The notes beneath the pieces were generated by a model that did not search any database, had not been told where the DNA came from, and saw only the letters and a list, made by a program, of their open reading frames with translations. DNA of 64,000 nucleotides from Alteromonas macleodii ATCC 27126 (GTDB lineage: Bacteria; Pseudomonadota; Gammaproteobacteria; Enterobacterales; Alteromonadaceae), in contig NC_018632.1 in NCBI RefSeq assembly GCF_000172635.2, positions 2,418,001-2,482,000 on the forward strand, written 5' to 3'. The position numbers and the translations under genes were made by a program. Positions 1 to 64,000 of this stretch are shown piece after piece. Every line of letters begins with the position of its first letter. Position 1 is the first letter of the stretch.

Positions 1-1
1 A

Positions 2-229
2 CGTATTTGTAAGCACAAAAAAGCTAAACTACCGTTTACCCGTTTAGATGTGCTTGCTGACGAAGCGCTAGCAGAAGGAATTATTAACGAAGAAGAAGCG
101 AATCTACTTCGTAAGACTGAAGCTGGAAGACTTCGCACTATCAACGTCGATGATTTCGACCACGAAGAATTAGTAGCGAAGGTTAATTCCAACACCACTG
201 CTAAGAAACGAGGTGGCAAAGCTGCTTAA
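2..229 (+). CDS. fadE: Acyl-CoA dehydrogenase FadE, C-terminal end (partial)
   Basis: The window opens inside this gene; the first whole codon starts at base 2 and the stop is TAA at 227-229, giving 75 residues. The tail contains LPFTRLDVLADEALAEG and GRLRTINVDDFDHEEL, which match what I know of the conserved C-terminus of gammaproteobacterial FadE, the large (about 800-residue) acyl-CoA dehydrogenase of fatty-acid beta-oxidation. It ends with a basic tail (AKKRGGKAA). A strong intrinsic terminator follows 15 bases after the stop. The catalytic domain lies outside the window, so the assignment rests on the C-terminal domain only. It would pass electrons to the ETF system encoded at 59.6-63.3 kb. 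Confidence 0.85.
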   Translation, partial: RICKHKKAKLPFTRLDVLADEALAEGIINEEEANLLRKTEAGRLRTINVDDFDHEELVAKVNSNTTAKKRGGKAA

Positions 230-926
230 TTTCATACCCAAACAAAAGGGCCGCTCTCGCGGCCTTTTTCGTCAACGATTCATTCTATTAACATCACTCA
301 CCTACGTATTTTCTAGCCTTTGCTTGGCCGATCAAACAACCTGCGGAAATACCGAACAGGCGAGAGAACTCTCTTTATTAATTGCTAACGACAAAGGTCA
401 ACAACGTTCGGTACTAAAATGTAATCCTACGCTTGTTATGCTGGCTGAAACAAAAGCCAAAGACATGGCTGAGAGAGGCTTGGTGTCTCACTTTTTGGGC
501 GGCAGTCCGAACACTCGCATTCGCAATGCTGGTTTAACGTTACCAGAATATTATGGCGATGCGATGAGCAATCAAGTGGAGGCCCTTGCTGGTGGTTATA
601 TAACAGCTGATGACGTGTGGTACGCACTTAAAACATCGACTTCACACCGTCAACACTTGTTAGCAGAGTTACCTTTTTATCAAGAACAAGATCAAATAGG
701 TATTGCCTTTTACAAAGATTACTCAACGCCTCACGTTGAATACTGGGCCATATACTTGACCAAACTGATTGACACAGAAGCGTCTAACAATGACTTAAAG
801 GATGACACAACAACTACGCTTCTAATAAAGCGTCAAAAGAAGTTTGACCATGTCCCTGATAAAGGTCTTGGGATCGTCACGGAAAGTGGTGAAATTATTT
901 TACAGCCAAAAAAACCGGATGAATAA
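213..926 (+). CDS. Secreted CAP-domain (SCP/PR-1-like) protein
   Basis: Up to 237 residues with a signal-peptide-like stretch (ILLTSLTYVFSSLCLA, about residues 24-39), so exported. The mature part shows CAP superfamily features: the segment LVMLAETKAKDMAERGLVSH resembles the family helix leading to the conserved His, and later comes VEYWAIYLTK. CAP proteins are small extracellular proteins with varied roles; no specific role can be assigned. The start is doubtful: the only ordinary start codon is GTG at 213, overlapping fadE by 17 bases, and the fadE terminator hairpin (244-269) then falls inside the coding region. The next in-frame candidates are rare codons such as ATT at 282, just before the signal peptide. 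The frame downstream is clearly real. It ends in its own terminator. Confidence 0.7.
   Translation: MAKLLNFIPKQKGRSRGLFRQRFILLTSLTYVFSSLCLADQTTCGNTEQARELSLLIANDKGQQRSVLKCNPTLVMLAETKAKDMAERGLVSHFLGGSPNTRIRNAGLTLPEYYGDAMSNQVEALAGGYITADDVWYALKTSTSHRQHLLAELPFYQEQDQIGIAFYKDYSTPHVEYWAIYLTKLIDTEASNNDLKDDTTTTLLIKRQKKFDHVPDKGLGIVTESGEIILQPKKPDE
244..269 (+). terminator. Intrinsic terminator after fadE
   Basis: A perfect GGCCGC / GCGGCC stem with a TCTC loop is flanked by an A-run upstream and TTTTT downstream. It lies 15 bases past the fadE stop and inside the 5' end of the CAP-domain reading frame. Confidence 0.9.
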
Positions 927-937
927 TCCGGTTTTTT
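908..937. terminator. Bidirectional terminator between convergent genes
   Basis: AAAACCGGAT / ATCCGGTTTT stem with a loop of about five bases, A-run on the left and T-run on the right. The stop codon of the CAP gene sits in the loop, and the response-regulator gene converges from the other side, so it can serve both. Confidence 0.85.
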
Positions 938-961
938 ATTAGCGCTAGATAAATACTTAGT

Positions 962-1597
962 TTAGCTAAGTTGGAGTTTATCCATCAACAATACGGCTTG
1001 CGTACGCGTGTTGATCTCTAGCTTGCGAAGAATGGCACTAATGTGTGCTTTGATTGTGGCTTCGGTAACGTTCATCTCGTGAGCGATTTGCTTGTTCATT
1101 AAGCCTGCGCGTAAGTAAGAAAGCACTTGAATCTGTTTAGGTGTAAGTTCACGGAAGCGCTGAAGTAGAACTTTAAGCTCATCGTCAACTTTCTCTAGTT
1201 CTTCTTCCATACCTTCTGGAAGCCACTTTTTGCCACCAATAATGTCTACAATAGCCTGAGCAATTTCTCGTGTTTGCGACACTTTGGGGATAAAGCCCTG
1301 AGCACCTAGGCTCATTACTTGAGCGACAACCTCAACAGTATCGCTGCCCGAAACTACACCAACAGGAATATTCGGATATTGCTCACGCAGGGTAATAAGG
1401 CCGTTAAAATATTCACCGCCAGGCATATTAAGGTCAAGAAGGATCAGCTCAACACCGTCGAATTCGTTTAGCTTCGCCATCGCATCATCCAAGCTTCCTG
1501 CTTGAATTATCTGTGCGTTTTCAAAGTAAGGTTCCAACGCGCCGCTCAAAGCTTCGCGAAACAATGGGTGATCGTCTGCTACTAGAATTCTTGTCAT
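962..1597 (-). CDS. NarL/FixJ-family response regulator (ErdR/CrbR-like)
   Basis: 211 residues. An N-terminal receiver domain (about 1-120) has the acidic pair D8-D9 in VADDHPLFREAL, phospho-acceptor D55 in LLDLNMP, and the conserved lysine K105 in GFIPK. A C-terminal LuxR-type helix-turn-helix (about 148-208) contains LTPKQIQVLSYLRAGLMNKQ and EATIKAHISAILRKL. It therefore binds DNA after phosphorylation by a sensor kinase, which is not in the window. Its overall pattern resembles the ErdR/CrbR group that controls acetate and alcohol metabolism, but that identity is inference. It stands alone, divergent from cmoA, and shares a terminator with the CAP gene. Confidence 0.88.
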   Translation of the reverse strand: MTRILVADDHPLFREALSGALEPYFENAQIIQAGSLDDAMAKLNEFDGVELILLDLNMPGGEYFNGLITLREQYPNIPVGVVSGSDTVEVVAQVMSLGAQGFIPKVSQTREIAQAIVDIIGGKKWLPEGMEEELEKVDDELKVLLQRFRELTPKQIQVLSYLRAGLMNKQIAHEMNVTEATIKAHISAILRKLEINTRTQAVLLMDKLQLS

Positions 1598-1770
1598 TAG
1601 CGTTACTGCTTCCTTATTGTATTATGAGTATAGATTAATACTTTAGATCATTAACGAAAAGCCCTAAACCAGAAAAATCACGCAAAATATAACAAATTTG
1701 GTGTTTTCCATTGGCATTTACGTATCAAACGGTAAAATTGCGCCCCAAATTAGTTAATTGAAGACCCACT

Positions 1771-2502
1771 GTGAAGAAACACGACAATATATACGCAAAG
1801 GCACTCAATAAAGTAGATGACTTTAAATTTGACGAGTCTGTCGTTGATGTGTTTCCCGATATGATTCAGCGCTCAGTGCCTGGATACGAAACCATTGTTC
1901 ACACCATAGGCGAATTGGCTAAAATTGCCGTTACGCCCAATACCTTCGTTTATGATCTTGGCTGTAGCTTAGGTGCTGCAAGTTTATCTGTGGCAAGAGC
2001 TGTACCTAACGATACATGTGAAATTATTGGTGTGGATGCTTCAGAAGCAATGGTAGAACGCTGCAAACGCGTCGTACAGACCTTCACACTGCCAAACCCA
2101 ATTGTTATTCAGCATGGGTTTGCACAAAGTGTAGAAATTAAGAATGCCTCTTTGGTTGTGATGAATTTCACTTTGCAATTTATCCCACCCGCTGACCGCG
2201 AAGCGTTATTAAAGCGCATTTACGACGGGCTTAACCCCGGCGGTATGTTGGTGCTATCAGAAAAAATACGCCACCCTACCCTTACTGGCAATGAACTGCT
2301 GGTAGATTTACATCATCAATTTAAGCGCGACAACGGTTATAGTGAACTAGAAGTGAGCCAAAAGCGCGCCGCGTTAGAAAAAGTTATGCTAACCGATACA
2401 TTTAACGAGCATGATACTCGCTTGAGAAAAGTCGGGTTTACCGATGTTGTGATGTGGTACAAATGTTATAACTTCACGTCTATGGTTGCCATTAAAGGCT
2501 AA
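1771..2502 (+). CDS. cmoA: Carboxy-S-adenosyl-L-methionine synthase CmoA
   Basis: 243 residues, the usual CmoA length, from a GTG start. CmoA converts SAM and prephenate into carboxy-SAM, the donor used by CmoB. The SAM-binding motif I is [13 protein letters not shown] (about 59-71), followed by an acidic loop ([14 protein letters not shown]). The N-terminus ([20 protein letters not shown]) is typical of the family. cmoB follows 53 bases downstream on the same strand, so the two are almost certainly one transcript. The upstream 170-base gap separates it from the divergent response regulator and should hold its promoter. Confidence 0.96.
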
Positions 2503-2555
2503 ACAAATCTCGCTACGTCCGTCTTTCCGCAACGCCAACACATATTAAGAACAGT

Positions 2556-3554
2556 ATGAGCAAATTAGAACAAACTTGGTTTACCGATTGCTACAAATCG
2601 TTAATAGACAGCCCGCTATCACATTGGCTTCAAACGCTGCCGGCACAAATGGACACCTGGCAGCGAACTGCTAAACACGGTGAGTTTGATAAATGGTGCC
2701 GTTTACTTTCGAAGCTGCCGACTACGTCGCCGAGTTGTGTTGATTTAGCCTCAAGCGTTTCCATTGGCACCGAAAATGACGTAGATGAATATGTCCAAAA
2801 ACAAATTGAAGGATTACTAAAGCAGTTTATGCCCTGGAGAAAAGGGCCATTTAATCTTCATGGAATTCATATTGATACAGAGTGGCGTTCGGACTGGAAA
2901 TGGGATCGCGTAGCACCTCATATTAGTTCGCTGAAAGACCGAAACGTTTTAGACGTAGGTTGTGGTAGTGGTTATCACATGTGGCGCATGCTGGGTGAAG
3001 GTGCCAATAACGTAATAGGTATAGATCCTACCCAACTGTTTCTTATTCAGTTTCACGCCATTAAACAATTTATTAGTAAAAGTAGTGCGCCTTCCGAGAA
3101 TATCCATTTTCTACCGATGGGCATTGAAGACATGCAGCCACTGAGAGCTTTCGACACTGTGTTTTCTATGGGTGTACTTTACCACCGTAAAGACCCAATG
3201 GCGTTTCTGCAGCAACTTAAAGACCAGCTAAGAAAAGGTGGCGAACTGGTTCTTGAAACCCTTGTTGTGGATGGTGATGAAAATACAGTATTGATGGCGG
3301 GTGAACGCTATGCACAAATGCGAAATGTGTGGTTCTTACCGAGCACTGCAGCCCTCTCTGTTTGGTTAGGCCGTTTAGGCTTTGAAAATATTCGCGTTGT
3401 AGATATCAACCACACAACCCTAGATGAGCAGCGCGCAACGCCTTGGATGGAAACGCAATCTTTGAAAGATTTTCTCGATCCGGAAGATATTACTCGCACT
3501 ATCGAAGGTTACCCTGCACCACAAAGGGCCGTTATTGTCGCTAACAAGAAGTAA
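2556..3554 (+). CDS. cmoB: tRNA U34 carboxymethyltransferase CmoB
   Basis: 332 residues, as expected for CmoB (about 323 in E. coli). It transfers the carboxymethyl group from carboxy-SAM to 5-hydroxyuridine at tRNA position 34, making cmo5U, which broadens wobble decoding. Visible signatures are the PWRKGPF motif (93-99), the nucleotide-binding [14 protein letters not shown] (about 132-145), and the [11 protein letters not shown] segment typical of this family. It directly follows cmoA, which supplies its substrate. No terminator is obvious between it and the next gene, 94 bases away. Confidence 0.96.
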
Positions 3555-3648
3555 GTCGTAAGACCACGCCTCTGTTACCCTATTGGCACAAATGTTGTTA
3601 TCTTAATCAAGAAGAACGTGCGAATTCTGCATTGATTAAGGTGACAAC

Positions 3649-4521
3649 ATGGATATACATGGCTTTCTAACGACGCATCAATTGCCAAGTACCTATGCAG
3701 AAACTGCACAAAAATGGTTCACTCCATTATGTGAGCAACTGCTTAAGCACCAAGACGGTGCAACACAACCATTTATCGTGGGCATAAATGGCAGTCAGGG
3801 TTCAGGTAAATCAACTCTGACCAGTTTTATCGAGTCCTTCCTTACCTCGGTCCACAACAAAAAAGTGGTATCACTCTCAATTGACGATTTTTACTACGAC
3901 CAGTCGCAGCGAAATGCGCTAGCAATAAAAGTTCACCCGCTTCTAGCAACTCGTGGTGTACCGGGTACTCATGACATTCCTCTAGCGTTAAATACGTTTC
4001 GCAGTTTAGAAAAAGGCACGTGTACATCGCTGCCCCGCTTTAACAAAGCTACAGATAACCCGTTCCCCAAAGAACAGTGGCCTGTAATCGAATCTTCACC
4101 CGATTTCATCATACTTGAAGGATGGTGTGTGGGCGCTATTGCGCAAACATCTAGCGAACTTAAACGGCCAGTAAACCACCTTGAAGAAGTAGAGGACCCA
4201 TTGGGCATTTGGCGCTCTTTTGTAAACACTGAACTAGCAGGCGATTATCAGACGTTGTTCGACAAAATAGACTACCGCATTATGCTAAAAGCACCGAGTT
4301 TCGACTGTGTGTATCAATGGCGGTTAGAACAAGAACATAAACTCGCCCAAAAAGCGTTAAAAGATAGCGATGGAGTGATGTCTGATGAAGAAGTGGCAAA
4401 CTTTGTGCAACACTACCAACGCATCACTGAACACGCATTACGTCACTTGCCTGAAAAGTGCGACACCGTGTTTTATCTAGATGAAACAAGAACGATAACT
4501 AAACAGGACGTAAAACGATGA
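3649..4521 (+). CDS. P-loop kinase, D-glycerate 3-kinase-like (GLYK type)
   Basis: 290 residues with a Walker A motif GINGSQGSGKST (45-56), an acidic segment SIDDFYYD, and the IILEGWCVG motif typical of the plant-type glycerate kinase/uridine-kinase-like family (E. coli YggC relatives). Expected reaction: ATP-dependent phosphorylation of D-glycerate to 3-phosphoglycerate. A good ribosome site (AAGGTGACAAC-ATG) supports the start. The last four bases overlap the next gene, a phosphoglycerate-sugar phosphatase, and two further glucosylglycerate genes follow. This context makes glycerate the likely substrate, because glucosylglycerate breakdown releases it. Substrate assignment is inference from family and neighbours. 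Confidence 0.82.
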   Translation: MDIHGFLTTHQLPSTYAETAQKWFTPLCEQLLKHQDGATQPFIVGINGSQGSGKSTLTSFIESFLTSVHNKKVVSLSIDDFYYDQSQRNALAIKVHPLLATRGVPGTHDIPLALNTFRSLEKGTCTSLPRFNKATDNPFPKEQWPVIESSPDFIILEGWCVGAIAQTSSELKRPVNHLEEVEDPLGIWRSFVNTELAGDYQTLFDKIDYRIMLKAPSFDCVYQWRLEQEHKLAQKALKDSDGVMSDEEVANFVQHYQRITEHALRHLPEKCDTVFYLDETRTITKQDVKR

Positions 4522-5327
4522 CGAAAACGCTTGTTTTCACCGATATGGACGGCACGCTGTTAGACCACCATACCTACTCTTTCGAGGCGGCGAAACCGGC
4601 TTTAACGGCATTAGAAAAAAAGGACATTCCCGTTATTCCCACTACCAGCAAAACCTTTGCTGAATTACAACCGCTGCGCGAGAGTATTGGTTTAGACGGG
4701 CCTTTTATTATTGAAAATGGCGCCGCTATTTTCATCCCTCATGGCTTTTTCAAACAAAAACCCAGCGGTACGGTTTGGATAGATGGCTACTGGTGTAAGG
4801 CGTTTATCTCAAACAAAAATTACTGGATTAAGCTACTTGAAAAAATAGGTAGCGAATTTGACGGCAAGTATAAACAATTCTCAAAAATGTCGATTCAAGA
4901 AATTCAGGAATGTACTGGGCTTGACGAAAGGTCAGCGTCACTTGCTGCCAAACGCCAGTTTGGCGAGCCGGTTTTGTGGCTTGGCACTGACGAAGAAAAA
5001 CAACGCTTTTTAAAGGTAGTAAAAGATCGCGGTGCTTTCCCTCTAGAAGGCGGCCGCTTCATTCATATTTCAGGTAATTGCGATAAAGGCCAGGCTCTCA
5101 AGTGGCTGGCCAATGAATATCAAAAGCAACATACCACCAAAGTTAACACTATTGCCCTTGGCGATGGTAAGAACGACGTTGCAATGCTTGAAGCGGCGCA
5201 CGTCCCCATTCGCATTTTATCCCCGGTAAATCCTCCACCAGCAGTAAAAAAAGAAGAGGTCTATACCAGCACCCTAACCGGCCCTGAAGGCTGGAACGAA
5301 ATGCTTACTCAATTGCTATCCCTATGA
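4518..5327 (+). CDS. gpgP: Glucosyl-/mannosyl-3-phosphoglycerate phosphatase (HAD)
   Basis: 269 residues of the HAD Cof/MPGP type. Motif I is FTDMDGTLLDHH with nucleophile D9 and acid/base D11; motif II is the threonine/serine region PTTSKT; motif IV is GDGKNDVAMLEAA near the C-terminus. The length and the ENGAAIFIPHGF segment fit mannosyl-3-phosphoglycerate phosphatase and its relative YedP. The enzyme would dephosphorylate glucosyl-3-phosphoglycerate made by the next gene, giving glucosylglycerate. It overlaps the kinase upstream by four bases (ATGA) and precedes the synthase by 12 bases. The choice of the glucosyl over the mannosyl substrate comes from the GT81-like neighbour and is inference. 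Confidence 0.85.
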   Translation: MTKTLVFTDMDGTLLDHHTYSFEAAKPALTALEKKDIPVIPTTSKTFAELQPLRESIGLDGPFIIENGAAIFIPHGFFKQKPSGTVWIDGYWCKAFISNKNYWIKLLEKIGSEFDGKYKQFSKMSIQEIQECTGLDERSASLAAKRQFGEPVLWLGTDEEKQRFLKVVKDRGAFPLEGGRFIHISGNCDKGQALKWLANEYQKQHTTKVNTIALGDGKNDVAMLEAAHVPIRILSPVNPPPAVKKEEVYTSTLTGPEGWNEMLTQLLSL

Positions 5328-5339
5328 TCAGGAGGACAC

Positions 5340-6563
5340 ATGGCTGATTTTTATCAAAATGGTGTGGTTACTACGTTACATAACTTAGCTCGTCGTCCTA
5401 CCGAAGAGCTTGAAGCAGAGCTTCTACAGTTTTCACAGAAGCGCCCTATGGCACTTATTTTACCGTCGCTCTTTTCTGAATTAGAAGGCGACGCACTTCC
5501 ACATATCGTCAACGAATTAACAGACGTACCCTACTTATCAGAAATTGTCATCGGTCTGGACCGAGCCAATGAAGAGCAGTACAAACACGCACTAAAATTC
5601 TTCGGCAAACTTCCTCAGCATCACAGAGTGCTATGGAACGACGGTCCTCGCCTTAAAGCACTTGATGAAGAGCTTCAGGCTCAAGGCTTGGCGCCAAAGG
5701 AGTTAGGTAAAGGCCGAAACGTTTGGTACTGCATGGGCTACGTACTAGCATCGAATCGCGCAGAGTCAGTTGCGTTACACGATTGCGATATTGTTACCTA
5801 TAACAAAGATTTGCTCGCCAAGCTTATCTACCCTGTAGCCAACCCAATGTTTAACTACGAGTTTTGTAAGGGTTACTATGCGCGTGTGGCTAACGGCAAA
5901 ATTAATGGCCGTGTTTCCCGACTTCTTGTTACGCCATTACTTCGTGCATTAAAACGCATTATGGGAGACAACGAATACTTGGAGTTTATGGATAGCTTCC
6001 GCTATCCATTAGCGGGTGAATTTTCGTTTAGACGCGACGTACTAAACGATATTCGCATTCCAAGTGACTGGGGCTTAGAAATTGGTGTGCTGTCTGAAAT
6101 GCACCGCAACTATTCGCACAACCGCCTGTGTCAGGCAGATATATGTGATATTTACGACCATAAACATCAGGATTTATCGCTTAATAACGACCAAGGTGGT
6201 TTGTCTAAAATGTCTATCGACATTACCAAAGCCATTTTCAGAAAACTTGCCACGCAAGGCTATACGTTTAGCAACGAAATGTTCCGCTCAATTAAAGCCA
6301 CCTATTTCCGTATTGCGCTAGACTTTATAGAAACCTACCACAATGACGCGGTAATGAATGGCTTGAACTTAGACATTCACAGCGAAGAGAAAGCAGTAGA
6401 AATGTTTGCCAGTAACATCATGAAAGCGGGGCAAAACTTTTTAGAAAACCCTATGGAAACGCCGTTTATACCAAGCTGGAACCGCGTGACCAGCGCGGTA
6501 CCCGATATTTTAGAGCGACTATTAGAAGCGGTTGAAGCCGATACTGCAGAATATATGGAGTAA
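5340..6563 (+). CDS. gpgS: Glucosyl-3-phosphoglycerate synthase (GT81-like GpgS)
   Basis: 407 residues, a retaining GT-A glycosyltransferase. The metal-binding DxD is D148-C-D150 in [11 protein letters not shown], preceded by the GKGRN loop (123-127) and followed by the FSFRRDVL and [10 protein letters not shown] segments characteristic of GpgS proteins. It joins glucose from an NDP-glucose donor to 3-phosphoglycerate, the first step of glucosylglycerate synthesis. The ribosome site is strong (ATCAGGAGGACAC before ATG). It sits between the matching phosphatase and a GH13 phosphorylase. Bacterial GpgS enzymes range from about 300 to 400 residues, so this is full length. Confidence 0.88.
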
Positions 6564-6568
6564 GTAAT

Positions 6569-8323
6569 ATGGCATGGGACCATCTCCATGACAAAGTAAA
6601 ACACCATTTAGAAAGCATTTATGCCGATGTATCGCTTGACGTCTCGTATGAGACGCTAGCGACTGAGTTAATGAACACTATAGGCATTCAGCAGCAAACG
6701 GATATTGCTTCACCTCAGTCTCATCACAATTATTGGGATGAAGATGACATTATCATGATTACCTACGGTGATAGTGTCATTGACGAAGGGGAGCGCCCGC
6801 TGGTTACGTTAAATAAGTTTTTGCACCGCTACTGCAAGAACACCGTTAATAATGTTCACATCCTGCCCTTCTTTCCGTACAGCTCAGACGATGGGTTTTC
6901 GGTTATCGACTACTCTACGGTGAATGAAGCACTAGGGTCATGGGACGATATTGAAGTCATTGCTGAGGATTATGGCTTGATGACCGACCTAGTTATCAAT
7001 CACTGCTCTGCAAGAAGCGTGTGGTTTGATAACTTTGTGAAGGGTGAAGGACCAGGATCTGACTTTTTCTTCACAGCAGATCCATCCGATGACCTCTCCA
7101 TGGTAACTCGCCCTCGTGTGTCGCCTTTGCTGCGAGAAACGGAAACCGCCAGCGGTACAAAGCATGTATGGTGCACATTTAGTCACGACCAAGTTGACTT
7201 TGACTTTAGAAACCCCAAGGTGTTGTTAGCGTTTATCGATATCATCAAGCTTTATATTGATAAAGGCGCTAAAATCTTTCGCTTAGACGCAGTGGCATTT
7301 CTTTGGAAAATTGTAGGTACAAACTGCATTAATCTATTCCAAACCCACGAAGTCATACGTTTGATCCGAACGCTGATTGAACATGTGGATCCTTCCATCA
7401 TAATCATTACCGAAACCAATATTCCCAACAGGGAAAACCTAACGTACTTTGGTAATGCTAACGAAGCCCATGCTATCTACAACTTTTCGCTTCCGCCGTT
7501 ACTTGTAAATACATTAGTAACGGGTGATTGTACGTATTTGAAAAGCTGGATGATGAGTATGCCACCGGCGCAAAACGGCACAGCCTACTTTAACTTTATC
7601 GCTTCGCACGATGGTATTGGCTTGCGTCCGGCGGAAGGCCTACTGTCAGATGAAGAAATTTCAGAGCTTGTGCATACAATGCAGCACTTTGGCGGCAAGG
7701 TGTCGTGGCGCGCTTCTGATCACGGTCAGCAAAAGCCTTACGAGATAAACATCACCCTGTTCGACGCGCTGCAAGGAACCACCAAGGGCCCTGATAAGTA
7801 TCAAGTGGATCGATTTATTTGTGCTCACGCCATAATGTTAGGTATGGAAGGTATACCAGGAATTTACATTCACAGTTTACTCGGCACATCCAACGATTAC
7901 GAAAAAGTCGCTAATACAGGACAAAATCGTTCAATCAACAGAAAACGTTGGGACTTTAACGAGTTAGAGGCTCTGTTAGACTCGCCCTTTTCACAGCATC
8001 ATAAAGTACTCACTCGAATCTCGCAGCTTATACGCATACGTAAAGCGCAGCCCGCATTTCACCCCAATGCAACGCAGTTTACATTGCAGCTTGGTAATCA
8101 ATTATTTGGCTACTGGCGACAAAGTCTCGATAGAAAGCAAAGTATTTTCTGTATTAGTAATATTTCAGACGAAGAACAAACAATTTTGCTGTCTGACATA
8201 AATCTTATTGGCACAGATAATTGGATTGATCTCATCACCCGTGACGAGATAGCCCTTTCTAGTGGTTTCTTACAAATGAAGCCTTATCAAGTGCTTTGGA
8301 TCAGCAACCAAGATTTTGAATGA
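6569..8323 (+). CDS. GH13_18 sugar phosphorylase, probably glucosylglycerate phosphorylase
   Basis: 584 residues of the sucrose-phosphorylase type. Catalytic features: nucleophile D240 in [11 protein letters not shown], acid/base E282 in IITETNIP, and stabiliser D348 in [12 protein letters not shown]13_18 enzymes cleave a glucoside with phosphate, releasing glucose 1-phosphate; known specificities include sucrose, sucrose 6'-phosphate, glucosylglycerol and glucosylglycerate. Starting five bases after gpgS and sharing an operon with a glycerate kinase, the best fit is glucosylglycerate, giving glucose 1-phosphate and glycerate. That substrate call is inference from context; the fold and catalytic triad are seen directly. 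The ribosome site is weak, which suggests translational coupling to gpgS. Confidence 0.88.
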
Positions 8324-8380
8324 ATCTTTGAGCTTATAACGCCAGTTGACCAATAAATCTACCGCGGTAAGGATACTGCG

Positions 8381-9094
8381 GTGTTATGCTTGTCACACGA
8401 GTTAGCAAATCAAAAGTTTGTAATGCAAGAAATTAATACCTTTTTTTTCGATTTAGACGGAACCTTGGTAGATTCTGTTCCTGATTTGGCAACAGCGTTA
8501 AACCAAACATTAAACGACTACCAATTACCAACGTATAACGAGCAGACAATTAGACACTGGGTTGGAAATGGTGCTCGTGTTCTGGTAGAACGCGGATTGA
8601 GCGGCAACGCAAAGATCAGACACCATTACACATCAAACGAGATTGATGCCGCTTTAGAAAAATTTCTGTTCTATTACCGAACGCTAGATACTAAAAGTAC
8701 AGTGCTGTACGACGGCGTGTTCGCAACACTTCACGCGCTAAAAGAACAAGGGTTCACGCTAGCATTAATCACTAATAAACCTTCGGAATTTATTGAGCCT
8801 ATTCTTTCTTCGTTCTCAATATTTTCGTTGTTTTCGCTTACCATTGGCGGTGATAGTTTACCGGAAAAAAAGCCTTCTTCCCTTCCCCTTGTGCATGCCT
8901 GTGAAAAGCTTGGTGTTTCACCCTCACAGTGTGTAATGGTTGGAGATTCTAAAAATGACATTGTTGCCGCAAAAGCCGCGAACATAAAGAGTATAGGGCT
9001 TACCTATGGGTATAACTATGGTGAGAGCATCGCAAAATATAAACCTAACTGGGTTTTCGACGACTTTGAAGAGATATTAACGCTCGCTTCTTAA
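8381..9094 (+). CDS. HAD hydrolase, phosphoglycolate phosphatase-like
   Basis: Up to 237 residues. HAD motif I is FFFDLDGTLVDSVPDL (nucleophile D24, D26 from the GTG start), motif II is ALITNKP, motif III/IV is VMVGDSKNDIVAAKAA. The helical cap segment HWVGNGARVLVERGL is typical of phosphoglycolate phosphatase (Gph), which removes 2-phosphoglycolate formed by DNA repair. The GTG at 8381 has an AAGGA about eight bases upstream; an in-frame ATG at 8423 would give a more usual N-terminus but lacks a ribosome site. It lies 57 bases after the phosphorylase and may be the last gene of that operon. Other sugar-phosphate substrates are possible. Confidence 0.8.
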   Translation: MLCLSHELANQKFVMQEINTFFFDLDGTLVDSVPDLATALNQTLNDYQLPTYNEQTIRHWVGNGARVLVERGLSGNAKIRHHYTSNEIDAALEKFLFYYRTLDTKSTVLYDGVFATLHALKEQGFTLALITNKPSEFIEPILSSFSIFSLFSLTIGGDSLPEKKPSSLPLVHACEKLGVSPSQCVMVGDSKNDIVAAKAANIKSIGLTYGYNYGESIAKYKPNWVFDDFEEILTLAS

Positions 9095-9232
9095 TTCATC
9101 TGACATAGCCGTTGATGAAACTTCAATTGCGTCGTTTACGCATACTTTCTTTTATTTCACGCTTTAACCTTTGGTATAAGGCCGCTTTTTCTGTAATATC
9201 CGCGTGTTAAATCATTTCATGGAGTTGTTGGT

Positions 9233-10447
9233 ATGTCATCTAAATGGCTTTCACTAGAAGAAGCCCTCACTAAAGCATTAGACGCTGCAAAAGCGATAAA
9301 CGACGTTGAGCAAGTGAGCATTTTTGACGCCAACAACCGCATCTTGGCCCAAGATGTAACTGCCCACGTTGATGTCCCGCCATGGGATAATTCAGCAATG
9401 GATGGCTATGCCGTAAATGCGGAAGATCTTAAACACAGTGATAAACTCAAAGTACAGGGTGTAATTACAGCTGGCATGAGTGCTGATGAGCCGCTTGAAA
9501 AAGGCAAAGCATTTAAAATAATGACGGGGGCCCCGGTGCCTGCCAATGCTAACGCCGTTGTAATGGTAGAGAATACCGAAAGTCATGATGGCGCGGTTTT
9601 GATCAATAAAATTCCATCGGCGCAAGAGAATATACGTAAAAAGGCCAATGATATCGCCAGTGGCGATACACTAATAAGCAAGGGCACGCGCCTTCACGCC
9701 GAACACCTTATGCTGCTGTCCTCCCAAGGAAACAGTAAGGTGGCAGTATTCAGAAAACTTCGCGTTGGTGTAGTCGCGACTGGTTCTGAACTTGCTGCAC
9801 CTGGCGAACCCTGTAAATCGACACAAATTTTCGAGTCTAATCGCGTTGGTGTAAGCAGCATTTTAAGCAATGAAAACGTAGAGCTTGTTGATTTCGGCAT
9901 TGTAGAAGACGACGAAGCTTCTTTGCGTAAACTCTTCATTGAGGCGAGCGAGCGTGTAGATGTAATGGTAAGTAGCGGTGGTGTATCTGTGGGCGATGCC
10001 GACTATGTAAAAGATATCATCGCTGAATTGGGCACTATCGACTTTTGGAAAGTCGCAGTTAAACCGGGTAAACCCTTTGCTCTGGGTAAAATAAACAACA
10101 CGTTGTTTTGCGGTTTGCCGGGCAATCCTGTGTCTTCATTTGTTACCGCAAAATTATTGGTTGTGCCTGTTATCAAAAAAATGCAAGGGCAAGTACAACC
10201 GCACGAGCAGTTCTTTGTTAACGCTAGCATTACGACACCTCTTAAGCGACGTGCAGGCCGCCGAGACTTTCAGCGTGCAACCATGGTAAGAAATAATCAA
10301 GGTGAATGGGAAGTCACACCATTTAGGTCACAAAGCTCTGGCGTTATGACTTCAATCACTTCTGCTAACTGCCTAATGGTAGTACATGAAGATATAAGTG
10401 AGTTAAAAGTTGGCGATACGGTTCCGGTTATACCGCTACATTTTTAA
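9233..10447 (+). CDS. moeA: Molybdopterin molybdenumtransferase MoeA
   Basis: 404 residues, the normal MoeA length. It inserts molybdate into adenylylated molybdopterin to make the molybdenum cofactor. Signs are the N-terminal WLSLEEALTKALDAA and PPWDNSAMDGYAV motif, the MTGAPVPANANAVVM segment, the MoCF domain with SSGGVSVGDADYV, and GLPGNPVSSF before the C-terminal domain. GGAG lies a short distance before the ATG. No other cofactor-synthesis gene adjoins it except the MocA-like transferase 1.5 kb away on the other strand. The 138-base upstream gap shows no riboswitch that I can recognise. Confidence 0.95.
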   Translation: MSSKWLSLEEALTKALDAAKAINDVEQVSIFDANNRILAQDVTAHVDVPPWDNSAMDGYAVNAEDLKHSDKLKVQGVITAGMSADEPLEKGKAFKIMTGAPVPANANAVVMVENTESHDGAVLINKIPSAQENIRKKANDIASGDTLISKGTRLHAEHLMLLSSQGNSKVAVFRKLRVGVVATGSELAAPGEPCKSTQIFESNRVGVSSILSNENVELVDFGIVEDDEASLRKLFIEASERVDVMVSSGGVSVGDADYVKDIIAELGTIDFWKVAVKPGKPFALGKINNTLFCGLPGNPVSSFVTAKLLVVPVIKKMQGQVQPHEQFFVNASITTPLKRRAGRRDFQRATMVRNNQGEWEVTPFRSQSSGVMTSITSANCLMVVHEDISELKVGDTVPVIPLHF

Positions 10448-10547
10448 CAAGTTCGTTGTTGAAACGCTACTTCGTTAAGGCTTTTAAGCTCGTTTTTATT
10501 TTCTGCATTTTTATCGCCCTAGGCGACCCATATAGAGACACATTACC

Positions 10548-11921
10548 GTGAATAAGAAACGCTTTCTTTTAGAAGGAAGAGACATTTTAAAACTAGCATG
10601 GCCATTGTTGGTTGCGCAGATTACTCAAATGCTAATGGGCGTTAGCGATACTATTATGGCTGGGCGTTACAGTGCAACCGACATGGCTGCGGTAGCACTT
10701 GGATTTAGCATCACTGTGCCACTGCTTTGCTTTATACAGGGTATAGCGCTGGCACTTCCCCCAATCATTTCACGGCTGCAGGGAAACAAAAATTTAAGTG
10801 GTATTGCCGACGCAAGTCAGCAAGCTGGTTATCTGGTTTTCTTTGTGGGATTAGCGGTAGCAGGCTTAATTCCATTTACTGAAAGCATAGTCGCGCTGTT
10901 CCCTATGGCGCCCGAGCTATTTAGCATTACCGTAGACTACGTACTGTATGTGCTGTTCGCTATGCCTGGATTTGCACTTTACCAATGGCTTAGAAACTAT
11001 TGTGAAGGCTTGGGTAAAACCAAACCCACTATGATTATTACGGTTATCGGGCTGATGGCGAACATTGTAGGAAACTACCTGTTTATCTATGGTGTAGGCC
11101 CATTACCAGCTATGGGCGGTGCGGGTTGTGGTATTGCAACGGCCATTGTGATTTACACTATGCTTATAGCAACCGTTATCTATGTTCGTTTTGCCCCTGC
11201 CCTGCAAAAGTACAATTTGTTCGGACAGTTATATAAACCTAACATGGTAACCATAAATCGCACCTTCAAAATGGGCTTACCTATTGCTATGACTATCCTA
11301 TTTGAAGTGACGCTGTTTTCACTGGTTGCATTGTTATTAGCCCCTTTTGGTGCCACAACGGTAGCGGCCCACCAAGTCGCACTGAACTTCTCGGCCCTGA
11401 TGTTCATGTTTCCTATGAGTATTGGTATGGCAGCAGCAATTCGCATTGGCTATCGCATAGGGCAAAATAACCCACGACAGGCAAAAATTGCAGCTCGAAC
11501 CGCTATTCTGATCGGTTTTTTCACCGCTGCGTGTACGGCTAGCTTCACCCTGCTAGCAAAGGGATTCATCATTGGCCTGTACACCAGCGACGAAGCCGTA
11601 TATACCTTGGCAAATGCGCTATTGATTTATGCGGCGTTATTCCAATTGTCTGATGCGGTTCAGGTGATTTCGGCTAATGCATTACGCGGCTATAAAGACA
11701 CAACAGCGATGTTTGTTATTACCTTTGTGTCCTACTGGTTAATAGGTCTACCTACAGGCGTTATTTTAGGTAGAACAAACTGGATAACGGCAGAACCAAT
11801 GGCCGCAGCAGGGTTTTGGATTGGCTTCATTGTAGGATTGAGTGCCGCAGCTGTTATGCTAGGTGCACGCCTTCTTTACATCCAAAGGCCCAGTGCTGTG
11901 CATCGTATCGCGAATGCATAA
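10548..11921 (+). CDS. MATE-family multidrug/Na+ efflux transporter (NorM-like)
   Basis: 457 residues with about twelve hydrophobic membrane segments in two pseudo-repeats, as in the MATE family. The first segment contains LAWPLLVAQITQMLMGVSDTIMAGR, a NorM-type signature. Such proteins exchange cations for Na+ or H+ across the inner membrane; substrates are usually dyes, fluoroquinolones and related cationic compounds. The start is GTG. It is a single-gene unit, 100 bases after moeA, and converges with the minus-strand mocA-like gene. Only a weak hairpin (GAACG / CGTTC at about 11942-11959) lies between them. Confidence 0.92.
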   Translation: MNKKRFLLEGRDILKLAWPLLVAQITQMLMGVSDTIMAGRYSATDMAAVALGFSITVPLLCFIQGIALALPPIISRLQGNKNLSGIADASQQAGYLVFFVGLAVAGLIPFTESIVALFPMAPELFSITVDYVLYVLFAMPGFALYQWLRNYCEGLGKTKPTMIITVIGLMANIVGNYLFIYGVGPLPAMGGAGCGIATAIVIYTMLIATVIYVRFAPALQKYNLFGQLYKPNMVTINRTFKMGLPIAMTILFEVTLFSLVALLLAPFGATTVAAHQVALNFSALMFMFPMSIGMAAAIRIGYRIGQNNPRQAKIAARTAILIGFFTAACTASFTLLAKGFIIGLYTSDEAVYTLANALLIYAALFQLSDAVQVISANALRGYKDTTAMFVITFVSYWLIGLPTGVILGRTNWITAEPMAAAGFWIGFIVGLSAAAVMLGARLLYIQRPSAVHRIANA

Positions 11922-11976
11922 TACCAATCCGCATAAGCACGCTGAACGTTTAAACCGTTCAATTGAACCAAAGCAG

Positions 11977-12696
11977 TTACCCCCTGCTTTTCAGTTTGTC
12001 CCAGTCTTGTGGCGTGTCTATATCAAATTGTGCGTTAGGTATAGACACAGCCGTTACCCTACTTAATTTCGCATACTTCCTAATAACCGGCTTGGCTCCC
12101 ATGTCGCCATTTAACGCTAGCAGTTCACTAAATACCGCTTCAGGAAAGATAGCAGGCACGGTTAATCGACTATTGTTCTCTCCCTGCTTTTGCCATTCAC
12201 TGCATACTATGTGATTAGGGTTCGCATAAGAAGTGTTGATAAGGTGAACGAAGTCTTGTGTATCAAGACTCGGCAAATCGGCCAACGTGAATAGCACATG
12301 AGTAGGTCTTGTACACAAGCCCTTTGCTGTCGGGGACACTGATTTCGACAGTGATGAAAGGCTTAAAAGGTGCGTGAGTCCAGTGCGAATACTTGATGCA
12401 AGGCCTTCATCCCAATTAGCGTTGTGTACGATACTGATGGGTAGTTCAGAAACTTTACATGGAGAGTGTTTTAGCTGCGTATTTACGGAATCATGCCATT
12501 TACCCGTAACAACAGTAATGGGTAATTCACTGGTTAACGCTAAGTCATCGCGCGCACTAACTACCTCCCCCACACTGTGTTGTATAAGAGAAAGCGCAGA
12601 AATTGGGTGTTCCGATAAAAGCTTATTACCCTTGTAGCGAGCGCTCTTTCCGCCCGCCAACACCACAAGTGCTACGGCATAATTTTCCGACTTCAA
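11977..12696 (-). CDS. MobA/MocA-like molybdenum cofactor nucleotidyltransferase
   Basis: 239 residues from a TTG start. The N-terminal nucleotide-binding loop reads LAGGKSARYKGNKLL (13-27), and later VLFTLADLPSLDTQDF supplies the acidic metal-binding motif. This is the MobA-like NTP transferase family; MocA adds CMP to molybdopterin for xanthine-dehydrogenase-type enzymes, MobA adds GMP. The WDEGLASSIRTGL segment fits the MocA side. It is the last gene of a minus-strand unit with the VWA and MoxR genes, 48 bases after the VWA gene. That trio resembles the Cox accessory sets of molybdenum hydroxylases, although no hydroxylase subunit lies in the window. Confidence 0.8.
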   Translation of the reverse strand: MKSENYAVALVVLAGGKSARYKGNKLLSEHPISALSLIQHSVGEVVSARDDLALTSELPITVVTGKWHDSVNTQLKHSPCKVSELPISIVHNANWDEGLASSIRTGLTHLLSLSSLSKSVSPTAKGLCTRPTHVLFTLADLPSLDTQDFVHLINTSYANPNHIVCSEWQKQGENNSRLTVPAIFPEAVFSELLALNGDMGAKPVIRKYAKLSRVTAVSIPNAQFDIDTPQDWDKLKSRG

Positions 12697-12744
12697 TTCA
12701 ATATCCGTTATATCAAAGAAATAAAACGTTATACGTCAAAGGGC

Positions 12745-13926
12745 TTAGCGGCTTCTGCTAAGCCCTTTGATAGCAGCCGTTAACCCTTCAAGCGTTAGCC
12801 CATACATTCTGTCTTCCATAATTTCACGAATAATTTTGATAGACGAATAATACGGCCAATAATTCTCAGCTTGCGGATTAAGCCACACTGCGTTGTTAAA
12901 GTGGTTCAATAAACGCTGCATCCACACACTGCCCGGTTCTTCATTCCAATGCTCTACGCTGCCCCCTGGGTAGGTAATTTCATAGGGCCCCATGGTAGCG
13001 TCACCAACAAAAATAACCTTGTAGTCTTTTCCGTAGCGATGAATGATATCCCAAATAGGAATGCGCTCTTTATTGCGGCGAAGGTTATCTTTCCACACTT
13101 CCTCATACACGCAGTTATGAAAGTAAAAGTACTCAAGGTACTTAAACTCACTTTGCACCGCAGAAAAAAGCTCTTGAGTACTTTTCACATGTGGGTCCAT
13201 AGAGCCTCCCACATCAAAAAACATCAACACTTTTACCGCATTGTGACGCTCTGGTGCCATGTGGATATCGAGTAAGCCACCTTTTTTAGCTGTCTCACCT
13301 ATGGTCGTTGGCACATCTAGCTGCTCACTGGCGCCGGTGCGAGCAAACTTGCGTAGCTTCCTAAGAGCCACTTTTATGTTACGCGTACCCAGTTCTACAT
13401 CAGAGCTTAGGTTTTTAAACTCGCGTTTATCCCATACTTTTACTGCCGAAAACTTTCTATTGCCCTTTTGCCCTATTCGCACACCTTCGGGATTATCGCC
13501 ATAAGCGCCAAACGGGGATGTTCCGCCGGTGCCCACCCATTTATTTCCACCTTGGTGACGCTTTTCTTGTTCTTCTAAGCGCTTTTTCAACGTTTCCATC
13601 AGTTCTTCAAGGCCACCGGCTTTACGCAGCGCCTCACGCTCTTCAGGGCTTAAATTTTTTTCGATTTCCTTACGCAGCCATTCTTCAGGGATATCTTTAC
13701 CGAATAGATCGACAGATTCGACACCTTCAAAATATTCAGCAAACGCCCTGTCGAACTTATCGTACTGCGTTTCGTCCTTCACCATTATGGTACGCGACAA
13801 ACTGTAGAACGCTTCGATATCGGCATACACCACGTGCTTTTCAAGCGCACTAAGCAAATCCAGCAACTCGCGCAGCGTGGTTTTAACCTGATATTTTCGC
13901 AGTGTATAAAAAAACTGAATAAGCAT
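12745..13926 (-). CDS. VWA-domain protein (CoxE-like), MoxR partner
   Basis: 393 residues. The N-terminal half is helical and charged (about 80-130 with EEREALRKAGGLEEL); the C-terminal half carries a von Willebrand A fold with the metal site D238-V-G-G-S242 in FFDVGGSMD. The first serine of the usual DxSxS is replaced by glycine, which I recall as normal in this subfamily. MoxR/VWA pairs act as chaperones that insert metal cofactors or remodel enzyme complexes. The start codon overlaps the MoxR stop by one base (TAATG), indicating translational coupling. The nucleotidyltransferase that follows points to molybdenum enzymes as clients, by inference. Confidence 0.85.
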   Translation of the reverse strand: MLIQFFYTLRKYQVKTTLRELLDLLSALEKHVVYADIEAFYSLSRTIMVKDETQYDKFDRAFAEYFEGVESVDLFGKDIPEEWLRKEIEKNLSPEEREALRKAGGLEELMETLKKRLEEQEKRHQGGNKWVGTGGTSPFGAYGDNPEGVRIGQKGNRKFSAVKVWDKREFKNLSSDVELGTRNIKVALRKLRKFARTGASEQLDVPTTIGETAKKGGLLDIHMAPERHNAVKVLMFFDVGGSMDPHVKSTQELFSAVQSEFKYLEYFYFHNCVYEEVWKDNLRRNKERIPIWDIIHRYGKDYKVIFVGDATMGPYEITYPGGSVEHWNEEPGSVWMQRLLNHFNNAVWLNPQAENYWPYYSSIKIIREIMEDRMYGLTLEGLTAAIKGLSRSR

Positions 13927-14762
13927 TAGCGACGCGCCATAAAGACCAGTTTTTCAAACAAATGTATGTCTTGTTCGTTTTTAAGTAGTGCCCCGTAAAG
14001 TGGAGGAATAGCAGCTTTTCCGTCTTTTGAGTGAAGCGCTTCTGGTGGAATATCTTCGGCAACCAAGAGCTTAAGCCAGTCGATAAGTTCAGAGGTAGAA
14101 GGCTTTTTCTTAAGCCCTGGTACTTCGCGAATTTCAAAGAAGGCCTTTAACGCTTCATCAAGCAGCTTTTTCTTTAAATCTGGGAAATGTACGTTAACGA
14201 TTTCTTGCATTTCCTCTGGATTCGGGAACTGAATGTAGTGGAAGAAACAACGGCGCAAGAAAGCATCTGGCAGCTCTTTTTCGTTGTTCGATGTAATAAT
14301 AACAATAGGACGCTGCTTCGCGACTACACGTTCCTGCGTTTCATAAACGAAGAACTCCATCTTATCGAGCTCTAGCAGCAAGTCGTTGGGAAACTCAATG
14401 TCAGCTTTATCAATTTCATCAATTAATAGTACCGGGCGCTTTTCTGCGCTAAAGGCTTCCCATAATTTACCTTTTACGATGTAGTTGCTTATATCGTGAA
14501 CGCGATCATCACCAAGTTGAGAGTCGCGAAGGCGTGACACTGCGTCGTATTCGTACAAACCTTGCTGTGCTTTAGTGGTTGATTTAATGTGCCACTGAAT
14601 TAGTTCGGTGCCTAAACTCTCGGCCAATTCTTCAGCAAGCATGGTTTTACCTGTGCCCGGCTCGCCTTTAATTAAAAGCGGACGCTCTAGCGTAATAGCT
14701 GCGTTAACCGCCAGCTGTAAGTCTTTGGTTGCGATATAATTAGACGTGCCACTAAAAGCCAT
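13926..14762 (-). CDS. MoxR-family AAA+ ATPase (CoxD-like)
   Basis: 278 residues from the ATG at 14762, chosen over an upstream start at 14798 because GGAG sits ten bases before it and the family N-terminus (MAFSGTSNYIATKDLQ) begins there. Walker A is GEPGTGKT (about 33-40), Walker B is LLIDEIDKAD, and sensor-type IITSNNEKELPDAFLRRC follows. MoxR ATPases work with VWA partners as enzyme-maturation chaperones; the partner gene overlaps this one by a single base. The unit is divergent from cysK, with 271 bases between the starts. Confidence 0.92.
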   Translation of the reverse strand: MAFSGTSNYIATKDLQLAVNAAITLERPLLIKGEPGTGKTMLAEELAESLGTELIQWHIKSTTKAQQGLYEYDAVSRLRDSQLGDDRVHDISNYIVKGKLWEAFSAEKRPVLLIDEIDKADIEFPNDLLLELDKMEFFVYETQERVVAKQRPIVIITSNNEKELPDAFLRRCFFHYIQFPNPEEMQEIVNVHFPDLKKKLLDEALKAFFEIREVPGLKKKPSTSELIDWLKLLVAEDIPPEALHSKDGKAAIPPLYGALLKNEQDIHLFEKLVFMARR

Positions 14763-14926
14763 TATTGTTGTACTCCGTATAATTTTTCGTCTTTGCAATT
14801 TTAACTATAATATCAAGGCCTTCTCATGATTGCCCATAGATATAACATATAGCTAAAAAGCACTTTGCATTTTACTGATTGGGACCAATGATATAAGGGT
14901 ATGACGAAATCCCCTAATTCAGGCTG

Positions 14927-14965
14927 TGAATTATTAACTATCACACGCGTTGAATTATTAACTAT
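14927..14965. repeat. 15-base direct repeat in the moxR/cysK promoter region
   Basis: The 15-mer TGAATTATTAACTAT occurs at 14927-14941 and again at 14951-14965, 24 bases start to start, upstream of cysK. It could be a pair of regulator sites for cysK or for the divergent moxR operon. No known consensus is matched. Confidence 0.6.
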
Positions 14966-15033
14966 TAAAAAGGTCGTACAGATCACGACAGACGGGGTTT
15001 CCTATAAAATAAGGAACGAGGTAAGGATTTATA

Positions 15034-15999
15034 ATGAACGTATTTGACGACAATTCCCTATCTATTGGCCGCACGCCACTAGTTAAGCTAAATCGCGTAA
15101 CATCAGGTAATGTGTACGCAAAAATTGAATCGCGTAACCCAAGCTTCAGCGTTAAGTGCCGTATTGGCGCAAACATGATTTGGGATGCTGAAAAGCGCGG
15201 TGTCCTTACCGAAGGTAAAGAAATTGTAGAGCCGACCAGTGGTAACACAGGTATCGCTTTGGCGTTTGTTGCAGCGTCTCGCGGTTATAAGCTAACGCTA
15301 ACCATGCCTAGCAGCATGAGCCTTGAGCGTCGCAAACTTCTAAAAGCTTTGGGCGCAAACCTTGTCCTTACTGAAGCGCCTAAGGGCATGAAAGGTGCCG
15401 TTGCCGCTGCACAAGAAATTGTGGCATCAGATCCAGACAAATACGTATTGCTTCAACAGTTCGACAACCCGGCTAACCCGGCTATTCACGAAAAAACCAC
15501 TGGCCCTGAAATTTGGGAAGATACAGACGGTAAAGTAGATGCATTCGTAGCTGGTGTAGGTACGGGCGGTACTATCACGGGTGTAAGTCGCTACCTTAAA
15601 AATACGAAAGGTAAAGCGATCACTTCAATTGCTGTTGAGCCAACAGACTCTCCAGTAATTACCCAAGCGCTTGCGGGCGAAGAATTAACCCCTGGCCCAC
15701 ACAAAATTCAAGGTATTGGCGCAGGTTTCATTCCAGGTAACCTAGACCTAGACCTAATTGACGAAGTTGAGCAAGTTACCAACGAAGAATGTATGGACAT
15801 GGCGCGCAAGCTAATGACCGACGAGGGTATTCTTGCAGGTATTTCTTCTGGTGCAGCCGTTGTTGCCGCTAAGCGTTTTGCTGAACGCCCAGAAAACAAA
15901 GACAAAGTGGTTGTAGTACTTCTAGCAAGCGGCACAGAACGTTACCTAAGTAGCCCTCTGTTTGCTGGTGCGTTCGACGAACAAGAAGAAGTTCAATAA
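15034..15999 (+). CDS. cysK: Cysteine synthase A (O-acetylserine sulfhydrylase)
   Basis: 321 residues, the usual CysK size. It makes L-cysteine from O-acetylserine and sulfide using PLP. The Schiff-base lysine is K41 in [15 protein letters not shown]; the asparagine loop is [14 protein letters not shown]; the PLP-phosphate glycine loop is [12 protein letters not shown]. The end region [10 protein letters not shown] is also typical. The ribosome site is AGGTAAGGATTTATA before ATG. It is a single-gene unit with a clear terminator after it. CysK and CysM are close relatives, but the length and motif set favour CysK. Confidence 0.95.
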
Positions 16000-16022
16000 C
16001 CACCAAAATGTTTCAATCATTT

Positions 16023-16051
16023 AAAAACGAGGCCTAGTGCCTCGTTTTTTT
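16023..16051 (+). terminator. Intrinsic terminator after cysK
   Basis: AAAAACGAGGC / GCCTCGTTTTT stem with a short loop and a T-run, 24 bases after the cysK stop. Confidence 0.9.
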
Positions 16052-16244
16052 ATGCCTACTCTCTTCTGTTTCTCCTGAAGTTTCATGAACACAAACACCT
16101 GAGTTTTACGCTCTATTACTTTGCTTTTGTGCGCAATATTGTGAATAATCAAAGCATAGATTAGCGAAGCGGCGAGCACATTGACTTCGTTGAGATATAA
16201 AACTATCAATAAGAAACGGACCTCTTTACATTAAGGTAATCCAA

Positions 16245-16703
16245 ATGAAAACGCGTATGTGGTACGCCCTATTCGGGCTTTTTACAGTGTTGATTTTATC
16301 CGCTTGCGGTAAAAAGGAAGAAGGCATCGGGCGGTACGGCATGCTTGATGAAAGTACCCCTGAGTACACCACCGTAGCGTTTCTCAAAAGTGTTTATGAA
16401 GATGACAACCTTGATACAGCAATTCGCCTATCAAGCGAAAAACTGTCTCGTATATTAACGAGATATCACACTAACAGTAACGTTCAGCGCCACCTCTTAA
16501 ACCTTAAATATGACACCGTCACCATCACGCCTCAAAGTGCAGGCCGAGTTGGCCGCAACGAGTTCGCAGAAAAATCGACAATCACCGTATTTTTAAGTGG
16601 AACATACAACGACGATAAAATTGAAGACTTGCGTAGCCTAGACTTGATTAAAGAAGACGGTGAATGGAAGGTTAATAAAATTCATCCAGATGCCTATTTA
16701 TAA
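16245..16703 (+). CDS. Small predicted lipoprotein of unknown function
   Basis: 152 residues. The N-terminus has a lipoprotein signal (FGLFTVLILSAC, lipobox LSAC, cysteine at residue 21), so it is probably attached to a membrane through a lipidated cysteine. The mature part has an alpha-plus-beta look: TTVAFLKSVYEDDNLDTAIRL, then beta-rich segments, ending DLIKEDGEWKVNKIHPD. This ending resembles NTF2/DUF4878-type lipoproteins where a W-K-V strand closes the fold, but I cannot name the family. AAGGTAATCCAA precedes the ATG. It is the last recognisable chromosomal gene before the cassette array. Confidence 0.75.
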   Translation: MKTRMWYALFGLFTVLILSACGKKEEGIGRYGMLDESTPEYTTVAFLKSVYEDDNLDTAIRLSSEKLSRILTRYHTNSNVQRHLLNLKYDTVTITPQSAGRVGRNEFAEKSTITVFLSGTYNDDKIEDLRSLDLIKEDGEWKVNKIHPDAYL

Positions 16704-16828
16704 CGTGTAGATAAACGCTGTTTTTATGGCCAGCAACGTAGCTTTTTACAAATGAAGAAAATAAAAAAGATGTTTTCCGGCTTTTATGCTTAAAGGCATT
16801 TATTTTTTGTTCAAAGTATTGTTTTAGG

Positions 16829-16912
16829 ATAACAATTTTAAAACGCTCATAAGTGATATACGGATAGTTTCCACCTTACATAAAGGATTTTTTCTGTACA
16901 TTAAATTGTTAT
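16829..16912 (+). repeat. 84-base element bounded by a 10-base inverted repeat; possible degenerate attC
   Basis: ATAACAATTT at 16829-16838 and its exact reverse complement AAATTGTTAT at 16903-16912 bound 84 bases immediately before the first gene of the cassette array. The left arm starts like the R'' side of the nearby attC sites (ATAACAA) and the right arm like their R' side (GTTAT), and the length is within the attC range. The inner arms typical of an attC are not clear, so it may be a worn attC or an unrelated palindrome. Confidence 0.4.
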
Positions 16913-16917
16913 AAGAC

Positions 16918-17193
16918 ATGGAAATGACGACTCTACAATTTAGCTTTCTAGTTTTTTGGATATTCCTTCTAGCTTTTTCATTGTTTGCCATTCGTAACTC
17001 AAAAAGCATGAAACCAAAAAGTAAATTCTTCGTGTACGTAGTAGTCTTTTTAGTGCCAGTCGTGGGCGGACTATTAATTTTGTTCATGCTATATCTCGAT
17101 AACGATCTCTTTTGGCAAAACAGCGCATCCCAGGACAATATGTGGATTGCTAAGAAAGAACTAGAAAGCTCCGATCATGGAGACATCGAGTAG
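16918..17193 (+). CDS. Small two-helix membrane protein, cassette-type gene (PLDc_N-like)
   Basis: 91 residues with two hydrophobic helices (about 7-25 and 36-58) and a hydrophilic acidic tail. The arrangement of a first helix, a short basic linker (RNSKSMKPKSKF), then a second helix with VPVVGGLLILFMLY, resembles the PLDc_N module found at the start of cardiolipin synthases and as small stand-alone proteins. The stop codon is followed four bases later by attC1, the normal layout of an integron cassette. An in-frame ATG two codons in (16924) is an alternative start. Function unknown. Confidence 0.65.
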   Translation: MEMTTLQFSFLVFWIFLLAFSLFAIRNSKSMKPKSKFFVYVVVFLVPVVGGLLILFMLYLDNDLFWQNSASQDNMWIAKKELESSDHGDIE

Positions 17194-17197
17194 TGTC

Positions 17198-17302
17198 TTA
17201 TAACAAGGCGCTCAAGTCGCCCACTGCGTGGGCTGGGACAAAAACACAATGCGGCTTCGCCATTATCGCATTGTATTTTTGCCCCTTAGCTTAGTGTTAT
17301 GC
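17198..17302 (+). repeat. attC site 1
   Basis: 105 bases from TTATAAC (R'') to GTTATGC (R'). Arms GGGACAAAAACACAATGCG and CGCATTGTATTTTTGCCCC pair around a short GCTTCGCCATTAT centre. It starts four bases after the stop of the 16918 gene. Confidence 0.85.
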
Positions 17303-17319
17303 ACTTACGGACACATTGA

Positions 17320-17649
17320 ATGGACTCAGACATTGAATTAAATATCAGCTTTAGATTCTTTTCGCTTACAGAAGAATTATCCAACGAAATCAAATCAAGC
17401 CTTAAAGCCTCATCTTGTAGACCTAATAAAAAATTAGGTGGTTTTGTAGTGTGCGTTCCTCTGACACCATCTTCACTGGAATTTATAGGAAGTTTTGTAA
17501 CTTCTAATTGTGTAGAAGTAGAGAATACAGATATCTTCGTTTCATTTGTTACTGAGTACGATTCAAGAGTCATTGATCTGCCAAATATTATCACTAAAGC
17601 TTCTTTTTCTATTGGCTCACCAGTTACACTCTCATATACGGTGGTTTAG
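17320..17649 (+). CDS. Cassette gene A: unknown protein
   Basis: 109 residues, no signal peptide or membrane segment, so probably cytoplasmic. The sequence is mixed alpha and beta, ending EYDSRVIDLPNIITKASFSIGSPVTLSYTVV, which has alternating hydrophobic residues as in a beta-sheet edge. I do not recognise the family. It lies 17 bases after attC1 and ends three bases before attC2, so it is a complete cassette. No strong ribosome site is visible, which is common in cassettes that depend on readthrough. Confidence 0.7.
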   Translation: MDSDIELNISFRFFSLTEELSNEIKSSLKASSCRPNKKLGGFVVCVPLTPSSLEFIGSFVTSNCVEVENTDIFVSFVTEYDSRVIDLPNIITKASFSIGSPVTLSYTVV

Positions 17650-17652
17650 GTG

Positions 17653-17835
17653 CATAACAACTCAATAAACTCACTCACTTCGTTCGCTGGGACGCATACA
17701 CGCAGGGCTGCTTCGCTATTATGCCCAACGTGCCTGCGCCCGTTATTGAAAAGTGCGTTCGCTGGGACGCATACATGCGGGGCGGCTTCGCCATTATGCC
17801 CCACATGCCTGCGCCCCTTATTTAAAAGTTATGTA
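17653..17835 (+). repeat. attC site 2, fused double copy
   Basis: 183 bases. A first copy runs from GCATAAC at 17653 but stops at AAAAGT (17754) without its R' box; a second copy resumes at GCGTTCGCTGGGACGC (17755) without its R'' box and ends GTTATGT at 17829-17835. Both halves contain the shared TTCGCTATTATG or TTCGCCATTATG centre. It looks like two attC sites joined by a deletion that removed a cassette gene. Confidence 0.8.
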
Positions 17836-17840
17836 TCAAG

Positions 17841-18266
17841 ATGAACATGCAAAATAAACTCTTTTTTGTCGCTTTAATATTAGTAGCCGTTTTTTCGTTC
17901 TTAGCAGGTAAATATTTTACACATTCAAAAAAGAGCTCAGAATACATAGATGCGTTAGTTACGACTGTCAATTTGTCTTCAGATCGTTGGAATGAAATCA
18001 AGCTTCTTACTGTTTTATATGAGGCCTCATTACAGGACAAGGAAACGGCTAAGTTTCAATATGTTCTTGCAGTGTCGCTCATGTTTCGTGACGATATTCG
18101 GCTGAGAGATATCTATAAAAATGACTATGGTTTAAATACCGGAACTTACAGTACCAATAACGCCGTCATTGAGTCTTTGAAAAAACATGGATTTACAGAG
18201 TGCGCTAATCTAAAAGGAGCAGATTTAGTCCAATGCAACTTGGATGTTTTAGAGAATGATGCATAA
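17841..18266 (+). CDS. Cassette gene B: membrane-anchored unknown protein
   Basis: 141 residues (139 if the second ATG at 17847 is used). One N-terminal hydrophobic helix (LFFVALILVAVFSFLAG, about 7-23) followed by a mainly helical, hydrophilic domain with a Cys pair near the end (ECANLKGADLVQC). It is probably anchored in the inner membrane with the domain outside. The stop TAA lies inside the R'' box of attC3. Cassette gene E has the same design: short, one N-terminal helix, helical body with cysteines. Family not recognised. Confidence 0.7.
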   Translation: MNMQNKLFFVALILVAVFSFLAGKYFTHSKKSSEYIDALVTTVNLSSDRWNEIKLLTVLYEASLQDKETAKFQYVLAVSLMFRDDIRLRDIYKNDYGLNTGTYSTNNAVIESLKKHGFTECANLKGADLVQCNLDVLENDA

Positions 18267-18368
18267 CAACTCAATAAACTCTCTCACTTCGTTCGCTGGG
18301 ACGCATACACGCAGGGCGGCTTCGCCATTATGCCCTACGTGACTGCGCCCGTTATTGAAAAGTTATAT
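18261..18368 (+). repeat. attC site 3
   Basis: 108 bases from GCATAAC to GTTATAT, nearly identical to the first half of attC2 and to attC4 (shared TTCGCTGGGACGCATACACG and GGCGGCTTCGCC blocks). Confidence 0.85.
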
Positions 18369-18383
18369 GCTTTTGAGGAATTC

Positions 18384-18764
18384 ATGCTATCTATCGCTGA
18401 ACAAAACAAAGAAGTGCATGTGAAGTCTTACTGTCAGAGTTGGTTAAGGCTGCTCTCTCTACAAAAGTTCAACGAAGCCCAGAAACTATTGGATTGTCCA
18501 AACAGCTACGGAGAAACTTGGACAGAAGCCAAATTAAAGTTTGCTGTTCAGGAATATTACAACAATACATCGCCAGTAACATTCCAAAATGAAGACCTTT
18601 CCAAATGTTTTCCTGAATATTTGGAAACCGAATCTGGAAACCTAATTTTTGGTTTCTATCTTCCGTCTAATAGTGAGATTACGGATTTAACAGTGGAGTT
18701 TGAGTTTATCCCGCAAGGTAATGGATTTTATGCAGCGACTATCAACGACGTCCATGTGTTGTAA
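18384..18764 (+). CDS. Cassette gene C: unknown soluble protein
   Basis: 126 residues from ATG 18384, chosen because GAGGA lies six bases upstream; a longer frame from 18330 would translate attC3 itself. No signal or membrane segment. Features: a helical N-terminus (VKSYCQSWLRLLSLQKFNEAQ), a middle CPNSYGETW, and a beta-rich end FEFIPQGNGFYAATINDVHVL. I recall similar small proteins ending in a D-I/V-H-V-L motif (possibly DUF7668) but cannot confirm this from sequence alone. Flanked by attC3 and attC4. Confidence 0.72.
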   Translation: MLSIAEQNKEVHVKSYCQSWLRLLSLQKFNEAQKLLDCPNSYGETWTEAKLKFAVQEYYNNTSPVTFQNEDLSKCFPEYLETESGNLIFGFYLPSNSEITDLTVEFEFIPQGNGFYAATINDVHVL

Positions 18765-18773
18765 TAGGCACGC

Positions 18774-18881
18774 ATATAACAAATCAATAAACTCGCTCAC
18801 TTCGTTCGCTGGGACGCATACACGCAGGGCGGATTCGCCATTATGCCCTACGTGCCTGCGCCCGTTATTGAAAAGTTATCT
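18774..18881 (+). repeat. attC site 4
   Basis: 108 bases from ATATAAC to GTTATCT with the same inner blocks as attC2 and attC3. Confidence 0.85.
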
Positions 18882-18887
18882 GCAAGA

Positions 18888-19286
18888 ATGAAAAGCATAC
18901 TTTATTTCGTTGTTTTAATTGTATCTTTTGGACCATCTGCGATTTTACTAACCCTTGGGGTTATATTTAGTCCCGTTTGGCTCTACCAGCTATTCGAGAG
19001 TAAAATGGCAACGCTGATCCCCTTCCTAATAGTATTAGCTGGTCTTTTAGGCTTTTGGGGGATGCTCGCACTTAACAACCTGACACTTTATCCGCATAAA
19101 ACAGATACTCCGCCTAGTCGATTAATTGTTTATCTATCTTTAGGCTGTATAGCGTCATTTACTGCAACTGTTTTTGCGGCATATATAGATTGGCTTTTTG
19201 CTATTGCTATGTTTCTACCAATTCCAGTAACCGCTTGTCTTACATATCGCAATAGAGCATATTTCCATAAGCAGGTTTGCAGCTAA
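18888..19286 (+). CDS. Cassette gene D: multi-pass membrane protein, unknown
   Basis: 132 residues from ATG 18888; an upstream in-frame start at 18843 would lie inside attC4. About four hydrophobic helices: roughly 4-28, 40-62, 78-97 and 100-118, with a short basic tail (YRNRAYFHKQ). It is probably an inner-membrane protein. The stop codon TAA (19284-19286) lies in the R'' region of attC5. No family recognised. Confidence 0.7.
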   Translation: MKSILYFVVLIVSFGPSAILLTLGVIFSPVWLYQLFESKMATLIPFLIVLAGLLGFWGMLALNNLTLYPHKTDTPPSRLIVYLSLGCIASFTATVFAAYIDWLFAIAMFLPIPVTACLTYRNRAYFHKQVCS

Positions 19287-19397
19287 CAAACAACTGTTGG
19301 CGCTCACTGCGTTCGCTGGGACACAAACACATGGGCTCCCTTCGCTTCGCTCGTTATTTTAGCCCATGTATTTGTGCCCCAAAGTTGGGCGTTATAC
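19281..19397 (+). repeat. attC site 5
   Basis: 117 bases from AGCTAAC to GTTATAC. Outer blocks resemble the others, but the central stem differs (ATGGGCTCCCTTCGCTTCGC with AGCCCAT downstream). The IS3-family element starts at its very end. Confidence 0.82.
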
Positions 19398-19452
19398 GCA
19401 GGACTTACCCAAACTTAGTGGACATCTCCTATAGTTAGATAAGAGGTGACTT

Positions 19453-19764
19453 ATGGCTAATAAAAAGAAGGTTCATGCTTACACTGAAGAGTTTCGTAAA
19501 GAGGCTGTTCGTCGAGCAGATCAAAAAGGTAACTCCAACCAATCCGTAGCCGCAGAGCTGGGGATTTCCGCACAACAAATCTACAACTGGCGTCGACAGT
19601 TCAAGCGCTGTGGGGGTCATCAATTCTCAACCATTCAAGGTGTGAAGTTTCATCAAGAAGACTCTGACGAAGTGCAAGCTCTCAAGCGTCAGCTGGCTGA
19701 CCTTAAAGAAGAGAATGCGTTTTTAAAAAAGGCTGCCGCGTACTTTGCGAGCGACCAAGAGTAA
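19453..19764 (+). CDS. IS3-family transposase OrfA
   Basis: 103 residues. An N-terminal helix-turn-helix (about 10-55; EEFRKEAVRRADQKG ... SAQQIYNWRRQF) for binding the IS ends and a C-terminal leucine-zipper-like helix (DEVQALKRQLADLKEENAFL) for multimerisation. The slippery heptamer AAAAAAG at about 19725-19731 is in the A-AAA-AAG phase, so a -1 shift fuses this frame to OrfB and gives the OrfAB transposase. Without the shift the protein ends at 19764. Confidence 0.93.
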   Translation: MANKKKVHAYTEEFRKEAVRRADQKGNSNQSVAAELGISAQQIYNWRRQFKRCGGHQFSTIQGVKFHQEDSDEVQALKRQLADLKEENAFLKKAAAYFASDQE

Positions 19765-19781
19765 AGTACGCGCTCATTAAA

Positions 19782-20618
19782 GTGTATGCGGGGCAGTTCA
19801 GAGTAACGGTGATGTGTCGGGCACTCAAAGTGTCTCGTTCTGGCTATTACAAGTACCTTATGCGAGGTATTCCCGCGCATCAGCAGCGTCGCAAACAACT
19901 GCGTGAGCATACCATGGCGCTCTTTGAAAAGTACCAAAAGCGTTATGGTGCACCCAGGTTAACACGCGCCTTGAAAGCTGAGAACGTCCCCTGCTGCGTT
20001 AATACCATTGCGAAAATCATGCAGCAACTACAGTTACGTGCTCGTAACGGTAGAGCGTTTAGATACTCGCAATATAGTCACAGTAATGTGCGCGTGAGTG
20101 AAAACGTTTTGCGCCGACAATTTGTAGCAACAAAGCCCAATACAAAGTGGGTCACTGACATCACTTACATTCGATTTAAAGGCCAATGGCATTACTTGGC
20201 TACCGTGATGGATTTGTACTCAAGAGCCATTGTTGGCTGGGCATTTGATAGTCATATGACCGAAGAACTCATTATACGCGCACTTAATATGGCGATTAGC
20301 CGACGAGACATAGAGCCTGGGTTAATCATTCACTCCGACAGAGGTGTTCAATATCGCTCTGTGCGATACCAAGACCTGATAATGAGCATCGGTGCTGTGT
20401 CCAGCATGAGCAGAAGGAGCAACTGCTGGGACAATGCAGTTATGGAGTCTTTCTTCAGTCGTATGAAAGTCGAACTCATATACGGGGAGAAATTCAACTC
20501 GCTTCAGGAAATCAAATCTTGTATCTTCGAATACATCGAAATTTTTTATAATCGCGTGCGTCAGCATTCTACATTGGGCTATGTCAGCCCATATGAATAC
20601 GAAGCAACTTACGCTTAA
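19782..20618 (+). CDS. IS3-family transposase OrfB (DDE integrase domain)
   Basis: 278 residues from a GTG, though it is normally made as the C-terminal part of OrfAB after the -1 frameshift near 19725-19731; the open frame extends back across that site. The retroviral-integrase-like catalytic triad is D126 (KWVTDITYI), D186 (IIHSDRGVQY) and E222 (AVMESFFSRMK), with 35 residues between the last two, the classic DD35E spacing. The N-terminal HTH_21-like region precedes it. The protein appears full length and functional. Confidence 0.93.
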   Translation: MYAGQFRVTVMCRALKVSRSGYYKYLMRGIPAHQQRRKQLREHTMALFEKYQKRYGAPRLTRALKAENVPCCVNTIAKIMQQLQLRARNGRAFRYSQYSHSNVRVSENVLRRQFVATKPNTKWVTDITYIRFKGQWHYLATVMDLYSRAIVGWAFDSHMTEELIIRALNMAISRRDIEPGLIIHSDRGVQYRSVRYQDLIMSIGAVSSMSRRSNCWDNAVMESFFSRMKVELIYGEKFNSLQEIKSCIFEYIEIFYNRVRQHSTLGYVSPYEYEATYA

Positions 20619-20666
20619 CATGGATGTCCACTTTTAGTGGGTAAGACCAGCACAAGGAAGTATTGA

Positions 20667-21017
20667 ATGAAACATAAGATTATTTGTTCACTATTCTCAA
20701 TAGCCATTTTTACTTCGGGATTATTTCTCGGCGCATATATCAGTACGTCGGCGGGCGCTAGTTCAAACTCTACAGAGTTATATAGCAGCATTATTCATCT
20801 TTCTTCTGTTCATCAACAAATAGAAAATGGTGAATTAGAAAACGCAAAACAAGCCATCTGTAGTTTCGTCAGAACACGCATCGAATTACTAGAGCTTGGC
20901 CATCAAATTCTTAACGAAAATAGGGCCAAGGAAGTAATGGTTCTAAAACAAAGTATGGAGAAAATGCTTTCAAACACATCGCAAGCCAGCACTTCGTTAG
21001 CTGAAACTTGTGTTTAA
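20667..21017 (+). CDS. Cassette gene E: exported or membrane-anchored unknown protein
   Basis: 116 residues. The N-terminal hydrophobic segment (IICSLFSIAIFTSGLFLGAYI, about 5-25) could be a signal peptide or anchor; the rest is helical (HQQIENGELENAKQAICSFVRTRIELLELG) with a serine-rich tail and a Cys near the end. GGAAG lies about eight bases before ATG. The IS ends just 16 bases upstream, so any transcript from cassettes A-D is interrupted. The stop lies in the R'' box of attC6. Same design as cassette gene B; family unknown. Confidence 0.7.
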   Translation: MKHKIICSLFSIAIFTSGLFLGAYISTSAGASSNSTELYSSIIHLSSVHQQIENGELENAKQAICSFVRTRIELLELGHQILNENRAKEVMVLKQSMEKMLSNTSQASTSLAETCV

Positions 21018-21116
21018 CGAGGCGCTTAACGCGTTCCCTTTGGTCACTGGGACAGTAACGCAACGGCACTTCGTAGATATGTCGCTACGTCACTGCCTCA
21101 AAGCTTAGCGTTATAT
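21012..21116 (+). repeat. attC site 6
   Basis: 105 bases from GTTTAAC to GTTATAT. Its inner sequence (ACTGGGACAGTAACGCAACG ... CGCTACGTCACTGCCTC) differs from sites 2-4 but folds the same way. Confidence 0.83.
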
Positions 21117-21130
21117 CGCGGGATAGTTCG

Positions 21131-21541
21131 ATGGAAGACAAGTACTTAGTTATTTACGATGGGGTGTGTAACTTCTGTAATGGAGCAGTTGCCTTTATTT
21201 TGAAGCGCGACAAAACTGAACGTTTTATATTCTCACCAATGCAATCAGAATATGCTCAAGAAGTTATCGAACGTTACAAAGTTGATACTGTAGGTGTTGA
21301 TACTTTTATGTTAGTTAAGAACGGAAACGTTTTTCTTTGGTCTGACGCTGCACTAGAAATCGCAAAAGACTTAACTGGGTTCTGGTTTTTATTCGGTGTA
21401 ACTAAAATCTTGCCGCGTTCTTTTAGAGACTTCTTCTACAGAATTTTTGCTCGCAACCGTATTAAGCTTTTCGGTGGTACAAAGCATTGTCAAATACCCG
21501 ATAAAAAGGTCTTAGGGAGGTTCAGAGGTCTTGCGATGTAA
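21131..21541 (+). CDS. Cassette gene F: DCC-family thiol-disulfide protein (DUF393)
   Basis: 136 residues. The N-terminal YDGVCNFCNGAVAFI carries the DxxCxxC motif (C13 and C16) that defines the DCC/DUF393 family (YuxK-like), thioredoxin-fold proteins proposed to act in thiol-disulfide exchange. The central ALEIAKDLTGFWFLFGV and the RDFFYRIFARNRIKLFG segment are also typical. Full length for the family. It is the only cassette product here with a clear family. It lies between attC6 and attC7; the stop codon falls in the attC7 R'' box. Confidence 0.88.
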   Translation: MEDKYLVIYDGVCNFCNGAVAFILKRDKTERFIFSPMQSEYAQEVIERYKVDTVGVDTFMLVKNGNVFLWSDAALEIAKDLTGFWFLFGVTKILPRSFRDFFYRIFARNRIKLFGGTKHCQIPDKKVLGRFRGLAM

Positions 21542-21643
21542 CAAACAAATAAAGCCGTTCCCGTTGGTCACTAGAAGGCATACACGCGGGGCGGCTTCGC
21601 CATTATGCTCAGCGCATATGCGCCTCTTAGCTTAATGTTAGAA
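21536..21643 (+). repeat. attC site 7
   Basis: 108 bases from ATGTAAC to GTTAGAA. The central TACACGCGGGGCGGCTTCGC / GCCATTATGCTC region is shared with sites 2-4, while the left arm carries CTAGAAGG where the others have CTGGGACG. Confidence 0.8.
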
Positions 21644-21658
21644 GCTTCTGAGAAATCA

Positions 21659-22024
21659 ATGGCTAAATCAGAAATAAGACGATTCTTAAAAGAGATCCGC
21701 ACTAAGTTTCCTGACGTTGTTCCTCTTATGGAAAAACATGAAAATTGGGCACTCACATTTCTAATGGGAGAGTTTGCAAATTTGACGACTATTTTGTTAA
21801 ACCAAGGCGACTTAGAAGAAGCACTTGAGCAGTTGCAGTACATGAGCGAGAAACTAGATACTGCAACCGAAGCAGAATTCGAGTACATAGATGTATATTA
21901 TACAGAGCACTTATTCTGGAAAGGTACCAAAGAAGGTATTGAACGTGGCTGGCCTCTCGTCCCAGATAATCTCAAAAAACTGTACTTGGACTTTCATGGT
22001 AAACCACCTAGGGTAGTGGTTTAG
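21659..22024 (+). CDS. Cassette gene G: unknown acidic helical protein
   Basis: 121 residues from ATG 21659; a longer frame from 21605 would begin inside attC7. Soluble, mostly helical and acidic: SEIRRFLKEIRTKFPDVVPLMEKHE, then LEEALEQLQYMSEKLDTATEAE, then TEHLFWKGTKEGIERGWPLVP. I recall a family of similar small proteins (possibly DUF7674) but cannot confirm it. No attC follows directly; instead a coding remnant (22012-22257) intervenes before attC8, so this cassette appears joined to part of another. Confidence 0.7.
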   Translation: MAKSEIRRFLKEIRTKFPDVVPLMEKHENWALTFLMGEFANLTTILLNQGDLEEALEQLQYMSEKLDTATEAEFEYIDVYYTEHLFWKGTKEGIERGWPLVPDNLKKLYLDFHGKPPRVVV

Positions 22025-22257
22025 ATAAGGTTGAGGGAAGTACAATTTTACAAAGTACGATTGATGGCTTTTGTGAAACTCAGCGCTCTAAAGATGTCTT
22101 TAAAAAATTAAGACGTTTTATATCCAATAAAGCGATTAAAAAGTCTGGTGTTCTATTTTTCCCTGAGGCTTACGATAACCTGAAAAATGGTTGGCGATTA
22201 ACCCCAATTCTAACTGGTGTGCCTGAGTTAGATGTTAAGCTTGAACCTTACAGTTAA
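22012..22257 (+). pseudogene. Remnant of a cassette gene, start missing
   Basis: An open frame of 81 codons with no usable start, overlapping the end of cassette gene G in another frame and ending TAA at 22255. It reads coherent protein such as FCETQRSKDVFKKLRRFIS and SGVLFFPEAYDNLKNGW, so it is probably the C-terminal part of a gene whose 5' end and preceding attC were deleted. attC8 follows 12 bases on, as for a normal cassette. Family not recognised. Confidence 0.55.
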
Positions 22258-22268
22258 GAGTGTTTTAA

Positions 22269-22371
22269 ACATAACAAACGCTTTAACCAAGGGACGAAAA
22301 ACAGCAAGCTTGCGCTCCTTCGTCGCTAATTTTAGCCTGCTATTTTGCGCCAGTTTAGCTAGGCGGTATGC
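22269..22371 (+). repeat. attC site 8 (diverged)
   Basis: 103 bases from ACATAAC to GGTATGC. The R' box has GGTATG where others have GTTATG. Inner arms GGGACGAAAAACAGCA and TGCTATTTTGCGCC still pair. It is the last recognisable attC of the array. Confidence 0.72.
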
Positions 22372-22384
22372 ATCAAGGTAAATA

Positions 22385-22572
22385 ATGAATCGAGCGCCCC
22401 TTTCAAAAGAACCAGTTAACCTATTTATTCTTTTAAAGATGGCTTACACCGATTCTTTGGGTGCCAATGTGCTGAACAGGCATCTGAGCAGACTGCTCAA
22501 GCAACTGTTTTAAAATTGGAGCTAACTATCCGTTTTCTCCATTCAAAAGTAAGTTATTTGGAAAATGCGTAA
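22385..22572 (+). pseudogene. Terminal cassette gene, apparently frameshifted
   Basis: ATG at 22385 follows AAGG six bases upstream, right after attC8, as in a cassette. The frame runs only 42 codons (to 22513). A different frame continues the coding look from about 22430 to TAA at 22570 (KDGLHRFFGCQCAEQASEQ), so a one-base change near AAAGATGGC probably broke a gene of about 64 codons. No attC follows. The next 87 bases to the DUF3291 gene show nothing clear, apart from a short ATAAAACGCGTTCACTAAG stretch like the left side of an attC. Confidence 0.4.
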
Positions 22573-22659
22573 ACTAATTCCAAGACAGGCATTTCTAAGT
22601 ACTAGACCTAGATTAACTTTATAAAACGCGTTCACTAAGTTAAGAGGCAAGGAGACAAT

Positions 22660-23112
22660 ATGCATCTCGCTCAATTGAATATTGGAAAAGTCAGGTTTAA
22701 CTTGGAGTCCCCCGAAATGGCGGACTTTGTAAATAACCTAGACCCTATCAACGCCATTGCTGAACAAAGTCCAGGATTTATCTGGCGTTTGAAAGACGAA
22801 TCAGGTGATGCCACTAATATAGAGGTAGAAAATAACCCAGATATCATTGTTAACATGTCTGTTTGGGAAAGCGTAGAGTCCCTTAAGAACTTCATGTTCA
22901 AGACGCATCACATTGATTTCCTTAAGCGTAAAAAAGAGTGGTTTTTGCCCTTAAGCGAAGCATCTTATGTGCTTTGGTGGATACCGAAGGGTCATATTCC
23001 AACCCTTCAGGAAGCTATCACTAAATTAGACCATCTTCGAGAAAATGGAGAATCTCAGGATGCATTTAGTTTTAAAAGTAGTTACCCCAAGCCTGAATTG
23101 GAGAATCATTGA
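22660..23112 (+). CDS. DUF3291-domain protein
   Basis: 150 residues. It begins HLAQLNIGKVRFNLESPEM and contains SPGFIWRLKDE, MSVWESVESLKNFMF and WWIPKGHIPT, the hallmark segments of DUF3291, a dimeric ferredoxin-like (ABM-type) fold of unknown function. Full length. The ribosome site AAGGAG lies six bases before ATG. It is the first intact gene to the right of the cassette array and may itself be accessory; no attC is associated with it. Confidence 0.85.
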   Translation: MHLAQLNIGKVRFNLESPEMADFVNNLDPINAIAEQSPGFIWRLKDESGDATNIEVENNPDIIVNMSVWESVESLKNFMFKTHHIDFLKRKKEWFLPLSEASYVLWWIPKGHIPTLQEAITKLDHLRENGESQDAFSFKSSYPKPELENH

Positions 23113-23274
23113 TGTTTCCAAGGTCAGAAGGCACACTAGTAAGAAGCTCGAACTGGCCGTTGAAATACGTAAGCACGGATCCCGACACGTAGATTCTAAT
23201 TTTCGCACACGAGTTTCACATCTTAGATGGCTGCCGTGTTCTCTATTAGATAGTTTAATAAGAAAGGATATTTT

Positions 23275-23544
23275 ATGAACTTATCGTTTTTACTTGTACT
23301 TTTTATCTCTTTTTTCACAATAAATATCCTACCTTGGGTTCTAGCACTTATATCTAAAAAGGCTTCTGGTAATAACAAGGTCATCTGGTTCTTGATGTCG
23401 TTTTTATTATCATGGCTAGGCTTTATCGTTTATTACTATCTTGTGATTAAGCCAGAATGGAAAGCTGAGTTAGAAAGAAAAAAATCAAAAAGAATACTCA
23501 GAAATGAAAATGGAATGCCTATTAAAATGTATGAGCAATCTTAA
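23275..23544 (+). CDS. Small membrane protein, unknown
   Basis: 89 residues with two hydrophobic helices (about 3-26 and 35-58) separated by a short basic loop (SKKASGNNK), and a strongly basic tail (ELERKKSKRILR). The helix-loop-helix with FLLSWLGFIVYYYLVI resembles small superinfection-immunity or PLDc_N-like membrane proteins; I cannot decide between them. AAAGGA lies about eight bases upstream of ATG. The 162 bases before it hold no recognisable gene. Confidence 0.6.
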   Translation: MNLSFLLVLFISFFTINILPWVLALISKKASGNNKVIWFLMSFLLSWLGFIVYYYLVIKPEWKAELERKKSKRILRNENGMPIKMYEQS

Positions 23545-23639
23545 GGTTAAAATTGACACGCATTTTATCAACGCTTATATGTAGATGAACACTAGTGATA
23601 GCCTAAATCTATATTTTGAAAATTCACGAAGGAACGACA

Positions 23640-23873
23640 ATGCCTATAAAAAAATGGACTTTACAATACCTAGTCGCATTTCCCTTGCTGGCCACTATTT
23701 TTGCCAGTGTTCAATACTTTAAAGGCCAGTCTTTTTCCTACTCTCTTGAATTCGGGGTTACATGGGCTTTTATATCTATTTCTATATTTGCAGCTCGCCG
23801 CATTTACAATTTTAAAAAGCGGATCCATTGCGAAATATGCAACGATATACAAAATCATAAGACCATTGAATAA
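23640..23873 (+). CDS. Small membrane protein, unknown
   Basis: 77 residues from ATG 23640, preferred over a TTG at 23616 because AAGGA sits eight bases before it. Two hydrophobic helices (about 9-26 and 36-54) and a C-terminal tail with a CxxC-like pair (HCEICND), which could bind a metal. No family recognised. It stands alone between two other small plus-strand genes. Confidence 0.55.
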   Translation: MPIKKWTLQYLVAFPLLATIFASVQYFKGQSFSYSLEFGVTWAFISISIFAARRIYNFKKRIHCEICNDIQNHKTIE

Positions 23874-23936
23874 TTGAGCGCGCTATTTCAGTTGAGTACT
23901 CAACCTTAATTTCATGTTAAAAAAACGGGTAAAAAA

Positions 23937-24791
23937 ATGAAAACACAAACCTTACTTATCTATTTTTTCTTTTCCTTGCTAGTCTCTTTCTCGTGTGAAG
24001 CCTCTACGCGTTCGCTAAAAATAGAAGATGATGGTTTTGTTGCTACGTATTACTCTTCAGAGTCACAAGAACGTAAAGTTGGCGTTTTAGTGCTTGGAGG
24101 ATCCGAAGGCGGCGTGCCAGAAAAGCTCGCTAGTCCAATCGTTGAAGCGGGATTCCCTACCCTAGCTTTAGCTTATTTTAAGGAAGAAGGCTTACCACCA
24201 GAGTTAGAGAGAATACCTCTTGAATATGTAATTCAGGCTATGTCGTGGTTAAAATCACAACCAGAAACCACGCCGGACGACATTATTGTAGTTGGCTGGT
24301 CGAAAGGCGCTGAACTGTCACTTCTTCTAGCGTCAAAAGAACCAAGTATTTCAAATGTGGTTGCTATTGCGCCTAGCTCTGTTGTTTGGGCAGGTATTTT
24401 GAAAGATTGGAGTAAAGTGCCTGGTTCCAGCTGGACTTACGACGGGCAAGACTTAGCGTTTGTTCCTTTCAACCCGTCGGGTGAAGTTAATGGTTTGCTA
24501 GATCTCTATACGCAATCTTTAGAAAATCGAGCAGACAACGGTAAAGCTAATATTCCTGTACAGAAAATCAGCGCCGATGTTGTGTTAATGACTGGCGAAA
24601 ACGATGAAATTTGGCCCTCGCCTACTATGGCTGAAACAGTTTGTGAAAAAATGAATGCGCGCACTAAACATAAGTGTAAGCACATAAACTACCAAGGGGC
24701 AGACCACTTGCTTAACTACGAGTTCTTAAAAGAGGGTAGCGATATGAACCAAACCTTTATTAAGATGCTTACTAATCACAATAACCACTAG
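23937..24791 (+). CDS. Exported alpha/beta hydrolase (BAAT/dienelactone hydrolase-like)
   Basis: 284 residues with an N-terminal signal peptide (about 1-23). The hydrolase core shows VGVLVLGGSEGG (oxyanion region), the nucleophile elbow GWSKG, an acidic residue in MTGENDEIWPS and a histidine in GADHLLNYEF, a complete Ser-Asp-His set. The layout matches the C-terminal domain of acyl-CoA thioester hydrolase/bile acid acyltransferase (BAAT_C). Because it is exported, a periplasmic ester or beta-lactam-like substrate is more likely than an acyl-CoA, but the substrate is unknown. Confidence 0.8.
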   Translation: MKTQTLLIYFFFSLLVSFSCEASTRSLKIEDDGFVATYYSSESQERKVGVLVLGGSEGGVPEKLASPIVEAGFPTLALAYFKEEGLPPELERIPLEYVIQAMSWLKSQPETTPDDIIVVGWSKGAELSLLLASKEPSISNVVAIAPSSVVWAGILKDWSKVPGSSWTYDGQDLAFVPFNPSGEVNGLLDLYTQSLENRADNGKANIPVQKISADVVLMTGENDEIWPSPTMAETVCEKMNARTKHKCKHINYQGADHLLNYEFLKEGSDMNQTFIKMLTNHNNH

Positions 24792-24817
24792 TCAGCTTCT
24801 TCAATAAATAGAATCAT

Positions 24818-25186
24818 ATGACCATTGATGAATTCAATCACTATTGCAAAGCACTCCCCCACACTACTCACGTCGTTCAGTGGGGGAATTCAGAAGTATG
24901 GAAAGTAGGTGGTAAAGTCTTTGCTATAGGGAGCATTAGCAAGGACGGACACCCCGCTTTTACCTTTAAAACATCTGAGCAAAACTATTATTTTCTGGAA
25001 GAAAAGCCTGGCTATAGGCCTGCACCCTATCTCGCTAGTCGTGGAATGAAATGGATACAACAGTACAATTGCGAGAGTGATGAAGATGAAGCGTTAAAAT
25101 ACTATTTAAGCGCATCTTATAAACTAGTATCGTTAGGGTTAACCAAGAAAATGCAAAAAGAGCTTGGTTTAAATCAACCTCAATAA
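24818..25186 (+). CDS. MmcQ/YjbR-family protein
   Basis: 122 residues. MTIDEFNHYCKALPHTTHVVQWG and KVFAIGSI, PGYRPAPYLASRGMKWIQ are the family signatures. YjbR/MmcQ proteins have a CyaY-like fold and are often described as DNA-binding, with no settled role. Full length. It starts 26 bases after the hydrolase and is followed 13 bases on by the DUF3703 gene, so it is likely part of one transcript. Confidence 0.88.
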   Translation: MTIDEFNHYCKALPHTTHVVQWGNSEVWKVGGKVFAIGSISKDGHPAFTFKTSEQNYYFLEEKPGYRPAPYLASRGMKWIQQYNCESDEDEALKYYLSASYKLVSLGLTKKMQKELGLNQPQ

Positions 25187-25199
25187 AGGTGCTTACACC

Positions 25200-25577
25200 A
25201 TGTTCAAAGCAAAAGGCTTTACGCGCAATATTCGCCCTTATGTAGAAGCTGAACTAGCGCTAGCTCATAGAAAGCAAAACCAAAACAGCCAACAGTGTGC
25301 TTTTTCACACTTAGAAAATGCCCACGTTCTTGGTCAAGCCTCTACAAGGCTACACGTTAAAGTACACGTTCAAATGCTTTTATGGGCAGTGAAACAAGGC
25401 AATATTGGTGAGTTTTTTGGTCAACTTTTCAGAATTGCGGGCGCTGCCACAAAAACTGTTTTTGGGCTAGTACCTCATGGAAATACAGGTGGCGCTAACG
25501 TTAGCCCATTTAAGGCAATGCCAATTAAACCAGACTTAAATACGATCATAAAAAAAGCGCGTTCGAATGAAAATTAA
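25200..25577 (+). CDS. DUF3703 family protein
   Basis: 125 residues, no membrane segment. The segments HLENAHVLGQASTRLHVKVHVQML and VPHGNTGGANVSPFKAMPI match DUF3703, a small family of unknown function often found near metal-resistance genes. Its last 11 bases overlap the start of the PhzF gene, so the two are translationally linked. Confidence 0.82.
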   Translation: MFKAKGFTRNIRPYVEAELALAHRKQNQNSQQCAFSHLENAHVLGQASTRLHVKVHVQMLLWAVKQGNIGEFFGQLFRIAGAATKTVFGLVPHGNTGGANVSPFKAMPIKPDLNTIIKKARSNEN

Positions 25578-26358
25578 AATTAACGTTGTCGATGCATTTA
25601 CTAATGTAAGGTTTAAGGGCAATCCTGCTGCAGTAGTTATAACGGGTAAATGGCTTAGCGATGAAAAAATGCAAGAAATCGCTGCTGAAAATAACCTTTC
25701 AGAAACCGCCTTTTTAGTTGAAGATGATAATGGCGTATTCGCTATACGTTGGTTTTCCCCTGTGACGGAAATCGACTTCTGTGGCCACGCAACGCTGGCA
25801 TCCGCGTTCGTAATCTTTAGCGAAAATTACCAATTACCGCACATTTCTCTATTCGCCAAGTCGGTTGGTACGATGAAAGTCGTTAAAAAAAGCGACGGAT
25901 TTATTCAGATGGATTTCCCCAATAGAATGCCCAGCCCTGTCGGTGAAGTGCCTGAAGCGTTACTAAAAGGGCTCTCTATCAAGCCCAAAAGCATTTTAAA
26001 AAATAACCAAGCTTACTTTGCTGTTTATTCTAACGAAGACGACGTTTTAAGCGTAATTCAAGACAGCGAGCAGCTAAAAACACTAGCGCCTTATGATGTG
26101 GTAGTGACAGCGCCTGGTACGCAATTTGACTTCGTATCCCGTTACTTCTGGCCTGCGAACGGCGGTGATGAAGACCCGGTTACCGGTTCAATCCACACTG
26201 GGCTAGCGCCTTATTGGGCAAAAGTATTTGGACGATCAAAACTTATGGCTTATCAGGCATCTAAACGAGGCGGCACATTAAAATGTGAGGTGGCAGGTGA
26301 CCGCGTGCTTATTTCTGGCCAAGCGGTGTCTTACCTTGAAGGTTACATTAATATTTGA
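25567..26358 (+). CDS. PhzF-family isomerase
   Basis: 263 residues. N-terminal INVVDAFTNVRFKGNPAAVV, the catalytic glutamate in NNLSETAFLV, the DFCGHATLAS motif and the second-half GGDEDPVTGSIHTGLAPYW are diagnostic of the PhzF/diaminopimelate-epimerase-like fold. Stand-alone PhzF proteins catalyse proton shifts on unknown metabolites; phenazine synthesis is not implied because no other phz gene is present. It overlaps the DUF3703 gene by 11 bases. Confidence 0.9.
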   Translation: MKIKINVVDAFTNVRFKGNPAAVVITGKWLSDEKMQEIAAENNLSETAFLVEDDNGVFAIRWFSPVTEIDFCGHATLASAFVIFSENYQLPHISLFAKSVGTMKVVKKSDGFIQMDFPNRMPSPVGEVPEALLKGLSIKPKSILKNNQAYFAVYSNEDDVLSVIQDSEQLKTLAPYDVVVTAPGTQFDFVSRYFWPANGGDEDPVTGSIHTGLAPYWAKVFGRSKLMAYQASKRGGTLKCEVAGDRVLISGQAVSYLEGYINI

Positions 26359-26430
26359 TGGTTGATTGCCTTACATGAACTAATCGATAAAAGAGAACTC
26401 TTCTCTCGAGTGTTACTGCCCGCCTCAAAC

Positions 26431-26463
26431 AAAAAAGCGGAAGATATCTAACCTTCCGCTTTC
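26431..26463 (-). terminator. Intrinsic terminator of ggt
   Basis: Read on the minus strand, GAAAGCGGAAGG pairs with CTTCCGCTTTTTT and ends in a T-run. It lies about 50 bases past the ggt stop; it may also stop transcription coming from phzF. Confidence 0.8.
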
Positions 26464-26515
26464 ACTCACGCAACAGCGCATTGCTGCATCTAGTTTTAAC
26501 TAGGCAAATGTAATA

Positions 26516-28273
26516 TTAGCGCCCTACTGCAATGCCCTCTCTGCGAGGATCTGCGCCGCCAATTAATTTACCTGATTTAAACTGAATGCCATGAAGACCG
26601 CTGTTTGAATCCACTACTTTAACGTTATGGCCGAGTGCCTTTAACGGCTCTTCAAGCTCAGCTATTGGTGTGCCCTTCTCTAACGCAGTGTAGTCGTTTC
26701 GATTAGTAATTTTAGGAAGATTGATGGCTTGCTGAATATCCAAGCCAAAGTCTAAAACTCCAATTAGGGTTTGAGCGACGTAGCTTACAATTCTAGAGCC
26801 GCCCGGCGAGCCTACAACCACCTCTAAATTCCCTTCTTTGTCGAACACCATTGTAGGGCTCATAGCACTTCTAGGACGCTTACCAGGCTCTACGCGATTT
26901 GGTACTGGAAAACGGTTTTTGGTTGGCGAAAATGAAAAGTCGGTAAGCTGATTATTAAGCAGGAAGCCTTCTACCATAATCCCAGAACCAAACATAAATT
27001 CAATGCTGGTAGTCATTGATACTGCATTGCCCTCTTTGTCTACTATAGAAACGTGTGAGGTATTGGGCAGCTCCATTGACGTACCAAGTGCTACATTCGC
27101 ATCGGCGTAGGGATTGCCCGCGCGTTTGCGGCGCCACTCTTTATCAACAGCAATACTCTCAGCTCGGCGCTGAAGATAAGCGGTATTAATCATGGCCGCA
27201 AACGGCAAGTTAGTAAAATCGCTATCCGCAATGAACTTCTCGCGGTCGGCATATGAAAGCGCACTTGCTTGCGTATAAAGGTTGGCAAACTCTACTGAAT
27301 CCGGTGCGTATTGACTAAGGTTAAAACCTTCTAACATTTTTAGAATTTGATAAACGTTTACGCCACCTGAGCTAGGTGGTGCCATACCGCAAATGCGTTT
27401 TTCGTGGTACAAGCCACATACGGGTTCACGTTTTACTGGTTCATAGCTTGCTAAATCTTCCAACGACATTTGGCCAGGGTTAATCTCCGCATTATTAACC
27501 GCTTCCACTATTTTTTCGGCAACTTCGCCTTTCAGCAAATAATCGCTGCCCTTTTCCGCAATACCTCTTAGGGTTTTAGCTAACTTTTTGTTTTTCTTAA
27601 CCGTGCCTTCTTTTAACGGCAGGCCTGCCGGGAAGAAATAAGTAGAGCTTGCAGGAAAAGTTTTAAGACCAGGGTGATAGTCCAATGCAACAAGTTTGGC
27701 TAAACGCGGCGATACTTTAAAGCCGTCTTCAGCTGTTTTGATTGTATCGTCGAACAGCGTATTCCAAGGCAGCTTACCGAACTCGCCCTGAGCCATTTCT
27801 AGCGCTTTTACTGCACCAGGCACGCCAACTGACTTACCGCCTACTACTGCATCTAACCAGCGCATTGGCTTATTACCTTCAATAAACCAATGAGAATTGA
27901 CAGCTTTCGGTGCGGTTTCACGGCCGTCAAAGGTGTGAAGTACTTTGTTCTTATTATCCCAATAAAGGATAAACGCACCACCACCAATACCTGACGATTG
28001 TGGTTCAACCAGCGAAAGCATCGATTGCACAGCTACCGCTGCATCGATCGCACTTCCGCCCTTTTCTAAAATATTCTTTCCCGCCCAAGACGCATAGGGA
28101 TTTGCCGCTACAACCATATAATCTTCGGCTTCAAATGCCTTTTTCTCTATGTAGCCTGTTGCCGCTTCTGGTTCTCCGACTTCACGTGGTTGCTTCGCGT
28201 TCGCACCAAAAATAAAACAGCTAGATAATGCAAGAGTTACCACTGAAGCTCTGAAAAAAGCACTGCGTCTCAA
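26516..28273 (-). CDS. ggt: Gamma-glutamyltransferase (glutathione hydrolase)
   Basis: 585 residues, normal for a periplasmic GGT precursor. An N-terminal signal peptide (VVTLALSSCFIFGANA) is followed by the large subunit (GGSAIDAAVAVQSMLSLVEPQSSGIGGGAF). The self-cleavage and nucleophile threonine is in NTSHVSIVDKEGNAVSMTTS, which would begin the small subunit; the lid and oxyanion segments RPRSAMSPTMVF and GSPGGSRI follow. It hydrolyses glutathione and gamma-glutamyl peptides. The enoyl-CoA hydratase gene lies 14 bases upstream on the same strand, so they may be co-transcribed. Confidence 0.95.
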   Translation of the reverse strand: MRRSAFFRASVVTLALSSCFIFGANAKQPREVGEPEAATGYIEKKAFEAEDYMVVAANPYASWAGKNILEKGGSAIDAAVAVQSMLSLVEPQSSGIGGGAFILYWDNKNKVLHTFDGRETAPKAVNSHWFIEGNKPMRWLDAVVGGKSVGVPGAVKALEMAQGEFGKLPWNTLFDDTIKTAEDGFKVSPRLAKLVALDYHPGLKTFPASSTYFFPAGLPLKEGTVKKNKKLAKTLRGIAEKGSDYLLKGEVAEKIVEAVNNAEINPGQMSLEDLASYEPVKREPVCGLYHEKRICGMAPPSSGGVNVYQILKMLEGFNLSQYAPDSVEFANLYTQASALSYADREKFIADSDFTNLPFAAMINTAYLQRRAESIAVDKEWRRKRAGNPYADANVALGTSMELPNTSHVSIVDKEGNAVSMTTSIEFMFGSGIMVEGFLLNNQLTDFSFSPTKNRFPVPNRVEPGKRPRSAMSPTMVFDKEGNLEVVVGSPGGSRIVSYVAQTLIGVLDFGLDIQQAINLPKITNRNDYTALEKGTPIAELEEPLKALGHNVKVVDSNSGLHGIQFKSGKLIGGADPRREGIAVGR

Positions 28274-28287
28274 AATAATACTTCCTC

Positions 28288-29052
28288 TTATTTAAATTTT
28301 TCGGGGTTTATTGGGCGTTTTTTAAGAAACGCATCAAACGCTTCTTGAGCTGCGGTTGTGCCCAACGCTTCTAAAAATATATCAAACTCTTCGTTCATTT
28401 GTTGGTTTGTTCGCTCTCCGTCACCTTTTAATAGCGCTTTTGTTTGTTTAAGCGAAAATGAAGGCTTGGCGACGAGTTTCTCTACCGTAGTTTGAACCGT
28501 TTGATCTATTTCGTGAGCGTCGACAATTTTTGTCAGAATACCAAATTGATAAGCATCAGCAGAGGTAAAGGGTTCGCCCAGCATTAGCCACTCTGCCGCC
28601 TTTATATGACCCGCAACCTTAGGCAAAAGATAACTTGATGCATATTCAGGAACAAGCCCTAAGTTGATGAATGGTAGAACAAATCGGGTATCTGGAGTGG
28701 CGTAAACAAAATCGCAATGAAGTAAAAGCGTTGTGCCTATGCCCACTGCTAATCCGTGAACTTGTGCAATAACCGGTAAATTACATGCCGCCAAAGCTCG
28801 CATAAAGGCAGCTGTTTCTGGCACCTGAGCGTGATCTTGTTGCTGTGCGAAGTCTCCAATGTCATTTCCTGCAGTAAAACAATCGCCCGCGCCTTTAATA
28901 ACCACCACTTTGGTTGAGCCATCGTTCTTAACACCTAATATGGCATTCGCCATTTCTTGATACATGTCGCGTGTTAACGCATTTTTCTTATCGGTTCGGT
29001 TAAGTGTAATGGTTAAGCATTGCTGATTTGTTTCGGTAATAATGTAAGACAT
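28288..29052 (-). CDS. Enoyl-CoA hydratase/isomerase family protein
   Basis: 254 residues from ATG 29052, chosen because AAGGAG lies six bases upstream; an in-frame start at 29148 would add 32 unconserved residues. Crotonase-fold signatures: ITLNRTDKKNALTRDMYQ, the oxyanion segment AGNDIGDFAQ, VHGLAVGIGTTLLLHCDFVYA. One catalytic glutamate position is occupied in NLGLVPEYASSYLLP. It probably acts in fatty-acid or CoA-ester degradation, hydrating or isomerising enoyl-CoA. The C-terminus (FDAFLKKRPINPEKFK) is complete. Confidence 0.9.
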   Translation of the reverse strand: MSYIITETNQQCLTITLNRTDKKNALTRDMYQEMANAILGVKNDGSTKVVVIKGAGDCFTAGNDIGDFAQQQDHAQVPETAAFMRALAACNLPVIAQVHGLAVGIGTTLLLHCDFVYATPDTRFVLPFINLGLVPEYASSYLLPKVAGHIKAAEWLMLGEPFTSADAYQFGILTKIVDAHEIDQTVQTTVEKLVAKPSFSLKQTKALLKGDGERTNQQMNEEFDIFLEALGTTAAQEAFDAFLKKRPINPEKFK

Positions 29053-29163
29053 AATTACTCCTTTACTGTCGTCTTTTTGTTTTGGGCGTACTTCAGTTTT
29101 CACCCTGTAGGCAATTTCTGTATCATAGCCAGCAAATTCTAATTTCAAAAATAACTAACACTG

Positions 29164-29748
29164 ATGATGTCACTGCCGTTTTCGCTTAAGTATAGCGCTG
29201 GTCCTTTATTTATTGCGCTATGCTCCGTTGTCGCGTTTTTCTTTGAGCCTATGTCTGGCAATTATTTGGCTTACGACAGGTACGCCATTCAAGGTCTAGA
29301 AACTTGGCGAATAGTCAGCGGCAATATCGTGCATACCAATGGCTACCACCTACTTTTAAATTTAGCAGGTCTGGCGCTATTGTGGGCCCTACACGGTGAA
29401 CATTATCGCATTGGTTTGTATTTAAAAGTTTTTGTATGGTGCTGCTTAGGAACCAGTGTCGGGCTTTATTTCTTCTCTCCAGATCTAATATGGTACGCGG
29501 GTTTGTCTGGCGCATTACACGGTATTTTCGCATGGGGCGCCTGTGTTGATATAAAAGAGAAAATGAAGTCGGGTTGGTTATTGCTTATAGGTCTAGCCAT
29601 CAAGGTGGGATACGAACAAATTGACGGTAGTAGTGAACAAGTTGCAAACCTGATTGACGCAAAAGTTGCCGTAGACGCGCATTTATTCGGTGCGCTTACG
29701 GGTATCGCAATCTTTTTACTTATGTTTATTACGGCGAAAAGAAAATAG
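29164..29748 (+). CDS. rrtA: Rhombosortase (rhomboid-family intramembrane protease)
   Basis: 194 residues with about six membrane helices. The rhomboid serine S115 is in GLSGALHG and the catalytic histidine H173 in DAHLFGALTG; YHLLLNLAGL supplies the conserved histidine and asparagine region. The small size and LSGxLHG form fit rhombosortase, which processes proteins bearing a GlyGly-CTERM tail. None of the complete proteins in this window ends in such a tail, so its clients must be elsewhere. It is divergent from the enoyl-CoA hydratase. Start is ATG 29164 or the next codon. Confidence 0.87.
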   Translation: MMSLPFSLKYSAGPLFIALCSVVAFFFEPMSGNYLAYDRYAIQGLETWRIVSGNIVHTNGYHLLLNLAGLALLWALHGEHYRIGLYLKVFVWCCLGTSVGLYFFSPDLIWYAGLSGALHGIFAWGACVDIKEKMKSGWLLLIGLAIKVGYEQIDGSSEQVANLIDAKVAVDAHLFGALTGIAIFLLMFITAKRK

Positions 29749-29834
29749 AAACTTGAGCGATATAGTGCCACTCTTTTTGCGCATTTTAATTCGTTAAAAC
29801 AGATAAAATGTGCTGGAACAAAAAATGAAGATCT

Positions 29835-29871
29835 AAAAAGGCCCGAATTCATTGAATTTGGGCCTTTTTTG
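29835..29871. terminator. Bidirectional terminator
   Basis: AAAAAGGCCCGAATTC with a matching GAATTTGGGCCTTTTTT arm (one mismatch), A-run on one side and T-run on the other, between the convergent rhombosortase and S9 peptidase genes. Confidence 0.88.
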
Positions 29872-29952
29872 TAAGCTTTTTCCGTCTTTATAGCTACCGC
29901 GCTGTGAGCAACTCAGTGGCTCTTAATCACTGGGTTGCACTCGCAGTTTTGC

Positions 29953-32448
29953 CTATAAGTTTTCTTCGAATAGCTTGTATATACGACGATATTCATCAAG
30001 CCAAGAGCTTGGTTGTACGAAGCCATGTGGCTCTACCGGATAAATGGCCGTTTCAAAATCTTCCTTTTCAAGCTCGATAAGGCGCTGTACCAATCGCACG
30101 GTGTCGTGGAAAAACACATTGTCATCAACCATAGGCGCATTGATAAGCAATGGCTTTTCTAGCCCATCTGCGAAATAAATTGGCGAACTGCGCTCGAACG
30201 CGATGGGGTCAATATCAGGCGTATTTAGAATGTTTGCTGTATATGGCGTGTTGTAATGGGCCCAATCGGTTACCGGACGAAGTGCTGCACCTGCCGCAAA
30301 CAGATCTGGCGCGGTAAACATAGACATAAAGGTTAAGAAGCCGCCGTATGAACCGCCGTATGTGCCAATACGCTCACGATCTACATTTGCATTTTCAACA
30401 AGCCAGTTAACACCATCACGCAAATCTTGCACTTCAGGCGTACCCATTTGACGATAAATAGCAGTTCGCCAATCACGTCCGTAGCCAGCACTAGCGCGAT
30501 AATCCATATCTAGTACGACATAGCCTTGCTGCACTAGCATGCTGTGGAACATGTATTCTCTAAAGTAACCAGACCACCCCATGTGGGCGTTTTGCAAATA
30601 GCCTGCACCGTGATTAAACACTACCGCTTTATTTGGTGCCGACTTATCGTAATTTTCCGGTAGATACACTCGTGCGTAGATAAATGCATCGGTATGCGAC
30701 GATTCAATAGCAACGATGTTAGGCACCGCCCAAGGAAGTGCGTTGAAAGTAGCACTGGTGCTTTGTGTAATTTGCTTTGCTGCAGTTGTTTCATCTGCTG
30801 GCTTAATGTAAAGCTCTTGTGGCTGATTAACTTTACTATGGCTTAGCAGCAAATTTTTGCCATCAGGGCTAAGTGAGTAATCTGTCATACCATTCAAATC
30901 AGTCATGGTATCGATGGTATTGTCACTTAAATCAGCACGATAAACTTCGTAAAGCCCCGGATGCTCCATGTTAGCTTTAAAGTAGATATAGTTGTCATCA
31001 CCAGAAAGGGTTAGATCGTCAACAATAAAACGGCCGCTGGTTAGCGCGACAGGTTTCTCGCCTGGTTTTTGAATGTATAAATGCGAGTAACCGGTATGCT
31101 CAGACTGATAGTAAAGCGTCTCGCTGTCATTTAGCCAATCAAACGCGTTGAAACGGTAGTTTACCCACGCGTCATCGTGAAGCCTATGTTGGTTTTCTAG
31201 CGTTTTATTTGCTAGGTCGACCGTTGCAATCCAGCGGTCTTTGTTGTCCCACGCTTCTAACATAACGGCGACGGCGTTACCGTTTTTGTGCCAGCGAATC
31301 GAAGGCTTAGTCCAGTACCAGCTTTGCAGTAAGGTAATGTCGCGAGGCATACGATTAACTTCATAGGTCTCGCCTTTTGCTTTCGCGTTTTCTTCTTTTA
31401 CATCTGCAAGAACATCGTCGTTGTAGCCAGGCAAATTAAAGTATTTAAGTTCACTTTTCTCACCAGTTTTTAAATTTAGCAGCCACAGTTCATGATTTAC
31501 CGATTCTGCATCTGCAACACGTTGGCGTACCGGCTTCGCGGCAATACGGCTGTCTTCTTGGATATAATGCGGCATGATGTCGCTGTCATCACGAGTCGGC
31601 TTACTTTCCGTGGTGGCGACTACTGCAAAGTTACCCGCAGGTGATACGCTAATACCCGCTAGTCGATGCGACTTATCAAAGTAAAAAGGCGTAGGTGCTA
31701 CACTGCTGTTTTCTTTAGCCAACGCTTTATGCGCGTCGTCTTTTTCTTGCCTGTTTTTGCGCTGTAGTTTGATGTATTCCACCAGCGACTGCTGCTGCTC
31801 GGCAATATAATCTTTAGGCGGCTCAACCGCTTTAGGCTCGTCGCTAAACTCCCAGCTCAATAATTCTTCGCGGGTGCCGTTAGATAGGTCTATAGCAATA
31901 AATTTGTTACCGCTTAACGCCATTAAGCGGCCATCAGTCATAAATGAAAGCGTTGACAGCGCATTCCCGCCACGCGCGATACGCACAGTTTCACCGTTGG
32001 TAAATTGCACATAAACACTGTCTTCAAATGAATAAGCAATTACACCATCATTTCTTACTACACGTTCGTCAAAACGATACTTGTGTAAATCTGATAATGG
32101 CGCTTTTACGGCATTGGCAGGGTTTGAGAGTTCAGCAACATAAACATCTGTTAACGCGCTATTCTGTCTTTCTTTTTCAAAAACAATTTTATCGCCATTG
32201 ACCGACCACCCCATACCTTCGGGTAACGCGCCCATCCATTGAGGGTCTGACATTATTTGCTTCAAAGTAATTTCACCATTTTTCGCGCTGTTCTGAGGCG
32301 CGACATCTGGTGTAACGGTTTGCTGGACAGTGGCAGCAGGAAGCGATGTAGACGCTGCTTGGCTAGATGGTTCGTTAGTAGTGCTTGCACATCCGCCCAA
32401 CGCAAAAGTAACGCTAGCCGCGATGAGTAAAGAAGAGTATTTTTTCAT
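29953..32448 (-). CDS. S9-family peptidase lipoprotein (DPP IV/acylaminoacyl-peptidase type)
   Basis: 831 residues. A lipoprotein signal ends in LGGCAS (cysteine near residue 20), so it is membrane attached, probably in the periplasm or outer membrane. The N-terminal half is a beta-propeller; the C-terminal alpha/beta-hydrolase domain holds the nucleophile in GTYGGSYGGF, the aspartate in PMVDDNVFF and the histidine in VEPHGFVQPSSW. It should cleave short peptides, often after proline. It forms a single-gene unit; the divergent glutathione peroxidase shares the 177-base upstream gap. Confidence 0.92.
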   Translation of the reverse strand: MKKYSSLLIAASVTFALGGCASTTNEPSSQAASTSLPAATVQQTVTPDVAPQNSAKNGEITLKQIMSDPQWMGALPEGMGWSVNGDKIVFEKERQNSALTDVYVAELSNPANAVKAPLSDLHKYRFDERVVRNDGVIAYSFEDSVYVQFTNGETVRIARGGNALSTLSFMTDGRLMALSGNKFIAIDLSNGTREELLSWEFSDEPKAVEPPKDYIAEQQQSLVEYIKLQRKNRQEKDDAHKALAKENSSVAPTPFYFDKSHRLAGISVSPAGNFAVVATTESKPTRDDSDIMPHYIQEDSRIAAKPVRQRVADAESVNHELWLLNLKTGEKSELKYFNLPGYNDDVLADVKEENAKAKGETYEVNRMPRDITLLQSWYWTKPSIRWHKNGNAVAVMLEAWDNKDRWIATVDLANKTLENQHRLHDDAWVNYRFNAFDWLNDSETLYYQSEHTGYSHLYIQKPGEKPVALTSGRFIVDDLTLSGDDNYIYFKANMEHPGLYEVYRADLSDNTIDTMTDLNGMTDYSLSPDGKNLLLSHSKVNQPQELYIKPADETTAAKQITQSTSATFNALPWAVPNIVAIESSHTDAFIYARVYLPENYDKSAPNKAVVFNHGAGYLQNAHMGWSGYFREYMFHSMLVQQGYVVLDMDYRASAGYGRDWRTAIYRQMGTPEVQDLRDGVNWLVENANVDRERIGTYGGSYGGFLTFMSMFTAPDLFAAGAALRPVTDWAHYNTPYTANILNTPDIDPIAFERSSPIYFADGLEKPLLINAPMVDDNVFFHDTVRLVQRLIELEKEDFETAIYPVEPHGFVQPSSWLDEYRRIYKLFEENL

Positions 32449-32625
32449 TATTTTAAGTCGTTGTTATGTAAAAAACGTTAACATTATACGCAGAGCAGTT
32501 ACTAATACGCTAACGTTCATCGATTGAGATAGTGAACCAAACGTAAACCATCTGCGTTTATGGTTGTGAAACTGGTCTGTCGGCCTGAACAAAATAACAA
32601 AAATTCACTGATGAGGTAAAACACT

Positions 32626-33180
32626 ATGAAAGCGAAAGGTTTTGTACCTGCGTTGCTTGCGCTCAGCTTTTTCACGACTCCTAGCTTTGCGAGCGAGTGC
32701 CCCAGCGTACTAAAGTTCATGAAGCGTAAGCTCAACTCACAAGAAACGGTGAATTTGTGTAACGAATATGCCGGAAAGACCCTTTTAGTGGTGAACACAG
32801 CCAGCTATTGCGGCTACACGCCACAATTTGAAGGTTTAGAAGCCCTTTATAGTGACTACAAAGACAAAGATTTTGTAGTACTTGGCTTCCCGTCGCACGA
32901 TTTTAACCAAGAAGATAATGATGAAGGCAAAACGGCAGAACTGTGTGAATTGACTTATGGCGTAAAGTTTCCGATGTTTGAACCAATATCGGTAAAAGGA
33001 GAAGACGCCGATCCTATGTATAGAATGCTAAAAACCGCCACCGGCAAAGCGCCATCATGGAACTTTAATAAGTACCTTATTGACAGCTCTGGTAAGCAAA
33101 TAACCCACTACCCTAGTTCAACAAAGCCCACTGATCCGGCTTTTATCGCTGACATAGAGGCACTCCTCAAAAGCGAATAA
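32626..33180 (+). CDS. Exported glutathione peroxidase (Cys type)
   Basis: 184 residues with a cleavable signal peptide (ALLALSFFTTPSFA). Motifs: VVNTASYCGYTPQFEGLEALY with the peroxidatic cysteine (a cysteine codon, not selenocysteine), LGFPSHDF, and WNFNKYLID with the conserved tryptophan. It reduces hydroperoxides in the periplasm, probably through a thioredoxin-like partner. The gene stands alone with a clear terminator about 60 bases downstream. Confidence 0.92.
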   Translation: MKAKGFVPALLALSFFTTPSFASECPSVLKFMKRKLNSQETVNLCNEYAGKTLLVVNTASYCGYTPQFEGLEALYSDYKDKDFVVLGFPSHDFNQEDNDEGKTAELCELTYGVKFPMFEPISVKGEDADPMYRMLKTATGKAPSWNFNKYLIDSSGKQITHYPSSTKPTDPAFIADIEALLKSE

Positions 33181-33240
33181 AACCGCGAATATCAACGCTG
33201 CCTATAGGTCAGACCAAACGAGAATCTAAAAGCCGCGCAT

Positions 33241-33272
33241 AAAAAAGCCCCGCGTAACACGCGGGGCAATCA
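33241..33272. terminator. Terminator between convergent genes
   Basis: AAAAAAGCCCCGCG with CGCGGGGC, loop TAACA, between glutathione peroxidase and azoR. The T-run is clear on the minus strand only, so it mainly serves azoR, although azoR ends about 80 bases away; the hairpin is strong in both directions. Confidence 0.7.
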
Positions 33273-33350
33273 AGCACACTCAACTTGGAACACACTTTTA
33301 GCTGAAAACATACTTCCTACGTTTTAGCTAACTGCATTAATTTAGTGTGT

Positions 33351-33953
33351 TTAGTTGTTGGTTAGTTCAATAATTTTTTCGCTTGCTTCAGAAAAAGCCT
33401 TGTTTGCTTGCTCTTCGCCCATGTTAAGTCCTTCAGCGTAAACGAATTTAACGTCACTGATACCAACAAAATTTAAAAAGTGTTTTAAATACGGCGTTTG
33501 CGTATCAAAGTCTGAACCTGCATACACACCACCACGCGCGGCAAAAACAGTCGCTGATTTATTTTCTAGCAATCCGACAGGACCTGTCTCGGTATACTTG
33601 AATGTTATACCAGCTCTTGCAATACGGTCGAAGTAAGCTTTTAAGCTCGATGGGATGCCAAAGTTGTACATTGGCACGGCTAGCACAATTTCGTCAGCCG
33701 CTTTTACTGCTTCAACAATGTCATCAGAGACTTTTGCCAATGCCTGTTGTGATTCATTTCGCTCAGACGCCTCAGTCATCCACGCTTGCATTTCTTCACC
33801 TGTTAAATGAGGCAGTGCCAGAGAGGCAACATCCACGCGGTTAATGTGCACAGAACCGTCATTCTCAATTTTTGAAAGGTACTCGTTTGCAAGCTTTGAA
33901 GAATTACCTTGGTTGCCATTTAGGCTGGAAAATATAGCCAGTACTTTTTTCAT
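33351..33953 (-). CDS. azoR: FMN-dependent NADH-azoreductase AzoR
   Basis: 200 residues from ATG 33953, preferred over TTG 33965 because GGAG lies six bases before it. Flavodoxin-like fold with KVLAIFSSLNGNQGNSSKLA (FMN phosphate loop), VPMYNFGIPSSLKAYFDRI and FAARGGVYAGSDFDTQ, all standard in AzoR. The enzyme reduces quinones and azo compounds with NADH in two-electron steps, protecting against electrophile stress. Divergent from the DUF4397/CHRD gene. Confidence 0.93.
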   Translation of the reverse strand: MKKVLAIFSSLNGNQGNSSKLANEYLSKIENDGSVHINRVDVASLALPHLTGEEMQAWMTEASERNESQQALAKVSDDIVEAVKAADEIVLAVPMYNFGIPSSLKAYFDRIARAGITFKYTETGPVGLLENKSATVFAARGGVYAGSDFDTQTPYLKHFLNFVGISDVKFVYAEGLNMGEEQANKAFSEASEKIIELTNN

Positions 33954-34192
33954 GCCGAACTCCAATATTCGTTGTTTCGATAATATATGGCTATATTACG
34001 GCAATCGGGTGGGATGAAAATATCAAAAACATGAAGGCTTCGTTCTATTTTGTAGAACAAACTGCCAAGGAACAGAGTAAATGTGAAATTATTGAAAACA
34101 TTACATTACGTTAATGTTGCAAGGAGGTTGATCTTCTCTTATTTGCTCAGCGTAACCGAGTTTGCCACAACACAATTAAGAGGATACAAAAT

Positions 34193-36658
34193 ATGAGAAG
34201 GACCAAAGCGCTCCTTGCATGTTCAATATTACCACTGTTTTTAATTGGCTGCTCGGATGACGACGACGATGTCGTACAAGAGCCCACACCCTCCCCGGAA
34301 TACGCAAACATTCGAGTTGTTCACGCAGCATCAGACGCACCAATGGTAAACATCACTGCTAACGACGCCATACTCAACGATCTTGAAAGCGTTGATTACC
34401 AAGTTGCTTCATCTCGCTTCGAAGTCGAGACAGGCATGTACGATATTGGTGTTACAGGCATTCTTCCAGGTGAAAACGCTGAAGTGCTGCAAGCTGACGT
34501 TACTTTAGAAGCTGACATGAACTACGATATTTTTGCCGTAGGTAATGTTGGCGATGAGTCGTTATCGCTTTTAACAGTGACCAGTATGGAAACCGCAGTT
34601 GACGCGGGTAATGCTCAAGTACAGATTGTACATGCAGCATCAATGGCTCCTATGGTTGATATTTATGTTACGGCACCAGATACAGATATCACTGCCGAGC
34701 AGCCGCTTGTTACTGCTGAATTTACTGACGCGACAGATTTGATTCAAGTACCCGCGGGCGATTATCAAATTCGTATTACACCGGCCGGTGAGACAACGGT
34801 TGTATACGACTCTGGTACGGTAAACCTTGCAGACGGTGCCGATTTGCTTATCGCTGCTACTAATAACGTAGGTACAGGCGATTCACCAGTAACATTACTG
34901 GCCGCGGACGGTGATGGAAGCTTCAAGATATGGGATGCAGAAGCAGGTGCTGCTATCCGCGTTGTGCACGGTATCAGCGACGCACCAGCGGTTGATGTTG
35001 TAGCAAATAACGAAATAGTATTGGTGGACGGAATACAGTTCCCGCGCACCACAGACTATTTGTCTGTTGCAGCCGGTGACTATCTCATTGACGTTGTAGC
35101 CGATAGCGACAACAGTGTTGTGGCAATTGACGATGCTGAGTTGACGCTAGAAGTAGGTATGTCTTATACCGCTATCGCAAACAACGTTTTGGCTGCACCA
35201 GAACTTGATGTGCTTGTTGATATGCCCCGCTCCGTAGCGACAGAAGCGAAAGTGCGTATTGTACATGCTTCACCTTCAGCAGGTAACGTCGATATTTATG
35301 TAACTGCAGATGGTGAAATTAATGCTGTCGACCCAGCATTTGCTGATATAGCATATGAAACAGGTGACTTGGTTGAAACTGGTTATGTAAGTCTTGCTGA
35401 AGGTGATTATGTGGTCACTGTTACACCAACAGGTACCAAAACAGTAGCGATAGAAACCGGCGTTTTAACGCTTGAGAATGGTGAGATTTACACTGCTATC
35501 GCACTAGATGGCGCGATGGAAGGTGATTTACCTCAATTAGCGTTGCTTGATGGCCTAGCACCACCTCCACCAGCTTTTAATGCTGACATGACTTACAATG
35601 TAAACTTAAGTGGGTCACAAGAAGTGCCTGCCGTAACTACTATGTCTATGGCAACTGCAGTGGTCGAAATTGACGAAGACTTACCGGCGTTTAGCGTAAG
35701 TGTTGACGTATCAGGCTTAACGGATGTTACTGGTGTACACGTACACGATGGCGGCATTGGTATGAATGGTCCGGTTGCTTTCCCACTGACTGATGCTGGT
35801 AATGGTACTTATGTTCTCGCTGAAACTAATATTTCACCTAGCAACTTAGACGCGCTGACTAGCGGTGAGTGGTATTTAAATGTTCACACTACCGCTAACC
35901 CTAACGGTGAAGTGCGTGGTCAGATTGTTCCCGACACAACTGCGGTAGTAACATTCTCACTAAGCGGCAGCCAAGAGGTACCAGCAGTTGACACCATGGC
36001 AATGGGGTCTGGCTATGCGCTCTTCGACACCACAAACAACAACGTTTCTCTTGTGGCGGTAACCACTATTGAAAATGCGACTATGGCGCACATTCATACT
36101 GGGTTTGCTGGTGAAAATGGTGACGTACTTGTAGGACTTGTGGAAAGTGAAAGCACCGCTGGCGTTTGGATGACAGACGGAAGCATAGCACTAGATGAAG
36201 CCACAGCTACGCAACTACTGGCAGGTGGTCATTATGTGAATGTGCATACAGCAGCTAATACTGGTGGTGAAATTCGCGGCCAAATCACGCCTGATAATAT
36301 TGAAGTGTACGGCATCATCGCAAACGGCCTACAAGAAGTGCCTGCAGTAACTACAACAGCAAGCGGCGCTGGTGCATTTACTTTGAATACATCTACAGGT
36401 GCACTGTCAGGCAGCGTTACCATTACCGGTATGACAGCAAACATGGCTCACATTCACGAGGGTGAAATGGGCGTAAATGGTGATGTTCTAATTGGACTTA
36501 CTGCCGGAACCAGCGGTATGTGGTCTGTGCCAGCTAATACTACGTTAACCGCTGAGCAAATGAATGTTATGGCAGACGGAGGTCTTTACACTAACTTCCA
36601 CTCAGATGCATTCCCAAGCGGTGAAATTCGTGGACAAATTACGCTAGGTTTTGACTAG
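34193..36658 (+). CDS. Lipoprotein of four DUF4397 and three CHRD domains
   Basis: 821 residues. The signal peptide ends in LIGC (cysteine 20) followed by an acidic stretch SDDDDD, so it is a surface or periplasmic lipoprotein. Four DUF4397 units (about 38-130, 141-245, 254-345, 352-450) each start with a VRVVHA/IVHAS-like motif. Three CHRD units (about 466-582, 585-702, 705-820) each show SGSQEVPAV or a variant, HIHxG and GEIRGQI. CHRD domains occur in chordin and in many bacterial secreted proteins with unclear roles. The mature protein is acidic and repetitive, suggesting a structural or adhesive role, by inference only. A terminator follows. Confidence 0.9.
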   Translation: MRRTKALLACSILPLFLIGCSDDDDDVVQEPTPSPEYANIRVVHAASDAPMVNITANDAILNDLESVDYQVASSRFEVETGMYDIGVTGILPGENAEVLQADVTLEADMNYDIFAVGNVGDESLSLLTVTSMETAVDAGNAQVQIVHAASMAPMVDIYVTAPDTDITAEQPLVTAEFTDATDLIQVPAGDYQIRITPAGETTVVYDSGTVNLADGADLLIAATNNVGTGDSPVTLLAADGDGSFKIWDAEAGAAIRVVHGISDAPAVDVVANNEIVLVDGIQFPRTTDYLSVAAGDYLIDVVADSDNSVVAIDDAELTLEVGMSYTAIANNVLAAPELDVLVDMPRSVATEAKVRIVHASPSAGNVDIYVTADGEINAVDPAFADIAYETGDLVETGYVSLAEGDYVVTVTPTGTKTVAIETGVLTLENGEIYTAIALDGAMEGDLPQLALLDGLAPPPPAFNADMTYNVNLSGSQEVPAVTTMSMATAVVEIDEDLPAFSVSVDVSGLTDVTGVHVHDGGIGMNGPVAFPLTDAGNGTYVLAETNISPSNLDALTSGEWYLNVHTTANPNGEVRGQIVPDTTAVVTFSLSGSQEVPAVDTMAMGSGYALFDTTNNNVSLVAVTTIENATMAHIHTGFAGENGDVLVGLVESESTAGVWMTDGSIALDEATATQLLAGGHYVNVHTAANTGGEIRGQITPDNIEVYGIIANGLQEVPAVTTTASGAGAFTLNTSTGALSGSVTITGMTANMAHIHEGEMGVNGDVLIGLTAGTSGMWSVPANTTLTAEQMNVMADGGLYTNFHSDAFPSGEIRGQITLGFD

Positions 36659-36715
36659 TAAAAAATTGCTAAACCCATTGTGTTTCAATTATATTGAGAC
36701 CCAATGAACCTAAAA

Positions 36716-36744
36716 TAAAAAAAGGGGCAAACGCCCCTTTTTTG
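36716..36744. terminator. Bidirectional terminator
   Basis: AAAAAAAGGGGC, loop AAAC, GCCCCTTTTTT, between the DUF4397/CHRD gene and the convergent PLP enzyme gene. Confidence 0.9.
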
Positions 36745-36768
36745 TGTTTCTCGACAAGAAGATTTTAT

Positions 36769-38010
36769 CTATATGGTATTTAGCGCCGTGTCGAAATCTG
36801 CAATCAGATCCTGAGTGTCTTCAATACCTACCGAAATACGCAGCATGGTATCGGAAATACCCATTAACTCACGCTCTTCTGCCGTGTTCTCAAAATAAAT
36901 AGTAGGCGCAACTGGTAGCGCTAAGGTGCGATTATCCCCTAAGTGCGTGGCGCAAATAACTAACTTCATTTCGTTTAAAAACGCCACTGGATCAGCACCG
37001 TCGATAAGGTCAAAACTCAAAATTGCGCCGTAGCCGTCGTTTAGGTATTCCCTTGCCATGAAATGCTGAGGGTGGTCGGCAAGACCTGGATAAAAGACTT
37101 TAGATACCTTGGGGTGATTATCTAGGAACGTCGCCAACTGCATAGCATTATGCTGACTTCGTGATAAACGTAAATCTAAGGTTTCCATGCCTAGGGCAAT
37201 GGCCGTCGCTGATTGCGGTGCCAATGTAGCGCCTAAATCGCGTAAACCTTTCTTTTTGATTTGTGTAATGCCCCACTGTGCAGTATCTGCAACCTGATAA
37301 GCCGGTTTTAGGTTACTAAACTTAGTCCAATCATAGTTACCCGTATCGATGACAGCACCACCTAAAACGTTACCGTGACCTGCAATGTATTTTGTCAGCG
37401 AGCAAAACACTAACGACGCTTTAACATCTTTAGCGTAAAAAACAGGGGGTGGCGTCATGGTGTTATCAACCATAAACAGCATGTGCTTCTCTTCGCAGAA
37501 TTGACCAATGGCGTGAAGGTCGGCCACCTGTGTCACAGGGTTAGCTACGGTTTCGGTGTAAACGCCTTTTGTGTTTGGCTGGTAAGCTTCTTTGACTTGC
37601 TGAATGTCGGTCACATCTGTGTAGGTAACCTGCACACCAAAATCTTTAATGGTTTCAAAAAAGCTTCGCGTATTACCAAATAGGTATTGGCTTACAATTA
37701 AATGGTCGCCGGCTTTGAGTAAAGCAAATAACGAGCTGCTTATCGCCGCCATTCCGGTTGAGTAACACAAAGTACCTACACCGCCTTCCAGATCATTAAG
37801 CATATTTTGCAATGCCGCCACAGAAGGTGACGATGAACGAGAATAAACATGAGCAGCTCGTTTACCTTGAAACGCATCGATGATGCCCTGCGCATCTTTA
37901 AACTCGAAAAGAACTGAATTAGACGTGCTGCTGTGAACACCACCATGTTCAGGCGTATTTAGCATGCGATCAGAATGAACCTGACGGGTTGTGAATCCCA
38001 ATTTTGTCAC
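36769..38010 (-). CDS. Cys/Met-metabolism PLP enzyme (cystathionine gamma-synthase family)
   Basis: 413 residues. The PLP lysine is in SLTKYIAGHGNVLGG; YSRSSSPSVAALQNMLNDLEGG and the cofactor aspartate segment MVDNTMTPPP are typical of the cystathionine gamma-synthase/beta-lyase/methionine gamma-lyase family. Members differ in whether they make or break C-S bonds and sequence alone does not settle this; the GDNRTLALPVAP region and overall form fit the group annotated cystathionine gamma-synthase family, often a lyase. Single-gene unit. No MetJ box was seen upstream. Confidence 0.88.
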   Translation of the reverse strand: MTKLGFTTRQVHSDRMLNTPEHGGVHSSTSNSVLFEFKDAQGIIDAFQGKRAAHVYSRSSSPSVAALQNMLNDLEGGVGTLCYSTGMAAISSSLFALLKAGDHLIVSQYLFGNTRSFFETIKDFGVQVTYTDVTDIQQVKEAYQPNTKGVYTETVANPVTQVADLHAIGQFCEEKHMLFMVDNTMTPPPVFYAKDVKASLVFCSLTKYIAGHGNVLGGAVIDTGNYDWTKFSNLKPAYQVADTAQWGITQIKKKGLRDLGATLAPQSATAIALGMETLDLRLSRSQHNAMQLATFLDNHPKVSKVFYPGLADHPQHFMAREYLNDGYGAILSFDLIDGADPVAFLNEMKLVICATHLGDNRTLALPVAPTIYFENTAEERELMGISDTMLRISVGIEDTQDLIADFDTALNTI

Positions 38011-38107
38011 GGGTGAAGCTCCGAAAATAGATGTTTGCGACCGAGCCGAGTGCGCACCAGTACTCTGAGTTGATACGGTTGCGTACTTACCACTTCAATA
38101 GAAATGA

Positions 38108-38743
38108 TTATGGCTTTGTAATGCAGTTTTTAGGATATTTTGCGCAAACATTATCATAAAACGTATAAATAGTTTGCATTTGTTCATCTATGTTAGTCAC
38201 TTTCTGAATAATTGGCCCCAACACAATCATCTTTCTGGCGTAGTCCAACCCAATGACTTGTATAGGAATTTCGGCTTCTCGTGCAATGTGCATAAAGCCT
38301 GTTTTCCATGGATAAATGGGGCTTCGCGTACCCTCTGGCGCTAACGCGAGTATTAATTGATCGGCTTCCTTTATCTTATTTGCTATAGACGTGACCACCC
38401 CATGCGCTTTACTTCTCTCTATAGGAATGCCGCCTAATCTTTTAACAATAGCGCCCAAAGGGGGCGCAAAGATGGTGTGCTTTCCGAAAAAATTAATGTT
38501 TAGCTTAAAGGAAAAAACCACGAACAAGCCAATAAAGAAGTCCCAGTTCGATGTATGCGGTGCTACCGCTAAAATGGCTTTTTTCTGATTGATTAGTTCA
38601 CCTTCTACACGCCAGCCCCTTTTTGTCAGCACCCACGCTGCGAACGACGACAACCAGTTGGGCCACTTGCGAGGAACATGCTCTCCAACGTTAACACTAT
38701 TGGCCCGTTGAGAGTGGGTTTGAGGGTGTGAGGTTTTTGTCAT
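38108..38743 (-). CDS. Lysophospholipid acyltransferase family protein (PlsC-like)
   Basis: 211 residues. The acyltransferase motif is H63-TSNW-D68 in APHTSNWDFF; the substrate loop is APEGTRSPIYPWKTGF. Family members add an acyl chain to a lysophosphatidic acid or similar lipid at the inner membrane. It is shorter than PlsC (about 245) and matches the small stand-alone LPLAT group with unknown acceptor. It lies 97 bases downstream of the PLP enzyme start region and is transcribed on the same strand, before that gene. Confidence 0.87.
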   Translation of the reverse strand: MTKTSHPQTHSQRANSVNVGEHVPRKWPNWLSSFAAWVLTKRGWRVEGELINQKKAILAVAPHTSNWDFFIGLFVVFSFKLNINFFGKHTIFAPPLGAIVKRLGGIPIERSKAHGVVTSIANKIKEADQLILALAPEGTRSPIYPWKTGFMHIAREAEIPIQVIGLDYARKMIVLGPIIQKVTNIDEQMQTIYTFYDNVCAKYPKNCITKP

Positions 38744-38984
38744 TATTATTATGCTCTGCTTAGTACACTTAGGTTATCTATTTGCTAATTTATTTTCTGA
38801 GGCTTCGAAGTGGAATGCCGTAACGAAAAGCGCTTTACTTTCCATATTGTACCCGCATATTAATTAACAGAGTAAAACGTTGGAGAGTGCGCAATTTGGC
38901 GAAGAGTAATCAAAATGGGTTTGTAACGCAATTGTTAACAATGCAGCGTTTTGAATTCTTAGAGAATATGGGCTTAATATAGCT

Positions 38985-39767
38985 ATGTGTATTTTATTTA
39001 TCGCAAACAATATGCGAGATGACTACCCGCTTATCATCGCTGCGAATCGGGATGAGTTTTACGCACGACCAACCGCGCCGTCTTCATTCTGGAAAAGCCA
39101 CCCGCATTTGCTCGCCGGACAAGACTTAGAAGCTAATGGAACCTGGATGGGTGTTACGCGTAACGGATATGTGGCGGCACTTACTAATGTAAGGGACCCA
39201 CACAACATCAATAAAAATGCGGTATCGCGAGGTGAATTAGTCGCCAACTGGCTGAAGCACGACTCAGTCGAAATGAAGTCTGTTGCACAATCACAATACT
39301 TGGCAACGCTAGAAAAAACGCGCCACCGATACAACGGCTACAACCTGTTATTCGGAGATATAAATTCGCTTAAGGTTTACAACAACGTAAACAATTCGAC
39401 CCACATTATCGACACTGGTGTCTACGGTTTGTCTAACGCGGATATTGCCACACCTTGGCCAAAAGTCACGCAGGGCGTTACCGCATTGAACAATTATGTC
39501 ACCAAACAAAACATCATTAATGATGAAGACTTATTTGATATTTTACGTTACGACAATAAAGCTGACGATGCCTTGTTACCCGACACGGGCGTAGGCTATG
39601 AGTGGGAAAAGGCGTTGTCTTCCATTTTTATTCAATCCGAAAAATACGGAACGCGTACCTCTACACTGCTATTAGTAGATAAAAACAATACGCTGACCTG
39701 GAAAGAACGACGCTTTTCAGACAAAGGCGAAGCACAAGAAACCCGCGCTTTTTCTTTTTCAATTTAG
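38985..39767 (+). CDS. NRDE/TANGO2-family protein
   Basis: 260 residues. It begins MCILFIANN with the invariant Cys2 and carries the defining AANRDEFYARPT motif, then NGTWMGVTRNGYVAALTNVRDP. This is the NRDE (TANGO2-like) family, with an Ntn-hydrolase-like N-terminal cysteine; its role is unsettled, with haem or lipid handling proposed in eukaryotes. Full length. No clear ribosome site precedes the ATG, so the transcript may be leaderless or weakly translated. Confidence 0.92.
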   Translation: MCILFIANNMRDDYPLIIAANRDEFYARPTAPSSFWKSHPHLLAGQDLEANGTWMGVTRNGYVAALTNVRDPHNINKNAVSRGELVANWLKHDSVEMKSVAQSQYLATLEKTRHRYNGYNLLFGDINSLKVYNNVNNSTHIIDTGVYGLSNADIATPWPKVTQGVTALNNYVTKQNIINDEDLFDILRYDNKADDALLPDTGVGYEWEKALSSIFIQSEKYGTRTSTLLLVDKNNTLTWKERRFSDKGEAQETRAFSFSI

Positions 39768-39914
39768 GGTGTTTTTGAAATGAAACTTTCGTTTACGTTT
39801 TCTTTCCTCGACTAATTGAAATATTTTCAACCTTTAGGGGTCGTTTTTTCTACCATCGGTGGCATAATGCCAGCCTGCTATCTTTTGCATACCAACGTAA
39901 CGTGAGGACATATC

Positions 39915-41105
39915 GTGTTTGAAGTATTACCCCATCTCGCCCCAGATCCAATTCTTGGCCTGTCAGCTGCTTTTCGTGAAGACACCAACCCAAACAAAAT
40001 CGATTTAGGTGTTGGCGTATATAAAGATGAGCAAGGTAATACCCCTATTCTTTCAAGTGTCGCAAAAGCGCAAAAAGTGCTTTTAGATACCGAAACTAGC
40101 AAAACCTACATCACGCCTCAGGGCAACCAAGGTTTTATCGACGGTATGTTGTCTTTGCTATTAGGTAAGACTAGCCCCGTTCTATTAGCAGACCGCGTTG
40201 CAGCGGTTCAAGCTCCAGGTGGTTGCGGTGCATTGCGTATTCTTTCAGAACTACTTGCCCGTTGTAACGACAACGCTAAAGTATGGGTAAGCGACCCAAC
40301 ATGGGCGAACCACATTCCACTTATCGGCTCTGCGGGTCTTAAAATCGAAACCTACCCGTACTTCGATAAAGCGTCAGCAAGCATTCGCTTTGACGCTATG
40401 ATGGAAACCCTTCGCAAAACTGAAAAAGGCGATATCGTTCTTCTACACGGTTGCTGTCACAACCCTACAGGTGCTGATCTTACTAATGCACAATGGGATG
40501 AAGTACTAGAAGTAGCGAAAGAGCGAGAATTCCTGCCTTTCATCGATGTGGCTTACCTAGGTTTTGGTGAAGGTTTAGAAGAAGACGCGTACGGCATGCG
40601 TTTGTTGGTAGAAAACCTACCAGAGGTTATCGTTGCAGCTTCTTGCTCCAAGAACTTTGGCCTTTATCGCGAACGTGTTGGTTTGGCTGCCATCATTACT
40701 GAAGATTCAGCAACCCGTAAAATTGCTCAGGGTCAAATTCAGTCAATCGCACGTGGCATCTACTCTATGCCACCGAGCTACGGCGGCGCGTTGGTAGACA
40801 TTATCCTAGCTGACGAAGCCCTTAACAACGAGTGGGTATCTGAAGTGAACGAAATGCGCGATCGCATGAAATCACTCCGTGCAATGCTAGTTCAAAACCT
40901 TCACGATAATGGCTCGCCTAAAGACTTTAGCTTCGTAAACGACCAAAAAGGTATGTTCTCGTTCTTGTGTATTACTCCAGAGCAAGTGCGCGAAGTGCGT
41001 GAAAAGCACAGTGTGTATTTTGTTGATTCTAGCCGCGTGAACATTGCGGGCATCAACCAAGAAAACGTAGAAACACTTGCTAAAGCATTGGTATCAGTGC
41101 TTTAA
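39915..41105 (+). CDS. Aromatic/aspartate aminotransferase (class I, TyrB/AspC type)
   Basis: 396 residues, as expected. It begins from a GTG with GAGGA six bases upstream. Features: PDPILGLSAAFREDTNPNKIDLGVGVYKD, LLHGCCHNPTGAD (cofactor-binding Asn), the PLP lysine in SCSKNFGLYRERVG, and the substrate-carboxylate arginine in SRVNIAGI. It transfers amino groups between aromatic or acidic amino acids and 2-oxoglutarate. The choice between TyrB and AspC is not certain from sequence. A clear terminator follows. Confidence 0.94.
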   Translation: MFEVLPHLAPDPILGLSAAFREDTNPNKIDLGVGVYKDEQGNTPILSSVAKAQKVLLDTETSKTYITPQGNQGFIDGMLSLLLGKTSPVLLADRVAAVQAPGGCGALRILSELLARCNDNAKVWVSDPTWANHIPLIGSAGLKIETYPYFDKASASIRFDAMMETLRKTEKGDIVLLHGCCHNPTGADLTNAQWDEVLEVAKEREFLPFIDVAYLGFGEGLEEDAYGMRLLVENLPEVIVAASCSKNFGLYRERVGLAAIITEDSATRKIAQGQIQSIARGIYSMPPSYGGALVDIILADEALNNEWVSEVNEMRDRMKSLRAMLVQNLHDNGSPKDFSFVNDQKGMFSFLCITPEQVREVREKHSVYFVDSSRVNIAGINQENVETLAKALVSVL

Positions 41106-41134
41106 GTACGAACTATTGATTCTTAAGATTCGAA

Positions 41135-41161
41135 AGGCAGGGTTCACACCCTGCCTTTTTT
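41135..41161 (+). terminator. Intrinsic terminator after the aminotransferase
   Basis: AGGCAGGG, loop TTCACA, CCCTGCCT followed by TTTTT, 30 bases past the stop. Confidence 0.92.
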
Positions 41162-41290
41162 ATTGCCTTCAAATTACCCGTCTTCCTATTTCTGCGATGA
41201 ACGCCCCAACCACGCTGTCAGTAGCGGTTAGTCACACTTTTTAACAAATTCACGCAGTGCGCTATACGCCTTTTAGTAGGGCAAGCCGGA

Positions 41291-41331
41291 TATAATCGTT
41301 ACACTGTAACAATGTTGACGTACACGTTAAC
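41291..41331. promoter_or_regulatory. Promoter/operator region of the S46 peptidase gene
   Basis: TATAAT at 41291-41296 is a perfect -10 but lacks a good -35. It is followed by the palindrome GTTACA-C-TGTAAC (41298-41310) and by GTTGACGT-AC-ACGTTAAC (41314-41331), whose 8-2-8 layout matches the two operators in front of the ETF-QO gene. Shared regulation is inferred. Confidence 0.55.
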
Positions 41332-41391
41332 TTGGTATTTATTACGACTGACTTATAACAATGAGATTAACGACAAGAACAAGGATCACCC

Positions 41392-43557
41392 ATGTCTAAA
41401 GTAAGTGTATTTTGTCTTTCTGCCGCGCTACTTGGCAGTGCAATGCAAGTAAATGCTAAGGAAGGCATGTTCACGCCAGAACAACTCCCTTCAATTGCCG
41501 GCGATTTAAAAGAAACAGGCTTAGCAATCCCTGCTAGTAGTATTAACGACCTAACCGCGTTTCCTATGGGCGCGATCGTTTCATTAGGTGGCTGTTCAGC
41601 ATCGTTTGTCTCTGACAAAGGCTTGGCCGTTACTAATCACCACTGTGCGCGCGGCTCTGTTCAATATAACAGCACCCCAGAAAACAACTATTTAAAAGAT
41701 GGTTTCCTAGCAAAAGAAATTGGTGAAGAACTGCCGGCCGCGCCGGGTACACGCATGTTCGTTACGGTCGATTTTTCTGATGTAACCGACAACGTCATTG
41801 GCGGCATCAGTGATGACGTTCAAGGCCGCGAGCGCTACGACCTCATTGAAGCAAACCGCAAAGCGTTAATTGCAGAGTGTGAGTCTGAAGCGGGCTTCCG
41901 CTGCTCTGTACCTTCGTTTTTCCAAGGCCTTGAGTATAAGCTAATTAAGCAAATGGAAATTCGTGACGTGCGCATTGCCTACGCGCCTGCTGATTCAATT
42001 GGTAAATACGGTGGTGATGTAGATAACTGGATGTGGCCTCGTCACACGGGCGACTTTTCTTTCTACCGAGCTTATGTGGGTAAAGACGGTAAACCTGCTG
42101 ATTACAGTGAAGAGAACGTGCCGTTTAAACCTGACCATTTCTTAAAAGTTTCGGCAGCTGGACTTGAAGACGGCGACTTTGTTATGGCAGCAGGCTACCC
42201 TGGCTCTACTAATCGCTATGCGCGTTTATCACAAGTGTCGTACACGTTTGATTGGTTATATCCCACTTACCTTGAACTGGTAGACGCGTGGATCAAGACT
42301 ATCGAAAGTGCATCTGAAAAAGGCAGCGATGCGCGTATCAAATACGAAGCATTGTTAGCGGGACTTAACAACTTCCACAAAAATACGTTGGGCCAGCTTT
42401 CAGGCGCTAAACGCGTTGGACTTGTTCCACGTCGCGCTGAGCGTGAAGAGCAACTAGCAGCATGGCTTGATAAAAACGGTAAAAGTGAAATGAAGCAAGC
42501 ACTTGCCGATCTTGATGCGGTTAGTGCTGAACAAATGCAAATGAACAAGCAAAACTTCTGGTACAACAACCTAAGTCGTGCACAACTCTTGTCGTCAGCT
42601 CAAACCCTTTATCGCAATGCCATCGAAAAAGAAAAGCCGGACGCAGAACGTGAATCTGGATTTCAGGAGCGCGATCAAATTCGCCTGAAAGAAGGCGTAG
42701 AGCGCATTGAGCGTCGCTTTGATCCGGTAGTTGATCAGGCCGTTTGGCAAAAAATGATTAGTATGTACCTTGAACAGCCTGAAGAAAACCGAGTAGCCGC
42801 GTTCGATAAAGCAGTAGGCATTGATAGTGATACTGACGGGAAAACACTTCACAAGAAGTTAAAGGCGTTTTACGACAAGACTTCATTGACTAACACTGAA
42901 GAACGTTTGAAATGGTTAACTGCAAGCCGCGCTGATTTCGAAAATAGCAACGACCCGTTCATTAAACTTGCGGTTGCCCTGTTCGATACCGAGATGGCTA
43001 TTGAAGATAAGAGCAAAACGCTAAGCGGTAAAGCTGCCGCGCTTCGCCCTAAATACATGAGTGCCATTATTGAGTGGCAAAAATCTTTGGGCAGCCTTGC
43101 TTATCCAGATGCAAACAGTACGCTGCGCGTCACTTACGGTAACGTAATGGGCGGCTCGCCAAAAGACGGTCTGATTTACGAGCCGTTCACTCGTCTTGAA
43201 GGTATTACTGAGAAAGACACAGGCGAGACACCTTTCGACTCTCCTAAAAAGCAGCTTACGCTTATTGAGGACAAGAAATACGGACCTTACAAACTAGACG
43301 CTATTAACAGCGTGCCGGTAAACTTCCTGACGGATTTAGATTCAACAGGCGGCAACTCAGGCTCAGCAACGCTCAACGCAAAAGCAGAGCTTATCGGCCT
43401 GTTGTTTGACGGTACATTCGAGAGTGTAAATTCTGATTGGGATTTTGACCCGAAAACAACCCGTACCATCCATGTAGATAGCCGCTACATGTTATGGGTA
43501 ATGGAATACGTTGACGGTGCAACAAACCTCATCGAAGAAATGACCATCGTTAAATAA
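41392..43557 (+). CDS. S46-family dipeptidyl-peptidase (DPP7/DPP11-like)
   Basis: 721 residues with a signal peptide (FCLSAALLGSAMQVNA), so periplasmic. Catalytic His is in GLAVTNHHCARG, Asp in the segment DVDNWMWPRHTGDFSFYR, and Ser in GGNSGSATLN, the S46 chymotrypsin-like triad. It removes dipeptides from the N-terminus of peptides; DPP7 prefers hydrophobic P1 residues and DPP11 acidic ones, which I cannot decide here. AAGGA precedes the ATG. A promoter/operator region with a palindrome like those in front of ETF-QO lies about 60-100 bases upstream. Confidence 0.92.
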   Translation: MSKVSVFCLSAALLGSAMQVNAKEGMFTPEQLPSIAGDLKETGLAIPASSINDLTAFPMGAIVSLGGCSASFVSDKGLAVTNHHCARGSVQYNSTPENNYLKDGFLAKEIGEELPAAPGTRMFVTVDFSDVTDNVIGGISDDVQGRERYDLIEANRKALIAECESEAGFRCSVPSFFQGLEYKLIKQMEIRDVRIAYAPADSIGKYGGDVDNWMWPRHTGDFSFYRAYVGKDGKPADYSEENVPFKPDHFLKVSAAGLEDGDFVMAAGYPGSTNRYARLSQVSYTFDWLYPTYLELVDAWIKTIESASEKGSDARIKYEALLAGLNNFHKNTLGQLSGAKRVGLVPRRAEREEQLAAWLDKNGKSEMKQALADLDAVSAEQMQMNKQNFWYNNLSRAQLLSSAQTLYRNAIEKEKPDAERESGFQERDQIRLKEGVERIERRFDPVVDQAVWQKMISMYLEQPEENRVAAFDKAVGIDSDTDGKTLHKKLKAFYDKTSLTNTEERLKWLTASRADFENSNDPFIKLAVALFDTEMAIEDKSKTLSGKAAALRPKYMSAIIEWQKSLGSLAYPDANSTLRVTYGNVMGGSPKDGLIYEPFTRLEGITEKDTGETPFDSPKKQLTLIEDKKYGPYKLDAINSVPVNFLTDLDSTGGNSGSATLNAKAELIGLLFDGTFESVNSDWDFDPKTTRTIHVDSRYMLWVMEYVDGATNLIEEMTIVK

Positions 43558-43567
43558 CCACCAAATA

Positions 43568-44034
43568 ATGGGGTTGGAGTACTTTTCTGCCCCATAAAAA
43601 AGCAAAAATGGGGGCAGAGTACATTTTCCCCCTAATGCCTTCCGGTAAAAAGGAGAGCGTTATGAGGTTACTAATAAGGCTTATTAGTTTAGCCGTGGCT
43701 GCGTACTCGTGTTATAGCGGAGCTATAACCGGTGAATGGAAAGCATCTATCGCTATTATTTCGCTATGTGCGTTGATGTTCCTAATTACGTTTATTTCCA
43801 AGACTCGCGGCGGTACGCCAGGCTCTCAAAGCGATGGCGCCTCAGCGATATACACACCAAGCAGCAGCTCAAGCTCATCTTGCAGCAGTGATGGCGGTGG
43901 TGGAGATTGCTAAAACCCAATGGGGTCAGAGTACTTTTTTCAGTATTTAAAGTACTCTGACCCCATTATTTTCGCTGATCAGATCGCGCTATAGAAATGT
44001 ACTCTGACCCCAAAATTAATGTACTCTGACCCCA
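43568..44034. repeat. Six GTACTCTGACCCCA-type repeats around a small gene
   Basis: The motif occurs as TGGGGTTGGAGTAC (43568-43581), TGGGGGCAGAGTAC (43609-43622) and ATGGGGTCAGAGTAC (43920-43934), and inverted as GTACTCTGACCCCAT (43952-43966), GTACTCTGACCCCA (43999-44012) and again at 44021-44034. The pair 43920/43952 forms a 15-base perfect hairpin stem. They resemble REP-type elements spread by RAYT transposases; no transposase is in the window. Confidence 0.8.
43662..43913 (+). CDS. Small membrane protein with Ser/Gly-rich tail
   Basis: 83 residues from ATG 43662 with AGGAG eight bases upstream; an upstream in-frame start at 43608 would read through a repeat. Two hydrophobic helices (about 5-20 and 27-44) and a low-complexity tail of serines, glycines and cysteines (SSSSSSSCSSDGGGGDC). 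Cys-Gly-rich ends of this kind occur in many small membrane proteins of unknown role. It is bracketed on both sides by repeats and may have arrived with them. Confidence 0.6.
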   Translation: MRLLIRLISLAVAAYSCYSGAITGEWKASIAIISLCALMFLITFISKTRGGTPGSQSDGASAIYTPSSSSSSSCSSDGGGGDC

Positions 44035-44039
44035 ATATT

Positions 44040-44498
44040 TTATTTGAGGTTGCGGAGGCCTTGGGTGAGGAGTCGGTCTAGTGCGTTGGCAAAGTTTTGT
44101 TTGTCACGTTGGGAGAAGGCTTTTGGACCGCCTGTGTGTTCGCCGCTTGAGCGCATGGTTTCCATGAAATCTCGCATGCCCAGTATCTGTTTGATAGACG
44201 ACTTGTCGTATTCTTCACCACGATTATTCAACGCTAGCGCATTTTTCGCCAGTACATCAGCGGCCAATGGAATGTCATTGGTAATCACCAAGTCACCCGC
44301 TTCACACTTCTCTACTATGTAATCGTCAGCAGCATCGAAGCCTGACGGTACTTGCGTTAGGGTTATGTGTTTGTCTGGTGGTACAGACATGGAATGGTTA
44401 GCCACCAAAGACAAAGGCAGCTTGGTACGTCTGGCTGCCTTAAAAAGAATGTCTTTGATCACTGCAGGGCACGCGTCGGCGTCAACCCATATATGCAT
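44040..44498 (-). CDS. YaiI/YqxD family protein (DUF188)
   Basis: 152 residues. [36 protein letters not shown] and the C-terminal [23 protein letters not shown] are the family signatures. The fold resembles PIN-type nucleases, with conserved aspartates (D6, D8 and the TNDIPLA aspartate) but no proven activity. Full length. It ends six bases from the last repeat of the element on its left. Confidence 0.92.
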
Positions 44499-44523
44499 GG
44501 TCGTATCTCGTAACTGTATCTAA

Positions 44524-45285
44524 TTACGCTAGCATACCACCATCTACCACCACTGTCGTGCCGGTCGTGTAGGTTGAAGCGTCTGATACTAAATACAATA
44601 CCGTGCCCGCCATTTCATCTGGGTCAGCGACACGGCCTAGTGGAATAACTTTAAGCGCGTGCTTCAAAATTTGCTCATTAGTTGTTAACGCTGACGCAAA
44701 TTTAGTATCAGTTAAGCCTGGCAATAATGCGTTTACGCGAATGTTCAAGCTACCGCACTCTTTTGCAAATGACTTAGTCATGCTGATAACCGCAGCTTTC
44801 GTTATAGAATAAATCCCCTGCATGTCGCCCGGTGTTACACCATTTACCGATGCCGTGTTGAGAATGACGCCACCACCCTGCTCTTTCATCATTTTGCCAG
44901 CTTCAATCGACATGAAGAAGTAGCCACGAATATTGACGTCTACAGTTTTATTGTAGGCGCCAAGATCAGTATCTAAGATATGCCCAAAGTAAGGATTGGC
45001 TGCCGCGTTGTTTACTAGAATATCCAGTTTTCCAAAATCGCGCTTAATGACGTTAAATGCTTCTGTAATTTGCTCCATTTCACCCACATGACACGCTAGC
45101 GCTGTCGCCTTACCACCTGCGTCACGAATTGAAGAAGCAACGGCTTCACAGCCGTCAATTTTGCGGCTTGATACAATTACATGCGCGCCATACTGGGCAA
45201 GCAAACGGGCAATAGACTCACCGATACCGCGACTTGCACCTGTAACCAGTGCCACTTTTCCTGTTAAATCAAAAAGGTTCTTCAT
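44524..45285 (-). CDS. SDR-family oxidoreductase
   Basis: 253 residues from ATG 45285, preferred to the ATG two codons upstream because AAGGA then has normal spacing. NAD(P)-binding TGASRGIGES, NNAAANPYFG, and the catalytic YSITKAA (YxxxK) with the preceding serine in NTASVNG. The C-terminus VVVDGGMLA is typical. It probably oxidises or reduces a hydroxyacyl or related carbonyl compound. It lies downstream of a second SDR and an acyl-CoA dehydrogenase on the same strand, a set that suggests degradation of an acyl compound. Confidence 0.9.
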   Translation of the reverse strand: MKNLFDLTGKVALVTGASRGIGESIARLLAQYGAHVIVSSRKIDGCEAVASSIRDAGGKATALACHVGEMEQITEAFNVIKRDFGKLDILVNNAAANPYFGHILDTDLGAYNKTVDVNIRGYFFMSIEAGKMMKEQGGGVILNTASVNGVTPGDMQGIYSITKAAVISMTKSFAKECGSLNIRVNALLPGLTDTKFASALTTNEQILKHALKVIPLGRVADPDEMAGTVLYLVSDASTYTTGTTVVVDGGMLA

Positions 45286-45361
45286 TGTCATATCCTTAAT
45301 TCTTGCTGATAAAGTGCTTTGTGCTTAATTTCTATTATTAACGCTTGTTGCGGTGCCTACT

Positions 45362-46129
45362 CTAGGCCAACATACCACCGTCAAGTACTACGGACTGACC
45401 CGTCATGAATGACGACTCATCACTACACAACCAAGCAATGGCATTAGCAATCTCTTCTGGTTTACCCAAACGCTTCATTGGATTTGCGCCAATAAGCCCT
45501 TTTTGGCCTCTTTCATCCAATTTTGATAAAACGCCTTGCACCATAGGGGTATCTACAAAGCTTGGACAAACAGCGTTTATGCGTATGTTCGCCCTTGCGT
45601 ATTCCACCGCCGCCGATTTAGTAAGCCCCACTACCCCATGTTTTGAAGCGCTGTAAGCACTAATCATAGGCGCAGACCGCAATCCAGCTACAGAGGCAAT
45701 ATTGATGATGTGGCCACCGCCTGTCGCCGTCATATGCTTGAGGGCGTTTTTCATGCAATACCACACGCCAGCTAAGTTGACCTGAATATTCTTCATAAAC
45801 ATGGCGTCATCGACTTCAGTTAGCGGAGCTGGAAAATGGTCGATACCCGCGTTATTAATAATTACGTCAATTTTGTCACTATGAGAAAGCGCCGTGTCGA
45901 ACATCGCTTTGACCTGAGCCGGTTCGGTAACATCCACAGCCACCGCATAGGCTTTGCCACCTGAGGCAACAATTTCTTCAGCCAATGTTATGGCGTTTTC
46001 TTCGTTTAGATCTGCAATACCAACTGTTGCACCACGCGCACTCAATACGCGAGCCGAAGCAGCACCGATACCCGAGCCACTACCAGTAATAAGAATATGC
46101 TTGCCTTCGACATTTGTAGCTACATTCAT
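45362..46129 (-). CDS. SDR-family oxidoreductase (3-hydroxyacyl/hydroxybutyrate dehydrogenase-like)
   Basis: 255 residues. TGSGSGIGAASARVLSARGA binds the cofactor; the acid following the second strand (IADLNEEN) favours NAD over NADP; INNAGIDHFPAP, INIASVAGLR and the YSASKHGVVGL catalytic motif follow. It is the middle gene of the acyl-CoA dehydrogenase operon. The first gene starts 78 bases before it and the next SDR 70 bases after it. Confidence 0.9.
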   Translation of the reverse strand: MNVATNVEGKHILITGSGSGIGAASARVLSARGATVGIADLNEENAITLAEEIVASGGKAYAVAVDVTEPAQVKAMFDTALSHSDKIDVIINNAGIDHFPAPLTEVDDAMFMKNIQVNLAGVWYCMKNALKHMTATGGGHIINIASVAGLRSAPMISAYSASKHGVVGLTKSAAVEYARANIRINAVCPSFVDTPMVQGVLSKLDERGQKGLIGANPMKRLGKPEEIANAIAWLCSDESSFMTGQSVVLDGGMLA

Positions 46130-46206
46130 TAGCTGTACTCCAATTTTGTGAACAAGCGCAACGCTGTTAAATAAAAGTCACTGCGCATGCTCTTTGTTTT
46201 GAATGA

Positions 46207-48009
46207 TTAAAAATAACTCGCTTTTACGTTGTTACACGTTGCCTCGCGTGAAGAAAGCACTTCAATATCGCGACTGACCAGCGGTAATTCCCAATTTAAG
46301 AAGTATTCCGCGGCCGCTAATTTACCTTCATAAAAGTCAGCATCTTGTTCGCCAGCACCGTTAGCGAGTGCTTGTTCGGCAACATTTGCCTGGCGTAGCC
46401 AAATCCAGCTCACCACACAACTTGAAAATACGTTTAAGAAGCAACTCGCATTGGTTAGCAAGACTGGTTGCTTATCTGAGCGCAAATCGGCTGCTGCCTG
46501 TTGAATTAAACCACCAAGCTGGTCTAGATAAGGTTTTAATTTTGCAGCTAGTGCCTGCGCTCGCGGTGTTTCTGCGCGCTTCATATCACTGGTTACACGA
46601 GAAAGCAGAACTTGAAGACCTTTGCCGTCGTGCTGCCATAACTTTCTTCCCAGCAGATCTAACGCCTGAATACCATTTGTACCCTCGTGAATTGGGTTTA
46701 GGCGGTTATCGCGCCAGCACTGCTCAACAGGATATTCACGGGTGTAGCCCGCACCACCTAGAATTTGAATTGCCAAATCGTTGGCTTTAGGGCCAAACTC
46801 CGAAGGCCATGCTTTGAACACGGGTGTTAAAAGATCTAAAAGCTGAGAAAGTTCGGTACGCTTTTCGCTGTCAGTTTCCGTTTCCATCTCATCGATGAGC
46901 ATGCTGCCGTATAAGCAGAGGGACATACCGCCTTCACAGTAGGCCTTTTGCGCTAGCAACATACGTCGCACGTCACCGCGATTGATAATAGGTGTAGGCT
47001 CGTCTTCTGGCGCAAGATTAGGCGCAGCGCGACCTTGGGTACGATCTTTTGCGTATTCTAGTGAGTAACGGTACCCGCGATACCCTATCATGGCAGCACC
47101 ATAGCCCACGCCAATGCGTGCTTCGTTCATCATCATGAACATGTAGCGCAAACCCTGGTGCGGCTCGCCAATCAGGTAGCCGTGGCAGTCACCATTTTCG
47201 CCAAAGGTTAGTGCGGTTGAAGTCGTACCTCGGTAGCCCATTTTATGGATAAGACCAGCAAGGGTTACATCGTTGCGCACATCTGGATTGCCGTCAGCGT
47301 CGAGACGGTATTTAGGTACAGCAAATAAGGAGATGCCTTTTACACCAGCTGGACCACCTGGAATTTTCGCCAACACCAAATGTACGATGTTGTCGGAAAG
47401 CTCATGCTCACCACCTGATATATAAATCTTGCTGCCTTTGATTCGGTACGTACCATCATCTTGCGGCCTTGCTGATGTACGAATATCAGCAAGTGACGAA
47501 CCGGCATGGGGCTCGGTAAGCGCCATGGTGCCAGTGAAGTCACCCGCTAGCATTTTTGATAGAAACGCACTTTTGATATCTTCGGAGGCAAAGTGTTTAA
47601 TGACATTGGCGGCCGCCGCAGTTAAGAAAGGATAAGCGGTTGACGATGGGTTTGCCGCTAAAAAATAGCCCGCGCAGGCATTCATCACGGTAACAGGAAG
47701 CTGCATGCCGCCATCTTCAAAATCAAAATGACCCGCGATAAACCCAGACTCTCTGTATGTGTCAAAAGCCACTTTTACGTCATCAATCATAGAGACTTTG
47801 GTGCCATCGAATGTAGGCTCGTTTTTATCAGCAACGGCATTATGTGGAAGAAATAACTCTTCTGCCATCTTCTCGGCCATATCAATAACAGCGTTGAAGG
47901 TTTCTACATTGTGCTCTTCGAAGCGAGCTTTTTCACATAAGGCTGCGGTGTTTAATACTTCGTACAGCTGAAATTGCATTTCACGGCGGGGAATAAGTTG
48001 ATCGGCCAT
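46207..48009 (-). CDS. Acyl-CoA dehydrogenase, long form with C-terminal extension
   Basis: 600 residues from ATG 48009, preferred over ATG 48042 because AGGA lies six bases before it. FAD and substrate motifs include GDFTGTMALTEPHAGSSLADIRT, KGSKIYISGGEHEL, QILGGAGYTREYPVEQCWRD and EGTNGIQALDLLGRKL (the catalytic base region). A further domain (about 450-600) is typical of the 600-residue bacterial class. It oxidises an acyl-CoA to the enoyl-CoA with transfer of electrons to ETF, whose genes lie at 59.6 kb. First gene of the SDR operon; divergent from a GlxA-type regulator. Confidence 0.92.
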   Translation of the reverse strand: MADQLIPRREMQFQLYEVLNTAALCEKARFEEHNVETFNAVIDMAEKMAEELFLPHNAVADKNEPTFDGTKVSMIDDVKVAFDTYRESGFIAGHFDFEDGGMQLPVTVMNACAGYFLAANPSSTAYPFLTAAAANVIKHFASEDIKSAFLSKMLAGDFTGTMALTEPHAGSSLADIRTSARPQDDGTYRIKGSKIYISGGEHELSDNIVHLVLAKIPGGPAGVKGISLFAVPKYRLDADGNPDVRNDVTLAGLIHKMGYRGTTSTALTFGENGDCHGYLIGEPHQGLRYMFMMMNEARIGVGYGAAMIGYRGYRYSLEYAKDRTQGRAAPNLAPEDEPTPIINRGDVRRMLLAQKAYCEGGMSLCLYGSMLIDEMETETDSEKRTELSQLLDLLTPVFKAWPSEFGPKANDLAIQILGGAGYTREYPVEQCWRDNRLNPIHEGTNGIQALDLLGRKLWQHDGKGLQVLLSRVTSDMKRAETPRAQALAAKLKPYLDQLGGLIQQAAADLRSDKQPVLLTNASCFLNVFSSCVVSWIWLRQANVAEQALANGAGEQDADFYEGKLAAAEYFLNWELPLVSRDIEVLSSREATCNNVKASYF

Positions 48010-48042
48010 GGTGTCCTGTCCTCTACGAAAACTTGTTAACAC

Positions 48043-48090
48043 ATTGTGTCATATTCGTTATCGTGCCATTATTGTCATTAATGACACAAT
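48043..48090. promoter_or_regulatory. Inverted ATTGTGTCAT sites between acyl-CoA dehydrogenase and glxA-type gene
   Basis: ATTGTGTCAT at 48043-48052 recurs inverted as ATGACACAAT at 48081-48090, and the latter extends into the near-palindrome ATTGTCATTAATGACACAAT. The pair lies in the 142-base divergent gap, a natural place for an operator of the adjacent AraC-type regulator. Confidence 0.55.
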
Positions 48091-48151
48091 AATGGTCAAT
48101 CACGCCAACAATCACTGAGTTTTATCTTATTTTATAACTCGAATTATTTTT

Positions 48152-49084
48152 ATGAATGACACGAAGTTCACCGTTACCGTACTCGGCTTTAACCAAGCCT
48201 TGGCATCTGCCATTACAGGAGCCCTCGATGTATTTGCTTTCGCAGGTATTAGTTGGCAGCGAATACACAACTTACCAACCAAACCACAGTTCAAAGTACA
48301 GTTGGCCAGTCACCATGGGCAGCCTATTCTTTGCTCTAATCAAGTTGTTCTACAGCCCAATATCGCCATCGAAGAAGTCTCACACACTGATGTCTTGTTA
48401 ATTCCCACCATTGGTGGCGATATTGATGAAGTGCTAGAAAGCACAGCGCCTCTGCTTGTACATATAAGGCGTCTTCAGAAAATGGGGGCCGACATTGCCG
48501 CCAATTGCACCGGTACTTTCCTTTTGGCCCAATCCGAATTATTGGACAATAAAATTGCCACTACACATTGGGGATTTACTGAAGACGATACGGTGTTTTG
48601 TGCAGGCGGCGGCATGGCGTGGATTGATTTATCTATCTTGTTGATAGAACGCTACTGTGGTCATCAGATTGCGAGCGATACGGCAAAATCCCACGTTTTG
48701 GATGTGTCCAGAACAAGCCAAACTATTTACGCCAGCAGTCGTCAGCGACGATTTCACTCAGACAAGGACATTAAAGCGGTACAGTCTTTTCTGGAAAAGA
48801 ACGTACAAAATAAATGTACGCTAAGCGAACTAGCGCTACGGCATAATATGACCGAACGCACACTTATACGCAGATTTAAAAACGCGTGTGATATTACACC
48901 AGGTCAGTATTTACAGTCGCTGCGCATTGAGCACGCGAGAAAGCTCTTAGAAACCTCTAGTATGCCGTTAGAGAGCGTGATTAGCGCTGTAGGCTATGAA
49001 GACCTTAGCTCGTTCACCCGACTATTTAAAAAAACGACTGGTTTATCACCTTCTCAATACCGAGCGAAATTCAAGCGAGGCTAA
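48152..49084 (+). CDS. GlxA-family AraC-type transcriptional regulator
   Basis: 310 residues. The N-terminal domain (about 1-185) is DJ-1/PfpI-like, with the cysteine elbow AANCTGTFLLAQSELL; the C-terminal AraC domain (about 205-310) has two helix-turn-helix motifs (CTLSELALRHNMTERTLIRRF and LESVISAVGYEDLSSFTRLFKK). It probably senses a small metabolite and controls the divergent acyl-CoA dehydrogenase/SDR operon; the intervening inverted sites support this. A terminator GCCTGTGCACACAGGCTTTTT follows at 49152. Confidence 0.92.
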   Translation: MNDTKFTVTVLGFNQALASAITGALDVFAFAGISWQRIHNLPTKPQFKVQLASHHGQPILCSNQVVLQPNIAIEEVSHTDVLLIPTIGGDIDEVLESTAPLLVHIRRLQKMGADIAANCTGTFLLAQSELLDNKIATTHWGFTEDDTVFCAGGGMAWIDLSILLIERYCGHQIASDTAKSHVLDVSRTSQTIYASSRQRRFHSDKDIKAVQSFLEKNVQNKCTLSELALRHNMTERTLIRRFKNACDITPGQYLQSLRIEHARKLLETSSMPLESVISAVGYEDLSSFTRLFKKTTGLSPSQYRAKFKRG

Positions 49085-49151
49085 TTTGATTTAGATGGTT
49101 AGTAGACTACTTGCACCAAAAAATATCTCTCTATTAAGTTTGATGTTCCAT

Positions 49152-49172
49152 GCCTGTGCACACAGGCTTTTT
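49152..49172 (+). terminator. Intrinsic terminator after the GlxA-type regulator
   Basis: GCCTGTG-CA-CACAGGC perfect stem followed by a T-run. Confidence 0.85.
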
Positions 49173-49346
49173 AGTTATATTCAATCTAACTAATATTGTG
49201 CATTTTCGATGAAAAACGCCTTGGTTTGCACAAATTTGAAGTTTTTATGTAAAAGTTTGTGTAAAATGCAGAGCCAAGCATAGATTGTTAATTTTTGTGC
49301 TAAAAACACTACAAAAGTATAAATTTAAAATCATCTTGGTGGAAAC

Positions 49347-51593
49347 ATGAGAACACACAAAATCGCCACACTAGCGTTAGCCGTTAGTGCTGCGTTCAGC
49401 TCTTCAGTTCTTGCACAAGAGGCCGCGACGACAGAAAAAAAAGAAGCCTCACTTGAACAGATTACCGTTACTGCGCAAAAGCGTACTCAGTCAATTCAGG
49501 AAGTACCTATTTCTGTTGCGACACTAAGCGGTGAGAAATTCGAAAGCCTATTCTCTGGCGGTGAAGATATTCTTGCTCTAGCGGTTCGCGTACCAGGTCT
49601 TTATGCTGAGTCATCAAATGGTCGTGTTGCACCGCGTTTTTATATTCGTGGTCTAGGTAACACCGACTTCGACCTTGCTGCATCACAACCTGTTTCTATT
49701 ATCATGGACGAAGTGGTAATGGAAAACGTGGTACTTAAAAGCTTCCCGCTTTTCGACGTTCAGCAAGTTGAAGTACTTCGTGGCCCACAAGGTACACTAT
49801 TTGGTCGTAACACCACTGCTGGTATCATTAAATTTGATACAGTAAAACCAACCCAAGACGTTGAAGGTTACGCGAAAGCAGGCTTCGGTTCATACGGTAC
49901 AATGAACTTCGAAGGCGCTATTAGCGGCGGTCTTACTGACGAACTTTCTGCCCGTCTTTCGGTATTGTCACAAGAGCGTGATGATTACATCGACAACGCA
50001 GCAACAGGTCAAAACGACGCATTAGGCGGCTTCGACGAAAAAGCATGGCGCTTACAACTTCTTTGGGAGCCATCAGCGGATTTCTCTGCACTTCTCAACG
50101 TACACGGCCGCGACTTAGACGGTACTGCTTCAATTTTCCGTGGAAACGTTTTTAATAAAGGCAGCAATGACCTTAACGATAGCTACGACCGCGAAACAGT
50201 AAGCTACGACGGCGATCTAGAAGGTAACGGTACAGATAACAACCCACAGTCTTACGAAGGTTTAGGTGCATCACTTAAATTAGAATACGACATGGACGAT
50301 GTAACCTTTACTTCAATCTCTGCAATTGAAACCGCTGAAGGTTCAAGCCTTGGCGACATCGACGGCGACGCGATTGCTTCACAAAACTTTGTAACTCAAG
50401 ATAACCTTGACGATCTAGAGCAGTACACGCAAGAATTTCGTTTAGCAAGCAACACCAGTGACCCTATGAACTGGCAAGTAGGTGCTTTCTATTACGATGC
50501 ATCGTTCAACGTAACCAGCATCGACGGTTTCTTTGGCGCGACTACGGTATTCCATGAAAACCAAACATGGGCGGTATTCGGTCAGTCATCTTACCAAGTT
50601 AACGACAAGCTAAACGTTACTGGTGGTATCCGTTACACTCACGACAAGAAATCTCTTGTTGTTGGCGAACAGAACGTTGACGGGTTTGCCGTTGTTCTAG
50701 GTATTGCATCTGTTCAAGATTATGACGATATCAATGTAGATGACGGTCAAACAAGCTTTGAACTAAGTGCAAACTACCGTGTAACTGACGACATGTCTGT
50801 TTTTGCTCGCTATGCTAATGGTTTCAGAGCGCAAACTATCCAAGGTCGTGACGTTGCATTTGAAGGTGCACCTTCAGTTGCAGACGCAGAAACGATCAAC
50901 TCTTTTGAAGTGGGTATTAAGTCAGACCTATTCGACGACACGCTACGTCTAAACGCTGCTGCGTTCTACTATACCGTTGATGACATGCAGTTCTCGGCCA
51001 TTGGTGGTGGTAACAACTTTACTGCGCTAGTGAATGCTGACGAAGGTGAAGCTTATGGTTTTGAAGTAGACGCTCAATGGCTAGCGACTGACGAACTTAC
51101 CTTTACTGCTGGCTACAGCTACAACCACACTGAAATCAAAGATGATTCTCTAACGGTTGCACCTTGTGGTACAAGCGCATCTGATGGCTTCACTGGCTAC
51201 TGTACAGTAACTGATGAGCGCCCAGATGGATTCAATGCAATCATTGATGGAAACCCTTTCCCGCAAGCACCTGAATCAATCTTTAACTTCACTGCACGTT
51301 ACACTATCCCTATGGGTGATGACGGTGAGTTCTTCGTGTTTACTGATTGGGCGTTCCAAGGTGAAACCAACATCTTCCTATATGAAGCGGTTGAGTTTAC
51401 TACAGACGACAATTTCGAAGGCGGTCTACGCATTGGTTATGAGAACTTTGCGCACAACTACACGGTAGCGCTATTCGGTCGTAACATTACAGACGAAGAC
51501 AACGTTAAAGGTGCAATCGACTTTGCAAACTTAACGGGTATTGTAAACGAACCTCGTATTTGGGGTGTTGAGTTTAAGTACACATATTACTAA
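49347..51593 (+). CDS. TonB-dependent outer-membrane receptor
   Basis: 748 residues with a signal peptide (ALAVSAAFSSSVLA). The plug domain has the TonB-box-like QITVTAQKRTQSIQEVPISV, then YIRGLGNTDF and VEVLRGPQGTLFGRNTTAGI. The beta-barrel ends in GVEFKYTYY with a terminal aromatic. The overall form is of the type that imports complex organic compounds rather than siderophores, though the substrate is unknown. The 262-base leader contains TTGAAG ... TAAAAT as a possible promoter. Single gene with a terminator. Confidence 0.93.
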   Translation: MRTHKIATLALAVSAAFSSSVLAQEAATTEKKEASLEQITVTAQKRTQSIQEVPISVATLSGEKFESLFSGGEDILALAVRVPGLYAESSNGRVAPRFYIRGLGNTDFDLAASQPVSIIMDEVVMENVVLKSFPLFDVQQVEVLRGPQGTLFGRNTTAGIIKFDTVKPTQDVEGYAKAGFGSYGTMNFEGAISGGLTDELSARLSVLSQERDDYIDNAATGQNDALGGFDEKAWRLQLLWEPSADFSALLNVHGRDLDGTASIFRGNVFNKGSNDLNDSYDRETVSYDGDLEGNGTDNNPQSYEGLGASLKLEYDMDDVTFTSISAIETAEGSSLGDIDGDAIASQNFVTQDNLDDLEQYTQEFRLASNTSDPMNWQVGAFYYDASFNVTSIDGFFGATTVFHENQTWAVFGQSSYQVNDKLNVTGGIRYTHDKKSLVVGEQNVDGFAVVLGIASVQDYDDINVDDGQTSFELSANYRVTDDMSVFARYANGFRAQTIQGRDVAFEGAPSVADAETINSFEVGIKSDLFDDTLRLNAAAFYYTVDDMQFSAIGGGNNFTALVNADEGEAYGFEVDAQWLATDELTFTAGYSYNHTEIKDDSLTVAPCGTSASDGFTGYCTVTDERPDGFNAIIDGNPFPQAPESIFNFTARYTIPMGDDGEFFVFTDWAFQGETNIFLYEAVEFTTDDNFEGGLRIGYENFAHNYTVALFGRNITDEDNVKGAIDFANLTGIVNEPRIWGVEFKYTYY

Positions 51594-51646
51594 GAAAAGT
51601 TAAGTAGCTACTCTCTTCCATTGTAGCTACCTATCTATTTAGTAGA

Positions 51647-51682
51647 AAAGCGGTGACGTTGAGAAACGTTACCGCTTTTTTT
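51647..51682 (+). terminator. Intrinsic terminator after the TonB receptor
   Basis: AAAAGCGGTGACGTT with AACGTTACCGCTTTTTTT, loop GAGA, 60 bases past the stop. Confidence 0.88.
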
Positions 51683-51687
51683 ATCTG

Positions 51688-52044
51688 TTACGCCGCCATA
51701 TGAATATCAGATGTAGGCATTTGCACTAGCTGCTGTAATTTCCTACACACCTTCACCCATCGCGCTACTTTCTGATAGTAGACCTGCTCGATCAACTGCC
51801 CTTTTTCATTAAACAGAAAGCTCGCCAGCTTCCCTTTACTACCCGGCATATAAAAGTGATGCACCGTGAATTGATGAGACAAAGGGGCATGTGCCACTTT
51901 TTGATACATACAGAAAGGCAGTGCATTTGCACGCTCATCGCCACCAGTTAAGCGACTACGGCGCTGAAACGTATCTGAACCTAAATCAGCCATTATGCCA
52001 TGTTTTAAAATAAGCTGGTCGACCGCTTTAATACCTGTTTGCAT
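51688..52044 (-). CDS. Unknown small protein behind a LexA-like site
   Basis: 118 residues, no signal or membrane segment, basic overall. Features: KAVDQLILKHGIMADLGSD, an RRSRLTGGDERANALPF segment, a histidine/tyrosine-rich middle (HQFTVHHFYMPGSKG), and a helical C-terminus. AGGAG lies six bases before ATG, so translation looks efficient. A palindrome resembling an SOS box sits 59-77 bases upstream. I do not recognise the family. Confidence 0.65.
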   Translation of the reverse strand: MQTGIKAVDQLILKHGIMADLGSDTFQRRSRLTGGDERANALPFCMYQKVAHAPLSHQFTVHHFYMPGSKGKLASFLFNEKGQLIEQVYYQKVARWVKVCRKLQQLVQMPTSDIHMAA

Positions 52045-52102
52045 AACTATCTCCTAAATGTTGCGCTAATCAGCGAACCAAGATGAGACTCAAAATAAAC
52101 CA

Positions 52103-52121
52103 TACTGATATTTATACAGTA
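52103..52121 (-). promoter_or_regulatory. LexA-like palindrome
   Basis: TACTG-ATATTTATA-CAGTA: the outer arms match the gammaproteobacterial SOS box TACTGTATATATATACAGTA, but the spacer between CTG and CAG is nine bases, one shorter than standard. Confidence 0.5.
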
Positions 52122-52146
52122 TATGGTTATTTGTTTAAAATGCAAA

Positions 52147-52172
52147 CAAAAAAGCCGCTTATTCAAGCGGCT
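52147..52172 (-). terminator. Intrinsic terminator of the prolyl oligopeptidase gene
   Basis: Read on the minus strand, GCCGCTTGAATAAGCGGCTTTTTT: perfect seven-base arms with a T-run, about 25 bases past the stop. Confidence 0.88.
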
Positions 52173-52196
52173 CCTGTTTAGTCGTTGTCAGAAAGC

Positions 52197-54359
52197 TTAA
52201 TTGAGGGCTGATTCTAGGAATGCCCACTGGTCAGCATACCCCTCTATTTGCATCCATGTAGGTGTGCCTGCACCGTGTCCCGCTCGGGTTTCCACGCGAA
52301 GCAGGATTGGGTTATCACAGCTTTGGTCAGCCTGTAGTTGAGCTGCAAATTTATAGCTATGCCACGGCACAACACGGTCATCGTGATCACCGGTAGTAAC
52401 TAATGTAGCTGGGTAGCACGTGCCCGGCTTAGTGTTGTGAAGTGGCGAATAAGCATAAAGCGCTTCAAATTCGTCTTTGTTTTCACTTAACCCATAATCA
52501 GAGGACCATGCTCGCGCATTTGCACTAGGTGTGTGATAGCGAAGCATATCTAACACGCCGACTGCAGGTAAGGCAGCAGAAAAGAGATCCGGGCGCTGTG
52601 TTAAGGTCGCACCAACAAGCAAACCGCCATTCGAGCCACCTTGAATACCCATTTTCTCAGGCGTGGTGTAGCCACTTTCAACCAAATACTCGCCCGCTGC
52701 GATAAAGTCATCAAATACGTTTTGCTTATCTAACTTAGTCCCAGCCTTGTGCCACTGTTGCCCATACTCACCACCACCACGTAAGTTAGCTATGGCCAGT
52801 ACATTGCCCTGCTCTACCCATACCATGCGCGATACTGAATAGCGGGGCAGCAGTGAAATATTAAAACCACCATACCCGTACAGTAATGTTTTATTATTTC
52901 CATCTAGCTTCAAGCCTTTTTTATGCACAATAAACATGGGAACTTTTGTTCCATCTTTACTGGTGTAAAAAATTTGCTTTGTTTCGAAGTCATCATAATT
53001 AACACCTGTATCGATGGATTTAAATAATGATGACTCGCCGCTTTTTACGTCATACGCAAATACTTGGCCAGGGTTAGTGAACCCCGTAAGTTTATAGAAC
53101 GTTGTATCGGCATTTTTGCTTCCGTCAAACCCGCTAACACTTCCAATATCATTAAACGCAATTTCATCTATTTTCTTGCCGTTTAAATCAAATACACTTA
53201 CCTGCCCTTTTACATCTTTTAGATACTGAGCAAAAAGTTTTTCACCCAAAAGTGAAACGCTCGACAAGGTATCAGATGTACTTTCAATTACGGTTTCCGT
53301 TTCTTTAACGCCGCCATCGAAATCAACCTTAATAACCTTACCTGTAGGGGCATTTGCTGTAGATGTGAAAAATAACTCGTCGTCATGCTCGCCAATTAGG
53401 TCGTAACGGCCATCCCATTTGTCGAAAACCGAAACGAGCTCACTGTCATCATTTACCAGCGATTTAGCATAAACACCATTCGCCTGATATCCCTCGAACA
53501 CAGAAATGAGCAGTGTTTTGCCATCTTGAACAACCGAAGGATAAGGGTTCCATGTAGGTTTATTGTCAAACGCAAAAACCTTTTTGTCTTCACTTTGCGC
53601 TGTACCTATTGCGTGAAAATAGATAGATACGGTTTGGCTATCATCATACTTACCAGCTTCATTTTGGGGGTAACGTGAATAGAAAAAGCCGGTTTCATCG
53701 GGCAACCACGCGATATTTGAAAACTTAATGCCTTTAATAATGTCAGTTAAATCCGACTTCTTACTGGTGTCACGAACGTGAATAGTTTTCCAGTCAGTAC
53801 CACCGTCAGAAAGCATGTAAGCCAAGAACGAGGCTTTGGGGCTTAGTTCAGTTGACGCCATAGACACTGTGCCATCTTCACTCAATGTATTTGGGTCAAT
53901 CAGAACTTCAGGCTTTCCATTAACGCCATCAGCCATGTAAAGTACATACTGGTTTTGCAAGCCGTCGTTATAAGAATAAAACAGCTTGCCGTTTACCATA
54001 TAAGGCGTTGAATATTTTTCGTAGTCCCACAGCGCTGTTAGACGTTCTTTGTATCTTTCTCTAGAGGGCAATTCAGCCAGATAAGGACGAGCAAGGGTGT
54101 TTTGAGACTCAACCCAAGCACTTACCTCTTCGCTCTTTTCTTCTTCTAGCCAGCGGTATGGGTCGCTCACTACAGTGCCATGATAGTTGTCTTGCTGAGT
54201 CACAGTTTTGGTTTCTGGATAGTCAGACACTTTTGGCATGCCGCCGCTTTGTGATTCACCTTGCACTGAATTAGTAGATTCAGTATACGAGCTTGTACAC
54301 GCCAAGGTTAAACCTGCTGATGCCGCTACTATGGCAGCGTATATTAGATTTTTCTTCAT
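52197..54359 (-). CDS. Prolyl oligopeptidase (S9A) lipoprotein
   Basis: 720 residues. The lipoprotein signal ends LTLACTSS. The N-terminal part (YRWLEEEKSEEVSAWVESQN) and seven-bladed propeller precede a catalytic domain with the serine in GIQGGSNGGLLVG, aspartate in TTGDHDDRVVPWHSYKF and histidine in ETRAGHGAGTPT. Full length for the family. It cleaves short peptides after proline, in the periplasm given the lipid anchor. Together with the S9 enzyme at 30 kb and S46 at 41 kb it suggests a peptide-using lifestyle. Confidence 0.94.
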   Translation of the reverse strand: MKKNLIYAAIVAASAGLTLACTSSYTESTNSVQGESQSGGMPKVSDYPETKTVTQQDNYHGTVVSDPYRWLEEEKSEEVSAWVESQNTLARPYLAELPSRERYKERLTALWDYEKYSTPYMVNGKLFYSYNDGLQNQYVLYMADGVNGKPEVLIDPNTLSEDGTVSMASTELSPKASFLAYMLSDGGTDWKTIHVRDTSKKSDLTDIIKGIKFSNIAWLPDETGFFYSRYPQNEAGKYDDSQTVSIYFHAIGTAQSEDKKVFAFDNKPTWNPYPSVVQDGKTLLISVFEGYQANGVYAKSLVNDDSELVSVFDKWDGRYDLIGEHDDELFFTSTANAPTGKVIKVDFDGGVKETETVIESTSDTLSSVSLLGEKLFAQYLKDVKGQVSVFDLNGKKIDEIAFNDIGSVSGFDGSKNADTTFYKLTGFTNPGQVFAYDVKSGESSLFKSIDTGVNYDDFETKQIFYTSKDGTKVPMFIVHKKGLKLDGNNKTLLYGYGGFNISLLPRYSVSRMVWVEQGNVLAIANLRGGGEYGQQWHKAGTKLDKQNVFDDFIAAGEYLVESGYTTPEKMGIQGGSNGGLLVGATLTQRPDLFSAALPAVGVLDMLRYHTPSANARAWSSDYGLSENKDEFEALYAYSPLHNTKPGTCYPATLVTTGDHDDRVVPWHSYKFAAQLQADQSCDNPILLRVETRAGHGAGTPTWMQIEGYADQWAFLESALN

Positions 54360-54375
54360 TTTTATTCCTTAAACG

Positions 54376-54402
54376 AAAAATGCCGGTTTCAACCGGCATT
54401 TT
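54376..54402 (-). terminator. Intrinsic terminator of the RND operon
   Basis: On the minus strand AAAATGCCGGTTGAAACCGGCATTTTT, arms of about ten bases with a T-run, just past the permease stop. Confidence 0.9.
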
Positions 54403-54406
54403 CTAT

Positions 54407-57400
54407 TTAGCTTTCTGTCGTAACTTGCGTATGTTTTCGACCTTTAAACACGCTTTTAAGGTCATTTAAAATAAGGTACAGCGCTGGGACAAGCAGCAAG
54501 GTGATCACCGTGGCGAACAAAATACCGAAGGCCAATGAAATAGCCATTGGGATCACAACTTGAGCCTGTAAACTGCGCTCAAAAACAATTGGCATAAGCC
54601 CCATAAACGTTGTTAGTGAGGTGAGGATAATTGCTCTGAAACGCTGAGTACCTGCGCTAATAGCAGCATCCATTAGCGACATGCCTTCTTTGCGCGCACG
54701 GTTAACGAAATCCACCATGATCAAGCTGTCGTTAACTACAACCCCAGACAACGCAATTATACCGCAGATAGAAAGTACGCTTACCGCCATACCTAACACC
54801 AAATGCCCCACAATGGCGCCTACGATACCAAAAGGTATAACCGACATAATAATAAACGGCTGGCTGTACGATTTAAGCGGAATAGCAAGCAAGGTGTAAA
54901 TGGCAAAGAGCGCAAATAGAAGCCCCTGCATTAGGCTGATCATAGCGTCAGCCTGCTCTTTCGAGTTACCTTGAAGCTGGAAGTCCACCTTGGGATACCG
55001 CGCTAATAGATCCGGCATCAGATTTTCAATCACATCATTGGTTACTTCTGACGGGTCAAGCAACGCTTTATCCACTGCACCAGTTACGGTTACCGAGCGT
55101 TTACCATCGACACGAATAATTGAATCAAAGCCCTGACCAACTGTAAATGTCGCCACCTGCTCAAACGGAATTTCTTGCCCATTTGGCGCGCGGATACGCA
55201 TGTTTTCAAGATGCTCTATAGAGCTACGTTCCGTTTTCGGATAACGCACCATCACTTTGATTTCTTCATCGTCACGCTGAATACGCTGTACTTCCGCACC
55301 ATAGAAACCAAAGCGAACCTGCTGACCTAAATCACGCAAAGAAATACCTAGCGCATCAGCCTGAGGTTTCAGTGCTAGCTGAATTTCTTCGCTTCCGCCT
55401 GAGAAGGTGTCGTTAATGTCGGTAACACCTTCGTATTTATCCAACGCTTCTTTAAGTTCATCACTTATCGAACGAAGGGCCTTAATATCGCTTGAGCTAA
55501 ATTCAAAGCTCAGGTCTGAACCGCCACCAGGGCCACCCGGAGAGCTAATATTAAACGACTTAACACCTGGGATTTCTGGTAACTCTTGACGCCACATGTC
55601 TTGAATTTCAAAGTCTGTCAGCGTACGCGTTTCACCTTTGGTAAGCTCTGCGAAAATCTCTCCCCCAAGGTTGCCATTATCAAAGGCAATGGCGTGCTTT
55701 ATAACGTTTTCACCCGACTCTTCAGCTACTTTGTCGTCCATGCGGTGCATGGCCTCGCGAAGCGTAGTCAGTACATTATCACGCTGTTCAAGCGAAGACC
55801 CTGGCTCAAGCTCGAAACTTGCAATCATAAAATCGCTAGGAATATTCGGGAAAAATACAAAACGTACAATACCACCACCGAACAGGCCTACTGTGAGGAT
55901 CAGCATAGCCATAAACACAGCAACCGTGGTGTAGCGATTTCGTACAGCTGTAGCCAAAAATGGCGCGTATTTATTATTTATAAACGTCTTAATTCCTTCG
56001 CTGAAGAAATCTCGGAACTTTTGAAATCTGTTCGCCTTTTCAGGATCGTATGGCTTAAGCTTCATGTGTACCAAGTGAGCCGGCAATATTAGTTTGGACT
56101 CAATGAGCGAGAAAATAAGGCACACGATAACCACCATACCGATGGTTTTCCAAATAATTCCAAACGGCCCAGATACCATCAGCATGGGCGAGAATGCGGC
56201 AATGGTTGTCAACACGCCAAATGTCGCTGGCATAGCGACCTTTTTGACGCCCGCTATCACGTTTTCAGCGCTATGGCCTTTTTTGTCTATTTCAGAATAC
56301 GCCGATTCCCCCATGATAATGGCGTCGTCAACCACAATACCCAGCACAAGAATAAACGCGAACAGGCTAAGCATGTTGATAGACACACCAACCATATCTA
56401 GCGGCATAACTAACAAGGTGCCAAGAAAACAAACCGGCAAGCCCACAATGACCCAAAACGCGAGCTTAATTTTTAAAAATAAAGAAAGTACCAAGAAAAC
56501 CAGCAGCGCGCCGAAGAACATGTTTTCCAGCATCATGTTGAGTCGGTCAGCTAAGTAGAACGAACTGTCGCCCCACGTATCAGCTGTAATATGCGCCGGA
56601 AATTCCGATTTCTGACTCTCAATATAGGTATTAACTTGCTCAGAGATTTCTAATGCGTTTTGATCACCTACCGCACGCACTCGCAAACTAACAGCGGGTT
56701 TATCGTCGAATAGCGCATATTGGTTATTTCAATAAAACCATCGTTGATATACGCCACATCACCTAATGTCACGCGCGTGCCGTTACCGTTTGTTACTAAA
56801 ACAATCTGCGAGAAATCCCAGCCTGTATAGGCTTGCCCTTTCGTTCTAAGCAGAATATCGCCATTTTCAGTGCGAATTGAGCCGCCAGGTAAGTCGACGC
56901 TGGTTTGACTTAAACGCGCAACGACATCGGCGAATGTAAGGTTGTATTTTTGCAAATCAACTTCCGAAAGCTCAACGGAAATCTCATAGTCCCTTGCCCC
57001 AACAACTTGAACACTTGAAATACCAGGTAGGTTAGCAATGTCGTCGCGCAAATCTTTGGCAAACTCTTTTAACTCCCGTTCAGACGCGTCACCGTAAACC
57101 GAGAGCCAAATTACGTCTTGTTGTATTTTTTGACGGTAAATAACAGGCTTTTCAGTGTCTGCGGGGAAGCTCGGAATAGCGTCAACTTGTACTTTTACTT
57201 CATCAAGTAAAGATTGAACATCATAGTCTTCTTCCACCTGAATACTTACCGTACCCATACCTTCAACTGCTGTGGAATTAAGCTGCTTAATACCCTCTAA
57301 GTCTTTAATTGACTCTTCAATTTTAAGCAGTACGCCCTCTTCTACTTCCTGAGGTGCGGCCCCCAAATACGGTACGCGAACGTTAATAACGTCTATCTCG

Positions 57401-57540
57401 AAATTGGGAAATACTTGCTTCTGAATACTGAAGGCACCAAATAATCCGCCAACTACAAGCAACCACATCAGAAGGTTTGCAGCTACGCTGTTACGCGCGA
57501 ACCAGGCAATAAGCCCTTTATTGGTATCAATACGGCTCAT
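54407..57540 (-). pseudogene. RND efflux permease split by a frameshift
   Basis: Two frames make one AcrB/MexF-type permease of about 1044 residues. The N-terminal frame (57540 to 56668, 290 residues) begins with the first membrane helix LIAWFARNSVAANLLMWLLVV and the porter domain. It reads through GFIEITN, then shifts and ends at a stop. The C-terminal frame (open to 54407) continues as ALFDDKPAVSLRVRAVGDQ, with all remaining membrane helices (HADDAIIMGE-type charged helix VVDDAIIMGESAY) intact. A single missing base at about 56714-56722 explains the break. It is either a recent mutation or a sequence error; the rest shows no decay. Follows the adaptor gene with a four-base overlap. Confidence 0.85.
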
Positions 57541-58772
57541 TCGCTATCACCTTCGGTGGACGTGCTCTCTACTTTATCAGTATCTTCGCTAGCATCTGAT
57601 TCGGCGGCATCAGAAAGCACAGGTTCATCGCCAGGAAGACGAACTTTCATGCCATTATATGGGTTTGGTACGGCACTTCTCACTACCAGGCTTCCATGCT
57701 CAATGCCAGAACGAATAAACACTTCTTTAGCGGTTGTACGCGCAACCTCAACAGGCTTTATTTCAATCTCACGATTGTCGTTAACAGTCAGTACGGTATT
57801 GTCTAAACGTAAAATGCTACGAGGCAACACCACCAATTCTTCATTCTGACGAGATGTGATTTCTGCCTCTACAAACTGACCAAAACGAAGGGGGGCATTG
57901 TGTGAAGATTTCAGATTGTAAGGATCTTGTACTTCTACAATGGCATATACTACTCGGCTGCCCGTATCTAAAATACCTTCTGAACGCACCAGTTTACCTT
58001 CCCATGTACGTTTCACACCGCCCACAGAGGCCGTCAACGAAACCGGAGCGCCGTCATTGGATTGTCCGGCAATATTGATAAACATTAAATCGCTGTCAGT
58101 AATAGGCAGCCTGACTTCTGCAGTATCGGTGGAGTAAACGGTACCAAGTACTGCGCCCATTGATACAAACTGACCCAGGTCAATATTACGTTCAACCACA
58201 ATGCCATTATAAGGGGCTGTAATTTGCGTTCTTGCCAAGTTGCGTTTTGCGCGCTCTAGTTTGGCTTCTGCAGCTTTAACGTTTGCTTGTTCTTTTGCCA
58301 GTTGCGGCTTACGTAAACCCAACTCAGGCGGTGCAACGCTACTTACCGAACGCCATTCTTGCTCGGCTACTTTGCCGCGAGCTATTTCTTCTTGAAGCGC
58401 TGCTTGCGCTTGAGCCAATTCAGCCTCTGCAAGCTTAAGATCCGTGCGATAATCATCTTGTTCAAGTGTTGCCAGTACATCCCCTTTTTTGAACGTACCG
58501 CCAGCTATAAATACATCAGACAAACTCACTACTTGGCCACTGACCTGCGCACTTAACGCAGTTTTATTTCGTGGAACAACGTTACCCTGAGACTTTACGA
58601 TAAAACTCACGGCCTCTGCTGTTGCTTCTTTCGCTTCAACCAAAAAAGCTGGAATTTCCACGGGTACTTGCTCTGGTGGCTTACGTGATTTGATCATGAC
58701 TGTCGCGGCGATAAACGCGACCAAAACTATGATTAGTGGAATGCCACTTTTCATCAAGATGGAGTTTTTCAT
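57537..58772 (-). CDS. RND efflux periplasmic adaptor (membrane fusion protein)
   Basis: 411 residues. One N-terminal membrane helix (IPLIIVLVAFIAATVMI) anchors it. Lipoyl-type half-motifs are SQGNVVPRNKTALSAQVSGQVVSL and ITAPYNGIVVERNIDLGQFVSMG, separated by a helical hairpin rich in Ala, Glu and Gln (about 115-180). It joins the inner-membrane permease to an outer-membrane channel. The C-terminal tail is acidic and serine-rich. First gene of the operon; it overlaps the permease start by four bases. No outer-membrane factor gene is present here. Confidence 0.93.
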   Translation of the reverse strand: MKNSILMKSGIPLIIVLVAFIAATVMIKSRKPPEQVPVEIPAFLVEAKEATAEAVSFIVKSQGNVVPRNKTALSAQVSGQVVSLSDVFIAGGTFKKGDVLATLEQDDYRTDLKLAEAELAQAQAALQEEIARGKVAEQEWRSVSSVAPPELGLRKPQLAKEQANVKAAEAKLERAKRNLARTQITAPYNGIVVERNIDLGQFVSMGAVLGTVYSTDTAEVRLPITDSDLMFINIAGQSNDGAPVSLTASVGGVKRTWEGKLVRSEGILDTGSRVVYAIVEVQDPYNLKSSHNAPLRFGQFVEAEITSRQNEELVVLPRSILRLDNTVLTVNDNREIEIKPVEVARTTAKEVFIRSGIEHGSLVVRSAVPNPYNGMKVRLPGDEPVLSDAAESDASEDTDKVESTSTEGDSE

Positions 58773-59152
58773 TTACTATCCCTAGGAACGAAGGAAATCC
58801 ACGCGAGTGAAACGGACGCAACGATTTATTGCACTTTCACATACCACCTGATAACCCACGAAAATCTATTGTTATTGTTTCAACACTAGTGTACTGATTT
58901 GTGGTTATTGTGCCCACTTAAGATTGTTAAATTTTGTGTCTGTTAATTGTTTTTAAAATACACATAAAAATCAGCCGCCCTAATATAAAAAATTATCAAA
59001 AGAATACAAAGTAAGATTGATAATTATCAGATTTTCGTTGATTATTTAATCACTCATTGGTTATGAGTTAACCGGCGGTTGTTATTTGAGCTTAGTCTTT
59101 AATGCGAAGTAGCCTCGGGAATGATTTCGCTACGTTGAAGGGAAAACACATT
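58773..59152. other. 380-base divergent intergenic region
   Basis: AT-rich gap between the efflux operon and the CBM48-type gene. No coding frame of note. It contains the 12-base palindrome TGATAATTATCA (59018-59029) with a related AATTATCA half at about 58991, candidate operator sites for either gene. Nothing else is recognised. Confidence 0.5.
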
Positions 59153-59461
59153 ATGAGTCTTAAGAAACAATACCTTAAATCAAAACCTCTGTGCAAAGTG
59201 ACATTTCGACTAAATGCGGAAGCGGCGCAAGACGCCAAAGAAGCAGCGTTGTGTGGTGACTTTACTGACTGGAAATCACAGCCACTAACGATGAAGAAGC
59301 TGAAAAGTGGAGACTTCACGTTAACGGTGGATTTAGAGAAGGATCACGAGTACCAGTTTCGCTATCTCATTGATGGTGAAAAATGGGAAAACGATTGGGA
59401 AGCAGATGCTTATATTCCCTCACCTGTGAGCATAGAAGACAACTCAGTGGTGCGCGTTTAA
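59153..59461 (+). CDS. Small CBM48/AMPK-type glycogen-binding-like protein
   Basis: 102 residues from ATG 59153; an upstream in-frame start at 59102 lacks support. The single domain shows VTFRLNAEAAQDAKEAALCGDFTDW, then FTLTVDLEKDHEYQFRYLIDGEKWENDWEAD, the isoamylase early-set/CBM48 pattern in which tryptophans bind alpha-glucan. Small stand-alone members are common in gammaproteobacteria and may bind glycogen or act in regulation; role unknown. Terminator follows. Confidence 0.85.
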   Translation: MSLKKQYLKSKPLCKVTFRLNAEAAQDAKEAALCGDFTDWKSQPLTMKKLKSGDFTLTVDLEKDHEYQFRYLIDGEKWENDWEADAYIPSPVSIEDNSVVRV

Positions 59462-59524
59462 ATTATTGTTCCATTAAAAAACACACCCGTAACTACTCTA
59501 GGTATTTTATAACGATTCCCTACA

Positions 59525-59551
59525 AAAAAGGCTGCGTATACGCAGCCTTTA
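59525..59551. terminator. Terminator between the CBM48-type gene and etfA
   Basis: AAAAAAGGCTGCGTATACGCAGCCTTT, perfect arms around TA, A-run and T-run, between convergent genes. Confidence 0.85.
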
Positions 59552-59581
59552 TCTTCATTTTGCTAAACCTTAAAATTCGAT

Positions 59582-60508
59582 TTACAACGAATTTTCCAGC
59601 TCTGGAAGTACATCAAACAAATCGCCTACTAACCCGTAGTCTGCAACCTGGAAAATTGGCGCTTCCTCATCTTTGTTGATAGCAACAATGACTTTAGAGT
59701 CTTTCATACCTGCAAGGTGTTGAATAGCGCCCGAGATACCTACCGCGATATAAAGCTGAGGCGCAACAATTTTACCTGTTTGACCTACCTGCATATCATT
59801 AGGAACGAACCCTGCGTCTACCGCAGCGCGTGATGCACCAATAGCAGCACCAAGCTTGTCGGCAATGCCTTCAAGAAGCTTGAAGTTGTCGCCGTTCTGC
59901 ATACCGCGACCACCCGAAATTACCACTTCTGCTGCAGTGAGCTCAGGGCGTTCAGATTCAGTTAATTCTGCCGATACAAAGTCAGACTTCTCGCTACCTT
60001 TAACAACGTCTAAAGACGTAACTTCTGCGCTGCCGCCTGTTGTTGCAGCATCAAATGATGCAGCTCGTACAGTAATCACCTTTTTCGCGTCAGATGATTG
60101 TACGGTAGCAATAGCATTACCTGCGTAAATTGGGCGTACAAACGTGTCTTCACTCTCTACACCAATGATGTCAGAGATTTGCGCTACGTCTAATAAAGCC
60201 GCTACGCGAGGCATGAAGTTCTTACCTGTAGTGGTTGCAGCAGCAACAATGTGGTTGTAGTCAGCAGCAAGTTCTACAACTAGATCAGCCGTATTCTCAG
60301 CAAGCTGATGTTTGTAAGCAGCATTGTCAGCAACAAGTACTTTTGCAACACCGTCAATTTGCGCCGCAGCTTCAGCTACTGCTTGGCAACCTTCACCTGC
60401 GACTAGCACGTGAATATCGCCACCCATTTTCTGCGCGGCATTCACAAGCTTATGCGTTTCAGTCTTTAAGCTTGCATTATCGTGTTCTGCATATACGAGT
60501 ACGCTCAT
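59582..60508 (-). CDS. etfA: Electron transfer flavoprotein alpha subunit
   Basis: 308 residues. [21 protein letters not shown] begins domain I; the C-terminal FAD domain has [47 protein letters not shown] and [18 protein letters not shown], as expected. ETF accepts electrons from acyl-CoA and other dehydrogenases and passes them to ETF-QO. It overlaps etfB by four bases (ATGA) and is translated after it. The oxidoreductase it feeds is encoded divergently at 61.6 kb. Confidence 0.96.
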
Positions 60509-61257
60509 GAGATCACCTTTGCTTCATTTTTTAACTTGTCTACCAACTCAGCAACATCTGCCACTTTAATGCCACCCTCGCGCTGAGGCGGAGGCGTCAC
60601 TTTTAGCACCTTAACGTTTGAGTCAAGTGAAACACCAAAATCCGCAGCCGCTTTAACGTCTAACGGTTTGCGCTTTGCTTTCATGATATTAGGAAGCGAT
60701 GCATAACGCGGCTCATTCAAGCGAAGATCTGTGGTTACTACCGCTGGAAGCGAAAGTGCAACAGTTTGAAGACCGCCATCAATTTCACGGGTTACATTTA
60801 CTTTTTCGCCGTCAACAACGACTTCTGACGCAAAAGTTCCCTGCGGCATACCAGTAAGTGCTGCAAGCATCTGTCCTGTTTGGTTATTGTCAGAGTCGAT
60901 ACTCTGCTTACCAAGAATAACAAGCTGTGGTTGCTCTTCTTCAACTACTTTAGATAACAGCTTCGCCACTTGAAGTGAATCAAGATTTTGGTCGGTATCG
61001 ATTTGAATACCACGGTCAGCACCTAGGGCTAGTGCTGTACGTATTTGTTCTTGGCAGCTCTTATCACCAATTGAAACAACAACGATTTCAGTGGCCACAC
61101 CTTTTTCTTTTAATCGAACGGCTTCTTCAACAGCAATTTCGCAAAAAGGGTTAATGGCCATTTTTGCGTTGGTAAGATCTACGCCAGACTCATCGGCCTT
61201 CACTCTTACCTTAACGTTGTAGTCGATCGCGCGTTTGACCGGTACGAGTATTTTCAT
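60505..61257 (-). CDS. etfB: Electron transfer flavoprotein beta subunit
   Basis: 250 residues. [46 protein letters not shown] and the AMP-binding-region segment [20 protein letters not shown] are characteristic. It pairs with EtfA and binds AMP as a structural ligand. First gene of the etfBA operon. Its start is 371 bases from that of the divergent ETF-QO gene, with palindromes between. Confidence 0.96.
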
Positions 61258-61429
61258 ATTTACCTCAATTGTTGAGTTCGTCGGTGTCTATTACGTTTCA
61301 TTAATAATTAACTATTAATAATTAAAAACGTATTACTTCACCACGCTTTTTGAAACTTTAACAATGTGCTCTACGTTAAAAAAGAATCCGTGGAACGTAC
61401 GTTTTTTAAAGGCTAGCCTTAAAACGCCG

Positions 61430-61523
61430 TTAACACCACGTTTACGAGCAGTTATAATACACTGCCAGTTAACGTTAACGTAAACTGCTTTGCAATGTAC
61501 TTACTGTTGACGTAAACGTCAAC
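61430..61523 (+). promoter_or_regulatory. Promoter with two palindromic operators before ETF-QO
   Basis: TTAACA (61430-61435), 17 bases, TATAAT (61453-61458) forms a strong promoter directed at ETF-QO. It is followed by GTTAACGT-TA-ACGTAAAC (61468-61485) and GTTGACGT-AA-ACGTCAAC (61506-61523), both 8-2-8 palindromes 38 bases apart. They resemble the sites of the MerR-family regulator LiuR, from memory. The rest of this 371-base divergent gap shows no gene. Confidence 0.65.
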
Positions 61524-61628
61524 CTGCATTACCTTGCAAAACGACAATTAATTTACATGTTTTTGACACAAAGCATTATTTGTTTCATCAATAGTGCATT
61601 ATAAAAATACAAACATAAGGAGCCTCCC

Positions 61629-63278
61629 GTGGAACGAGAATCGATGGAGTTTGACGTAGTCATCGTCGGTGCCGGCCCAGCTGGATTATCAACGGCTTGT
61701 AAGCTTATGCAGCTTGCAAATGAAAAAGACCAAGAGCTAATGGTTTGTGTGGTCGAAAAAGGCTCCGAGGTAGGTGCACACATTCTTTCTGGTGCCGTGT
61801 TTGAGCCGCGTTCACTAAACGAACTTTTCCCTGATTGGAAAGAAAAAGGTGCACCTCTCAATACACCAGTAACTGAAGACCACATTTACCTACTTAATGA
61901 TGAGACTTCAGCGAAAAAGTTACCTAACGCTATTACTCCGAAAACCATGCACAACGATGGCAACTATATTGTGTCTATGGGTAATGTGTGTCGCTGGTTG
62001 GCAGATCAAGCTGAACAACTAGGTGTTGAAGTATTCCCTGGCTTTGCGGCCTCTGAAGTTATTTACAATGAAGATGGCAGTGTTGGCGGTGTACTTACCG
62101 GCGACATGGGCGTGGGTGAAAACGGCGAACCTAAAGACGGCTACATGCCAGGTATGGAACTACGCGCTAAATACACAGTGTTTGCAGAAGGCTGTCGCGG
62201 TCACTTAGGAAAAGACCTCATTTCGCACTTTAAGCTGGACGAAGACAGTTCACCGCAACATTATGCTATTGGCTTTAAAGAGATTTGGGATATAGACCCA
62301 TCCAAGCACCAGCCAGGGCTTGTGGTTCACAGTGCAGGCTGGCCACTTGACGATGCAACAGGCGGTAGCTATTTATACCACGCTGAAGATAACCAAGTGT
62401 TCGTTGGCCTAATCGTAGACCTAAACTACGACAATCCATACCTAAGCCCGTTCGATGAATTTCAACGCTTAAAGCACCACCCCGTATTTAAACAGTACCT
62501 TGAAGGCGGTAAACGTGTCTCTTATGGCGCAAGAGCTATCGCTAAAGGTGGGTTTAACTCGTTGCCTAAAATGACCTTCCCAGGTGGTTTACTCGTCGGC
62601 TGTGAAGCCGGAACGCTAAACTTTGCCAAAATTAAAGGTAATCACACGGCCATGAAGTCGGGCATGCTTGCAGCAGAGAGTATTTTTGAAGCCATTTCAG
62701 AAAATGCTGAGGCACCAGTAAAAGAGTTAACAAGCTTTACAGAGAAATTTAAATCATCGTGGCTATACGACGAATTGTTCCGCTCTCGCAACTTTGGCCC
62801 CGCTATCCATAAACTCGGAAATTTCTGGGGTGGCGCATTTAACACGCTAGAGCAAAATATCTTTAATGGTAATTTGTTTTTCACCATGAAAGACGAACAT
62901 AAAGACTACGCACAGCTTAAAGAAGCGAAAGATGCAAAAGAGATTTCATATCCTAAGCCAGATGGCGTGTTAAGCTTTGATAAATTGTCTTCTGTATTTT
63001 TATCTAATACAAATCACGAAGAAGACCAGCCTTGCCACTTAAAATTAAAAGACCCGTCTATTCCTTTGCAGGTTAATTTACCTAAATTTGCAGAGCCAGC
63101 ACAGCGCTACTGCCCTGCCGGTGTATATGAAGTAATTGAAGAGGAAGGTGAAAAACGGTTCCAAATTAATGCACAAAACTGTGTTCACTGTAAAACCTGC
63201 GACATAAAAGACCCAAGTCAAAATATTAAATGGGTAGTTCCGGAAGGTGCCGGCGGTCCAAATTACCCTAACATGTAA
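61629..63278 (+). CDS. Electron transfer flavoprotein-ubiquinone oxidoreductase
   Basis: 549 residues. The FAD motif is DVVIVGAGPAGLSTACKL near the N-terminus, and the C-terminal [4Fe-4S] region has CPAGVYEV and NCVHCKTCDIKDPSQNI. It takes electrons from ETF and reduces ubiquinone at the inner membrane. The GTG at 61629 has AAGGAG seven bases upstream; the ATG at 61644 does not. Divergent from etfBA, which encodes its electron donor, so both arms of the pathway are probably co-regulated. Terminator follows. Confidence 0.96.
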   Translation: MERESMEFDVVIVGAGPAGLSTACKLMQLANEKDQELMVCVVEKGSEVGAHILSGAVFEPRSLNELFPDWKEKGAPLNTPVTEDHIYLLNDETSAKKLPNAITPKTMHNDGNYIVSMGNVCRWLADQAEQLGVEVFPGFAASEVIYNEDGSVGGVLTGDMGVGENGEPKDGYMPGMELRAKYTVFAEGCRGHLGKDLISHFKLDEDSSPQHYAIGFKEIWDIDPSKHQPGLVVHSAGWPLDDATGGSYLYHAEDNQVFVGLIVDLNYDNPYLSPFDEFQRLKHHPVFKQYLEGGKRVSYGARAIAKGGFNSLPKMTFPGGLLVGCEAGTLNFAKIKGNHTAMKSGMLAAESIFEAISENAEAPVKELTSFTEKFKSSWLYDELFRSRNFGPAIHKLGNFWGGAFNTLEQNIFNGNLFFTMKDEHKDYAQLKEAKDAKEISYPKPDGVLSFDKLSSVFLSNTNHEEDQPCHLKLKDPSIPLQVNLPKFAEPAQRYCPAGVYEVIEEEGEKRFQINAQNCVHCKTCDIKDPSQNIKWVVPEGAGGPNYPNM

Positions 63279-63314
63279 TTTAAAGTATTAATTTGCTATT
63301 TAACGGATATTTTT

Positions 63315-63343
63315 AAAAAGCGAGCTTGGCTCGCTTTTTTTTT
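63315..63343 (+). terminator. Intrinsic terminator after ETF-QO
   Basis: AAAAAGCGAGC with GCTCGCTTTTTTTT, loop TTG, about 40 bases past the stop. Confidence 0.9.
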
Positions 63344-63400
63344 GTGCTACTTTTATTTATTATCCAATAGAAATTAAGTACAACGTATTAAGGTTAATTA

Positions 63401-63799
63401 ATGAGCGATTTTTTAGATATTTTAACCCATGGAAGACGTTTACAAGGTGCTGTTAAGGAATTAAGCATTGAAGAACTTGAACAAGTTCAAGAAAAACTTA
63501 GCGGTATAATTGAGAAAAGAAAAGAAAAATTAGTAGAACAAGAAAAGCTTGAGAAAGAAAAATTAGAGAAGCTCGCTGCTATTAAAAAGCAAATGGAAGA
63601 AGCGGGTTTAAATGTTGAAGATCTACAGGCATTAAATGTAGAAACAAACAAAAAGGTTGGCAAAAAACGTCCGGTTAAATACAAGCTTGTTGATAGCAAG
63701 GGTGAAGAACACCTTTGGACAGGTATTGGACGTATGCCTCGCGTTTATAAAGAAGCGCTAGATAGCGGTAAGTCACTCGACGATTACGCCATTAATTAA
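63401..63799 (+). CDS. H-NS-family nucleoid-associated protein
   Basis: 132 residues. An N-terminal coiled-coil oligomerisation region (about 5-75, many Glu/Lys heptads: ELSIEELEQVQEKLSGIIEKRKEKL) and a C-terminal DNA-binding domain (about 90-132) with KYKLVDSKGEEHLWTGIGRMPRVYKEAL, the H-NS/StpA-type W-T-G-x-G-R-x-P core. It likely binds curved AT-rich DNA and silences acquired genes, which may include the cassette array and AT-rich islands such as 16.8-23.9 kb; that link is inference. Confidence 0.92.
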   Translation: MSDFLDILTHGRRLQGAVKELSIEELEQVQEKLSGIIEKRKEKLVEQEKLEKEKLEKLAAIKKQMEEAGLNVEDLQALNVETNKKVGKKRPVKYKLVDSKGEEHLWTGIGRMPRVYKEALDSGKSLDDYAIN

Positions 63800-63818
63800 T
63801 TGAAATTGTGAATTAAAC

Positions 63819-63845
63819 AAGGCCTGTTTTTACAGGCCTTATTTT
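63819..63845 (+). terminator. Intrinsic terminator after the H-NS-family gene
   Basis: AAGGCCTG, loop TTTTTA, CAGGCCTT then ATTTTG, 20 bases past the stop. Confidence 0.8.
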
Positions 63846-63881
63846 GTTTGAACAGCATGTTCAGAAACGGATAAGTATATT

Positions 63882-64000
63882 GTGAAGTTGAACTACAAAC
63901 TTTCGGAATGCGCTTCTACCTCTCCCTGGCTGATTCTCATTCATGGACTATTTGGAAATGCCGATAATTTAGCCGGCATTAAGCGTCACTTTGAGTCTAA
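63882..64000 (+). CDS. Alpha/beta hydrolase, YbfF-like esterase (partial, start only)
   Basis: The frame from a GTG runs off the window after 39 complete codons. It shows PWLILIHGLFGNADNLAGIKRHF, the HG-x-G oxyanion motif and the following segment conserved in YbfF acyl-CoA esterases. The nucleophile elbow lies beyond the window, so only the family is assigned. The terminator just upstream suggests its own promoter. Confidence 0.75.
   Translation, partial: MKLNYKLSECASTSPWLILIHGLFGNADNLAGIKRHFES

Follow-up and report, generated by a model that had tools for sequence, protein, structure and literature searches.

Results

An array of eight gene cassettes without an integrase gene

Within the window, by which we mean the whole 64,000-nt stretch of DNA analyzed, an array of eight gene cassettes, each ending in an attC site, lies between two chromosomal genes, one for a lipoprotein-like protein and one for a DUF3291 protein (Table 1). 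The array begins earlier than the earlier note on this DNA had placed it, with a putative attI and a first cassette. The eight attC sites in one orientation that had been reported are all recovered by R3, a model built from 81 sites at ten loci of other genomes, with the attC bottom strand on the minus strand of the window. Their scores span 110.8 to 29.2 bits (E 4e-35 to 8e-7 in the 64-kb window), and the other R3 matches in the 64 kb are three, at E 0.41, 2.2, and 7.4. The sites for R3 were gathered using R1, a model from seven sites of the array that is circular for those seven. A whole-genome attC scan had been proposed; with R1 it gave at least 14 matches at E ≤ 10, nine of them inside the array, a count that is a lower bound because 150 of 711 first-look candidates were scored. 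Matches to attC occur in 59 of 59 genomes of the genus, in keeping with the suggestion of a resident Alteromonas cassette pool. An Rfam search of positions 16000-27000 did not find attC and gave two chance-level matches only. When the sites were folded with DNA parameters, the bottom strand was more stable in six of the eight, and in sites 7 and 8 it was marginally less so. The weakest site is the eighth, with a fold z of -1.0 and a degenerate R' (GGTATGC). Site 2 holds a partial tandem duplication missed previously, a full-length copy (17655-17754) followed by a 5'-truncated one (17756-17834).

Table 1. Features of the array and its flanks, in window positions
Feature	Position	Strand	Details
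Lipoprotein-like gene, chromosomal left flank	16245-16703	+	No Pfam match above cut-off
LexA-like box, CTG-N10-CAG	16718-16733		Imperfect: CCAG instead of ACAG
A-rich leader block	16758-16778	+	Aligns with same block of intI loci
attI core (by homology)	16851-16912	+	Crossover between G 16908 and T 16909; two GGA-N5-TCC-like repeats
Cassette 1	16909-17296	+	ORF 16918-17193, 91 aa, no family
attC site 1	17198-17302	-	R3 84.9 bits
Cassette 2	17297-17828	+	ORF 17320-17649, 109 aa, no family
attC site 2, doubled	17655-17834	-	R3 89.7 bits (first copy)
Cassette 3	17829-18362	+	ORF 17841-18266, 141 aa, no family above cut-off
attC site 3	18263-18368	-	R3 106.7 bits
Cassette 4	18363-18875	+	ORF about 18384-18764, 126 aa; weak DUF7668, below cut-off
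attC site 4	18776-18881	-	R3 110.8 bits
Cassette 5	18876-19391	+	ORF about 18888-19286, 132 aa, no family
attC site 5	19283-19397	-	R3 99.1 bits
Cassette 6, IS-interrupted	19392-21110	+	ORF 20667-21017, 116 aa, no family
IS3-family element in cassette 6	19402-20647	+	ORFs 19453-19764, 19782-20618; NF033516 317.7 bits (second ORF)
attC site 6	21014-21119	-	R3 58.2 bits
Cassette 7	21111-21637	+	ORF 21131-21541, DCC1-like thiol-disulfide oxidoreductase family, PF04134 93 bits
attC site 7	21538-21643	-	R3 80.0 bits
Cassette 8	21638-22365	+	ORF about 21659-22024, DUF7674, PF24722 53 bits
attC site 8, array right end	22270-22372	-	R3 29.2 bits, E 8e-7
DUF3291 gene, chromosomal right flank	22660-23112	+	PF11695 193.6 bits

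The cassette genes were described as stopping in or beside the next attC site, and seven of the eight do so (within the site or at most 12 nt from it); the ORF of cassette 8 stops 246 nt short of site 8 and is followed by a further open stretch. As the earlier note had it, most products lack a recognized family: six of eight have no Pfam match above cut-off, the other two being DCC1-like and DUF7674. A shared origin of products 3 and 6 was rejected, with no alignment between them, and we do not believe a single weak PADLOC match of product 6 to DrmC (E 0.0056) or three matches of product 4 in a PDB sequence search (E 0.7-0.8). Cassette 6 is interrupted by an overlooked IS3-family element, which has an IS3 transposase, inverted ends, and a 3-bp repeat CAG/CAG (ends and repeat read from the sequence).

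No integrase had been seen in the window, and indeed nothing there matches TIGR02249; the array stands without an adjacent intI. An IntI profile scan of the genome found as the only intI a deleted remnant 1.9 Mb away, in which about 415 bp are missing from within the gene and two one-base gaps occur elsewhere. As an IntI probe, TIGR02249 matches 0 of 14 control genomes at 1e-30 and 14 of 14 at 0.001. Weak NF011946 matches, which are XerC/XerD-like, were set aside because all 14 controls match that profile too.

An attI core and leader at the head of the array

We assign the left edge of the array as attI by its homology to the attI beside intI. This core of ~62 nt adjoins intI in 10 of the 11 intI loci first examined (the genome's own remnant and nine of L060-L069), the exception being L068 in G043, which is without it, and it heads all 12 arrays found at the cysM locus, where the window's array lies. 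Of the parts of a complete integron, the locus thus has an attI head, by homology, and cassettes ending in attC, and lacks intI beside the array. The CALIN label given to it holds literally (at least two attC, no adjacent intI) but misses the point because a platform is present at the head.

Homology to the leader of intI loci covers about 59-214 nt upstream of the crossover in 43 intI-less copies, never reaching the intI start at 223, and seven IntI proteins compared with the upstream 1.3-kb flanks match in none of the 43. The LexA-like box of the window and the box of intI loci lie at corresponding places with respect to the crossover; the lexA gene of this genome has CTGTCTGTTCATACAG 7 nt before its start. 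CTG-N10-CAG occurs at 204 nt in 9 of 10 intI loci and at 175-205 nt in 24 of 43 intI-less copies, including 11 of 12 at cysM, against 0.8% in shuffles; the range of distances was chosen after the alignment was seen. Promoter scans for Pc gave no sigma-70-like site beyond shuffles, the one site found being inside cassette 1.

Cassette turnover at the cysM locus

The lipoprotein-like gene is kept near cysM/ggt in relatives both with and without an array. The DUF3291 gene adjoins the lipoprotein gene in G038, whose array sits elsewhere. The repeats are not fixed without cassette turnover, an outcome the earlier note had held up against its own reading: attC is present at the locus in 12 of 23 genomes examined, and contents differ. 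In the comparison of cassette content among relatives that had been suggested, the first cassettes differ in all 12 species, are joined at G|TTA throughout, and share, over the first 400 nt after the crossover, two pieces of 42-48 nt and nothing more in any pair. In G022, cassette 1 is exactly missing and attI is joined straight to cassette 2 (83.6% nt identity to that of the window). Cassettes found at this locus in G001 and G022 have 94.7% and 94.0% nucleotide identity, respectively, to cassette 8. Across ten cysM platforms, identity is 0.87 in the attI core and 0.85 in the box, 0.68 in the stretch between, and 0.63 before the box.

Copies of attI away from intI

Matches to the attI model occur in 30 of the 59 genus genomes. 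In 24 of them a copy lies beside intI, and 28 carry one copy or more away from intI (E below 1e-7). Thirty-one copies lie outside cysM; four are at contig ends, and each of the other 27 is followed 274-1933 bp downstream by a correctly oriented attC, whereas the upstream 1.5-kb flanks of the non-cysM copies hold one attC in all. A second genus (G065) has five intI-less copies, 5/5 with downstream attC, and intI elsewhere, with the caveats that the leader beside intI is unmatched by R2 and one of the five attC matches is weak. In six genomes with cysM arrays (G021, G022, G023, G037, G038, and G041), the IntI goes with a different attI type, so the satellite attI there may lack a cognate enzyme. 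For that second type, an 85-nt query matched once in each of five genomes, twice in G038, and once, weakly, in G031; with so few matches per genome, wide dispersal is unseen.

In attG insertion, the edge of an array is a genomic site that is neither attI nor attC. A plain CALIN, in which IntI inserted cassettes at such a site and the array grew by attC x attC recombination, would account for the lack of a nearby intI, and it is common for attC clusters to lie off intI, as they also do at conserved positions in Xanthomonas (PMC12444791). We nonetheless consider it very improbable here, because the left edge consists of the ~62-nt attI and leader blocks common to intI loci, neither of which attG has, and all 43 copies compared have the core with no IntI match upstream. 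That the core is a genomic repeat unrelated to arrays is contradicted by the non-cysM copies, every one of which heads an array where there is room.

Cassettes common to satellite and intI arrays

The intI array of G021 holds a cassette identical to the body of cassette 3 at 421 of 422 nt (96.9% over 622 nt including attC), and that of G058 holds one identical to the body of cassette 4 at 397 of 400 nt (98.4% over 617 nt including attC); the cysM regions of these species are 85% and 82% identical to the window's. Within single genomes, both array kinds hold copies with exact borders in G018 (357/357 nt), G047 (498/498), and G024 (480/481), those of G018 and G047 directly at a satellite attI. 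Such sharing was found in 3 of the 16 genomes compared that have both array kinds; counting against it, 10 of the 16 share no stretch at ≥97%. Long same-genome stretches are shared between array kinds in G012 (2.1 kb, 97.5%) and G023 (1.45 kb, 99%). A 3.2-kb match in G041 was set aside as largely a multi-copy element, an explanation that was rejected for the G012 and G023 matches over 1.4 kb.

Shared cassettes would also be expected of a main-array tail displaced by inversion or translocation. The head of such a tail would be attC rather than attI, satellite attI are present in 28 genomes, and the window array shares with intI arrays only single stretches of 295-622 nt and no long synteny; we find this scarcely credible. 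The earlier suggestion that the array is the tail of a longer one is likewise unsupported, given its own attI head and the direct adjacency of the lipoprotein gene and ggt in 6 of 11 examined genomes without attC here.

Discussion

The array is, in our judgment with good probability, a satellite integron platform that was loaded in trans by IntI, a reading that draws on sequence comparison. It comprises a leader that includes the LexA-like box, followed by attI and the eight cassettes, and has no intI of its own. IntI from an intI locus, in ancestors or living relatives, would insert cassettes at the window's attI as it does at its own, and the platform would descend from an integron copy that was without intI or was stripped of it. 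With about 415 bp missing from the only intI found, both known platforms of this genome would now be stranded.

It has been proposed that CALINs are degraded integrons. The array could be a fossil: an old copy of an integron would have lost intI and undergone only decay since, its cassette differences due to deletion, homologous recombination, and transposition rather than IntI in trans. The IS insertion, the doubled site 2, the degenerate site 8, and the intI deletion in this genome suit such decay, as does the absence of the LexA-like box from 19 of 43 copies, which, with the imperfect box of the window, counts against a satellite platform. Three observations make the fossil unlikely in our view: across ten species the attI core and the box have diverged less than the sequence around them, twelve differing first cassettes are joined at G|TTA, and full-length identical cassettes are present within one genome both at a satellite attI and in its intI array.

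An integron island of Alteromonas is already published, together with two further regions that have attC and lack the integrase (PMC4119200). The window array resembles these clusters, which may include its locus, in genus and in having attC away from intI; the passages concerned describe attC only, with no attI, leader, LexA box, or trans loading. CALINs in the sense of IntegronFinder 2.0 (PMC9024848) similarly have at least two attC and no intI, and the window array differs from them by its attI head. Because, according to its description, that program searches for attI in class 1 only (PMC9024848), active satellite platforms may be overlooked elsewhere. Xanthomonas CALINs likewise occupy conserved chromosomal places off intI, and their mobilization in trans is mentioned, but attI is not mentioned in the relevant sections of that report (PMC12444791), unlike here. 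The Vibrio cholerae chromosomal integron also has attI at the array head, where it is the preferred insertion point, and an SOS-induced integrase promoter; its attI lies beside intI and its cassette promoter is reported to be outside the SOS regulon, unlike the setting of this platform (PMC8191803, PMC3948777). No description of orphan attI platforms was found in the literature searched, which excluded bioRxiv and most subscription papers.

Here the docking site of the integron and part of its leader persist in an array that has no intI. Several platforms of this kind occur in relatives, and they share cassettes with the intI array. This raises the question of whether one IntI serves several attI in one cell. 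Integrons can perhaps be one-integrase, many-platform systems, a proposal for which we see about as much chance of being right as wrong: a module of ~210 nt with LexA box and attI would disperse through chromosomes without intI, each copy heading its own array, kept by selection and loaded in trans. In two genera such copies often retain the LexA-like box despite having no intI for it to regulate, so the module may additionally control its array under DNA damage, and many CALINs would, on this proposal, be live platforms.

Detection of attC sites and cassette content

The eight attC sites that an earlier note had read in one orientation were borne out. The covariance model R1 was built from seven of these sites and is therefore circular for the array, so 81 sites at ten loci in other genomes were used to build a second model, R3; because these 81 were collected by R1, R3 is independent in sequence and not in starting structure. 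R3 recovered all eight sites, and beyond them gave no match better than E 0.4 in the 64 kb. When R1 was run across the source genome, a single contig of 4,653,851 bases, with 150 of 711 first-look candidates scored, nine matches fell in the array; the others were two that adjoin a broken intI, two single matches and one weak match (see table). Folding, proposed as a check on the bottom strand, favoured that strand in six of the eight sites and did not in the other two. Site 8 is weak and degenerate, and site 2 is doubled: it is a complete site fused to a 5'-truncated second copy, which shows complete identity, over 78 and 80 nt, with attC in the arrays of two relatives (G012 and G021). The two single matches (L027 and L029; E 2e-8 and 8e-6) lie remote from any array, adjoin open frames of ~210-430 codons, and are possible lone cassettes.

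The estimate that five or six products have no recognised family also stood, with six of the eight lacking a Pfam family above cut-off and the remaining two being DCC1-like and DUF7674; several products are short, with hydrophobic stretches by eye. The DUF7674 ORF of cassette 8 is followed by a 76-codon open stretch, perhaps a second gene or the leftover of an attC-less cassette. An IS3-family element begins just past an attC end and recurs at the same offset from a different attC in the intI array of a relative (G041), as if it favours, or travelled with, cassette starts. A multi-copy element of ~1.6 kb, roughly 85-92% identical between species, lies inside relatives' cassette arrays.

Features and their coordinates (plain positions, window; C1, contig of the source genome unless another is named; L, extracted loci)
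Feature	Position	Locus
attC sites 1-8	17198-22372	
attC site 2	17655-17834	
LexA-like box	16718-16733	
A-rich block	16758-16778	
GGA-N5-TCC repeats	16862-16895	
IS3-family element	19392-19410 (attC end and element start)	L228:1921-2214 (G041)
76-codon stretch, cassette 8	22027-22257	
attC beside broken intI	C1:518344, C1:519121	
Lone attC-like site	C1:2529537-2529642	L027
Lone attC-like site	C1:2225827-2225958	L029
Weak attC match	C1:3217493	
intI remnant	C1:520036-520566	
xerD-like gene	C1:735854-736779	L002:1043-1968
Paired platforms, G065	C1:1025633-1032688 (G065)	L234, L235
~1.6-kb multi-copy element		L156, L164, L167, L172, L205, L213, L219, L228, L229, L230

The lost integrase and the putative attI head

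The array had been described as lacking an integrase in the window, and the TIGR02249 profile indeed yielded no IntI above cut-off anywhere in the genome. Across the genus it found IntI in 56 of 59 genomes, a few with internal stops (absent: G000, G013, G036). The intI remnant aligns at 92% to a relative's locus (G001) to either side of a ~415-bp gap within intI, and one-base gaps occur at two other places, so that the loss looks fairly recent and more than a sequencing slip. Its locus keeps attI and two attC, and neither platform of this genome is now servable by any intI found. Separately, a xerD-like gene is split into two overlapping frames (189 and 118 aa), either by a frameshift or by a sequence error.

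Homology of the array's left flank to relatives ends at ~16912, repeatedly across species, and the final ~62 nt, ending TAAATTG|TTA (the bar marks the crossover), match the core beside intI; by homology, this block is a putative attI. The core adjoins intI at the genome's own remnant and in 9 of the 10 other intI loci first compared (it is absent from L068 in G043), and in 24 genomes genus-wide when matches of the attI model R2 are set against TIGR02249 places; it also stands at the array's left edge, at the same locus, in eleven other species. Upstream of the core, a LexA-like box and an A-rich block have aligned counterparts in the leader that separates attI from intI. The box starts 14 nt after the lipoprotein gene's stop codon, and intI, expected next, is missing. 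Comparison was with the E. coli LexA box consensus; the motif is supported in this genome because its lexA carries CTGTCTGTTCATACAG 7 nt upstream of the start. Two GGA-N5-TCC repeats, ~23 nt apart around a variable AT-rich middle, occur in attI cores and in the window, where the second is imperfect; they are possible accessory IntI sites, which one source (PMC8191803) describes as absent from most attI.

Satellite platforms in the genus and beyond

R2 detected attI in at least 30 of the 59 genus genomes, counts that are lower bounds because 91 candidates were scored per genome under strict filters; a few weaker matches were left out. At E below 1e-7, all of the 30 but G033 and G053 (28 genomes) carry one or more copies that do not adjoin intI; 13 of these copies lie at the cysM locus, including one near a contig end (G044), and 31 elsewhere. 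Four of the 31 lie at contig ends, and all 27 others head a correctly oriented attC array, with the first attC 274-1933 bp from attI. Upstream flanks of the non-cysM copies hold one attC in all (L197); besides its array, one locus (L183) has twelve further-on attC in the opposite orientation. Among 43 copies (12 cysM, 31 others), none showed leader homology reaching the intI start or an IntI match upstream, and L204 gave no BLAST match at the threshold used. CTG-N10-CAG occurs at the matching distance in 24 of the 43, versus 0.8% in shuffles, and is absent from 19.

Sampling 147 genomes across the family gave five with an attI match, of which G065 alone lies outside the genus. This genome has five attI copies, four with an identical core, and intI elsewhere; attC lie downstream of all five (one weak, 26.7 bits) and a LexA-like box at 208-209 nt in four, and the leader beside intI gave no R2 match. 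Two of its intI-less platforms lie back to back, with attC on both sides of one attI.

Cassette turnover and exchange between arrays

Among 23 genomes selected from the 59, the cysM locus has attC in 12 and none in 11. In G038 and G041 the array sits between cysM and the lipoprotein gene, not after the latter; placement or movement of a platform at this locus thus seems to have occurred more than once. The cassette comparison that the earlier note called for revealed turnover: the first 400 nt differ among all twelve arrays bar two 42-48-nt pieces, and one relative (G022) has attI joined exactly to the counterpart of the window's cassette 2. Cassette 3 matches a cassette of the G021 intI array at 421 of 422 nt of its body, and cassette 4 matches one of the G058 intI array at 397 of 400 nt, despite cysM regions that are 85% and 82% identical.

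Same-genome cassettes with exact borders in both arrays were found in 3 of the 16 genomes in which both were compared. The cassette directly at the satellite attI of G018 and G047 is full-length identical to one in their own intI array, with G|TTA borders, and G024 has a further common cassette away from the head. Both arrays share longer stretches in G012 (2.1 kb at 97.5%) and G023 (1.45 kb at 99%); the 3.2 kb common to both in G041 is mostly multi-copy element. In 10 of the 16, no sharing of at least 97% over at least 250 nt was seen.

Mobilisation of attC clusters lacking intI (CALINs) in trans is already stated in print (PMC12444791), and a 2014 study reports that every Alteromonas genome examined at the time has attC clusters at a distance from intI (PMC4119200). 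The literature searched yielded no report of the orphan attI head, its dispersal, its retained LexA-like box or cassette exchange with the intI array. Insertion at a non-attI site (attG), a decayed fossil integron and a displaced tail of the main array were named as alternatives to loading in trans. Counting against loading in trans are the different attI type of IntI in six genomes, the failure to find a cassette promoter (Pc) and the persistence of a LexA-like box without intI: the V. cholerae cassette promoter is reported not to be SOS-controlled (PMC3948777). Judged from these genome comparisons, loading of all same-type attI cores by IntI of one locus is most likely: IntI would recombine circular cassettes into whichever cores of its type a cell carries, and satellites would have arisen as integron copies or remnants without intI.
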